From Parachlamydia sp. AcF125 (GTDB lineage Bacteria > Chlamydiota > Chlamydiia > Chlamydiales > Parachlamydiaceae): 64,000 bases of DNA. The notes under the pieces are model-generated. The model saw only the letters and a program-made list of their open reading frames with translations, was not told where the DNA came from and did no database searches. The stretch lies in NCBI RefSeq assembly GCF_018342475.1, contig NZ_JAEMUD010000001.1, forward strand, positions 310,001 through 374,000, read 5' to 3'. Position numbers and translations under genes: made by a program. The first letter of the stretch is position 1; the number at the start of each line of letters is the position of its first letter. Of the stretch, positions 1 to 64,000 are shown in pieces.

Positions 1-1
1 T

Positions 2-1543
2 TATCAGATAGTGGGCTCTAACTTAGTGGGTGAATACCGAGAATGGTATCCAAATGGGCAACTTAAACTAGGCTATCTTTACAAGCAGGGAGAGCTGGAT
101 GGTCCCCAAGAAGAGTACTACGCCTCGGGAAATCTCAAGGTTCGCGCCCATTATCAGAATGGATACCGCCACGGCTCTTATGAGGAGTTTTACGAAAATA
201 CTCAACCGCTTATGCGCGCCAAATTTAGCAAAGGGCAAAAACAGGGTCCCTTCCAAAAGTGGTATGAAAATGGGAATAAAGCGATCGAAGCCACTTTCCA
301 TGACAATAAACCTATTCATGTTCTAAAGGAATGGTTCTCTTCTGCAACCCCTAGGCTCCTCCTTTCATATGATGCGGAAGGACATAAAGAAGGAGTTCAG
401 CAAGAATGGAATGCAGCAGGAAATTTGATCTATCAAGCATCCTTTCACCAGGATATTCCACATGGAGAAATGCGCAGATGGTTTGATACCGGCCAACTCC
501 AATACAAAACATTCTATCAAAATGGCAAAAGGGATGGAGTGGAAGAATCTTTTTATCCTAACGGGCAAATCGCCACACAAATTTCCTGGTCTAACGGAAC
601 TTTAGAAGGAGATTTTCTAGGTTGGTATAAGGAAGGCTCCCTTCAATTTGAAAAACATTTTGCCCTTAATCAACCGACTGGATCCCATTACGAATACTAC
701 CCTTTAGTAGAAGGTAAAAGCGTCCCCCAAATTTCTTCTGAAAGACATTATCAAAACGGCAAGCTACATGGAGTGCAAACTCAATACTATTCAGACGGAT
801 CTAAAATGGGCCAAATGGCGTATGACAATGGGGTGTTGCATGGCAAGAAACTGATGTGTTCCCCCAAAGGGCGCACCTTAGAAGAAGCCTATTATCAATA
901 TGGGGATCTAGAGGGTCTATATTTTGCGCTTAAAGTAGATGGGCGAGAATTTATTTACCATTATAAAAATAATCGTTTACATGGCTTACATCAAGCTTTC
1001 TACCCGCCCCATCCACAGCTTGGCCGAGTGAAAGCCCTCGAAGCGAACTTTGTGGAGGGTGTTTTGGAAGGAGAAGTAGCCGAATTCAACGAAGTTGGCA
1101 CAAAAGTATCCAGCACTTTTTATAAAAATGGGCTAAAAAATGGAATTGCGGGAGTCTATGCCCCAGATGGGCGAATTCATATCTCGGCAGAATTTAAAGA
1201 GGATCATCAAAATGGGATGGCCTATGAGTATTACAGCAATGGGGCGATAAAAAAACAGGCCCTCTTTATTCAGGATAAAAAAGAAGGTGAAGAAAAGGCT
1301 TTCTTCCCTAATGGGCAAAAATCAGCCATCTATCCTTATAAAGAGGGGAAATTACATGGGACTTGCCAAGAATGGAATCAGGAAGGGATCCTCGTTTTTG
1401 AAGGGGAATACTTGCATGGGGAAAAGCATGGCAAATTTAATAAATATGATGATCGGGGTCTAACAAAAGTTTTGCAAACTTTTGTCCATGGCAAATTGGT
1501 CGAAAAGAAAAAAGACTCCCCTATTCTTCATACAAAGGAGTAA
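2..1543 (+). CDS. MORN-repeat protein, 5'-truncated by window edge
   Basis: The reading frame is open to the left edge, so the true start lies outside the window; the first possible start inside is a GTG at 11, but nothing marks it as real. The roughly 510 visible residues are almost entirely MORN-type (YwqK-like) repeats of about 22-24 residues, with recurring G-x-x-x-x-Y/W-Y-x-N/D-G-x cores (for example EWYPNGQ, EYYASGN, SFYPNGQ, EYYSNGA, AFFPNGQ). No signal peptide or membrane segment is visible in this part. MORN_2 repeats form elongated beta-hairpin arrays used for binding or scaffolding; in amoeba symbionts such proteins are often suspected effectors or surface proteins, but nothing here fixes a function. 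The last residues are Lys-rich and unlike the repeats. dnaB follows 112 bases downstream on the same strand. Confidence 0.8.
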   Translation, partial: YQIVGSNLVGEYREWYPNGQLKLGYLYKQGELDGPQEEYYASGNLKVRAHYQNGYRHGSYEEFYENTQPLMRAKFSKGQKQGPFQKWYENGNKAIEATFHDNKPIHVLKEWFSSATPRLLLSYDAEGHKEGVQQEWNAAGNLIYQASFHQDIPHGEMRRWFDTGQLQYKTFYQNGKRDGVEESFYPNGQIATQISWSNGTLEGDFLGWYKEGSLQFEKHFALNQPTGSHYEYYPLVEGKSVPQISSERHYQNGKLHGVQTQYYSDGSKMGQMAYDNGVLHGKKLMCSPKGRTLEEAYYQYGDLEGLYFALKVDGREFIYHYKNNRLHGLHQAFYPPHPQLGRVKALEANFVEGVLEGEVAEFNEVGTKVSSTFYKNGLKNGIAGVYAPDGRIHISAEFKEDHQNGMAYEYYSNGAIKKQALFIQDKKEGEEKAFFPNGQKSAIYPYKEGKLHGTCQEWNQEGILVFEGEYLHGEKHGKFNKYDDRGLTKVLQTFVHGKLVEKKKDSPILHTKE

Positions 1544-1655
1544 GCCATAGCAGTTTATAAGCCCCCTTCAGGCCGCAAGGTTACCAAAGGAATTCCTGCT
1601 AGAAATCTCATGTAGCACCTTAACCCCTTTAAAGAACTATAAAGAGAGAATTGAG

Positions 1656-3104
1656 ATGTCCGAGGCCCCTATAAAAGTCAAAATTGCGCCCAATTCAAAA
1701 GAATCAGAGATGATGGTTCTGGGTTGCATGTTAACCAGCATCAACGCGCTTAACGTAGCAGCTGATGCATTGGATGATGCCGATTTTTATTATACTGAGC
1801 ATAAACTCATCTTTCAAACCCTTAAAGAGGCTTACAAAAATGATAAGCCTGCCGATGTTCATCTTGTCTGCGAAGAGCTCAAACGGCAAGACAAGCTTAA
1901 AGCAGTAGGAGGGGTTGCCTATGTGACGACTCTCGCTCAGTTTGCAGGGACCTCGGCACATATCGAAGAGTATTGCGAGCTTGTGCGTAACAAAGCCATG
2001 CTGCGAAGCATGATTCATGCCGCACAACATGTGGAAAAACGAGCCCTTGAAGAGCCTGCCGATGTCTCCGAAGCACTAGACGAAGCCCAGCAGCTTTTTT
2101 TCCAGATCAGCCAATCAGCCTCCTCCTCCCACGGTGTTTTGATCGGGCAGATCCTATCCGGCGTTAAATCAGAATCTCAAGTTCCTTTTCTTAAAGAGCT
2201 TCAACAGCGGCAAGAACTTTATCATCAACGTGGACCCGAAGATTCGGGGATTACAGGTACACCTTCCCATTACACAGACCTCGATAAAATGCTCAACGGT
2301 TTGAACAATTCAAACTTAATGATTCTAGCTGCCAGACCCGCGATGGGTAAAACGGCTTTTGCCATCAATATCGCCGAAAATATATGTTTCAAAAACAATA
2401 TCCCCGTGGGGATTTTCTCCTTGGAGATGAGTGCAGAGCAGCTCGTCCATCGGATTGTGTGCTCCCAATCAGAAGTGGAATCGGACAAAATTAAAACGGG
2501 GGCTTTAAATGGGATTGAATACCAACGTGTTGTGGCTGCCGTCAATAATATGCAAAACCACCTGATGGTCATCGACGACCAGCCAGGCCTAAAAATTACC
2601 GATCTTAGAGCCAGAGCCCGTCGCATGAAAGAAACTTATGGGATTGGATTTTTAGTGATCGACTACCTTCAATTAATCTCAGGCTCAGGTTCTTCCCGGG
2701 GCGGAGAAAATCGACAAAACGAAATTTCTGAGATCTCTCGTATGCTCAAAAACTTAGCCAGAGAGTTAAACATTCCAGTCCTCTGTTTATCTCAACTTTC
2801 CAGAAAAGTGGAAGAGCGCACGGGACACCGCCCGATGATGAGTGACTTGCGCGAGAGTGGGAGTATTGAACAAGATTCTGATATCATTATGTTCTTGCTC
2901 AGAAGAGAATACTATGATCCTTTGGATAAGCCAGGAATGGCTGAAGTGATTGTCGCTAAAAACCGCCATGGCGGCGTAGGGAGTGTAAATTTAACCTTCC
3001 GCAAAGAAATTGCCCAATTTGCCAACTACACCCCTGTGCGTTTCGAAGAGAAAGATTTTGTGGATAAGGAAGCAGAATTTAGCCCCTTTTCTCCTGCCCA
3101 ATAA
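1656..3104 (+). CDS. dnaB: Replicative DNA helicase DnaB
   Basis: The hexameric replicative helicase unwinds DNA 5'-3' at the fork, loaded by DnaA/primosome factors and bound by DnaG primase. Its 482 residues match the family length. The N-terminal primase-binding domain (about 10-115) contains the usual start after ESEMMVLG. The RecA-like domain holds Walker A ARPAMGKTAF (Lys232), the FSLEMS segment, Walker B FLVIDYLQL (Asp336), and a C-terminal HRPMMSDLRESGSIEQDSD stretch with the arginine-finger region. No intein interrupts it. The ATG is preceded by a purine-rich AAAGAGAGAATT Shine-Dalgarno region. A poorly conserved acidic/aromatic tail (about 465-482) follows the core, as is common. Confidence 0.97.
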   Translation: MSEAPIKVKIAPNSKESEMMVLGCMLTSINALNVAADALDDADFYYTEHKLIFQTLKEAYKNDKPADVHLVCEELKRQDKLKAVGGVAYVTTLAQFAGTSAHIEEYCELVRNKAMLRSMIHAAQHVEKRALEEPADVSEALDEAQQLFFQISQSASSSHGVLIGQILSGVKSESQVPFLKELQQRQELYHQRGPEDSGITGTPSHYTDLDKMLNGLNNSNLMILAARPAMGKTAFAINIAENICFKNNIPVGIFSLEMSAEQLVHRIVCSQSEVESDKIKTGALNGIEYQRVVAAVNNMQNHLMVIDDQPGLKITDLRARARRMKETYGIGFLVIDYLQLISGSGSSRGGENRQNEISEISRMLKNLARELNIPVLCLSQLSRKVEERTGHRPMMSDLRESGSIEQDSDIIMFLLRREYYDPLDKPGMAEVIVAKNRHGGVGSVNLTFRKEIAQFANYTPVRFEEKDFVDKEAEFSPFSPAQ

Positions 3105-3346
3105 AATTCTACTCCTCAAATCTCTTCTTTAAATTTTGTAAGATTTGCTTAAGATGTCTTTGCCTGGCTTTTCGGCATACCCAATAGGGGTGATGCGAAG
3201 CTAGGTAAAAAGAGGGAATAAAGGCAAAAAAGTTCAACAAAAGAAATTGAGAAAACAATCTAGGTACTACAGCAACAATAAGTTTTAACTTATTAAAAGA
3301 CACAGCTATTTTGTCAGTGTTTTAGGAGCCGGGGAAGCAATCCCTT

Positions 3347-6300
3347 TTAACATGAAATTTCATCTGAAGGGCTTTGAGAACTTTCGGTAGGACTGAGGCT
3401 GTCTAGTCGTTCCCGCCATGCCCTTATTTCTGAAGGGAGTTTTTCCTTTATTTCCTCATAGCTAAGCTTTAATTTATCACGGGAGGAATAAATTGTCTTT
3501 TTATCGCAAATTTGGAATTTTTGATCTTTCACTGGAAAGCTGTTTTCAGTAAAGAAACAAACTTTAGCAACTAAAGGAAGTGCTTCAATACCCATTTTTA
3601 ATAAAGCATTTTTATTGACATTCCTTAGAATGTCATGAACAAACCCTCGGTCATCAGAATCGCCTTCCTTGAGGATTTGGACAAGAGCAGCCAATACCTG
3701 CTCAGGGAGCTGGCTTGCCTGTTCTGCTAGTGTTCTTAGAACGTCAGCAACAGAGCTTTTAGCATCATCATCGCCCTCCTTGAGGATTTGGACAAGAGCA
3801 CTTAATGCCTCCTCAGAAAGCTTGCTTCCCTGCTTTGTTAATGTTCTTAAAACGCCGGCAGCAGAGTATTTGGCACCAAAATCGCCCTCCTTGAGGATTT
3901 GGATAAGAGCCTCTAATGCCTCTTCAGGAAGCTTATTTCCCTGTTTTACCAATGTTCTTAAAACAACGGCAGCAGAACGTTTGGCACTAGAATTGCCCTC
4001 CTTGAGGATTTGGACAAGAGCACCTAATGCCTCTTCAGGAAGCTTACTTCCCTGTTCAGCCAGTGTTCCTAAAACGTAGGCAGCAGAACCTTTGGCAGCA
4101 GAATCGTCCTCCTTAAAGATTTGGATAAGAGCACCTAATACCTCTTCAGGAAGCTTATTTCCCTGTTGTATCAATGTTCTTAAAACGCCGGCAGCAACAA
4201 TTCGTCCCTCAGAATCACCCTCCCTGAGAATTTGGATAAGAGCAGCTAATACCTCCTCAGGAAGCCTGCTTCCCTGTTCTATCAATGTTCGTAGAACGTC
4301 AGCAGCAAAAGCTCGCCCATAAGGATCGCCTTCCTGGAGAATTTGGACAAGAGCATCTAATACCTCTTCAAGAAGCTTATTTCCCTGTTGTACCAGTGTT
4401 CTTAAAACGACGGCAGCAGAACGTTTGGCACTAGAATTGCCCTCCTTGAGGATTTGGACAAGAGCACCTAATGCCTCTTCAGGAAGCTGGCTTACCTGTT
4501 CTACCTGTGCTCTTAGAACGTCAACAGCAAAATATTTGGCAGCAGAATCGCCCTCCTGGAGAATTTGGACAAAAGCATCTAATGCCTCTTCAGGAAGCTT
4601 ACTTCCTTGCTGTGCCAGCGCTCTTAAAACCTCAGCAGCAGAACGTTTGGCACTAGAATTGCCCTCCTTGAGGATTTGGACAAGAGCACCTAATGCCTCT
4701 TCAGGAAGCTTACTCAGTGTTCTTAGAATGTCAGCAGCAAAATCTTGAATGTTAGCAAAAAAATTTAGCCCATCAGAATCGCCCTCCTTCAGGATTTGGA
4801 TAAGAGCACCTAATACTTTCTCAGGAAGCTGGCTTGCTTGTTCTGCCAATGTTCTTAGAACGTTAGCAGCAAAACCTCGCCCACAAGGATCGCCCTCCTG
4901 GAGAATTTGGACAAGAGCATCTAATACCTCTTCAGGAAGCTTATTTCCCTGTTGTACCAGTGCTCTTAAAACGCCGGCAACAAAAACTTGCTCCCCATAA
5001 TCGCCCTCCTTGAGGATTTGGATAAGAGCATCTAAAATCCCCTCAGAATGCTGGCTTATTGCTAGAACGAGGGTAGCAGAAAGTTTGGCAGCAGAATCGC
5101 CCTCCTGGAGAATTTGGATAAGAGCACCTAATGCCTCTTCAGGAAGCTTACTTCCCTGTTTTATCAGTGTTCTTAGAATGTCAGCAGTAAAACGTTTGGC
5201 ATCAAAATCGCCCTCCTCAAGGATTTGAATAAGAGCATCTAATGCCTTCTCTGGAAGCCTACTTCCCTGTTCTGCCACGGCTCTTAAAACATCGGCAGCA
5301 GAACATTTGGCATCAGAATCGCCCTCCTCAAGGATTTGAATAAGAGCATCTAATGCCTTCTCTGGAAGCCTACTTCCCTGTTCTGCCACGGCTCTTAAAA
5401 CATCGGCAGCAGAACATTTGGCATCAGAATCGCCCTCCTCAAGGATTTGAATAAGAGCATCTAATGCCTTCTCTGGAAGCCTACTTCCCTGTTCTGCCAC
5501 GGCTCTTAAAACGTCGGCAACAGAGCTTTTGGCACCAGGATCGCCCTCCTTAAAGATTTGAATAAGAGCAGCTAATACCTCCTCAGGAAGCTTACTTCCC
5601 TGTTCTGCCAGTGTTCTTAAAACGTAGGCAGCAGAACGTTTGGCATCAGAATGGCCCTCCTTAAAGATTTGAATAAGAGCAGCTAATACCTCCTCATGAA
5701 GCTTTCCTTTTTGTTGTACCAGAGCTATTAAAATGCCGGCAGCAGCAAATTCGGCATCAAGATTGCCCTCCTGGAGGAGGTGGATTAGAATATCTACTGC
5801 TTCTTTAGGAAGCTCGTCTCCTTGCTCTGCCACCGCTTTTAGGACAGCCAAGGCATCTTCGGCAGTACCAACATTATAAGGATTCTTAAGAGTTTCAATA
5901 ATAGATTTAAGAACGCCTGAAGCTAACCTTTGCCCTGTTTCTATAACTTCTAGTAACTTTATTAGCATTTCTTTTCTGGTATTTGGGCTGGATAGCAATC
6001 CTTCGATGAAAGCTATTACACTAGGATGATTGAAGATTTTTTTATTCTTAAGCAGATGTTCAAAATTTAAATCTAGCGAAAAAAGATATGCCATATAGTC
6101 TTTCACAAGCTCAATAAAGCCTTCATATTGCTTCACTACTGTAGGATCTTGGCACTCTTCAAAGCACTCGGCAATCAAATTGAGCTCACTTCTGACAGCT
6201 AGGTCTTGAGGTTCAGCAAAAAGGTCATCGAAAAAGGATTGGAGTGCACCCGAATCCGAATAGCGTGGATTGCGTGATGTAGCGAGGGAAAGATAACCAG

Positions 6301-9073
6301 CAATCATACGCAGCACTAGGCCATAACGAGGTTCAAACTTATACTGCCGCACAAAGTTTCGACATGCCTGTCTTTCTCCTTTGAGATATTGATTGGCAAT
6401 TTTTGAAGCGGCTAGAAATTCTTGGAAAGTTAAGTGAATAAAATACCCTTTTTCTTCAGCTTCAGGGATGCGAAGCAGCCCACAATCAGTAAGCTCGTTA
6501 GAGGTGATACCATCCCCTCTAAATTCGTCGATCACTTCCCTGCTTAAATAAAGGGTATCTTTTTCCATGGCAAAAAAAGCCATGTCTTCAAAAGCAGCGG
6601 TAACTTTGGCCACTTCTAAATTATGGCGTAGGTTTTTCTCTTCAAGAATTTTCTCCTTGGTTTGTTTAGATTGACTCAGGTCAATCCTTCTTAGAAGAAA
6701 CCATTTATACATCCAGTTAACCATCCGCTCATAAATAGCAGTCATTGTAATGGGCTGATTGGCATCAAAAACTTCAGGGTCTTCGCTAAAAAGGCAGCAC
6801 AAAAGGGTTAAGTTAATAGGAATTTGCGCCAGACTTAGCACCAGGGAAGACGTATTTAATAGACGGTTAAGCTCCTGTTTTTTCTCTTCGGCTTGAATGT
6901 GTTTAAAAAATCTGTCGATATAACGCTTAATCTCTTCTTTATCGAAGCCTAAAAGCTCTAGCTCACAAGAGCGGTTAAAAGAGCAGCTTCCAGGCCTTGA
7001 GGTGATCAGGATATGGGGAAATAGCTTTTTTAGCCCCTTAAGGGCTTTAGCAAGACTGCTGTTTCCTTGAGCCTTAGAGGAGAGTTCGTCATACCCATCT
7101 AAAATAAGCAGGGTTTCTTCTCGCAAGGCAGAACTGTCTATGCAAGCTTCGATCACTTGACGATCGATTTTGCCTGCATATTCTCTAGCTATCAGATCAG
7201 CTGGAGTATACTCTTTATCTGCGGGATATTTTTCTAACGTAAGATTTCTTAAGGGAATCCAAAAGAGGTAAGAAAAGAGCCCTTTCCAAAGATCCCCTTT
7301 TGCCCAGCGATAAGCGATATAATGGCATAAGGTGCTTTTGCCACTTCCTGCAGCTCCTTGGAGGTAAATTCTTTTATAATCTCTTTTTGCAAGGCTTTCG
7401 TGTTCGAAAAGCTTTTCAAGTTCGATGTTCTGCTTAGGCTCAAAGATAGTTTCATAAGTTTGGATGCGACCATCTTGTAGGTAATCAGAATGTTTATCAA
7501 GTGCTTGGTCACGTGCTTTTCTCTCCTTACTCTCAATGATCGCTAAACGCACATAGATTTCTTCCAAAGGAATTTTAAATTCCCACTCTTGCTCTACCTT
7601 GATCCTAACAATGGAAATTTCTTTTTGAGAAAGGTAAGAGCTTTGAAGGGAGCTAACCAGCATTTGTGGACTTAGTTTTGCCTGAACCAAAGCTTGCATA
7701 ATGGCTGCGTTTTCAAAAGCAAGTGTTAAAGCCGTTTTTTTCTCCTGATTTAAGGCATTTAGGCTAGCTCCTTTTTTCACTAAGGTTTCGACGATTTTGC
7801 AATAGGAGTCTTTGCCTTTATTAGAAGATTCCCTCCATCCCAGGATCGCTAAATGTAAAGGAGTATTTCCCTTTTTATCTTGCTGATCCAACTGAAGTTG
7901 ATCGGTAGTTTGGTCTAACAAGCATGCAAAGCTCTTCTCACTGCCTGTAAATGCAGCTAAGTGTAAAGGCGTCTGCCCATCCCTATTTTTAGCTTCCCTA
8001 AGGGTAGGATCATATTGTAGCAAAAACTTAACGATATCGACGCAATCTTTTTGAGACTGACAAGCATGATGCAGAGTATTATTTTGATTGCTATCAAGCT
8101 TTTTGAAATCCGCCCCTTGATCAAAGAAAAATTGCACGATAGGTATAGACCCTACCCTGATAGCCATATGTAAAGGTGTTTCTTTAGTTGCCTTTCCTGC
8201 TAAGACGTCAAGGTGCGATTGTATATTTGGCCTTTCGGCAAAGAGGTAGATAAAAATGCTTCTATTTTCATGGGCAGCGAAATAGTGCAATAAGTTTTCT
8301 TCATTTTCTAACCTTTCCTCTAAGCTATCCAAGTATTCATCTAGTGCTCGCCGATTAAACTTATATTCCTGTATGTTAAGAGTATGATATAATTCATAAG
8401 CCGTGGCGAGATAAAAGACCCCATGCAACGAAATTTCCTCATTTGCTTCTTCTAAAAATTTACCCCCTTGTGCAATTAAATCTTTTATACAGCCAGGACA
8501 GTTCAGTTGCAGCAAAGCCTTTAGCTTTTCATGAAGCTTTGCTTCAGGCAAGCGAGAGGTATGCATCCCATGATAGTGAATAACCGAGCTAGCCTGTATA
8601 TGCAGTTGAGAATTTGCCCCTACTAACTGAGTATTTTTAGCAATAGCCTGGGGATGGACCGGTCCAAGCTGGGTTGACAAATGAGGATAAAGGACCATAA
8701 AGGACTCTGTAAAACGATGCTCGCAGCTGACAGGTTTAGGAGAATTGCAATTTTGGGAAGATTGGGGAGCAGAAGGAGGAACTGGCTGAGTAGCCGCAAA
8801 CACAGCATCCTTATAGATATGTTTTCTCTTAGCAAAGTCATAAATTCCTATAATAATATTTCCTAATACCGGGATTAGGAGCACAACACAGCGAGAAAAG
8901 CTTTTTTGCTGTAAATAGGCGTAGTAATGGTTTTTTGAAACGTTTGCCTTTTGCTTCATTGGAAGCAACACACACTTTTGGAATAAATTAACCGAATTAG
9001 TGATTGTACTTAATGCTGGGACATAATCAGCTATGCGGTCTGCTTTTAATAGCAAGCTAACATTTAGGTACAT
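3347..9073 (-). CDS. Ankyrin-NACHT-HEAT repeat NTPase (NLR-like), 1908 aa
   Basis: A multidomain STAND-type ATPase. In order: a hydrophobic segment at about 61-80 (possible membrane anchor); an unassigned region; about five ankyrin repeats at about 290-465 (TPLHMAIRVG, NTLHHACQS, TPLHLAAFTG, TPLHLAILG); a NACHT domain with Walker A GAAGSGKST (573-581), Walker B LLILDGYDEL (Asp659, Asp662) and sensor ITSRPGS; a helical region; then about twenty 37-residue HEAT-like repeats at about 1070-1815 (consensus ALIQILKEGDxxAKxSAADVLRxLAEQGSKLPEE); and a short charged C-terminus. NACHT proteins are switches that oligomerise when a repeat sensor detects a ligand; eukaryotic NLRs and bacterial anti-phage NACHT proteins share this plan. 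Here there are repeats on both sides of the NTPase. The ATG has only a weak ribosome site (GGAT) but a good promoter upstream. Whether it acts against phage or on the host cannot be decided from sequence. Confidence 0.9.
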   Translation of the reverse strand: MYLNVSLLLKADRIADYVPALSTITNSVNLFQKCVLLPMKQKANVSKNHYYAYLQQKSFSRCVVLLIPVLGNIIIGIYDFAKRKHIYKDAVFAATQPVPPSAPQSSQNCNSPKPVSCEHRFTESFMVLYPHLSTQLGPVHPQAIAKNTQLVGANSQLHIQASSVIHYHGMHTSRLPEAKLHEKLKALLQLNCPGCIKDLIAQGGKFLEEANEEISLHGVFYLATAYELYHTLNIQEYKFNRRALDEYLDSLEERLENEENLLHYFAAHENRSIFIYLFAERPNIQSHLDVLAGKATKETPLHMAIRVGSIPIVQFFFDQGADFKKLDSNQNNTLHHACQSQKDCVDIVKFLLQYDPTLREAKNRDGQTPLHLAAFTGSEKSFACLLDQTTDQLQLDQQDKKGNTPLHLAILGWRESSNKGKDSYCKIVETLVKKGASLNALNQEKKTALTLAFENAAIMQALVQAKLSPQMLVSSLQSSYLSQKEISIVRIKVEQEWEFKIPLEEIYVRLAIIESKERKARDQALDKHSDYLQDGRIQTYETIFEPKQNIELEKLFEHESLAKRDYKRIYLQGAAGSGKSTLCHYIAYRWAKGDLWKGLFSYLFWIPLRNLTLEKYPADKEYTPADLIAREYAGKIDRQVIEACIDSSALREETLLILDGYDELSSKAQGNSSLAKALKGLKKLFPHILITSRPGSCSFNRSCELELLGFDKEEIKRYIDRFFKHIQAEEKKQELNRLLNTSSLVLSLAQIPINLTLLCCLFSEDPEVFDANQPITMTAIYERMVNWMYKWFLLRRIDLSQSKQTKEKILEEKNLRHNLEVAKVTAAFEDMAFFAMEKDTLYLSREVIDEFRGDGITSNELTDCGLLRIPEAEEKGYFIHLTFQEFLAASKIANQYLKGERQACRNFVRQYKFEPRYGLVLRMIAGYLSLATSRNPRYSDSGALQSFFDDLFAEPQDLAVRSELNLIAECFEECQDPTVVKQYEGFIELVKDYMAYLFSLDLNFEHLLKNKKIFNHPSVIAFIEGLLSSPNTRKEMLIKLLEVIETGQRLASGVLKSIIETLKNPYNVGTAEDALAVLKAVAEQGDELPKEAVDILIHLLQEGNLDAEFAAAGILIALVQQKGKLHEEVLAALIQIFKEGHSDAKRSAAYVLRTLAEQGSKLPEEVLAALIQIFKEGDPGAKSSVADVLRAVAEQGSRLPEKALDALIQILEEGDSDAKCSAADVLRAVAEQGSRLPEKALDALIQILEEGDSDAKCSAADVLRAVAEQGSRLPEKALDALIQILEEGDFDAKRFTADILRTLIKQGSKLPEEALGALIQILQEGDSAAKLSATLVLAISQHSEGILDALIQILKEGDYGEQVFVAGVLRALVQQGNKLPEEVLDALVQILQEGDPCGRGFAANVLRTLAEQASQLPEKVLGALIQILKEGDSDGLNFFANIQDFAADILRTLSKLPEEALGALVQILKEGNSSAKRSAAEVLRALAQQGSKLPEEALDAFVQILQEGDSAAKYFAVDVLRAQVEQVSQLPEEALGALVQILKEGNSSAKRSAAVVLRTLVQQGNKLLEEVLDALVQILQEGDPYGRAFAADVLRTLIEQGSRLPEEVLAALIQILREGDSEGRIVAAGVLRTLIQQGNKLPEEVLGALIQIFKEDDSAAKGSAAYVLGTLAEQGSKLPEEALGALVQILKEGNSSAKRSAAVVLRTLVKQGNKLPEEALEALIQILKEGDFGAKYSAAGVLRTLTKQGSKLSEEALSALVQILKEGDDDAKSSVADVLRTLAEQASQLPEQVLAALVQILKEGDSDDRGFVHDILRNVNKNALLKMGIEALPLVAKVCFFTENSFPVKDQKFQICDKKTIYSSRDKLKLSYEEIKEKLPSEIRAWRERLDSLSPTESSQSPSDEISC
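3630..5870 (-). repeat. Array of about 20 HEAT-like 111-bp coding repeats
   Basis: Within the NACHT gene, about twenty tandem units of 37 codons (111 bp) encode two-helix repeats of the form L-x-x-A-L-x-x-L-I-Q-I-L-x-E-G-D. A few units are shorter or longer (for example the unit near 4700-4790 carries an insertion, and the one near 5040-5090 lacks several codons). The high identity between units makes the array prone to slippage and recombination, so the copy number may differ between strains. Confidence 0.9.
5235..5456 (-). repeat. Two identical adjacent 111-bp units
   Basis: Bases 5235-5345 and 5346-5456 are identical over 111 bases, and the identity continues into the first part of the next unit (from 5457) and the last part of the preceding one. 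Other units of the array differ at many positions, so this is a recent tandem duplication inside the coding sequence. It preserves the reading frame. Confidence 0.95.
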
Positions 9074-9104
9074 TGTGGTTATCCAATTTTTATTGTCAAA
9101 AAAT

Positions 9105-9133
9105 AATTTACACTAAAAAAAGTTAAATGTCAA
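9105..9133 (-). promoter_or_regulatory. Sigma70-type promoter for the NACHT gene
   Basis: Reading the minus strand, a perfect -35 box TTGACA (9133-9128) is followed by a 17-bp spacer and TAAATT (9110-9105; four of six consensus bases). Transcription would start near 9098, leaving about 25 bases of leader before the ATG at 9073. Chlamydial sigma66 recognises sigma70-like promoters, so the match is plausible; it is a prediction from sequence only. Confidence 0.5.
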
Positions 9134-9167
9134 TCGCAAAGGAAGGTTTATAGGCAATTCCCCTATA

Positions 9168-9176
9168 CCCCCCCCC
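9168..9176. repeat. Nine-base poly(C) tract
   Basis: A run of nine C sits about 35 bases upstream of the predicted -35 box of the NACHT gene, in otherwise AT-rich non-coding DNA. Homopolymeric C/G runs of this length are slippage-prone; here it is outside any reading frame, so it could affect only promoter spacing or nothing at all. Confidence 0.8.
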
Positions 9177-9364
9177 TCTCTTGTAGCGCTCTCTGCCTAA
9201 TCAGAACCACCTAGCGTGCTCCTTAAAAGATAAAAGTACAGCTAGATTTATGATTCACAGTAAACTTATCATTTCGGTAGAAAGAAGATGACATTGGTCT
9301 TTAGAAGAAAGAATTAATTATCTGAGAAACATACCGAATCAGACATCCTACTTCCCAAATTGCC

Positions 9365-10015
9365 AGAAAATATGAGGCAACACTAAACCAACTTATTGCA
9401 TGGAGAAGATCGACGAAACAAGGGGACCTTCAAGCGATTAGCAATTCAGAAGAACTAATCCCTAAAGCCAGGTAAGAGCTTGAACGTATGCCCGGTAAAA
9501 ACACCGTTGAAATTGAGGCCTTAAATGAAGCAATAAAGAGCGAGAAGGGAAAACCCCATCTTACGACAGCCCTTTTCAAACTTAAAAGACTTAGCATAAG
9601 TAGAACAGCTAACGTATCTCACACAGCAAAGGAGTGAAAAGAGCGTTTTGAATAGGCAAATTTCTTTCCTAAAAACGAAAAAATAACTCAAGATATTCTA
9701 GGCAGCTATACCGATTATCTAATTAACTACAACCAACATGCGGCAGACATCGGAATTGCAAATCTTTTGGATGCACAATTCAGTGGTGATGAAATCACCA
9801 CATATTTAAATCGCAATCAGTGCGTTTCAGAAGACTTATAGTAATATGTCCAAGCAGACGTACATAAACACGAACAAGCAAAAAGAGGAATTATGGTATA
9901 ATCGAAGAGAAACCTTACATAGTTAAAAATGAAATGATCTGTTAGCATTTCTCGAATGCCAAAGGTCGATGCGTTAAAACAACCAATATTTTATTAAATA
10001 ATCCACTACGATGAA
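9365..10015 (+). pseudogene. Decayed gene of unknown identity
   Basis: One forward frame (9365-9922) reads as protein-like sequence interrupted by several stop codons: segments such as RKYEATLNQLIAWRR, VEIEALNEAIKSEKGK, ITQDILGSYTDYLINYN and ANLLDAQFSGDEITTYLNRN. From about 9900 to 10013 the coding signal continues in another frame (IIEEKPYIVKNEMIC, then NAKGRCVKTTNIL), implying a frameshift. Composition and codon choice resemble real protein, so this is a gene remnant rather than random DNA. I do not recognise the family. It lies directly upstream of a transposase remnant and may belong to the same or another mobile element. The stretch between the NACHT gene and here (9134-9364) shows nothing else I can support. 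Confidence 0.5.
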
Positions 10016-10059
10016 ATAGCCGTTCTCATCGCCTACGTCATTTTCGATAAAATATATTC

Positions 10060-10419
10060 CTACAAAATATGCCAAGGAATTTATGGCTGCCTTGAAGGCA
10101 ATTTATGGAGCAAACACGTTGGAATTAGCCGAGCAAAATCTTGAGGGGCTATAAGGTAAATGAGAGGGCAGCTACCCATTAGCAGCCAAGCCTTGGATAG
10201 TCCATTGAGTTAATAGCGGTATAATCGCTTCATACACAATTTAGAAAGGTTGCTAAGAACAAAGCTATTTTTCCAACGGATGAGGCTTTATTTAAAATGC
10301 TCTTTTTAGTAGCGCGAGACATTTCAAAAAAATGGACGATGCCCCTTCGGGAATGGAAAGCAGTCATTTCGCATCTAGCATTAGCGTATGGAGACAGGCT
10401 AGGTTTAGCAAATAGCTGA
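10060..10419 (+). pseudogene. IS256/Mutator-family transposase remnant (C-terminal end)
   Basis: The forward strand encodes, in two frames with stops between them, the C-terminal part of an IS256-type transposase. The first piece reads YAKEFMAALKAIYGANTLEL (from about 10068), the second KNKAIFPTDEALFKMLF followed by LVARDISKKWTMPLREWKA and ending SHLALAYGDRL (10255-10419). The second piece matches the characteristic tail of the family (FPTDEALxKxLxLxxRxISKKWTMP...W). Frameshifts, in-frame stops and loss of the N-terminal DDE half make it dead. The DNA from 10420 to about 10780 holds only short overlapping frames on both strands that look like further decayed sequence; I could not assign it. 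Confidence 0.8.
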
Positions 10420-10788
10420 AGCGATTTACACAGAAAAATTGACAGACTCTAAATTGGGGAAACGCTCCTCCGCAACATTTAACAATATCTCTTGAGAAAT
10501 TATCAAAAGTTTTGTATGGCCAACTATTTTCTATCCTTATCAAACAAGTTTTGGCTTCTTTTGCATCTACGGATGGTACTTCCTCTACTATTTTACACAT
10601 CATTCATGGCGGCCTTTCTAACTTTTTCTGGTCTTGCTCGTCTGTTAACAAGCAATACCACGCTTCTAAAATATCTATCTTTCTCCCTCTTGCTTGCTAA
10701 AGCTTCCAGGTGCTTTAAGCTTTTACATTTAAGCTAACCTGTAGTAAACTTTTTCCCACTCATGTAAAGCAACTTGCCATTTTTTAAT

Positions 10789-10817
10789 TTGACAAGATAG
10801 CTACTCATATCTATAGC
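10789..10817 (+). promoter_or_regulatory. Sigma70-type promoter for the alpha/beta hydrolase gene
   Basis: A perfect -35 box TTGACA (10789-10794), a 17-bp spacer and TATAGC (10812-10817; four of six consensus bases) precede the hydrolase ATG at 10850. The predicted transcript would have a leader of about 26 bases. The ribosome site is weak (no clear GGAG near the ATG). Confidence 0.5.
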
Positions 10818-10849
10818 ACGAATAAAAATAAATAGTTTAGGTAATTCCT

Positions 10850-11974
10850 ATGCTTCCTAACTCTTCTTTATCCTCTTCCTCTTCTTCATTTTCTTTATCT
10901 TCTTCCGTTTCTTTGGCTAGCAATGATGACGACGAACAACAACTCTATTTGATTAGCAATCGCAAAAATTTTATAGACCGTTATGAATTTTCCATGTCAA
11001 CTAAAATTGCGCGTGTTTTTTTCTCTTCGCGAGAAAAAGCGGAAGAAGATTTTGAGCAATTTATTGATCATAATGCTGAAAAATTTAAGAAACGTAAAAT
11101 TCTTATTCTTATCCATGGATTCACTGTCACATACGAAGGAGCAGTTGACACATTAGAACAAGTTGCCTATGAAGTTAACAAAAGTTATGATATAGTAATC
11201 GGTTATTTATATCCTGCTGGTGCTAAATTTTATCAATACAGCAAAGCGAAAAAGAGAGGATTGCGCGCCGCTAGAGCCTATCTATCCAACATTTTGCGTC
11301 GCATACAACCATTAGCTCAACGCCTAGACATTGCTGCTCATAGCATGGGGACTATAGTTGCCATGAATGCATTAAATCAAAGTCAAAGCCCCAAAATTAA
11401 TAATCTTTTCTTGCTTGGAGGAGCGATTAATGAGACAAGTATTTTCGATTGTGACGGCCATAAATGCACCCATTTGCAACAAGCATTGACCAATGCGAGC
11501 AAAATTTATATTTTTTATTCATGCAACGATGCAATTTTGCCATGGCTTCACTTGTTTAATCCTACACAAACAGTCGGAAGCCCCGGTGAAGAAATTCTCA
11601 AAAAACCCATCGCCCACAATGTGTACTTAATTAATACTACGTCAATTGTTAAGGATCATAGCGGGTATTACAAAAGCCAAGAAATTTTTGAATTTTTTAA
11701 AAAAGCTGTGGATTGTTCTGATCGCAAAGAGGATTTAAGCGATCGTTACTTTACTTTTGAGAGTGGGAAATTAACCTCTCATTTAAAACCCAAAATTTGT
11801 CCCAGAAAAGATGGAATATGGCTCACCATTCGCACCCAATTACCTATACCCAAAAGAAAGCCCAACTCTTTTTCTCAAACCACAATTGAAGCCACTACAA
11901 TTTATGGAACAGAAAATATCTTCTCAACACATTATAACACAGAAAACTGGAAAAATGATTTATACACCCTCTAA
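10850..11974 (+). CDS. Alpha/beta hydrolase, DUF900-like
   Basis: A 374-residue serine hydrolase. The first 25 residues are a Ser-rich low-complexity stretch, then an acidic patch (DDDEQ). The hydrolase core starts near KRKILILIHGF (oxyanion region His89-Gly90) and carries the nucleophile elbow AAHSMGT with Ser165; Asp226 (YSCNDAILPW) and His269 (VKDHSGYY) are in the right order for the acid and base of the triad. This arrangement resembles the DUF900/YhfP-like group of alpha/beta hydrolases; the substrate is unknown. No signal peptide or membrane segment is visible, and the Ser-rich N-terminus could instead be a secretion leader (inference). It is the only intact gene in the surrounding IS-rich region, and its stop codon overlaps the end of an IS5-like relic on the other strand. 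Confidence 0.85.
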   Translation: MLPNSSLSSSSSSFSLSSSVSLASNDDDEQQLYLISNRKNFIDRYEFSMSTKIARVFFSSREKAEEDFEQFIDHNAEKFKKRKILILIHGFTVTYEGAVDTLEQVAYEVNKSYDIVIGYLYPAGAKFYQYSKAKKRGLRAARAYLSNILRRIQPLAQRLDIAAHSMGTIVAMNALNQSQSPKINNLFLLGGAINETSIFDCDGHKCTHLQQALTNASKIYIFYSCNDAILPWLHLFNPTQTVGSPGEEILKKPIAHNVYLINTTSIVKDHSGYYKSQEIFEFFKKAVDCSDRKEDLSDRYFTFESGKLTSHLKPKICPRKDGIWLTIRTQLPIPKRKPNSFSQTTIEATTIYGTENIFSTHYNTENWKNDLYTL

Positions 11975-12112
11975 GCAATCGATCGAGATCGTTTAACACC
12001 CATTAGGCGACGAAATTTTTCATCATCTAAGTTCTTTATTATTTCAGATGTCATCGCACCTCACTCACCTAAAATAAGGCGAATATATCAAAAGAATTTA
12101 ATTTCGAAGGAG
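11971..12112 (-). pseudogene. IS5-like transposase N-terminal remnant (copy 1)
   Basis: On the minus strand an ATG at 12054 opens a 27-codon frame, MTSEIIKNLDDEKFRRLMGV and on to a stop at 11971. The segment NLDDEKFRRLMGVK is typical of the start of IS5-like transposases (D-E-K-F-R-R-L-T-G-V). About 55 bases of upstream DNA up to a TTTCGAAGGAG boundary at 12112 are also shared with a second copy near 39.5 kb, so the left end of an element seems retained. Everything after about codon 23 is missing. Confidence 0.6.
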
Positions 12113-12162
12113 CTCTAACTTATTGAAATTTCTAGGCTACGTCTTCTTTTTTCTTTGATTTC

Positions 12163-12430
12163 TTAGCCAACTTTAAACTTGGCTCCCTTGGCAACCTTTT
12201 CTATTAATTCATGCCCTCTAAGTCTTCTCCAATGTTTTTCAGCTGTTATAGCTAGCTTATATACCATGTTAAGCGTACAAATTCTAGATCCACATCCTTT
12301 TGTTTGCTTTGTCCGATGTCTGATGGTAGCAAAAGTCGATTCTATAGGATTAGTTGTACGAATATGTCCCCAGTGAGTGTTGTCGCGTAAATGAGAAGAG
12401 AGGATAAAGCGTCTATGGTAAACTTGCCCT
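12163..12430 (-). pseudogene. IS256-family transposase remnant (C-terminal end, second type)
   Basis: The minus strand encodes, without interruption, HWGHIRTTNPIESTFATIRH, then KGCGSRICTLNMVYKLAITA and EKHWRRLRGHELIEKVAKG, ending at a TAA at 12163-12165. This is the highly conserved C-terminal signature of IS256-type transposases (RTTNPIESTFATVR...TKGCGSR). No start codon or N-terminal catalytic half precedes it. It belongs to another subgroup than the remnant near 10.2 kb and lies in the opposite orientation, so two insertions are implied. DNA between 12430 and 12590 shows only a short hairpin. Confidence 0.85.
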
Positions 12431-12453
12431 TTAACACATAGGGGCTGTAAATT

Positions 12454-12483
12454 TAGTCTGCTACAAAAAATTTAGGCAGACTA
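12454..12483. repeat. Inverted repeat, 8-bp stem
   Basis: TAGTCTGC (12454-12461) and GCAGACTA (12476-12483) form a perfect 8-bp stem with a 14-base AT-rich loop. It lies between the IS256 remnant and the glmS end, in DNA without a gene. It could be a leftover of a mobile element or a weak terminator; neither is proven. Confidence 0.45.
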
Positions 12484-12597
12484 TGGAAAAAAAGTTCATT
12501 TACCGCATGTGCAATTGGTCTAAGTAATAACAAAGCTTTAGTTCAAAAGAGAAAGCCTAACTTTGTGATTTTCCAAATTTTAGACTTTAACGATTAG

Positions 12598-12619
12598 GCG
12601 GGCAGCCTAAACAGCCCGC
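12598..12619 (-). terminator. Possible terminator downstream of glmS
   Basis: GCGGGC (12598-12603) pairs with GCCCGC (12614-12619) around a 10-base loop, about 50 bases past the glmS stop on the minus strand. The stem is GC-rich in an AT-rich setting, but no proper T-run follows, so intrinsic termination here is uncertain. Confidence 0.3.
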
Positions 12620-12670
12620 AAATAAGATAGGCGACATCGCTTAAACAGTGCCTTTAAAGGCGCTATTTTT

Positions 12671-14500
12671 CTATTCGACCGTGACGGATTTTGCTAAGTT
12701 GCGAGGCTGGTCAATTTCTGCCCCTCGCTCCTTTGCGATGTAGTAAGCTAACAACTGCGAGACTACCGTTGTCAGAACACCCGAAACCTCATCGATAGTT
12801 TGTGGAATGTAGATAATATCATCGGCAATTCCTTCGAGCCCTTTCTCACAAGTTTCTGCAATGGCAATCACCTTGCCGCTGCGAGCTTTAATTTCCATCA
12901 AGTTGCTTAAGAGTTTTTCAAAGGTAGACTTGTTACCGCATAAGGCAACTGTTGGGCAATTTTCATTGATTAAGGCAATCGGTCCATGCTTCATTTCTCC
13001 TGCAGGGTAACCGTTGGCATTAATATATGAAATTTCTTTAAGTTTTAATGCACCTTCCAAGCTTGCCGGATACATGTAACTTCTTCCTAAGTAAAAGAAA
13101 TTGTCATAGTGAGCATATTTCTTGGCAATTTCTTGAATTTTGTGGCTTTGATTTAAAACTTTTTGCACTTGATCCGGCAGCTTTTGCAAAGCTTCTAAGA
13201 AGGATTGCCCCTCTTTTTTATCCATGTGCCGCATACGGGCCATTAATAAGGTAAAGAGCGCTAGTACGACCACTTGGCTGGTAAAGGCTTTAGTGGAACA
13301 AACCCCGATTTCTTGGCCAGCTCTCAAAAAGATGCTCGCATCAGCTTCTCGGGCTAAATGAGACCCTTCCACATTGCAAATTGCCAAAACCTTCACTCCC
13401 TTTGTCTTTAGCTCTCGCACAGCTGCTAAGGTATCGGCAGTTTCTCCCGATTGACTAATCGCAATGGCTAACGTCCCCGCGGGGACCACGGGATTTTTAT
13501 ACCGAAATTCAGAAGAGATTTCAACTTGCACAGGGATACGAGCGCGATCTTCTAGCATGTAAGCAGCCAGATAACCCGCATGCCATGAGGTGCCGCAGGC
13601 GAGAATTAAAATTCTTTCCACCTCTAGCAACTCATTCACTTCAAAATTGATTCCTTCAAATAAGGCCGTTCCGTAATCTTGAATAAAACGGCCTGAAAGG
13701 GCGTTGCGAATGGTTTGAGGTTGTTCGAAAATCTCTTTTAAGGTGTAGTGCTCATAATCCCCCTTGGAGGCACTTTCTAAAAGAGCATGCATTTTCTCTA
13801 GCTTCTTTTCGATCTCTCCTTTTGCCACATCAAACACTTCTAATTTATCTGCTTTAACAACTGCTATCTCACCCGTCAGCAAAAAAGCCACTTCTCGGGT
13901 GTGGGCAGCAAAAGCATGCGGATCTGAAGAGACAAAGGCTTCTCCTTCCCCCACTCCGATAACCAAGGGGGATTCATGCGCAATGGCGACAATTTGATCG
14001 GGAAAATCTCGGTGAATTAAGGCGATCGCAAATGTTCCTTTTAAGAAAGGGAGTGTTTTTTTAACAGCCTCTACTAAATCGCCCTGGTAAAACTTCCCTA
14101 TGAGATGGGCTACAACTTCAGTGTCGGTCTCCGAAGAAAATTGAATACCCTCTGCTTTCAATTCACGCCGCAAAGCGTCGTGATTCTCGATAATCCCATT
14201 GTGTACAATGGCTAAAGTTTGCTCTTCATTAAAATGAGGATGAGCATTAGTTTTATTAGGCTTTCCATGAGTGGCCCAGCGCGTTTGCCCAATCGCCATA
14301 CTCTCCACGCACATTTGCGCTTCTTTGATTTCTTTTTCTAGAGCTGCGATTTTGCCTACTTCTTTGCAAAATGCAATTTCCCCCTGATAAATCCCTGCGA
14401 TCCCAGCCGAATCGTATCCTCGATATTCGAGCCTTTTTAAACCATCTAAAACAATCTCAATCGGATTTTTAAGCCCTATATACCCAATAATCCCGCACAT
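12671..14500 (-). CDS. glmS: Glutamine--fructose-6-phosphate aminotransferase (isomerizing)
   Basis: Makes glucosamine-6-phosphate from fructose-6-phosphate and glutamine, the first step toward UDP-GlcNAc for lipid A and any peptidoglycan. At 609 residues it is full length. The mature N-terminus begins at Cys2 (MCGIIGYIG), the nucleophile of the glutaminase domain (about 1-220, with the RWATHG and HNGIIEN motifs). Two SIS sugar-isomerase domains follow (about 285-420, with CGTSWHAGY and SQSGETADT; and about 455-600, with EGALKLKEISYIN). The C-terminus ends LAKSVTVE, the family signature that carries the isomerase Lys. It starts 9 bases after the glmM stop on the same strand, so glmM-glmS form an operon of consecutive pathway steps. 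Confidence 0.98.
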   Translation of the reverse strand: MCGIIGYIGLKNPIEIVLDGLKRLEYRGYDSAGIAGIYQGEIAFCKEVGKIAALEKEIKEAQMCVESMAIGQTRWATHGKPNKTNAHPHFNEEQTLAIVHNGIIENHDALRRELKAEGIQFSSETDTEVVAHLIGKFYQGDLVEAVKKTLPFLKGTFAIALIHRDFPDQIVAIAHESPLVIGVGEGEAFVSSDPHAFAAHTREVAFLLTGEIAVVKADKLEVFDVAKGEIEKKLEKMHALLESASKGDYEHYTLKEIFEQPQTIRNALSGRFIQDYGTALFEGINFEVNELLEVERILILACGTSWHAGYLAAYMLEDRARIPVQVEISSEFRYKNPVVPAGTLAIAISQSGETADTLAAVRELKTKGVKVLAICNVEGSHLAREADASIFLRAGQEIGVCSTKAFTSQVVVLALFTLLMARMRHMDKKEGQSFLEALQKLPDQVQKVLNQSHKIQEIAKKYAHYDNFFYLGRSYMYPASLEGALKLKEISYINANGYPAGEMKHGPIALINENCPTVALCGNKSTFEKLLSNLMEIKARSGKVIAIAETCEKGLEGIADDIIYIPQTIDEVSGVLTTVVSQLLAYYIAKERGAEIDQPRNLAKSVTVE

Positions 14501-14509
14501 CCCTTCTCC

Positions 14510-15889
14510 CTATTTTTCCAGAGTTCCAATTTGTTTTCTGACCTCATCTGCGATGTGATTTGCCAATTGCTGAACTTGCTGCAATTTCGGCCCCTCTACC
14601 ATCACGCGGCAAATATTTTCTGTCCCCGAGTAACGCACAAGTACTCGACCAGAATTTCCTAAAATTTCTTCTACCTCAGTAACCTTTTGGGTCACACTTG
14701 GTAAAGTTTCAAGCAAGGGTTTAGCATTTACTTTGACGTTTAGACAAACTTGAGGATATTTTTTTACAATAGCTGCTAAATCAGATAATTTAGAATCGGT
14801 CTCAATCATAATGCGCATCACCTGCAAAGCGCATACTAATCCATCTCCAGTGGTATTATGATCGAGAAAAATTAAATGGCCGCTTTGCTCGCCTCCTAGG
14901 TTCGCATCGTGCTCCAACATATCTTGAATCACATAACGATCGCCCACTTGCGATTGAATCACTTCAATCCCTAGTTCTTCCATCGCTTTTACAAGACCAA
15001 AATTACTCATCACAGTAGAGACCACTTTGTTGCCTCGAAGCATCCCTGTCCGTTGCATATCTTTGGCACAAATAGCTAAGATCGTGTCCCCATCAATAAT
15101 CTGAGCATTCTCGTCCACCATAATCACACGGTCTGCATCCCCATCTAAAGCAATCCCTACGTCTGCTCGATGTTCAATGACAGCCTTCTGAATGGTTTCA
15201 GGATAGAGAGAGCCGCATTGCAAATTAATGTTTAAACCATCAGGCGTATTTCCATAGACAAAGACCTTGGCATCTAATTCCTTAAAAATCAAGGGAGCAA
15301 CCTTATAGCCGGCCCCATTGGCACAATCTAAAGCAATTGTTAAATTTTTTAAAGACAAGCGGCGTGGAAAGGTCGCTTTAGCAAACTCAATATATCGCCC
15401 GTCTGCATCCGTCACTTTGAAGTTTTTTCCAATATCATTATCGGCAGGCAAGCTGTCATCAAAGTTATTAGCTGCGACAAGTTCTTCCATTTGTTTTTCC
15501 CAGGTGTCCGGCAATTTAAAGCCTTCAGAAGAGAAAAACTTGATTCCATTATCATAATAGGCATTGTGTGAAGCTGAAATGACAATCCCAGCATCTGCGC
15601 GATAAGCGCGCGTGATAAAGGCCACTCCAGGAGTGGGAAGAGGACCGACCATTAACGTATCCACACCCATTGAGCACAAACCAGAAATTAAGGCATTTTC
15701 GAACATGTAGCATGACAAGCGAGTATCCTTTCCAATCACCACCCGATGTTTGCCGTCATGGGACCGGAAAATTTTCCCAGCTGCCCGCCCTAGGGCTAAA
15801 GCGATTTCGACTGTCATAGGAAAGCGGTTTGCCTTGCCTCGTACACCATCTGTTCCAAAAATTTTCCCTACTTTTCCACGCTCTTTCAC
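14510..15889 (-). CDS. glmM: Phosphoglucosamine mutase
   Basis: Interconverts glucosamine-6-phosphate and glucosamine-1-phosphate, the step after GlmS. The alpha-D-phosphohexomutase fold is evident: the N-terminal IFGTDGVRG, the phosphoserine loop VISASHN (Ser about 107), the Mg-binding DGDADR, the sugar-binding GEQSGH and the C-terminal phosphate-binding RYSGTEN. I place the start at the GTG at 15889: a strong GGGGAGG lies 8 bases before it. An in-frame GTG two codons earlier (15895) sits only 2 bases from that site. The length of about 459 residues is normal. Confidence 0.96.
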   Translation of the reverse strand: MKERGKVGKIFGTDGVRGKANRFPMTVEIALALGRAAGKIFRSHDGKHRVVIGKDTRLSCYMFENALISGLCSMGVDTLMVGPLPTPGVAFITRAYRADAGIVISASHNAYYDNGIKFFSSEGFKLPDTWEKQMEELVAANNFDDSLPADNDIGKNFKVTDADGRYIEFAKATFPRRLSLKNLTIALDCANGAGYKVAPLIFKELDAKVFVYGNTPDGLNINLQCGSLYPETIQKAVIEHRADVGIALDGDADRVIMVDENAQIIDGDTILAICAKDMQRTGMLRGNKVVSTVMSNFGLVKAMEELGIEVIQSQVGDRYVIQDMLEHDANLGGEQSGHLIFLDHNTTGDGLVCALQVMRIMIETDSKLSDLAAIVKKYPQVCLNVKVNAKPLLETLPSVTQKVTEVEEILGNSGRVLVRYSGTENICRVMVEGPKLQQVQQLANHIADEVRKQIGTLEK

Positions 15890-16013
15890 TTGCACGACCT
15901 CCCCTAAAATTTCCGCAATGGGTGCTTCTTATTTCACAAACATCGGTCCCAAATTTAAAGCAGACTAGCGCATCATCCTCTCGAAGATCAAGTAAAAAGA
16001 ACTTTATGGATAG

Positions 16014-16640
16014 CTAGTTTGTTAAGGAAAGCGTGGAACAAATCGGACAAACATCGTGAACATGCTGCCGCGCTTGGCAAAATTTCCGCGCAAAATAAAT
16101 GATTTGCAAATGGACTTTGATCCAATCTGTTTTAGGAAAAAGTTCTTTGAGATCTTTTTCGACGTGGGCTGGGGTTTTTCCCATGCTTAATCCCCACCGT
16201 TTAGCACATCGCAAAATATGGGTATCTACGGGAAAGGCAGGAATATTAAAAGCTTGAGCCATAACTACGGAAGCTGTTTTATGACCCACGCCAGGCAGCT
16301 CTTCTAATTCCTCAAAGCTAGCAGGAACGATCCCTTGGTGTTTCTCGATCAAGATTTTTGATAATTCCCAAATTGCTTTGGCTTTAGTTAAAGATAACCC
16401 GCAAGGGCGAATGGTCTCTTGAATTTTTGCCACTGATAACTGCACCATTTGCTCGGGCGTATGCGCTAAGGCAAACAAATGTGGCGTAATGGAATTGACT
16501 CGCGCATCGGTACATTGAGCTGACAGCAAAACAGCTATCAATAAAGTGTAGGGGTCTTGATGTTTAAGTGGCACAGCAGGGGAGGGAAAATATGCGTTTA
16601 AAATCTCACCGATTCGCCTAGCGCATGCTTTTTTATCCAC
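16014..16640 (-). CDS. nth: Endonuclease III (DNA glycosylase/AP lyase), altered iron-sulfur loop
   Basis: Removes oxidised pyrimidines and cleaves at abasic sites in base excision repair. The 208 residues cover the helix-hairpin-helix ELPGVGHKTA with catalytic Lys121 and the catalytic Asp139 in FPVDTHILR. The usual C-terminal [4Fe-4S] motif is C-x6-C-x2-C-x5-C. Here I see Cys188, Cys198 and Cys201 (C-x9-C-x2-C), and the chain ends at residue 208 with no fourth Cys, so the cluster is probably lost or changed. It starts 3 bases after the mnmE stop, so the two are co-transcribed. Confidence 0.95.
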   Translation of the reverse strand: MDKKACARRIGEILNAYFPSPAVPLKHQDPYTLLIAVLLSAQCTDARVNSITPHLFALAHTPEQMVQLSVAKIQETIRPCGLSLTKAKAIWELSKILIEKHQGIVPASFEELEELPGVGHKTASVVMAQAFNIPAFPVDTHILRCAKRWGLSMGKTPAHVEKDLKELFPKTDWIKVHLQIIYFARKFCQARQHVHDVCPICSTLSLTN

Positions 16641-16643
16641 TTT

Positions 16644-18017
16644 TCATTTCCCAATGCAAAATTTTGAAAAGATAGAAGAAAGAATATCTTCCGTCACGTT
16701 TGTTCCTATAATTTTTCCCAATTCGCGCAAACACAAGCGCATGTCTACACATAAAAATTCGGGGGAAAGATTATGAGATAATCCATCATACACATTTTGC
16801 GCAAAGGCAATCGCTCCTTTTAAAGCTTCGAGGTGTCGCATGCTCGTGATAACCACCTCTTGCTGATCAGGCATCCCATTTTTCCAAATCACTTCATCGA
16901 TCGTGGCTTGCAAAACTTCCAGTCCTTGTCGTTCTTGTGCAGAAGCTTGCACAGTTGGAAAAGGAAGGGGAGGAAGTTCAGTTTGCTTGATGTCAATTTT
17001 ATTCCATACACCAATGGTTTTTTCAGGTGGAATTTGTTGCATTAATAGATGGTCATCCGGCTGCAACCCTTGACTTGCATCCAGCACAAAAAGAATTAAA
17101 TCCGCTTCTTGCATTGCTTGACGAGAACGTCGGATCCCCTCAGCTTCCACGATTTCTGCCGAATCGCGAATACCCGCTGTGTCAAGAAGCCGAAAATTTA
17201 AGCCATTTAATTTTAAATGATCTTCTAAAACATCTCGGGTTGTCCCGGCAATTGCAGAGACAATCGCACGATCTTTTCCAAGCAAGGCATTCATTAAAGA
17301 CGATTTTCCCACATTTGGGCAGCCGATTAAGCACAGGGAAACCCCCTCTCGAAGGATTTTTCCATTATGAAAAGTAGAGGCAAGACTTTGCATGGCATCC
17401 GTAGCTTGCTTAAGAGTGGCTTGAATCTCTTCCATACTGGCAAATTCTAACCCTTCTTCAGGAAAATCAACCCAAGCTTCTAGGATTGCTGCGATGTCGC
17501 TCAAGCTTTTCTGAAAAGTGGAGATTTTGCGCGTTAAAGCACCCTGCAGATGGCTTCCAGCAGCTTGTAGAGCTTTTTCATTTTTTGCTCCAATCAATTC
17601 TTGCACAGCTTCCGCTTGTGCTAGGTCTAGCTTGCCATTCATAAAAGCTTTAAAGGTAAACTCTCCTGGACGAGCAGCGCGTGCGCCTGCTTCTAAAACC
17701 GTTTGCAAAACACGGCGCGCAATTAGGCTGCCTCCATGGCAATGGATTTCAACGGTATGTTCACCTGTATAGGAACGGGGGGCGTGCATGGGTAATAAAA
17801 GCACATGATCAATCCATTCCCCTTCCTTATTTTTGATTTTGCCATAATGGACAGTATGAGTAGGAAGACTTTCTACAGGGCGTGAAAAACAACGGCTTGC
17901 CACTTCAATCGCATAGTTGCCAGAGATTCGAATAATCGCCACTCCCCCTTCTCCCGGTGGAGTTGCAATGGCGGCAATTGTATCACCTGCCTGATAAGAT
18001 TCGTGAATAAAATCCAT
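16644..18017 (-). CDS. mnmE: tRNA uridine-5-carboxymethylaminomethyl modification GTPase MnmE
   Basis: With MnmG it installs the cmnm5 group on U34 of tRNAs reading mixed codon boxes. At 457 residues it is full length: an N-terminal tetrahydrofolate-binding domain (about 1-120, TIAAIATPPGEGGVAIIRISG split over the start), a helical domain, and an inserted GTPase with G1 GCPNVGKSS, TAGTTRD, G3 DTAG and G4 NKID. It ends with the invariant CIGK (Cys454). The ATG has little ribosome site. nth follows directly downstream. Confidence 0.98.
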   Translation of the reverse strand: MDFIHESYQAGDTIAAIATPPGEGGVAIIRISGNYAIEVASRCFSRPVESLPTHTVHYGKIKNKEGEWIDHVLLLPMHAPRSYTGEHTVEIHCHGGSLIARRVLQTVLEAGARAARPGEFTFKAFMNGKLDLAQAEAVQELIGAKNEKALQAAGSHLQGALTRKISTFQKSLSDIAAILEAWVDFPEEGLEFASMEEIQATLKQATDAMQSLASTFHNGKILREGVSLCLIGCPNVGKSSLMNALLGKDRAIVSAIAGTTRDVLEDHLKLNGLNFRLLDTAGIRDSAEIVEAEGIRRSRQAMQEADLILFVLDASQGLQPDDHLLMQQIPPEKTIGVWNKIDIKQTELPPLPFPTVQASAQERQGLEVLQATIDEVIWKNGMPDQQEVVITSMRHLEALKGAIAFAQNVYDGLSHNLSPEFLCVDMRLCLRELGKIIGTNVTEDILSSIFSKFCIGK

Positions 18018-18191
18018 ATTTTTTTAATTGCAAGGCTTTTAAAACCAAAATGTTTTGATAGTTTTTCAAACAATCATAACGGATTCAGCCCATAAGATTC
18101 AATGTCAAAATCATTAAGGGAGGGATTGCCGTTTTATTCCCAACTTCTTATAGTCATATGTATTTTTACTTTAAACTAAAGGAGCCCTCAT

Positions 18192-26369: not shown

Positions 26370-29300
26370 ATGCAGCCTTTAAACCCTTCTGCTTTACAAA
26401 GCTCTTTTTCTGAATATCGTCCATTTTCTGACAAGGAAGTAAAAATCCAAGTTTTAACTTCCGATAAGCAAGAATTAAGCATTCCTCTTGAACTTCTTAA
26501 AAGGATAGGAACGCTTAATGAAGCCAGCTACGATATTTCTACAGGATCCTATGTAGATAAAATAACTATTCCCTTTGATGCCGAGACTATTCTATTTATA
26601 TGTACGTACTTTGAGCAAAAAATGAAATTAGCAGAGGATAAAGAATCCGAAAAACTATTATTCAAATCCTACGACGTATTTAACACCCTCTCTTTTGAAC
26701 TTTTACTCAAGCTCTACAAATTTGCTTGTTTTTTCTGTTTGGATGATTTGCAAATGCATTTACGAAAATATTTTAAACTTATCCCTATTCCAGGGGAGGT
26801 CATGAACGAAGAGCTAAAAAAAGTAGAAGGCTATTTAGATTTAAACATACAAAAATTCATTTGCTTTAAAATGATCTGCACGTCTTGTGAAACAGGGAAT
26901 TTTGAAGAAGCTAAAAAACACTTACATTTATTTATTTACACTTTAAACGACCCTAAAGAACTGAATATAACCGAAATATTCGATTGGTTCATTTATGGGG
27001 AAAAAAGCAATAGAGAAATTATTCCTTTAGTATACGAAGTTTTGCTCGACGCAGAAAAAGAAAGCCCCAATTTTTTTAAAGTTATTTCTTCTTTACAAAC
27101 GATCATACCTGAAATTTATGACCCGCCCCCTGGAGAAGGAAGAGAAAGGGAAGGTTTTGCAAATGAAATAAATGCAGCTGCTTTTTATGCCCTTTTAGAC
27201 GTCGCAAAATATATCACCACAGTTCAACAAGCTAAATGTCTGTTTGAAGTGATCAAAACAACTGTCAATCTGCAAAAACTTCATCGAAATACTCAATTCT
27301 ATGCAGATATAATCTTGGATTTACCCCCAGACGATCCGAATACAACTCCGCAGAATTTAAATTTTATGCTTCAGGAAAGCGTCGTCGCTACCCTCGCTTT
27401 TCAAGAAGTTGTCAAAAATATCTCCCCCACTCAATTAATCGAGCTGGTAAAACTCTTTTATGAGTGTATCCATGACATCGAAAATCATCACCATTTATCT
27501 CAATATTCACTCATCCCAACCCCTCCTGGCATTTTCTCTCTCACAGCTCAATCCCTTGATGCAACTTCATATATTATTCACACCATCTTTCTTTCTAATT
27601 TTTATCTCTCACCAAACTTATCAGAGTGTTTTGCTGCATTTAAAAAACTTATTCTTTTACGAGTTAAATTGTCAGAGTGGCTATCCGAAAAAGGAGGGAA
27701 TCCCGATCTTTTGTTCGATAAAAAGTCTTCTTCAATTTTTGAAGCTTTCTTTCTTTTTAGATTAAAAACAACCAGAGGGTATGAGAAAACCCTTTCTCAA
27801 GAACATCAAAAATTTCGGGAAGGTTTTCTTCAATTTGTTGAGCCTGATACCTCCAGTTATCTCTTTTCTTTTGCTGGCAGATTAAAACTTTTTTACGAAA
27901 GCTCTTGCCCTGATTTTGTTCAATCCATCCAAGAGAAATTTAAAGAGAAATCTCCTCCTTCCCCTACCGGTTTAGAGGGGAGTTCTGCTAGTAGTCGGGA
28001 TGTCGCGCTTAATAAAAAAATTATAGGGCTTTTGCAGCAGAATAAGGCGGTTTCGGCTGTATGCATTCTTCAAAATGAAGAAGAAAATATGGCAGCAGAG
28101 GACAAAAAATTATTTCGAAAAGCTTTAATAAAATCAATATTGCAAATCAAGCCGCAAGGACTTAGTTTAGCCTTAAAACTAGCAAGAGCATTCGAAATCC
28201 ACGCATACCCGCTTTTTCTCAAAACGATTTTTAAGCATATAAATGTCACAGATTCCATCCAATCGATTTCTGATTTACTCGAACATCTTCAAGGATTACA
28301 GGAGCCTGCATCTATCAAAAAATTTTACGAGGGTCTGATTGATGTTGCTGATCGTCAAAGTTTTGATTTCAAGCTTAAGGCTGGATATGCTTTTTTTCAG
28401 CCCTTTGCTGAATCCCATGATTTGGAATGCTTTCCTTTCAACCTTCCTGATTTTCTAGAAGATCTGATTGTAGCTCCTCCTCCTGACGAAAGCCTTCAAG
28501 TAACCTTGCAATTTGTTGAATCTTTTTCCAAAATTTTGGATATTAAAACGCATAATAAAACACAACAGCACATTAAAAATAGTTTTAAACCTTCTATATT
28601 TGCTGCTAAGTTGCTTTTTGGAAAAGGGGATGAGGTCATTGATTTTATTGAAACATCTGCAGCCTTTTCCTCTACAGTCGCCCCTTTGAACCAAGCCATT
28701 GCCCTATTGGAGCAAATGCCCACCGTTCAAATCCCCAAAAAATCTTTCCAAGCATTAAATAAATTTACTGTTAAAAACCTTAAAAAGTGGTCTCAATACC
28801 GTCGAGAACTTGAAACCCATCCAAAAAAAGCGGAAAAAATTGCTGGTTTTACTCTTAATTCTGCTGCTTTTTTTACCTTTATGCTCAAAGAAAACTTAAA
28901 AAGATTCAGGCAATCCGTCTCAAACAAAGCTTTATATCTAGAAAGGGCAGAAAGTTTAGCTATATATGGAACTTCCATACCGATAGCAAGCAAGCTAGAG
29001 GCAGTAGCAGAAAACTATTTAGCAAAAACTCGGGAAGATATTCATAAAATTATTTTAAATTTTTATGAAGAGATTAAATTTTCAGAATTTCCAAAAAATG
29101 AGGCCCTTCAATTAAGCACATTTTTAGGCGAGCGGGCTGCTCACATCATTTTCAGTGATTTATGTTTTATAATTGCCTCTGAAATGCTTGAGGATTGTAT
29201 TATTCACTTTCACGTTGCCTTGGAAAAAAATTCCCATCGGGCCTCTTTTTTAAAATTTATAGCGCAAAATTCCCTGTCTTTTGGATTTGTCACAAAGCTT

Positions 29301-29459
29301 ATGCATAAATTATCCGCTATTCCTTTTGCTCCTCCCCCAGTTTCAGAAGAAAGGGAGGGCTATCCAGGAGCTGCTACAGCCCAACTTTCACAAGAGGCCT
29401 CAGAAGAAAATGAACCGGCCTTAAAAAGACGGAGAAAAGGAAAAGAAAGGGTTTTATAG
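26370..29459 (+). CDS. Large protein with N-terminal BTB/Skp1-like domain
   Basis: 1029 residues. The N-terminus (about 20-150) resembles the POZ fold of Skp1/elongin C and BTB proteins: VKIQVLTSDKQELSIPLELL, a GTLNEAS turn, ITIPFDAETILFICTYFEQK and the helix pair LLLKLYKFACFFCLDDL. In eukaryotes this fold links substrates to cullin ubiquitin ligases. The long remainder (about 160-1000) is helical without recognised repeats. The C-terminus ends with a basic run (ALKRRRKGKER) that looks like a nuclear localisation signal. A clear AAGGA precedes the ATG by 8 bases. Together these suggest a protein made to act inside a eukaryotic host, but neither secretion nor cullin binding is shown by sequence. 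Confidence 0.7.
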   Translation: MQPLNPSALQSSFSEYRPFSDKEVKIQVLTSDKQELSIPLELLKRIGTLNEASYDISTGSYVDKITIPFDAETILFICTYFEQKMKLAEDKESEKLLFKSYDVFNTLSFELLLKLYKFACFFCLDDLQMHLRKYFKLIPIPGEVMNEELKKVEGYLDLNIQKFICFKMICTSCETGNFEEAKKHLHLFIYTLNDPKELNITEIFDWFIYGEKSNREIIPLVYEVLLDAEKESPNFFKVISSLQTIIPEIYDPPPGEGREREGFANEINAAAFYALLDVAKYITTVQQAKCLFEVIKTTVNLQKLHRNTQFYADIILDLPPDDPNTTPQNLNFMLQESVVATLAFQEVVKNISPTQLIELVKLFYECIHDIENHHHLSQYSLIPTPPGIFSLTAQSLDATSYIIHTIFLSNFYLSPNLSECFAAFKKLILLRVKLSEWLSEKGGNPDLLFDKKSSSIFEAFFLFRLKTTRGYEKTLSQEHQKFREGFLQFVEPDTSSYLFSFAGRLKLFYESSCPDFVQSIQEKFKEKSPPSPTGLEGSSASSRDVALNKKIIGLLQQNKAVSAVCILQNEEENMAAEDKKLFRKALIKSILQIKPQGLSLALKLARAFEIHAYPLFLKTIFKHINVTDSIQSISDLLEHLQGLQEPASIKKFYEGLIDVADRQSFDFKLKAGYAFFQPFAESHDLECFPFNLPDFLEDLIVAPPPDESLQVTLQFVESFSKILDIKTHNKTQQHIKNSFKPSIFAAKLLFGKGDEVIDFIETSAAFSSTVAPLNQAIALLEQMPTVQIPKKSFQALNKFTVKNLKKWSQYRRELETHPKKAEKIAGFTLNSAAFFTFMLKENLKRFRQSVSNKALYLERAESLAIYGTSIPIASKLEAVAENYLAKTREDIHKIILNFYEEIKFSEFPKNEALQLSTFLGERAAHIIFSDLCFIIASEMLEDCIIHFHVALEKNSHRASFLKFIAQNSLSFGFVTKLMHKLSAIPFAPPPVSEEREGYPGAATAQLSQEASEENEPALKRRRKGKERVL

Positions 29460-29538
29460 AGGGGTAAAGGGAGCAAGATTTTTGCACCCTACATTAGCTT
29501 TTTTAAAGCCCTCAATTCAACAAACAGGCAAGGGTTAC

Positions 29539-30009
29539 TTAGGGATCGATACTTTGGATTCTTTTCCAACCGAAAAAAAGCATCGGAAGTGAAATCAGCA
29601 CATACATAAACCAATAAGCCCCATTCCATTGCAAAGTAAAAAGGCTGTCAGAGGCAAATAGAAATAGAATCATCCCAAACAGAAAAAAAACAGAACCTCC
29701 TAAGAGTAGCCCCATCGGAATAGCGACTGTTTTGAGGGGTTCATAAATTAATTCAGGAACCTTTTGAAGGATGATAGATGGCTCCTTTTGCTCTTCGCTT
29801 TGCTCTTCGAAAATCTCTTCGTAAGGAGATTTGGGAACCGTAGCGTCTTCTCCAGGCTTATAAAGAGGGGCTGGAATTTCATCTTCTGTGGTCAAACCGG
29901 GCAATCCCATGGGTGAGAGATAAACTCCGCAGTAAGAACAGTTTTCTTCAGAAAAAGGAACCCTTGCTTCACAGTTCCAACAGAGTCGTTTTTTGTCTGT
30001 TGCATTCAT
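29539..30009 (-). CDS. Zinc-ribbon membrane protein
   Basis: 156 residues: an N-terminal zinc ribbon with CWNCEARVPFSEENCSYCG (two C-x2-C knuckles, about residues 10-27), an acidic linker, and two membrane helices at about 98-118 and 129-148. Such small proteins are common and poorly understood; the ribbon may bind metal or a protein partner on the cytoplasmic side. The gene is convergent with the BTB-like gene and divergent from the lipoprotein candidate. Confidence 0.75.
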   Translation of the reverse strand: MNATDKKRLCWNCEARVPFSEENCSYCGVYLSPMGLPGLTTEDEIPAPLYKPGEDATVPKSPYEEIFEEQSEEQKEPSIILQKVPELIYEPLKTVAIPMGLLLGGSVFFLFGMILFLFASDSLFTLQWNGAYWFMYVLISLPMLFFGWKRIQSIDP

Positions 30010-30102
30010 ATTTTCTTCTTAGATATAGTGAAGTAATCATTTAAAAAGCTTTGGCTATCAAAGCTTCCGCAAATTTTTATACAGGAAAATTAGCTGCACC
30101 TT

Positions 30103-30789
30103 ATGACTATGACGCGGTTCTGGTTCATTTTATTTTTGCTATTTGAAGGATGTGCTCCTTATAAAATCCCAACGAGCAGTTTTCTAGCTTCTCCCTGCGT
30201 TTGTCCTACTATAAATACCACATCCTCCCTTCAAGATGCAACCCCTTCTCCGCAGAAACAAGCTGCTTTATCCCATTGGCTTTATCGCTATATCCCTCGC
30301 CACCGCAGTCAAATTAAAGCCTATGATATAGGGCATTGGATCACCTGGACATTATTGGGCAACGATGACGATGGAATTTTCGGAGAAGAAAAAACAGCTG
30401 ATTATCACCCTGAACAACCTATTTCAGTAACAAAAGCCATTTCCTGGGGGCTTAGGAACCCCCTGCATAATTTTTGCTTTTATGTGATAGGCTCTGCGCA
30501 GCGCAAAAATAGTGAGTGGACGCTTTTAAAATTGACGAAAAAAGGAATGTCGATAGGAAATTATTCAGAAGAAGCCGCAACAGTATTTGCGGATGAAGGA
30601 ACGAGCTTTTTTGCAGGACTTCATGGAGGGAAACCCTTTCTTTCTTTGCGATTATGCTACTTTTCTAACTATCACAGTGATTTCTATATCGGATGGCGCT
30701 GCCGCGGCAACTTTGGTTTAAAATTGAACCTCTTAACAAAGCGCCCCACCCAAAACCCAGAAGATTTCAGGGAAGAAAATGAACTGTAA
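30103..30789 (+). CDS. Hypothetical lipoprotein or exported protein
   Basis: 228 residues. The N-terminus MTMTRFWFILFLLFEGC is signal-like, with a possible lipobox LFEGC whose -2 residue (Glu) is atypical, so lipidation is uncertain. The body contains GNDDDGIFG, WGLRNPLHNFCFYVIG and FYIGWRCRGNFG segments; this pattern recalls hypothetical proteins of phage and chlamydiae, and in Chlamydia an uncharacterised gene also precedes lpdA. Function unknown. lpdA follows 106 bases downstream on the same strand. Confidence 0.65.
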   Translation: MTMTRFWFILFLLFEGCAPYKIPTSSFLASPCVCPTINTTSSLQDATPSPQKQAALSHWLYRYIPRHRSQIKAYDIGHWITWTLLGNDDDGIFGEEKTADYHPEQPISVTKAISWGLRNPLHNFCFYVIGSAQRKNSEWTLLKLTKKGMSIGNYSEEAATVFADEGTSFFAGLHGGKPFLSLRLCYFSNYHSDFYIGWRCRGNFGLKLNLLTKRPTQNPEDFREENEL

Positions 30790-30895
30790 ACCCTTTATTA
30801 AGAATTCATTTTAGTGTATCTTCTCATAAAGAAATGTCCTCGTTTTAAATGAGCGAGTTATTAATATTTTGAATATTCTGCAAGCCGAGGGGAGT

Positions 30896-32323
30896 ATGTT
30901 TGATACTCAAAAAAAATTTGACGTAGCAGTTATTGGAGGAGGCCCTGGAGGCTACCCGGCTGCAATAAAAGCTGTCCAAAATGGGATGAAGGTAGCCTTG
31001 ATTGAGGCCCGTCAACTTGGAGGGACTTGCTTAAATAGAGGTTGCATACCTTCTAAAGCTTTGATTGCCAATGCAGAAATATTGCGCAAAATTAAAGAAG
31101 CAGAGAAATTTGGAATTTCAGTAGGCTCCATTTCTTTTGACTATGCAAAAATGGTTCAAAGGAAAGACGCGGTAGTAGAAAAAGTCCGCAACAATCTGGA
31201 AGAATTGATTACCTCCAATAAAATTACCCTTTTGCGAGGGTATGGAAAATTCACCTCCGAAAGAACCATCAAGATTACAGGGCAAGACAATCTAGAAATT
31301 TACGCAGATAAAACCATTATCGCCACAGGTTCAGAACCCCGCTCAATTCCCGCTTTCCCCTTCGATTACAAACGAGTGCATGATTCCACCTCTTTATTGG
31401 AATTAACCACCTTGCCAAAAAAAATTGCGATCATTGGAGGGGGAACGATTGGATGCGAATTTGCCTCTTTATACGCTGCGCTTGGGGTGGAGGTGATTTT
31501 GGTCGAAATGATGCCTCGCATTCTTCCCATGGAAAATGAAACGGTTTCTAGCTTTTTGTCAAAAGCCTTTCAGAAGCAAGGCATTACGATTGAAGCAAAT
31601 GCCAAAGTTCAATCGATTGACTATACTGAAGCTGGCCTTAATGTTAGCCTTGCAGGCAACAAAACGATTGCGGCAGACATTGCCCTTGTGGCGGTAGGCC
31701 GCCAGTTGAATACATCTGCAATAGGCCTAGAAAAAACTGGCGTCTATGTGCAAGAGAATGGTTTAATCAAAGTCGATGAACACATGGAAACAAACATTGC
31801 GGGCATTTACGCTGTAGGTGATATTGCTTCCAAATGGTGGTTAGCCCATGTGGCCTCTCACCAAGGACTAGTTGCGGGGAATAACGCCTCTGGAGTCAAG
31901 GCGACTATGCATTACAATGCTATTCCTTCGGTCATTTTTACCCAGCCTGAAATCGGAATGGTGGGCTTGTCCTTAGAAGAAGCCCTAGAAGCTGGTTATG
32001 CTGCGACATTGTCCGCCTTTCCCTTTGGAGCCCTTGGCAAAGCGCAAGCAGCCATCCAAACGGAAGGGTTTGCCCAACTGGTGACAGATAAAAAAACAGG
32101 GCAAATTTTGGGCGCCCAAGTGGTCGGCCACGAGGCCTCCACGTTAGTTGCTGAAATGGGTGTGGCTATCGCAAATGAATTGACGATTGAATCTGTTGCT
32201 GACACCATTCATGCACACCCCACCGTTGCAGAAGCTTGGCTAGAAGCCGCCTTACTAGCGAATGAAACCCCGTTGCATTTGCCTCCTAAGAAAAAAGCAG
32301 GACTTCTTCATGACGCCAGATAA
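30896..32323 (+). CDS. lpdA: Dihydrolipoyl dehydrogenase
   Basis: The E3 flavoprotein reoxidises dihydrolipoamide in pyruvate and 2-oxoglutarate dehydrogenase complexes with NAD+. I place the start at the ATG at 30896, with GAGGGG just upstream; a TTG nine codons earlier has no such site. FAD binding GGGPGG (14-19), redox-active disulfide Cys45/Cys50 (GGTCLNRGC), NAD-binding GGGTIGCEFAS, second FAD site YAVGDIA and the C-terminal active-site HAHPTVAE are all present. The length of 475 residues is normal. lipA begins inside its last codons. Confidence 0.97.
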   Translation: MFDTQKKFDVAVIGGGPGGYPAAIKAVQNGMKVALIEARQLGGTCLNRGCIPSKALIANAEILRKIKEAEKFGISVGSISFDYAKMVQRKDAVVEKVRNNLEELITSNKITLLRGYGKFTSERTIKITGQDNLEIYADKTIIATGSEPRSIPAFPFDYKRVHDSTSLLELTTLPKKIAIIGGGTIGCEFASLYAALGVEVILVEMMPRILPMENETVSSFLSKAFQKQGITIEANAKVQSIDYTEAGLNVSLAGNKTIAADIALVAVGRQLNTSAIGLEKTGVYVQENGLIKVDEHMETNIAGIYAVGDIASKWWLAHVASHQGLVAGNNASGVKATMHYNAIPSVIFTQPEIGMVGLSLEEALEAGYAATLSAFPFGALGKAQAAIQTEGFAQLVTDKKTGQILGAQVVGHEASTLVAEMGVAIANELTIESVADTIHAHPTVAEAWLEAALLANETPLHLPPKKKAGLLHDAR

Positions 32324-33296
32324 ATTTGAACTCTTTTCTCAGCCTAAGTCCTCCAAGTTAAATGTTTTGCCTGCCAATCCTGAAATTCCAGACCCTTCGC
32401 GTGTGGTTGGCCTTGGCCGCTTTCCCTCTTGGCTGCACCGTCAACTTCCTAAAGGAGCTGAATTACGCCAAACGGGGAAAATTGTTTCTGAAAATCGGCT
32501 GCATACCGTTTGTGAAGAAGCTAAGTGCCCCAATCTTCTCGAGTGCTGGTCAAAAAAAACAGCGACTTTTCTTATCTTAGGAAAAGAATGCACACGCAAC
32601 TGTGGCTTTTGCAGCATCGATTTTTCAAAAACTCCCCAAGCAATCGATTTAAATGAGCCTCAGCGGGTTGCCGACTCTGTTAAACAATTGGGCCTTAAAC
32701 ATGTGGTCATCACCATGGTTGCGAGGGACGACTTGCCTGATGGGGGGGCAGCCCACTTAGCGGCTGTGGTGAAAGAAGTGCGACAGCAAAATCCCATGTC
32801 TACTATCGAAGTGCTGACCTCTGATTTTTCTGGAAACCCCTACGCTTGGGACCTCATACTCGCTGCGAAACCAGATATTTTTAATCATAACATTGAAACT
32901 GTTCGAGAATTAACCCCACGTGTAAGGCATCAAGCCACTTACGATCGAACACTTTCATTTTTAAGCTATGTGAAAAAGCATTTAACCAACTCTCACACCC
33001 TAATTAAATCCGGTTTAATGGTGGGGCTTGGAGAAACTCAAGAACAAGTGCAAGCGACTATTCAAGACTTGCAACAGGCAGGATGTGCCATTATTACCAT
33101 CGGACAGTATCTTCAGCCCCATCCTCAAAAACTGCGAGTCAAAGCTTTTGTAACTCCTGACCAATTTAAACAATACGAACAATTTGGCCTTTCGATCGGG
33201 ATCCCCTACATGTATTGTGGCCCTTTCGTCCGTTCAAGCTATAATGCCAATGTTGTTCTTCAAAAAGCCCAAGAATCCATTCACATTCATAGTTAA
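32310..33296 (+). CDS. lipA: Lipoyl synthase (radical SAM)
   Basis: Inserts sulfur into octanoyl groups on E2/GcvH domains to make lipoyl, the cofactor that LpdA recycles. The chosen ATG at 32310 overlaps lpdA by 14 bases and has AGGA seven bases upstream; an ATG 16 codons earlier lacks this. Auxiliary-cluster Cys68, Cys73, Cys79 (CEEAKCPNLLEC), radical-SAM Cys94, Cys98, Cys101 (CTRNCGFC) and the C-terminal RSSYNA serine motif are all present. Length 328 residues. Confidence 0.97.
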   Translation: MTPDKFELFSQPKSSKLNVLPANPEIPDPSRVVGLGRFPSWLHRQLPKGAELRQTGKIVSENRLHTVCEEAKCPNLLECWSKKTATFLILGKECTRNCGFCSIDFSKTPQAIDLNEPQRVADSVKQLGLKHVVITMVARDDLPDGGAAHLAAVVKEVRQQNPMSTIEVLTSDFSGNPYAWDLILAAKPDIFNHNIETVRELTPRVRHQATYDRTLSFLSYVKKHLTNSHTLIKSGLMVGLGETQEQVQATIQDLQQAGCAIITIGQYLQPHPQKLRVKAFVTPDQFKQYEQFGLSIGIPYMYCGPFVRSSYNANVVLQKAQESIHIHS

Positions 33297-33300
33297 AGGT

Positions 33301-34224
33301 ATGACATATCATTCACAAAACGATTTATTCGACGAAGGGCACTCTTTAACAAATGCCATTGACCATTTAATTTTGATGCATCGAGAGTGCCACTTTGGCG
33401 GCCACTTCCCGACGATGATCGATTATTATGAAAAAGAGGGAAAAGGAATCTCCCCAGATTTTTCTTTAGAAGACATCCACCGTTTAGCCACTCTTGAGGC
33501 TCAGATGCAACAAAATTTGGCTGCCCTTTTATTGACAGGCCCTGAAATGGAGAAAGTGGCACAATCCAGAGAGCTTTACAAAAAGCTACGTTCTTTGTAC
33601 GGGGCTGACTCCCCTGTCAACAAAATCCCACGCTTAATTGCCGATTTAATTCTGTCTGAAAGAGAATCAGAAGAGCAAGATATCCAAGCAGTCGTGGAGG
33701 AAAAGCAAGCGATCGTTCCTTATCTCATCGACTTGCTACGCGCGGAAAATTTTCACGATCCTCTGTTTCCAGGATACGGGCTTGCCCCTGCCTTAGCTAC
33801 CAAGTGCTTAGGATTAATTGGCGACAAACGTGCCATTATCTCTTTATTTGAATCGATTGGAGAAATGGATGTTTTTGATGAGGAAATGACCCTAAAAGCT
33901 TTAAAAAGTATTGGCGAGCCCGCCAAAGAATTTTTAATGCGCGTGCTTAAAGGGCGTCCTTTAACTCATGATACGGAGCGTGCAGCGATTGCGCTTGTCT
34001 CTTTTAAAGACGACGAAGAAGTTGTACAAACCTGCTTAAGCATGTTACAGGAGAAAGGAATTCTCTCCAATCTATCCTTAGCCCCCTATCTTATTTTAGC
34101 CTGTGAAGGTCTTAAAGATCCTGCTCAACAAAAGGGATTTAAAGAGCTTTTAAGCAACCCCTCCCTCCCAAAAGAGCTAGCCCTAGATATACGCACTGTT
34201 ATCCAGAGCTGGGAAACCCCCTAA
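33301..34224 (+). CDS. Helical-repeat (HEAT-like) protein
   Basis: 307 residues from the ATG at 33301, four bases after the lipA stop. An upstream in-frame extension to 33184 would overlap lipA heavily and is not used. The C-terminal two thirds carry HEAT-like helix pairs (AIVPYLIDLLR, LATKCLGLIGDKRAIISLFESIG, EMTLKALKSIGEPAKEFLMR, RAAIALVSFKDDEEVVQTCLSMLQ). It may serve as a scaffold, but no partner is evident. Its position between lipA and argS on one strand suggests co-transcription. Confidence 0.75.
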   Translation: MTYHSQNDLFDEGHSLTNAIDHLILMHRECHFGGHFPTMIDYYEKEGKGISPDFSLEDIHRLATLEAQMQQNLAALLLTGPEMEKVAQSRELYKKLRSLYGADSPVNKIPRLIADLILSERESEEQDIQAVVEEKQAIVPYLIDLLRAENFHDPLFPGYGLAPALATKCLGLIGDKRAIISLFESIGEMDVFDEEMTLKALKSIGEPAKEFLMRVLKGRPLTHDTERAAIALVSFKDDEEVVQTCLSMLQEKGILSNLSLAPYLILACEGLKDPAQQKGFKELLSNPSLPKELALDIRTVIQSWETP

Positions 34225-34253
34225 AACATTCATAACACAATAGCCTGAGCCGT

Positions 34254-36014
34254 ATGCCAACCTTATTACACCTTTTAACCGAAAAATTTGAAACCGCTAT
34301 CCTTTCTGCTTTTTCAGATTGGGATCCCCATGTTCCTCTTCCCTTAGAAATCTCCCAAAGCACGCAAGCGCAGTTTGGACATTATCAATGCAATTCGGCC
34401 ATGAAACTGGCCAAAATATTAGGAGCCAAACCCAGGGATATTGCCACACGCATTCTAGAGCATGTCGATCCCAACACCAGTGCGAGACGCCTAATTGAAA
34501 AAATGGAGATTGCAGGGCCAGGCTTTATCAATATCACCCTTGATCCTGCTTATTTATCGCAAAAATTACACCGCATTCTTTCTCATTCTCACCTAGATAT
34601 CCAGCTGCCTATACATAAACAGAAAGTTATTGTCGAATTTTCCTCTCCCAATACCGCTAAAGAGCTGCACGTCGGCCATCTCCGTTCTACCATCATTGGA
34701 GATTGCTTAGCCCGCTTGTTTGAATTTCTCGGGCATGATGTTTTACGCTTAAACCATATTGGAGATTGGGGAACGGCCTTCGGAATGCTGATTGCTTACA
34801 TGAAGCAAGAAACTCCCCATGTCTTAGATGGAACAGAAAAAACAGACCTGCAACATCTGGTTGAATGGTATAAAAAATCTAAAGAACGTTTTGACAACAA
34901 CGCTGAATTTAAAAAAAAGGCTCAACTTGAGGTGGTCGCCTTACAAGGGGGAGATCCAGCTGCTCTTAAAGCTTGGGAGATCATCTGCGATATTTCCCGA
35001 AAAGCTTATCAAGAAATTTACGACCTGCTCGATGTAAAAATTATTGAGCGAGGGGAATCTTTTTATAATCCGATGTTAGCTGATACTGTAGCTGATCTAG
35101 AGGCTAAAGGGCTCGTCACAATCTCCGACGGAGCCAAATGTATCTTCCTGGAAGGCTTTCAAAATCGTGAAGGAGCTGCCTTACCTTTAATGGTGCAAAA
35201 ATCTGATGGGGGCTATAATTACGACACGACAGATATGGCTGCGATACGCCAGCGAACCCTAGAAGAAAAAGCTGATAGAATTATCATTGTGACAGATGCG
35301 GGACAATCTCTCCATTTTCAAATGATCTTCCAAGCAGCGGAAAAAGCGCATTACTTAGACCGTTCTAAAACACGCGTCGACCACGTCCCTTTTGGTTTAG
35401 TTTTAGGACCCGATGGAAAAAAATTCCGCACCCGCTCAGGCGAAACGGAACGTTTAATCGATTTGCTGCTCGCCGCCGTTAAGCATGCAGATCAGTTGCT
35501 TTTAGAGCGCTCACCAGAGATGGCAAAGGAAGAAAGAGAAGCCCTGGCAAAAACGTTGGGAATCGCTGCCATTAAATATGCGGATCTGGCCTGCCACAGA
35601 ACGGGCGACTATACCTTTAGCTACGAGAGAATGCTACGCTTTGAAGGCAATACAGCGGCATTTTTAATGTATGCTTACGTACGGGTAGCCGGGATCAAGC
35701 GTAAAATCGATCCTTCCCTTAAAATTGAAGAGATCAAAGCTCCTATTGTCCTTGAGCATCCTTCTGAAATAGCCTTAGCTGTTCATCTTGCCCAATTTGA
35801 AGAAGCCCTCAATCAGGTCGCTTCGGACCTGCTACCGAACCGATTAACAGAATACCTCTACGGCTTAGCCGAGAAATTTAATGCCTTCTTTAGAGACTGC
35901 CGCGTAGAAGGCTCCCCTCAGCAAAATTCCCGTTTACAGATATGTGAAGCCGTTGCAAGGACCATGAAACAAGGGCTATCTATCTTAGGGGTTCAAACGG
36001 TTGAGCGGATGTAA
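34254..36014 (+). CDS. argS: Arginyl-tRNA synthetase
   Basis: Class I synthetase charging tRNA-Arg. The 586 residues include the N-terminal tRNA-recognition domain (about 1-110, with FGHYQCNSAMKLAK), the HIGH motif as HVGH (His139-His142, in KELHVGHLRS), NHIGDWGTAFG, a KMSKS-equivalent GKKFRTRSGE and the C-terminal DALR anticodon domain ending near QTVERM. A stem-loop with a T-run follows the stop by about 60 bases. Confidence 0.97.
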   Translation: MPTLLHLLTEKFETAILSAFSDWDPHVPLPLEISQSTQAQFGHYQCNSAMKLAKILGAKPRDIATRILEHVDPNTSARRLIEKMEIAGPGFINITLDPAYLSQKLHRILSHSHLDIQLPIHKQKVIVEFSSPNTAKELHVGHLRSTIIGDCLARLFEFLGHDVLRLNHIGDWGTAFGMLIAYMKQETPHVLDGTEKTDLQHLVEWYKKSKERFDNNAEFKKKAQLEVVALQGGDPAALKAWEIICDISRKAYQEIYDLLDVKIIERGESFYNPMLADTVADLEAKGLVTISDGAKCIFLEGFQNREGAALPLMVQKSDGGYNYDTTDMAAIRQRTLEEKADRIIIVTDAGQSLHFQMIFQAAEKAHYLDRSKTRVDHVPFGLVLGPDGKKFRTRSGETERLIDLLLAAVKHADQLLLERSPEMAKEEREALAKTLGIAAIKYADLACHRTGDYTFSYERMLRFEGNTAAFLMYAYVRVAGIKRKIDPSLKIEEIKAPIVLEHPSEIALAVHLAQFEEALNQVASDLLPNRLTEYLYGLAEKFNAFFRDCRVEGSPQQNSRLQICEAVARTMKQGLSILGVQTVERM

Positions 36015-36075
36015 GCCATCGAGGATACCAAGTACTCTTGGCGTATAAAATTAAAGCTATGGATCGAAAGAGGAG

Positions 36076-36100
36076 AAGCACCTTCTGGGTGCTTTTTTTA
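36076..36100 (+). terminator. Rho-independent terminator after argS
   Basis: AAGCACC (36076-36082) pairs with GGTGCTT (36088-36094) around a 5-base loop, and the 3' arm runs into a tract of seven T (36093-36099). This is the clearest intrinsic terminator in the window and closes the lpdA-lipA-33301-argS run. Confidence 0.85.
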
Positions 36101-36319
36101 TAGCTGTTTTTTTTATTTTCCATAAAGAACGCTAGGATATTTTGCACTATTCTCTAATGCAATTTTTTTCTTTATTACTTCTCAGCTTTAGCCTACCCAA
36201 CTTTTTTAATGACAGCCCGAGTTTAAGATAGGGTATTTCCAAGAGAAAAATCGCAAGAAAAGTCCCTGTTGCTTGGATCAGTGTCATTCTTATTTTTTAT
36301 CGTTAATTTCTAACTTTAA

Positions 36320-36631
36320 CCTTATTGCTGGAGTTTTGATAAGCACGTTAAAATTTATCAAACCACCCTCCTATCTCAAATTGGGCATCCCCTAAAACGA
36401 GATGGTTTTTCCTCCTTTCACAAAATAGGAGATAAATCCTTTCATTTAAAAGAACCTTTGGAAAGTTGCGATCACGAATTAAAATTGAAATCTAACAGAA
36501 AATTGCTTTGTAATGAAGAACGCTTAGCGGATAAACAAAAGGGGCGGGCTAAGAGTTTCAGGGAAAAATCGAAAAGTCCTATAGACAATGCAAACTTAGG
36601 AGCTTTTGCTCGGAATAAGCTTCCTTTTTAA
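36320..36631 (+). pseudogene. Start-less open frame, probable gene remnant
   Basis: A 103-codon frame is open from 36320 to a TAA at 36629-36631 but contains no ATG or GTG; the only alternative start is a TTG with no ribosome site. The encoded sequence is Lys/Asp-rich and protein-like (KHVKIYQTTLLSQIGHPLKR, HELKLKSNRKLL). It overlaps the 3' end of the next minus-strand gene by four bases. It may be the tail of a gene that lost its front; I do not recognise it. The rest of the 36015-36627 gap holds the argS terminator and nothing else I can support. Confidence 0.3.
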
Positions 36632-37017
36632 AAATGGAGCTGAGTATAGGAGAAAAGAGCCAAAATGAGCCCACCCCCTAAAAGGGATCCAACTAGCCAA
36701 AAGGAATATTTAGACTTAAAGGGTTTGCTTTTATCCGACATAGCCAAGGCTTGAATTTCTTTCCACAACGGTTCCAATTCTTTTTTAGCTGTTTTTTTAA
36801 GATTTTCAGCCGTTTCCCCTTTTAAAAACATTTTAGCCATAGGAATTTCTTCTAAAAAACGGGCAAAAACTCTCTCGATAGATTGGTCTAGCAAAAGGGA
36901 AAATTTTTCTTCTCTATCTAATATGTCAGGGTTCCTTTTTTTTCTTTTAGACCTACCGAAAAAAAAACAAGCTAAAATGGCAAATGCTCCCATTATTAAA
37001 GCAAAATAGAGAGTCAT
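36628..37017 (-). CDS. Hypothetical protein with N- and C-terminal membrane helices
   Basis: 129 residues: a membrane helix at about 3-20 followed by a basic RSKRKKR stop, a helical cytoplasmic middle (IERVFARFLEEIPMAKMFL, Lys/Glu-rich), and a second helix at about 106-124. An AAGGA ribosome site lies 8 bases before the ATG. It is divergent from a small coiled-coil gene. No family recognised. Confidence 0.6.
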   Translation of the reverse strand: MTLYFALIMGAFAILACFFFGRSKRKKRNPDILDREEKFSLLLDQSIERVFARFLEEIPMAKMFLKGETAENLKKTAKKELEPLWKEIQALAMSDKSKPFKSKYSFWLVGSLLGGGLILALFSYTQLHF

Positions 37018-37092
37018 ATTATTTTCCTTATACTTTTTTTTTGCTTGAAAAGAGCATCTCCTTTAAAATTAACGATAAAAAGGAGAAAGTTT

Positions 37093-37470
37093 ATGTTATT
37101 TAATCAAGACCTTTTTAAAAATAAAACTCAAAAAAGCTCGGAAGATCTTTCATCTCAAATCGAGTCTTTGGAAAAAGCAATCCAAAAAAACTCTTTTAAA
37201 ATTGAAGAGCTTTCTATTCGCATTGAGGCGATTGACCGGGAAGTGCAAACTCTTATCCAGGAAGAACTTAAAGTTACGGACGATCAATTAACCCAATTTT
37301 TGCACACAAAAGAGCACTTTACTCCCGAAAATTGGAATCAAATCCAAGAGGAAAAGGCAAAGCTCTCAGCAAAGCTTCAAACAGATCTTCAAAATATCCG
37401 CAATCCTCAACAACAACAAAAACGTTATGCTGATCTTGCGGTAGGGGCCCATTGGGTGTTTGTCAGATAG
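37093..37470 (+). CDS. Small coiled-coil protein
   Basis: 125 residues from the ATG at 37093, preceded by AGGAG seven bases upstream; an ATG 16 codons earlier lies before that site and is not used. Residues about 15-60 form a coiled coil (DLSSQIESLEKAIQKNSF, KIEELSIRIEAIDREVQTL), with a second helical stretch at about 80-105 and a Gln-rich QQQQK. It ends AHWVFVR, 2 bases from the convergent proS stop. Function unknown; it might pair with the divergent membrane protein next door. Confidence 0.65.
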   Translation: MLFNQDLFKNKTQKSSEDLSSQIESLEKAIQKNSFKIEELSIRIEAIDREVQTLIQEELKVTDDQLTQFLHTKEHFTPENWNQIQEEKAKLSAKLQTDLQNIRNPQQQQKRYADLAVGAHWVFVR

Positions 37471-37472
37471 CT

Positions 37473-38990
37473 TTAATACGATTTTGCTAAAATCACATCT
37501 AACTTGGCTTTTTTTCCAGTCAAAATGCAGAGGCCTTCTGTATTGGATTGGGCTAAAGGCAAGCAACGAATCGTGACTTTCAACTCATCGAGCATTTTTT
37601 CTGTTTCTGGATCTCCACACCATTTAGCCAAAACAAACCCTCCATGAATTTCTGGCTTTTCTTGATTTTTTGGAGTAAAAAATTGCCTTAGCTCTTCAAG
37701 AGTATGCAGATCTTTTCGAATATGGGAGTCTCTGAACTGCAAAGCTTGTAAAAAGTAGTTGTTTTGTATTTCTTCTAAAATGAGGGGTAACCTTTCCCCT
37801 AATTCTGCTAAAGGAATCGTGATTTTGTTTTTGTGAGGCTGATCCCTTCGACAAAGGGTCACCACTTGATTTTCCACATCTCTCGGTCCAATTTCGATCC
37901 GAATGGGGATTCCTTTCTTAATCCATTCCCAATTTTTTTCACCGCCCCGTAAATCTCTTTTATCCACATGCACAGAAATCGGCTGATTGTTAAAGGTGGA
38001 AGCACGCAATGTCGCAGCGACTTTCTCTGCATGCTCCAAAACAGCTTTTTCGTGCTCCGGCTTTGGCATAATGGGCAAAATAACCGCTTGTCGATGAGCA
38101 ATTTTGGGAGGAAGCCGAACGCCATCGTCATCCCCATGCGTCATAATCAAAGCACCGATCAAGCGTGTGGTAATCCCCCAAGAAGTCGTATAGCCATACT
38201 CCATCTCCCCTTCTTTATTACTGAAACGAATATTGGAAGCTTTAGCAAAATTTTGTCCTAAAAAGTGGGAAGTTCCCCCTTGCAAAGCTTTTCGATCCTG
38301 GACCATTATTTCAATCGTATAGGTGCTGACGGCCCCAGGAAATCTTTCCCCCGGAGATTTTTCGCCTACGATAACGGGAATCGCCAAAACATTTTCTACA
38401 AAATCGCGGTAAACTTCGAGCATTTTCAAGGTTTCCTCGAATGCTTCCTCGGCAGAAGCATGCACCGTGTGCCCTTCTTGCCATAAAAATTCGGCTGTAC
38501 GCAAAAATATGCGGGGCCGCATCTCCCAACGAACCACATTAGCCCATTGATTAATTAAGAGAGGTAAATCGCGATAAGATTCCACCCAACGGGAAAAAGA
38601 TTCTCCAATGATAGTCTCTGAGGTTGGTCGGACGATTAAAGGTTCTTCTAGTTCGCCCGTCGGAACAAGACGCCCATTTTTTTCTTCTAGGCGATGATGA
38701 GTCACCACGGCGCATTCTTTGGCAAATCCCTCAACATGCGCTGCTTCTTTCTCCAAAAAACTCAACGGGATAAACAAAGGGAAATAAGCATTTTCATGCC
38801 CCGTATTTTTGATCCTTTGATCGAGGTGTTTTTGCATATTCTCCCAAATTCCATAGCCCCACGGTTTGATTACCATACAGCCTCTAACTGGTGAATTTTC
38901 AGCTAAATCGGCGGCTTTTACTACTTGTTGATACCATTCTGGATAATTTTCTTCGCGTGTGGGACTAATCGCTGTTTTTTCTTGGGACAT
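37473..38990 (-). CDS. proS: Prolyl-tRNA synthetase, archaeal/eukaryotic type
   Basis: Class II synthetase charging tRNA-Pro. The ATG at 38990 has AGGAA upstream; a 29-codon extension to 39077 is hydrophobic and lacks a ribosome site. At 505 residues it lacks the inserted editing domain of the usual bacterial enzyme and has the C-terminal domain ending in LAKSY that typifies archaeal/eukaryotic ProRS. Motif 2 lies in RIFLRTAEFLWQEGHTVHA, motif 3 in TTRLIGALIMTHGDDDG. In that C-terminal domain, zinc is usually held by four Cys in two pairs; here only WCGD, TIRC and GLCILTG are seen, so the zinc site looks degraded. Neighbour: the small coiled-coil gene converges on it. Confidence 0.93.
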   Translation of the reverse strand: MSQEKTAISPTREENYPEWYQQVVKAADLAENSPVRGCMVIKPWGYGIWENMQKHLDQRIKNTGHENAYFPLFIPLSFLEKEAAHVEGFAKECAVVTHHRLEEKNGRLVPTGELEEPLIVRPTSETIIGESFSRWVESYRDLPLLINQWANVVRWEMRPRIFLRTAEFLWQEGHTVHASAEEAFEETLKMLEVYRDFVENVLAIPVIVGEKSPGERFPGAVSTYTIEIMVQDRKALQGGTSHFLGQNFAKASNIRFSNKEGEMEYGYTTSWGITTRLIGALIMTHGDDDGVRLPPKIAHRQAVILPIMPKPEHEKAVLEHAEKVAATLRASTFNNQPISVHVDKRDLRGGEKNWEWIKKGIPIRIEIGPRDVENQVVTLCRRDQPHKNKITIPLAELGERLPLILEEIQNNYFLQALQFRDSHIRKDLHTLEELRQFFTPKNQEKPEIHGGFVLAKWCGDPETEKMLDELKVTIRCLPLAQSNTEGLCILTGKKAKLDVILAKSY

Positions 38991-39188
38991 ACAGATTCCT
39001 AAAATGAAAGATAAGAGTGAATGAGTAAGCATACAAGAATGGTGCAAAAACAACAAGATAGAGTGTTTTAGCTTCATTAGATCTGCTTCTAAACCTAAAA
39101 GAGGTTGAATAAGAGCTAGGGAAACAAGGAGCGCTTGAATCTCCGATTCAAAAATTTATAATTGAATAGGCGCCCTTTCGAAATTCAC

Positions 39189-39509
39189 TCAGCTAGTTCC
39201 ACATTTAGTCGCATCCTTGCCAAAATCCAGGCAAAAGATTGGCAGCTACATCAATCTGGATAAGGTACCTGTGGGCCAAACAAGTAAACATGAAACCTCT
39301 TTTAGTAACGCCCTACGGACTGGTAAAGCTCAATCTAGATGTTTAACCAAAATATCTTCAACCCATTTGGCTGCTTTGTAGAAATTGCTTTCACTCACAC
39401 CCCAGTTTGGCTTACATGAAAATAGCTCCTCTATTCTCGCATGTGTTCTAGAATTAATAGATGAAGTTAAACGTTGACCCCTTATAGAAAGCCTATGGCT
39501 TAATGCCCG
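39189..39509 (-). pseudogene. Decayed gene remnant of unknown family
   Basis: One minus-strand frame stays protein-like from about 39509 to 39189 with stops at 39330, 39246 and 39189: HRLSIRGQRLTSSINSRTHA, then ARIEELFSCKPNWGVSESNF, YKAAKWVEDILVKHLD (stop) ALPVRRALLKEVSCLLVWPT. The same frame running through three stops suggests point-mutation decay of one gene. No start codon opens it. I do not recognise it. It is adjacent to an IS5-like relic, which may have brought or broken it. The remaining gap DNA (38991-39188) shows nothing supportable. Confidence 0.4.
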
Positions 39510-39620
39510 TTAGACGACAAAATTTTTCATCGCCTAGGCTCTTCATTCTTTCAGATTCCCTGGCACCTCGCTCACCTAAAATAAAACGCGTATACTAGGA
39601 GAACTTATTTTCGAAGGAGA
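39493..39620 (-). pseudogene. IS5-like transposase N-terminal remnant (copy 2)
   Basis: A second copy of the repeat near 12 kb. The minus strand reads RMKSLGDEKFCRLTGIKP then stop, against NLDDEKFRRLMGVK in copy 1, with shared upstream DNA (TAAAATAA..., GGTGAGC/T-GAGGTGC) up to the same TTTCGAAGGAG boundary at about 39620. Differences between copies (substitutions and small indels) show both are old. It ends 10 bases from the emrB stop. Confidence 0.55.
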
Positions 39621-39629
39621 GGGAAGGGA

Positions 39630-41177
39630 TTAATGCTGAACAGATTGGGAAGCATCGGTTGAACGCTTATGTACCGGCTTGCAAAATAAAAGTATAGGGA
39701 CCATGCAGATAAACGTCCAAGCCACAATCCAAGACAAATCATTGGTCGCAAGCATGTGAGACTGCTGGGCAATTTGCCTATCCAAGGCTTGATCAATCAC
39801 ACTTCTTGTGAAAGCTGTAGAAACATGTGGAAGCTGCTCATAAAGCTGGGCTATTGCGGGGTGATAAGAAGTGGCCAATTCCGTTAAGCGACCATGGTGA
39901 AAGATTTCAAGTCGATCCCACAAAGCCACCGATAAGGAAGTCCCAAAGCCGCTTCCCACTAAAATACGAATAAAATTAAACAGCCCAGAAGCTCGGGCGT
40001 ATTCTTCATTGGGAATATTTCCTAGCGATAATTGGACTAAAGGAATGAAAAATAACGCTAATCCAATCCCTTGGATCAATCTCACGAACATAATATGTTG
40101 AATGCTTATTCCTGAAATAAAATGGGCTTGGATAAAAAAGCCCAGAGAAAAAAGGGCGAAACATAACGCTGTCCATAACCTCAAATCTAAGCTGTGTAGG
40201 TATTGACCTATAAAAAAGCTTAAGAGAACAGGAAAAATGCCAATCGGAGCAACGGCAAGTCCTGCACGGTAAGCCGTGTAACCTTGCGCCGTTTGCAGCC
40301 ACAAAGGAACCACCACAGTACTTGCAAAAAAAGCCAAATAGCCAAGAGTTGTAATGATTGTGCCTAATGTAAAATTGCGGTAAGCGAAAAATTTAAAGCT
40401 GACAATAGGATAGGGTTGATAGAATGTCCAAACAATAAAATAGGAGATAGCAATGAGGGATACAATTCCCAATATGCAAATCACATGGGAATCAAACCAA
40501 TCTAAATCTTCTCCCTTGTCTAGCATCACTTGCAAACAAGCGACCCCAATACTCAGAAGAAAAAGGCCGGTCCAATCGATCGGATTGCGCACAATTTCAC
40601 TCTCACGATCGCTTAATAAAAGGGCTACCATGACGCCTGAAAAAATCCCAATGGGAACATTGATATAAAAAATCCACGGCCATGAGTATTCTTCGGTCAA
40701 GTATCCCCCCAAAATAGGTCCCACCACGGGCGCTACAACCACAATCATGGACCAAAATCCTAGGGCTGCCCCCCGCTTTTCAGGAGGATTGTTTGTCACG
40801 ATCAAACTCTGTGATAAAGGGATTAAAGATCCTGCGACAGCTCCTTGTAGGACTCTAAAAAAAACTAAAAGGGTCAAATCTGTGGCCAATCCGCACAAAA
40901 AAGAGGTTAGGCTAAATAAAAATACCGAATAAACGAAGAGCTTCACTTTTCCAAAATAATCGGATAGCCATCCTGTCAAAGGAAGCACAATCGCATTGCT
41001 GGCAGCAAAGGAAGTAATCACCCAGGTACCTTGATTTGCACTCACGGCTAAAGAACCTGCAATATAAGGAATAGCGACGTTTGCAATGGAGGTATCTAGA
41101 ATCTGGATAAACGTGCCCAACCCTAAGGCAATATTTAACAATAATAGCCTAGAGCCTGTCAGTAAATTATCCTTCAT
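39630..41177 (-). CDS. emrB: DHA2-family multidrug MFS transporter (EmrB-like)
   Basis: 515 residues with about 14 membrane helices, as in the drug:H+ antiporter-2 family. Motif A appears as GWLSDYFGKVKLF (about 60-75), motif C-like segments as APVVGPILGGYLTEEYSWPW, and the N-terminus has the family LDTSIANVAIPYIAGSL. It would export hydrophobic drugs or fatty acids across the inner membrane, powered by protons. It overlaps emrA by 11 bases and completes a tripartite pump with that adaptor and the outer-membrane factor. Confidence 0.92.
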   Translation of the reverse strand: MKDNLLTGSRLLLLNIALGLGTFIQILDTSIANVAIPYIAGSLAVSANQGTWVITSFAASNAIVLPLTGWLSDYFGKVKLFVYSVFLFSLTSFLCGLATDLTLLVFFRVLQGAVAGSLIPLSQSLIVTNNPPEKRGAALGFWSMIVVVAPVVGPILGGYLTEEYSWPWIFYINVPIGIFSGVMVALLLSDRESEIVRNPIDWTGLFLLSIGVACLQVMLDKGEDLDWFDSHVICILGIVSLIAISYFIVWTFYQPYPIVSFKFFAYRNFTLGTIITTLGYLAFFASTVVVPLWLQTAQGYTAYRAGLAVAPIGIFPVLLSFFIGQYLHSLDLRLWTALCFALFSLGFFIQAHFISGISIQHIMFVRLIQGIGLALFFIPLVQLSLGNIPNEEYARASGLFNFIRILVGSGFGTSLSVALWDRLEIFHHGRLTELATSYHPAIAQLYEQLPHVSTAFTRSVIDQALDRQIAQQSHMLATNDLSWIVAWTFICMVPILLFCKPVHKRSTDASQSVQH

Positions 41178-42420
41178 GGCAATCGACTTGGGAAACAGTT
41201 GTAAAAATGGAGTGAATCATTTCATCCATGCGAGCATTTAATTCCGTAAAGTCAAGTTCAAAAACACCTGTAACACCAACCGGCTGAGCTTTAATTTCCT
41301 CTACAAGCATGGGTAAAGAAGTATTTGCAATATCCACCGTCACGAAAGCTGAAAGCCCTAATCGCAAAGGAAATTTCTTCATTTTCTCAACGTCTAATCC
41401 AATTCTCACAGGAAGTCTTTGGACAATCTTGATCCAGTTCCCTGTGGCATTTTGAGGGGGTATTAAGGAAAAAACACTTCCTGTACCTGATCCTATGCCT
41501 AAGACTTTCCCCTCAAATTCGACACCTTTCCCATAAATATCAAAGGTCACAGTCGCTGGCTGCCCTACTCGCATATGGGTAAGCTCTGTTTCTTTGAAGT
41601 TGGCATCTACCCACATATAATCTTGCGGAATGATTGCCATTAAATTGCTTTGAGGTGTCACCGTTTGTCCAACCTCCACTGTTCGTTTAGCGATATGTCC
41701 TCGGCAGGGCGCATAAATTGAGCAGTGTTTTAAATGATAATAGGCCTGTCTTACCGCTTTTTTTTGCGCCAAGAGAATAGGGTGCTCTTCCCTGGGAGTA
41801 TTCCCTGCAGCATCAAGGGCCACTTGCAATTGATCAAGAGCTTGTTGGTAGTCCAGTTTGGCTGTCATAAATGCATCCCGCGAATGTACGTAATCCTCAT
41901 TGGTAACAGCTTTAAGATCCACCAGGTTTTTTCTATTCAAAAAGTCATACTGGGCCCGCTGTAGTTGAACCTTTTTATTTTCTACAGTAGATTGGCAAAC
42001 CTTTACTGTATCATACATTTGCATCACTTGCAGGGCTGCGGAAGATAACTTAGCTAGTTCTTGCTCATATTGAATTTTGTAAAGAGTTGGATCTAACAAG
42101 ACTAATAGTTGCCCCGCCTCTACTAAATCTGTATCATCTGCAAAAAAGGCAATCGGAGTTCCTGAAATCGCAGGAGTTACCTTGACCAGATTTCCATTCA
42201 CATACGCATCATCTGTCGATTGATAAAAACGGAAATGAAATAACCATAACAATAGCCAACACAAAGCAATCAGTAAAATCGCGCTTGTCAAAAGGATGAG
42301 CGGTTTTTTTTTGGAGTTTGCACTCTCAGTTAATGGCTTGCGGCTTTCATCCGATGGAGTTAAAGCTTCTTTGGAAGGCCCGAGTTTTTTTTCAGCAAGA
42401 GTTTGTTTTGATTTTGTCAT
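41167..42420 (-). CDS. emrA: EmrA-like membrane fusion protein
   Basis: 417 residues: a charged N-terminal cytoplasmic tail, one membrane helix at about 39-61, the DDAYVNGNLVKVTPAISG hairpin start (biotinyl-lipoyl domain), a long alpha-hairpin (about 110-215) and a beta-barrel part including VDANFKETELTHMRVGQPA. It bridges EmrB and the outer-membrane factor in the periplasm. Its ATG overlaps the stop of the upstream outer-membrane gene in an ATGA, so the three proteins are translated together. Confidence 0.92.
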   Translation of the reverse strand: MTKSKQTLAEKKLGPSKEALTPSDESRKPLTESANSKKKPLILLTSAILLIALCWLLLWLFHFRFYQSTDDAYVNGNLVKVTPAISGTPIAFFADDTDLVEAGQLLVLLDPTLYKIQYEQELAKLSSAALQVMQMYDTVKVCQSTVENKKVQLQRAQYDFLNRKNLVDLKAVTNEDYVHSRDAFMTAKLDYQQALDQLQVALDAAGNTPREEHPILLAQKKAVRQAYYHLKHCSIYAPCRGHIAKRTVEVGQTVTPQSNLMAIIPQDYMWVDANFKETELTHMRVGQPATVTFDIYGKGVEFEGKVLGIGSGTGSVFSLIPPQNATGNWIKIVQRLPVRIGLDVEKMKKFPLRLGLSAFVTVDIANTSLPMLVEEIKAQPVGVTGVFELDFTELNARMDEMIHSIFTTVSQVDCHEG

Positions 42421-43907
42421 GGCGTTTTCTCTTCACAGGTATCATAACCGCCCCCTAATGCTTTTATTAAATTAAGTATGGCGGACAGGGTGTTATTAAG
42501 AGATACAGCTTCATTATCTAAGGCTGTAAGATAAGTTTCTTCGCTTAAATGCACGTCTAGAAGTGAGCTTAAATGATTTTTGCTCCTTTGGGTAACAAGC
42601 TCGAGCGCCTGTTGTTGAAGTTGGACATCTCGCCTAGCCTCCTGCAAACGCATATAACTTTGCTTGACAATCACCAGGGCCTCCAGCACTTCTTGAACAG
42701 CATTAATCACTCTTTGATTATATTCATAAATGGCTAGATCATAATTGGCTTCACTTCCTCGCAGATTGGCAGTCAATAAGCCTCCATCGAAAATAGGCAA
42801 ACTGTAGGCTGGTTCAACCTCATAAACTGAACTCCTGGCTTCAAGCAATTTTCTCAAATGGGTGGTCTGAAAGCCCAGAAGAGTGGCTAAATTGAAATCG
42901 GGATAAAATCCTGCCTGTGCAACTTGGATTTGCCTACCCGCAGATTCAATCATCCAAAGTTGGGCCACAATATCTGGACGATGGGCAATTAAATGCAACG
43001 GCAAAACATGTGGTAAAGGAATGGTAGGCAACGCTTTATTTTCAATCAGAATAGAATCGATGGAGGTATCGAATTCTCCGCCTATAAAACCTAGCACTTG
43101 TAGCTCATCCTGGCAGGCAGTTTGTATCCGTTCAGACAAAGTTTGCTTGGCTGCCGTTAAAAGGCCTTCTGCTTGAAAAAGGTTTAGATCACTATCCAAA
43201 TGATGCTCAATACGCTGTTGGATTAATCCCCGATTTTTTTCCTGCAGGTCGACAAGTTTTTGAGCTAGCTCTTGCCGATAACGATCAATTTGAAGCTGGA
43301 AATAAGATTGAGCAAGCGAAATACTCACAGTTAATTCAGTAAAAATCTTGTCGGCTAAAGTTGCCTGTAATTCGCCAAGAGCGGCTCGATAGGTATTTCT
43401 GCGTTTTTCCCAAATGTCAAAATCAAATGTTAAAAAGAAATTAAAATCGTATTGGGTAAAATAAAAAGGAATTTTTACTGGCAACAGCGGAGTTCCTCCC
43501 ACAGGTGAGGAAGAGGCTTCCGATGGAATTAAAGAGTTTTTACTTAATTTTCGCCGTTGAACATCCGCTTCATGGTAAACATTCGGATAAAGAGAGGAGC
43601 GTTGAGCCTCTGAACGATAGAGCGCTGAATAAACCCGCGATTTTGCAGATTGTAACGTTTGATTGTGACTTAAAGCTTTTTCCATTAAGCCGTTGAGTTG
43701 CTCATCTTGAAAAAGGGTCCACCAGTCTTGGGGAACCCATTCAGCTTTTTCAAACAAAGGGAGGTCTTCCACATCTTTAACTGCTTTTATCAAAGGAGCA
43801 TCGCCGATTTCAATTTTTTTAGCAGAGGGAGAGCGGTTTGAACAACCGCACAAAAAGGCCCAGCAAAAAAGTATACTGGTTAAAAGTTGCATGAGTTTTC
43901 GGTCCAA
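42417..43907 (-). CDS. Outer-membrane efflux factor (NodT/TolC-type lipoprotein)
   Basis: 496 residues. The N-terminus is a lipoprotein signal with lipobox LCGC (Cys22; the -2 Cys is unusual), followed by the typical WWTLFQDEQLNGLMEKALSHN and two TolC-like alpha/beta repeats with barrel segments (ARSSVYEVEPAYSLPIFDGG). It forms the outer-membrane duct of the pump with EmrA and EmrB. It is the first gene of that operon and starts 78 bases after the kdpD stop on the same strand. Confidence 0.92.
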   Translation of the reverse strand: MDRKLMQLLTSILFCWAFLCGCSNRSPSAKKIEIGDAPLIKAVKDVEDLPLFEKAEWVPQDWWTLFQDEQLNGLMEKALSHNQTLQSAKSRVYSALYRSEAQRSSLYPNVYHEADVQRRKLSKNSLIPSEASSSPVGGTPLLPVKIPFYFTQYDFNFFLTFDFDIWEKRRNTYRAALGELQATLADKIFTELTVSISLAQSYFQLQIDRYRQELAQKLVDLQEKNRGLIQQRIEHHLDSDLNLFQAEGLLTAAKQTLSERIQTACQDELQVLGFIGGEFDTSIDSILIENKALPTIPLPHVLPLHLIAHRPDIVAQLWMIESAGRQIQVAQAGFYPDFNLATLLGFQTTHLRKLLEARSSVYEVEPAYSLPIFDGGLLTANLRGSEANYDLAIYEYNQRVINAVQEVLEALVIVKQSYMRLQEARRDVQLQQQALELVTQRSKNHLSSLLDVHLSEETYLTALDNEAVSLNNTLSAILNLIKALGGGYDTCEEKTP

Positions 43908-43985
43908 GGTGCCTATCCTATGAAAAAAACGATTTATTTTTTTTACATAAGCAAATCCTTCTTTTTTGTCTCTTAATTTATTAAA

Positions 43986-46619
43986 TTAAATTTTTACAGG
44001 GAGATAGAGAGAGAATTTTGCTCCTCTGGCGGGCAAATTTTCTACTTTTAGCTTTCCTTTATGCGCCTCAGCAATCGTTTTAGCAATGGCTAGCCCTAAC
44101 CCCATACCAGAGCCAGTTTCTTCAGGCAAACGGAAAAATTTCTCGAAGATCGTTTCGAGTTGATCGTCGGGGATTCCTTTACCCTCATCTGCAACTGAAA
44201 TGACAATATAGGAATCAGACTTTTTCGCTTCGACTTTAACCGTTGAGCCTGAGGGAGAATATTCAAATGCGTTGAGAAGTAAGTGATAGAGCAATATTTC
44301 TACCAAACAAACATCGAGGGAAATTAAAGGCAAGTGATCTTCAATATAAATATTCAAGGTGTGCCCTTTTTGCCCTTTTTTCACATTGAAACAGCATTCG
44401 TGAATTAATTCTTTGATATCTTGTAAGCTTAAATTTAAAGTGACGATCCCCTCACTAAGCTTTACCATGGCTAAAATGTGGGTTAATCTCTTAGAAAGAG
44501 TTTCGGCTGCCTCATCAATTTGGTGAATTTCTTTGCTTACTGGATTTCGAGTTTTTAGCATTTGAGCGGAAGCTTGAATGCGGGCTATCGGAATGCTAAA
44601 TTCACAGGAAATTTTTTCTAAAATTGTCTTGTGAATTTTTTCGATTAACTTCAGCTGTTCGTGCTGCTTAACTTCTTCTTCCGAAAAAGTGCGCTCTAAA
44701 TAAGCGGTTAATTGTCCGATGATAGTATAAATAAAATTTTTCTCCTCAAGAGACAAATTTTTTTGGGTCTCAGATTTGAAAACAAGCACTCCCACCATAC
44801 GATGTAATCCTTTAAGAGGAAAATAAAGATTTCTGGCAGAAGGCAGCGTTTCGGTAGACCAACCAGCTTCTTTGCCATTTTCGAATACCCATCTAGCTGT
44901 ATTCTTTTCTAACTCGTTAACTAATAGCTGATTTGAAGGATCGAGTTTTAACCCGTTTCCCAATTGCTTAACTAAGATCTCAAATTTCCCCTTAAAAAAC
45001 CGCTCTAATTCTTCTTTAACTGAGTTAAAGATCTCTTGAGTGGTAGGTCCACTCCCCATTTTTTTTACCACATCATACAATAAACGGGTCATCGCTTCAT
45101 TTTTTTGAAGCATTTCTTTGTGAGCCCTGGCCCGATCGACTAAAACTCCTGTCGATATCGCTGTAATCACATACAAAGCAACTAAGGCCATGTCTTCTTT
45201 TTTACTCATTTCGAAAACAAACAGGGGAGGAATAAAAAAAGCATTCCAATATACGGCAAATAGAAGGGAAGCAAAAATGACGGGCCCTTTAGTGAAAAAT
45301 AAACTTAAAAGCAAAATTCCTAATAAGTAAATAATTCCTACTGTTTCATATCCAATAAAGGGAACGAGGAAAAAATTGGCTAAATTTAATAAGCCCGCCA
45401 AGCCAAATACCCAGATATAACTCATCCAAGGAACTTTAAAAAAGGGGAAAAAGCTGATTTTTTTTGAGTACGAGGCATCCTTATCTTTCCTTAAAATATG
45501 GATATCTACTTCTGGACATTCGGCTGCTAAAAGGTCAGGCAGAGAAAAATAAGTAGCTGTACCAAAGAGCTTTTTTTCCAAGGAGTGTCCCAAAAGAATT
45601 TGCGTAACGCCTCTTTGCCTAACAATGCTTTGAATGGCTTCTGAAAGACTGGGATTTTTTATTGTCACCACCTCTGCGCCTAGATTGCGGGCTAACTGCA
45701 AATTGTAGGTCAATTGCTGGATAGCTTGCTCATCTAAAATCCGATTATCATTTACATATAAGGCAATCCAGGGGGCATCAAAATGGACTGCCATACGGCA
45801 TGCTCGGCGAATAACTTTTTGAGAGTAAGGGCTTGGACTAACTGCCACCAGAAATTTTTCTCTTGCACGCCAAGGGACACGCCGTTCACTGCTGGGCTCC
45901 ATGTGCTGTAAATCTCGATCGACCTTATTTGCCACATATCTGAGAACAATTTCCCGCAATGCGGTAAGCTTGTCTTTTTTAAAAAAATTTTGAACTGCGA
46001 GCTTGGTTTGATCTTGAAGGTAAATCTTCCCTTCTTTTAAGCGTTGCAGCAATTCATCTGGGGTTAAATCCACAAGGTGAACAGAAGTGGCTTTTTCAAT
46101 GATCGAATCTGGAACAGTTTCTTGAACCGCAATTCCCGTAATTCCCAGAACCACCTCTTTTAAACTCTCGATATGCTGCACATTTAAAGTGGTATAAACA
46201 TCCATTCCATGCTCTAATATTTCGAGCACGTCTTGCCACCTTTTAGGATGCCTTAAACCTGGAGTGTTGGTATGAGCAAGCTCATCGACAAGTACCACCT
46301 CTGGTCTTAAATGCAGGATAGCATCCAGATCCAATTCCTGAAATTCTCGATTTCTATAAGCAATCATTTTTGCTGGGATCTTTTTCAAGCCTAATACCAA
46401 GGCAGAGGTCTCGCTCCTCCCATGTGTATCTACGCTCCCAATGACAACATGCGCCCCTTCTCTTTGGAGCGCATGAGCTTCTTTAAGCATCGTATAAGTT
46501 TTTCCTACCCCAGCAGCCATGCCCAAGAATATTTTTAGTTGGCCTTTATCTTTGCTCTCTTGCGCTTCTGCTATCTTTAAAAAATCTTCTGGAGGGGGGC
46601 GCTGCTCTTGCTCACTCAT
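43986..46619 (-). CDS. kdpD: KdpD-type sensor kinase without the phospho-accepting His
   Basis: 877 residues, as in E. coli KdpD: the N-terminal KdpD domain with Walker A-like AAGVGKT (35-41) and DELAHTNTPG, a universal-stress-protein domain (about 250-375), four membrane helices (about 395-495), a GAF-like region, and the kinase core. The ATP-binding boxes are intact (N box LLLNAFEYSP, DEGKGIPDD, FEKFFRLPE, GMGLGLA). The H box, normally S-H-D/E-L-R-T-P-L, reads ISCEFSIPIA with Cys672 (codon TGT) at the place of E. coli His673. Autophosphorylation as known is thus not expected. No kdpE follows; the next gene is the efflux factor. It starts 8 bases after kdpC. Confidence 0.95.
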   Translation of the reverse strand: MSEQEQRPPPEDFLKIAEAQESKDKGQLKIFLGMAAGVGKTYTMLKEAHALQREGAHVVIGSVDTHGRSETSALVLGLKKIPAKMIAYRNREFQELDLDAILHLRPEVVLVDELAHTNTPGLRHPKRWQDVLEILEHGMDVYTTLNVQHIESLKEVVLGITGIAVQETVPDSIIEKATSVHLVDLTPDELLQRLKEGKIYLQDQTKLAVQNFFKKDKLTALREIVLRYVANKVDRDLQHMEPSSERRVPWRAREKFLVAVSPSPYSQKVIRRACRMAVHFDAPWIALYVNDNRILDEQAIQQLTYNLQLARNLGAEVVTIKNPSLSEAIQSIVRQRGVTQILLGHSLEKKLFGTATYFSLPDLLAAECPEVDIHILRKDKDASYSKKISFFPFFKVPWMSYIWVFGLAGLLNLANFFLVPFIGYETVGIIYLLGILLLSLFFTKGPVIFASLLFAVYWNAFFIPPLFVFEMSKKEDMALVALYVITAISTGVLVDRARAHKEMLQKNEAMTRLLYDVVKKMGSGPTTQEIFNSVKEELERFFKGKFEILVKQLGNGLKLDPSNQLLVNELEKNTARWVFENGKEAGWSTETLPSARNLYFPLKGLHRMVGVLVFKSETQKNLSLEEKNFIYTIIGQLTAYLERTFSEEEVKQHEQLKLIEKIHKTILEKISCEFSIPIARIQASAQMLKTRNPVSKEIHQIDEAAETLSKRLTHILAMVKLSEGIVTLNLSLQDIKELIHECCFNVKKGQKGHTLNIYIEDHLPLISLDVCLVEILLYHLLLNAFEYSPSGSTVKVEAKKSDSYIVISVADEGKGIPDDQLETIFEKFFRLPEETGSGMGLGLAIAKTIAEAHKGKLKVENLPARGAKFSLYLPVKI

Positions 46620-46627
46620 CGTGCTTC

Positions 46628-47200
46628 CTACCTCTCATCCAATACATCCAAAGCCTGATTAAGGAGAAGGACATTGACATGAGGTTCTCCTAAAATGAAA
46701 AAGCGGGGTGGGATGGTAAGTTCTTGAAGCAATTGAATCAGGCTGTTTTCAGCTAATCCTCTTGCTTTCGCCACTCGGGGGATTTGAAATCGAGCAACAT
46801 CCAGGCTGATGTGGGGATCTATTCCACTTCCCGAAGTGAATAGCAATTCTGCGGGTACTTGGGAGGTATCCACTTGGTGGGCACTGGCCATTTTGCTTCT
46901 TCTTTCTTCGATCGTTTTAACAAGAATTTTACTAGTAGGACCTAACTGACTGCCTCCTGACGAAAGGGGATTATAGTCGACAGCAGAAGGACGCGGCCAA
47001 AAATAACGCTCACTTTCAAATTTTTGTGCAATGAGGAGGGCGCCTAAAGCTTTACCTTCCTCTCTGATGATTCCTCCGTTTGCTTTGTCTTGCATCCCCA
47101 CTTGAGCAATGACTGTAATCATTAAAGGATAGAGGATTCCTAAAACCAAAAGCATCCAAATGAGCATCCGAAAAGCTTGAACAAAGAGATTCATACCCAT
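46628..47200 (-). CDS. kdpC: Potassium-transporting ATPase subunit C
   Basis: 190 residues with one N-terminal membrane helix (about 10-32) and a periplasmic domain carrying the conserved [24 protein letters not shown] (split motif), [11 protein letters not shown] and [11 protein letters not shown]. It stabilises the KdpFABC complex and raises K+ affinity. It overlaps kdpB by 10 bases. Confidence 0.97.
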
Positions 47201-49284
47201 CCTAAAAAAGTAATCGCCAAATCAATCAGCTTGATTCCAAGGAAAGGAACGATCATTCCCCCAAGTCCATAGATTAAAAGATTATTTCTCAATAAATCAT
47301 GAGCAGATTGAGCGGTATATTTAACACCTCGCAACGCTAGGGGGATCAAGGCCACAATCACTAAAGTATTAAAGATTAAGGCGCTCAAGATTGCACTATG
47401 AGGGGATTGTAAATGCATGAAATTTAGGATCGACAAAGGGCCTTTTTGATTTGGAGCAGCCGCATATAAAACCCCGAATATCGCGGGGATAATGGCAAAA
47501 TATTTGGCCACATCGTTGGCTATGCTAAACGTGGTCAAAGCCCCTCTCGTCATCAGCATCTGCTTGCCAATTTCAATAATTTCTATCAACTTAGTTGGAT
47601 TGCTATCCAAGTCAATCATATTTCCCGCTTCTCGCGATGCCTGCGTGCCTGTATTCATCGCTACGGCCACATCAGCCTGGGCCAATGCAGGTGCATCGTT
47701 TGTTCCATCACCGGTCATAGCCACCAGCCTTCCCCCTGCTTGCTCTGCCTTAATTTTGGCTAGCTTCATTTCGGGAGTGGCGTCAGCGATATATTCATCT
47801 ACACCTGCTTCTGCCGCAATAGCAGCAGCCGTCATGGGATTATCGCCGGTTACCATTACAGTGCGAACGCCCATTTTACGCATTTCTGCAAACCGTTCTT
47901 TAATTCCACCTTTGATGACATCCTTCAAGTGAACAATTCCTGCAATTTTATCTTGATCGCTTACTAATAAAGGAGTCCCACCTTTATGGGCGATCGATTG
48001 GATCCCAGCATCTAAGTGAGGAGTATATTTTCCACCTAAACTCAAAACGTGCTTCTTAATTGCTTCTACAGAACCTTTTCTGATTGAACGAAGTACTTTC
48101 CCTTCGTTATCTTTAAAGTCGATTCCACTCATCCGGGTTTTGGCAGAAAAGGGAATGAAAGTTGAGGCTCCTGCTTCAACGGTTTCTCCTCTCAGACTAA
48201 ATTGATTTTTTGCCAAGATTACGATAGAGCGCCCTTCTGGGGTCTCGTCAGATAAAGAGGCTAGCTGTGCAATTTTGGCAAATTCTTTCTCCTCCATGTC
48301 TGTAGCAGGTAAAAAAGCTACAGCCATTCTATTTCCGATGGTGATTGTGCCTGTTTTATCTAAAATCAACAGATCGATATCTCCCGCAGCTTCCACGGAG
48401 CGTCCGCTTAAAGCGATGACGTTTCGTCTAATAAGCCGATCAATTCCCGCAATTCCTACAGCATTTAAAAGAGCGCTAATAGTTGTGGGAATTAGGCATA
48501 CAAGTAATGCGGCTAAAACAGGGATAGTTAAAATTTGGGAAAGGTCTTGCTTTGCTGCATAGCTACTGTAGTCCCCAAACATTTTCAAGGAGCATGTCGC
48601 CAATAGAAAGACAAAGGTTAAGCCAGACAAAACAATACTTAAAGCCACTTCGTTGGGGGTTTTTTGTCTTTTGGCGCCTTCGATAAGATGGATCATTTTA
48701 TCTAAAAAACTCTGTCCCGCATCTGAAACGACCTTAATTTTTAAACGATCACTTAAAACTTTTGTTCCCGCTGTCACAGCACTTCGGTCCCCTCCGCTCT
48801 CTCGAATAACTGGAGCGGATTCCCCCGTAATAGCAGATTCATCCACAGTGGCAACCCCCTCAATGACTTCTCCATCTGCAGGGATAAGATCGCCCGCCTC
48901 GCAAATCACCATGTCCCCTTTTTTCAACTGGTTACAAGGAACCTTAATTGCTATACCATTGCAATCTTGTTTGGCAAAGATCTCGGTTTTAGCTTTTCTT
49001 AAACTGTTTGCTTGAGCTTTTCCCCGGCTTTCTGCAATGGCCTGGGAGAAATTTGCAAAAAATAAAGTGAGCCACAGCCAAAGGGTGATTTGGAAGTCAA
49101 ATCCCGTTAAGTTTCCATAAAAGAGTTGCGATAAAACATACAAAAAAGTTGCAAAGGCTGCTACGTACGTCACAAACATGACGGGATTTTTAATTTGCGC
49201 TTGTGGGGTAAGCATACATACCGCTTCTTTTAAGGCCTTAAATACCCCCTTTGCATCTAAAATATTTCCTTTTTTTGGTGGCAT
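47191..49284 (-). CDS. kdpB: Potassium-transporting P-type ATPase subunit B
   Basis: The energising subunit of the Kdp pump. At 697 residues it holds the P-type ATPase features: actuator TGESAPV, phosphorylation site LILDKTGTI (Asp309), ATP-binding [10 protein letters not shown], hinge [18 protein letters not shown] and [20 protein letters not shown] split over the motif. The seven membrane helices are in the expected places. The inhibitory Ser of TGES (Ser162 in E. coli) is present. kdpA precedes with a 6-base gap. Confidence 0.98.
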
Positions 49285-49290
49285 ACTTCC

Positions 49291-50982
49291 TCAAAATGAC
49301 ATTTTTTGTAGCATTAAAAGGTGCTCTGCGAGGGGCCCTAAGGTAAGAGCAGGAAAAAATGTGAGCCCTCCTATAATCAAAATTATGCCTCCCAAAAGGA
49401 TAGCAAATAATAAAGACTCAACCGAGAAAGTCCCCATTGACGGAGGAATGGCTTTTTTTTCTGCTAACAACCCCCCAATCGCTAGGCTGGGTAAGAGGGT
49501 TGAGCCTCGGCAAATCAACATGACCGTTCCCAGCATTAAATTATAATAGGGAGTATTTGCATTTAGGCCGGCAAAAGCACTCCCATTGTTTCCTGCAGCC
49601 GAAGAAAAAGCATATAAAATTTCAGAAAGCCCATGCGGTCCCTGATTTGAAATGCTGCTCAAAGCTGTAGGTAAAATGCTTGTAATCCCCGAACCGAGTA
49701 AAATCAAAGCACTTGGCGTCAGGACAGAAAGCATCACCCATTTTACTTCTCTTGCCTCAATTTTTTTGCCTAAGTATGCGGGCGTCCTTCCTACCATCAA
49801 GCCCGAGAGAAAAATCGTTAAGAGGGTATACATCAGCAGTGCGCATAAACCCACCCCGATTCCTCCAAAAATAAGTTCTCCTAGCATAAGGTTGAACAAG
49901 GCGCTCCCTCCGGCCATTGGAGAAAGGCTTGAAAGCATGGCATTAACAGAGCCGTTGGATGTTCCCGTGGTGGTTACGCTCCATAAAAGACTATTTGCAA
50001 GCCCGAAACGGGTTTCTTTGCCTTCCAAATAAGGTAAGCTATTCAAAAGGGGGTTTGCTAAATTTTCTGCATAAATAGACACGCCAAGACTCCCCATCCA
50101 TAATGTCAACATCAGCGCATATAAGATCCAGGCATGCTTTTTAGAACTAATCATGAGGCCATAAGCATAAACTGTAGCAGCTGGAATGATCAATAAGGCA
50201 AACATTTCCAAAAAGTTGGTGAATGCCGAAGGATTTTCATAGGGATGGGCACTATTGGCGTTAAAAAATCCTCCCCCATTGGTTCCCAGCTGCTTTATAG
50301 CCACTTGCGAAGCAACAGGACCCAGAGGGATCATCTGCTTATTTCCCTCCAATCCAATTGTTTCCACATAAGGAGAGAGCGTTTGCACAACCCCTTCATT
50401 CACAAGAAAAATGGCAAAGAGGATAGAAAAGGGCAACAATAAATAGACAATCGTTCGAACAAGATCGCGCCAGAAATTTCCGACTGTTTTCTCCCCTTGG
50501 CGAGTCATTCCTCGCATCAACACAAGCAATGTGGCCATTCCGGTGGCAGCGCTTAAAAAATTTTGAGTGGTTAACCCCAACATTTGAGCCAAGTAGCCTA
50601 ACGTGGTTTCTCCTGCATAAGATTGCCAATTGGTATTCGTGACGAAGCTTATGGCTATATTATAAGCCAGATCACCTGATATGCCTGAAAAATGTTGGGG
50701 ATTGAATGGAAGAAAGCCTTGCATAAGCAAAAGAAAAAAAAGAAATAAAAAACCCCATAAATTAAACATCCCTAGGGCTTTAGCATATTCTTTCCAGGTC
50801 ATTTCAAGTTGAGGATCCACCCCAGCCGCCCAATAACAGCTTTTTTCCAGCCATCCCAAATAACGCTTCACTACCGTTTTTTTATCGGAAAAAATATCCG
50901 CGATATAGTGCCCGAGTAAAGGAGTAACGAGAAGAAGGAGCGCTATAAATACGAGAATTTGTATCCCATCCAAAGACGACAT
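49291..50982 (-). CDS. kdpA: Potassium-transporting ATPase subunit A
   Basis: 563 residues with about ten membrane helices. It is a K+ channel-like subunit with four selectivity-filter loops, seen as NWQSYAGE (loop 1), TNGGGFFNANSAHPYENPS (loop 2), TTTGTSNGSVN (loop 3) and AAGNNGSAFAGL (loop 4), the conserved Gly-rich segments of the family. It passes K+ into the chamber used by KdpB. An in-frame kdpF lies directly upstream. Confidence 0.98.
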   Translation of the reverse strand: MSSLDGIQILVFIALLLLVTPLLGHYIADIFSDKKTVVKRYLGWLEKSCYWAAGVDPQLEMTWKEYAKALGMFNLWGFLFLFFLLLMQGFLPFNPQHFSGISGDLAYNIAISFVTNTNWQSYAGETTLGYLAQMLGLTTQNFLSAATGMATLLVLMRGMTRQGEKTVGNFWRDLVRTIVYLLLPFSILFAIFLVNEGVVQTLSPYVETIGLEGNKQMIPLGPVASQVAIKQLGTNGGGFFNANSAHPYENPSAFTNFLEMFALLIIPAATVYAYGLMISSKKHAWILYALMLTLWMGSLGVSIYAENLANPLLNSLPYLEGKETRFGLANSLLWSVTTTGTSNGSVNAMLSSLSPMAGGSALFNLMLGELIFGGIGVGLCALLMYTLLTIFLSGLMVGRTPAYLGKKIEAREVKWVMLSVLTPSALILLGSGITSILPTALSSISNQGPHGLSEILYAFSSAAGNNGSAFAGLNANTPYYNLMLGTVMLICRGSTLLPSLAIGGLLAEKKAIPPSMGTFSVESLLFAILLGGIILIIGGLTFFPALTLGPLAEHLLMLQKMSF

Positions 50983-50995
50983 GCCTGCTACCTTT

Positions 50996-51085
50996 TCAAA
51001 ATTTTTCAGGGTGTAACACGGTATAAATCAGATAAACTAAAAGAAGCATGACAATAATGCCTGCGAAAATAAAATGGGTGGGCAT
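50996..51085 (-). CDS. kdpF: Kdp complex small subunit F (29 aa)
   Basis: A 29-residue frame starting with ATG at 51085 (AAGGGGA just upstream) and ending TGA at 50996. It is one membrane helix (IFAGIIVMLLLVYLIYTVL) followed by HPEKF, the C-terminal end typical of KdpF (x-x-P-E-K-F). It stabilises the KdpABC complex. Position directly before kdpA fixes the call; it is easily missed because of its size. Confidence 0.92.
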   Translation of the reverse strand: MPTHFIFAGIIVMLLLVYLIYTVLHPEKF

Positions 51086-51269
51086 ACTTCCCCTTGAGAT
51101 CAATATCGGCCTTAACGAATATGAATAACAATTCTGCTAAAAAATTGCAAAATTTTTTTATATATTTTACGGTTCAAAATGAAGGTTAAGAAATGCCTTA
51201 CCATCCGTTTAATTAACCCTTAAATGCCCTATATTTCGATGATTAGAGCCCCTCTATACCCTATTCACT

Positions 51270-51320
51270 CCTTAATCCCTTAACCAAACAGATGTGAGGA
51301 ATTAAGGCTTTTTTATTTTA
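51270..51320 (+). promoter_or_regulatory. Hairpin with T-run in the leader region of the giant gene
   Basis: CCTTAAT (51270-51276) pairs with ATTAAGG (51301-51307), and two further pairs form across a bulge; the 3' arm continues into CTTTTTTATTTTATT. On the plus strand this has the shape of an intrinsic terminator, but no plus-strand gene lies upstream. It could insulate the giant gene from kdp antisense transcripts or act as an attenuator. The remainder of the gap (51086-51432) is AT-rich and holds the kdp promoter region, in which I see no convincing boxes. Confidence 0.4.
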
Positions 51321-51432
51321 TTCGAAAATCTATTCTAACTGGCTGCTTTCCGGATTAGATTTTTCTTACTTTTAAATAAAAAAAATAAAAGTTATAATTT
51401 TTCTTTTTTTTTGTTATAAATTAAGGCTTTTT
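51300..51432 (+). repeat. Direct repeat of 14 bp flanking the giant-gene leader
   Basis: AATTAAGGCTTTTT occurs at 51300-51313 and again at 51419-51432, immediately before the ATG of the giant gene, where its AAGG is the ribosome site. The copy upstream is part of the hairpin with T-run. The repeat may be chance in AT-rich DNA, or mark a duplicated leader. Confidence 0.5.
51393..51398 (+). promoter_or_regulatory. Predicted -10 box for the giant gene
   Basis: A perfect TATAAT at 51393-51398 lies 35 bases before the ATG at 51433; the -35 region at 17 bp (TTTTAA) is poor. Transcription would start near 51405. The surrounding A/T-runs make chance matches likely. Confidence 0.35.
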
Positions 51433-54400
51433 ATGAAATCGGTCTCGCGCAAAAAAGATCACCTGAATGCTTCGTTAAATTGCATCGCTCCAACTGTCAA
51501 AAACAAAAACTTTTGGATTCGTCCAATAGTCCAAACTTGTTCAACTATTTCCCTTTACCTTAAGCGTATTTTTTATTTAATCCTTTATCGAGAGTGGCAT
51601 AACAACCAAAGCGCCCTCAAAATTGTAAGGTATTACTCTTATAAGGCCAAAGCGGCAGAAAAAACCCCTGAAAAAATAAAAAAAGTCGAAGCAATTTTTC
51701 AAAAACTTTCGCTTTTAAAAAAAGATAAGCAGCTCAAATTAAAGGGTCTTAATCTTTCTTTGCTGCAAGCCAGCCAAGCTAATGAGGCAGGCGGAACAAC
51801 GCTCAAATTTCCGCGCATAAAAAAAATGCCAACCATTACTGCGCGAGAACTTTTTCATATTCACGGCAATGCTTTTGGGGCAAATAACAATTCTCTTGAG
51901 GGTTCTACCCTCCAAACCACGCTCAGCTATTTGCAGCTTTTTTTCACAAAGCGCCAATCGCAAGGGCTACCCTGCTACGGTTTAACAGAGGATCATTTGC
52001 GCCAGCTTGCCGATGCGGTCGAACTGGCCCGCGATTTTAAAAAGCATAGCTTAGCCAAAATCACGACCGCCTTTGAACATCAAAAACGCTTATTGCTCCC
52101 GGGCGGATGGACGGGTTTACCTGCTGGCCATGCGATGTGCTATGAAATTATTCCCACCTCTTATCAACAAGCAACCGTGAGAGTCTTTAACCTAGGAGCC
52201 GGCTCTGAGAAGCATTTTCGTGCGCTTGTCGGAAATAAAGTTAAAACTCTACCTTATGTCGATTTTGTGGGAGTTTCGAAAGAAGCTCTCACCGATCCCC
52301 ACACTTTACAAGCTCTCTACGAGCTTTTAACTTATGCTCTTCTTCCGGAAGATGAAAGCCAAAAAACAAAATATGGCACTGAAGATATTTATACCGGGAT
52401 CATATCTTTATTAAAGCCAGATAAAATGAATTATCCGGAGAACCCTCCTGCCTTAGATTTGCTTAAAACGCCCCAGCGTGCCGGCGTTTGCAGCATGCGC
52501 TCACCCCTGGTTTTTCTATCCACATGCATGCCTAAGAAGGCTTACAAACAATTCATTTGCGATCTACGGATGCAAAGTCTGTGCGATTATATCAGCCAAG
52601 TGCAAGATAGAGCTTTGACAAATGCAAACTGGCGCTTATTAGAAAAATCGCAAACGAATTTAAGCAAAAGAATTGCAAAAAACCTAAAAAACTCTATTTT
52701 AGACGAGCAATATGCCCTGAGTTCGGCCGCCAAATTGACAAAAATTTCCCATTTCCTGAAGGGCAAAAGAGATCAGGCCTTGTGCTCTCAAACAGCTTCT
52801 GCAAATGATAATCCAGGTTTTGAAATAAGAAGTGTTCATCTTCCGAAGGACTTAAGTACTCCTTTACATCTGTTAGCGAATGAGCAAAATAAGCCAGTCT
52901 CCCAATCTTACTCCTTTGTATTTCATGCCGTTAATCAACTGGATTCAAAAGATTTAACTCGTTCGCTCCCCGTGCTTATCCAACTGGCTGAGGAGGCTAA
53001 AGGTAGACAAGAATATCTGGCTTTGCACCATGCCCTTATCCATTTTTTTTCAAAAATACCTGTATTAGACACTTACCAGCTCACTGAGACTGAATACAAA
53101 CAGCTCCTCACGCATTTGGGCAAAATTTCCGAAACTTTCTTTGAAACGTGTTTTCGGGTACCCAACCCTGAACGAATTCATCCAGAACGCTTGAATGTTT
53201 TGCTAAAAATTTTATACATGCAAAAACGTCTGATAGGATTTGAGGGAAATTTAGATTTAGGCTGTTTACGTTCTTCCTCTCCAAAAGACTCTTTGCTACA
53301 ACCATTTTTCTTTAAAATTCTCGACTTCGAATTGCAGCGAGAATTTTACAATACGTTAAGTTTTTTTGATTCCTCCGCCGTTGAACACTGTTGGGGGAAG
53401 ATGAGGCTCGATTTTTATCCAAACGGCGCTTTTACAAATCAATTGCCCAAGCTTTTCCCAGAAATCTCAAAAGAGCTAGCTAAAGAAAATGCTCAGTTTC
53501 TCTGTTTAAATGAAATAGGGCAAGCTGCATGCATTTATGCCAGCGATAAGCTTCCTGAGTGGTTCAAAAGCTTTAGAAATACCCATTTATATTTTCTTTA
53601 TCTAAGTCACGGAGAGGCTATCAATCCTCCTACAGATAAGCTAGATTGCTCTATCTCATTTGATTTAACACATTCTTCACACGAATCAATCGTTAAGTTT
53701 TCAATAAAAGGCATTTCTGAAGATAAATTTCAGGAGCCAAATTTTCAAAAAAATAAAGAGTATTTTGAAAATTTAGTAAGACCGATCCAAAACCCTGAAT
53801 TAAAAAAAATTACCGACTCTTTTTTAACTCGGAAATATTCCAAGGAATCAGAATTACTGAGCGATCATGTGAATAAACATTTTGAGGGGGTTTCGGATGA
53901 GTTGTACAAAATGCTCCGCCATATCCATATTCATCCACATCTCCAAATTTCCGAAACGTTAGCCTATTTTGAAAAAAATCCTAGCAAACTACACGATCCC
54001 GATTACCAAGTTCTTTTAGAAATTTTTTTCTTCCAGGGAAAGCTGCTAGCCAAGGAAATACAACTTCAGGGATTTGTTGGCCTGCTTGGAAATTTTTTAA
54101 GGCGTAACTACCAATCTGCCTGTGATAAAAATGCTATTCAAACAGCTGTATTTATATTAAAAATGCGCCGTTTATGCCAAGATTATCTGAGAGATGATCC
54201 CATTTTTGGTTATGAGCATCCCCTCTATGCTGACACATTCGATGACTTAAAAAGCCTTCTACGCCATGAAAACTTATCGGTGGAAGAAAAGAGCGTGATC
54301 CATGCCGAAATTGTGTCTCTGTTGTCAAGAAAACAAGATTTAGACCAACAATCAATTAAAGATTTACTTATAGGATCTTGCTATCTTCAACGCTATCCTG

Positions 54401-64000: not shown

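Follow-up and report, generated by a model that had tools for sequence, protein, structure and literature searches.

The N-terminal domain of E. coli KdpD phosphorylates KdpB at Ser162 and inactivates the K+ pump independently of H673, and H673A KdpD still phosphorylates KdpB (Silberberg 2024, PMC11018627). The same study reported that KdpDs without histidine kinase (HK) function dominate in species lacking KdpE, named Campylobacterota and Archaea for HK loss, and described a short Deinococcus KdpD (DgKdpD) as a serine kinase activated by c-di-AMP. HK loss in KdpE-less species is already known from that work. KdpD homologues in Chlamydiae are listed by Moscoso et al. (PMC4686210), in the accessible part of that paper without discussion of the His. 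New with respect to the open-access literature searched are the loss of the His by point substitution, repeated across the phylum, and the purifying selection acting on the His-less module.

We compared these systems with the KdpD encoded in a 64,000-nucleotide stretch of Parachlamydia sp. AcF125 (the window). With E. coli KdpD (PMC11018627) it shares the order KdpD domain (atypical serine kinase, ASK)-Usp-TM-(GAF-like)-DHp-CA, the position of its gene after kdpC and all tested ASK residues but W39, which is Tyr in the window; in contrast to E. coli, the acceptor His and kdpE are missing. The HK-less KdpDs (the short KdpD/Usp protein of Deinococcus and the truncated DHpCA forms of Campylobacterota and Archaea; PMC11018627) and the NF038185 family likewise keep the ASK domain, have lost the HK and have no KdpE, but the window protein is full-length, with a point loss of the His and an intact CA domain. 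Caulobacter DivL, a pseudo-histidine kinase, also combines a histidine-kinase fold lacking the His with a retained CA domain; unlike the window protein it has no ASK or Usp domain and acts within a live regulator network (PMC4211667). S. aureus KdpD, with a c-di-AMP-binding Usp domain, has the AxSxS element and the motif Tyr in common with the window protein, which lacks the Asn-(Tyr/Phe); the S. aureus protein signals via KdpE (PMC4686210, PMC8214093).

The kdp locus of the window

The window carries kdpA-B-C-D in that order (43986-50982), with the following features.

43986..46619, minus strand: kdpD, 877 aa, ATG start (PF02702, 306 bits)
43992..44297, minus strand: CA (HATPase_c) domain with intact N, G1, F and G2 boxes
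44415..44654, minus strand: DHp-like helices without the His, H-box Pro677 kept
44604..44606, minus strand: TGT codon of Cys672, where the acceptor His would stand (H673 in E. coli)
45102..45419, minus strand: DUF4118 membrane domain
45480..45920, minus strand: linker and Usp domain, AVSPS-X20-WIALY, resembling in part the c-di-AMP motif of PMC4686210 and PMC8214093
45921..46547, minus strand: KdpD (ASK) domain, residues 25-233, catalytic residues kept in 39/39 homologues
46281..46286, minus strand: Walker B Asp112-Glu113 (E. coli D109/E110)
46497..46523, minus strand: Walker A-like GMAAGVGKT (G-X5-GKT)
46628..47200, minus strand: kdpC
47191..49284, minus strand: kdpB, the proposed target (TIGR01497, 948 bits)
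48817..48819, minus strand: Ser156 of the KdpB TGES loop, proposed phosphorylation site, equated with E. coli Ser162 via the TGES motif
49291..50982, minus strand: kdpA

Both the PF02702 domain (cut-off 26.1 bits) and linkage to kdpABC identify the protein as a KdpD; of the attributes of a functional histidine kinase it has the CA domain and lacks the acceptor His and KdpE. The H box reads LEKIS-C672-EFSIPIA, and HisKA matched at E = 0.14, under the Pfam cut-off. The claim of the sequence-only reading that Cys672 replaces the H-box His was correct in reading frame, coordinates and motif, and the codon (44606-44604) is indeed not one base from a His codon, since reaching CAT would take two changes and CAC three. 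Its description of the ATP-binding boxes (N-box Asn, DEGKGIP and GMGLGL; HATPase_c 83 bits) and the N-terminal domains (KdpD 306, Usp 33 and DUF4118 61 bits) as intact also held. The structure 2r8r is a solved relative of the ASK domain (E = 2.3e-72), and NF038185 (KdpD_non_kinase) covers residues 7-376 with 346 bits, under its cut-off of 550. A scan of genome contigs gave one match, to the CA region only.

As first noted, no response regulator adjoins kdpD and efflux genes follow it: a NodT-type outer membrane factor and EmrA-/EmrB-like genes (39630-43907) lie directly after kdpD, likewise on the minus strand. The gene order kdpABCD-oprM-emrA-emrB-proS recurs in genome G001 of the same genus (L096) and was not seen in other neighbourhoods. 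Upstream of kdpA, the other strand carries a 2946-aa ORF (51433-60273). No credible Rfam match to a c-di-AMP riboswitch, as found at kdp in B. thuringiensis, was obtained in 43500-51600.

Acceptor position and domain conservation across Chlamydiota

The comparison covered 39 KdpD sequences from 37 chlamydial genomes, most of them drafts. The acceptor His is kept in only 2 of the 30 KdpDs with a residue at this column, those of G001 (CAC) and G028 (CAT). The other 28 carry R (6), N (5), Q (5), K (4), L (3) and then C, T, V, F or A. With His this makes 11 residue types, and the column ranks 14th in variability among the 80 of DHp; the H-box Pro is present in 30/31. Nine of the 39 have no residue there: six end within a contig without reaching the module (G018, G030, G035, G079, G080 and G115), G013 ends early within the module, G083 is truncated at the edge of its contig and G101 carries a deletion. 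Sequencing error at the Cys672 codon is unlikely, since His loss is common across the phylum (28/30, window included); the genome's two other transmitter-matching kinases retain their His (NASHELKTP and SVAHEIRNP). Cys occurs in the window alone, which argues against a conserved Cys chemistry, and the position is free to vary.

Leaving out the kinase module gave a tree with a weakly supported backbone, in which the His-bearing KdpDs sit inside one well-supported 12-row clade. The window KdpD (G000) and that of G001 are sisters (100/100 support), so the loss in the window would be recent and within the genus, assuming no regain. The His is present in the E. coli and Rhizobium outgroups; an Embleya outgroup was left out, having no H box recognizable by pattern. 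If ancestral, as in these two outgroups, the His would have been lost several times, in a number that the weak backbone does not fix; under equal-cost parsimony three changes including regain would be allowed, a history that we consider unlikely. In Tajima relative-rate comparisons the window KdpD evolved faster than that of G001 with one outgroup (P = 1.3e-5) and less clearly so with two others, and the result was not used as evidence.

The serine kinase site showed no such freedom. G30, G36, K37, T38, D109, E110 and R190 (E. coli numbering) do not vary in any of the 39 sequences, so that the tested Walker A and Walker B residues are identical throughout; in the adenine pair (W39/R190), W39 is replaced by Y or F in 38/39 and by H once, the Tyr of the window being likewise aromatic. 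The ASK domain is the most conserved part of the protein, with a mean pairwise identity of 0.67 (DHp 0.29, CA 0.36) and a mean column entropy of 0.93 bits (DHp 2.26, CA 2.02). Selection on the kinase module was measured by Nei-Gojobori counts with a codon bootstrap. DHp+CA gave a dN/dS of 0.085 (0.046-0.144) for G139/G140, both with Gln, and 0.175 (0.087-0.312) for G002/G031, both with Leu and with an ASK value of 0.033; the window versus G001 gave 0.097, with dS near saturation. The His-less module is thus under purifying selection, dN/dS lying well below 1 in the two pairs whose members are both without the His.

KdpD was found almost only together with KdpA (37/42 genomes), commonly in the order kdpABCD, and 169/234 genomes have neither. 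KdpA without a detected KdpD occurs in 23 genomes (some incomplete; G019 has a KdpD fragment), so KdpD control is dispensable, useful rather than required. The kdpD gene lies apart from kdpABC, with kdpA elsewhere, in G028, G012, G002, G031 and G015 (L097, L098, L100, L102 and L103). G107 has two complete kdpABCD operons (L118, L119) and G010 two kdpD genes (L023, L131) with two kdpA matches, all four KdpDs being His-less. In G003 and G032 (L133, L134), of one genus, kdpD is in several pieces, with and without a kdpA match.

Response regulators and input signals

The absence of kdpE, at first judged from the neighbourhood, extended to the whole 2.58-Mb genome (99.96% complete; PF03504, a chlamydial outer-membrane family, matches there and in 0/14 control genomes). 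Four REC domains were identified, none of them KdpE. One belongs to a PhoB-like winged-helix regulator and one to an NtrC-type regulator encoded next to its own kinase; the remaining two are part of a CheA-like hybrid and of a REC-cyclase. The only winged-helix regulator scored 216 bits as PhoB versus 124 as KdpE. BLAST searches with E. coli KdpE and the window genome's regulator revealed no response regulator beside kdpD in the kdp neighbourhoods. Winged-helix domain searches yielded at most one per genome, except in G015, and 38/39 loci compared encode PhoB-like proteins that share 65-100% identity with the regulator of the window genome, the exception again being G015. As these winged-helix regulators form one PhoB-like lineage, His-bearing G001 is also without KdpE; in G028, the other His-bearing genome (63% complete), no winged-helix match was found.

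The sequence-only reading had proposed that control might run through another ligand, and c-di-AMP acting via the Usp domain would be one. Two c-di-AMP motifs are given in PMC4686210 and PMC8214093, SxS-X20-FTAxY and the structural (A/G/C)xSxSx2N(Y/F). The window Usp element comes close to the former and departs from the latter, with Ser at the Asn position and no Asn-(Tyr/Phe); the AxSxS part is present in 22/39 KdpDs, window included. A diadenylate cyclase gene was detected in 46/49 genomes searched, again including that of the window, and together with the near-match this makes c-di-AMP a plausible input. K+ sensing via the membrane/GAF-like region is the alternative.

Probable post-translational pump control and its alternatives

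We consider it probable (roughly 0.7) that the window KdpD is no longer a functional histidine kinase and acts as a serine kinase that phosphorylates the KdpB TGES loop and shuts off the K+ pump, its His-less DHp/CA being kept as a pseudokinase part. The N-terminal kinase would modify KdpB of the adjacent pump under the control of the membrane/GAF-like region, the Usp domain or both, and the His-less module would serve in dimerization and ATP sensing. The observed base comprises the His loss, the absence of kdpE, ASK residues that do not vary, a kdpD gene linked to the operon in most genomes, and purifying selection on the His-less module; the kinase activity and its KdpB target are proposed by analogy with biochemical work on the E. 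coli and Deinococcus proteins (PMC11018627). The TGES motif has a catalytic role in P-type ATPases, so the presence of the target Ser does not discriminate between readings. The suggestion of phosphorelay-free control, for example by direct contact, fits this reading, the N-terminal serine kinase acting on KdpB being the candidate.

Alternatively, the loss of kdpE might have left the C-terminal module to decay slowly, with the whole KdpD on course to disappear. Pointing that way are the several lineages whose KdpD ends before DHp, the 10/31 long homologues that have lost catalytic CA residues and the weaker constraint on DHp+CA than on ASK in G002/G031. We nevertheless regard decay as unlikely, given the dN/dS far below 1 in the two both-His-less pairs and the 21/31 long KdpDs that retain all six core CA residues tested, 19 of them His-less; strong conservation of ASK and Usp argues against decay of the protein as a whole. 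The earlier argument from intact boxes against simple decay stands for the window gene and these pairs, but not for all homologues: some have lost catalytic CA residues and at least six end before the module.

It is improbable that the His-less KdpD still partners a PhoB-like or other response regulator as a DivL-type pseudokinase or phosphatase; T at H+4 is linked to phosphatase activity, and the window has Ile there. Such a role would suit the intact CA domain, the solved DivL (4q20), a His-less kinase, among the window KdpD's structural relatives by sequence, and the many REC proteins of some Chlamydiota (24 in G025); DivL itself is an example of a repurposed kinase able to sense a regulator (PMC4211667). 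However, the PhoB-like regulator occurs also in chlamydiae without KdpD, and in the window genome a separate 588-aa non-KdpD kinase could serve it. Least probable by far is that in this species Cys672, or some other residue, takes the phosphate in place of the His or works as a redox switch: ATP could be bound by the CA domain and Cys may act as a nucleophile, but Cys is found in 1/30 at a position that also takes Leu, Val, Phe and Ala, and His714 of the window, considered as a substitute acceptor, is a private change at a DHp helix 2 column that is usually Asn.

Post-translational control by a serine kinase remains the best reading for chlamydial KdpD in general, transcriptional control having been lost and KdpABC inhibition kept: the His is gone from almost all KdpD-bearing chlamydiae, the serine-kinase residues are retained, and direct pump shut-off has probably replaced gene control. 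More tentatively, the HK module may now be maintained across Chlamydiota as a pseudokinase that binds ATP and exerts allosteric control over the N-terminal serine kinase. These genomes provide a natural experiment on which KdpD kinase activity selection keeps, with the His replaced in 28/30 and the serine kinase site invariant. The outcome supports a proposal made in 2024, that of the two activities of KdpD the serine kinase one is the more fundamental (PMC11018627), and chlamydial KdpDs offer naturally separated proteins for testing that primacy. For chlamydial proteins the annotation 'sensor histidine kinase KdpD' is misleading; if the pseudokinase reading is true, a two-component sensor would have been turned into a one-protein, post-translational switch for the K+ pump.
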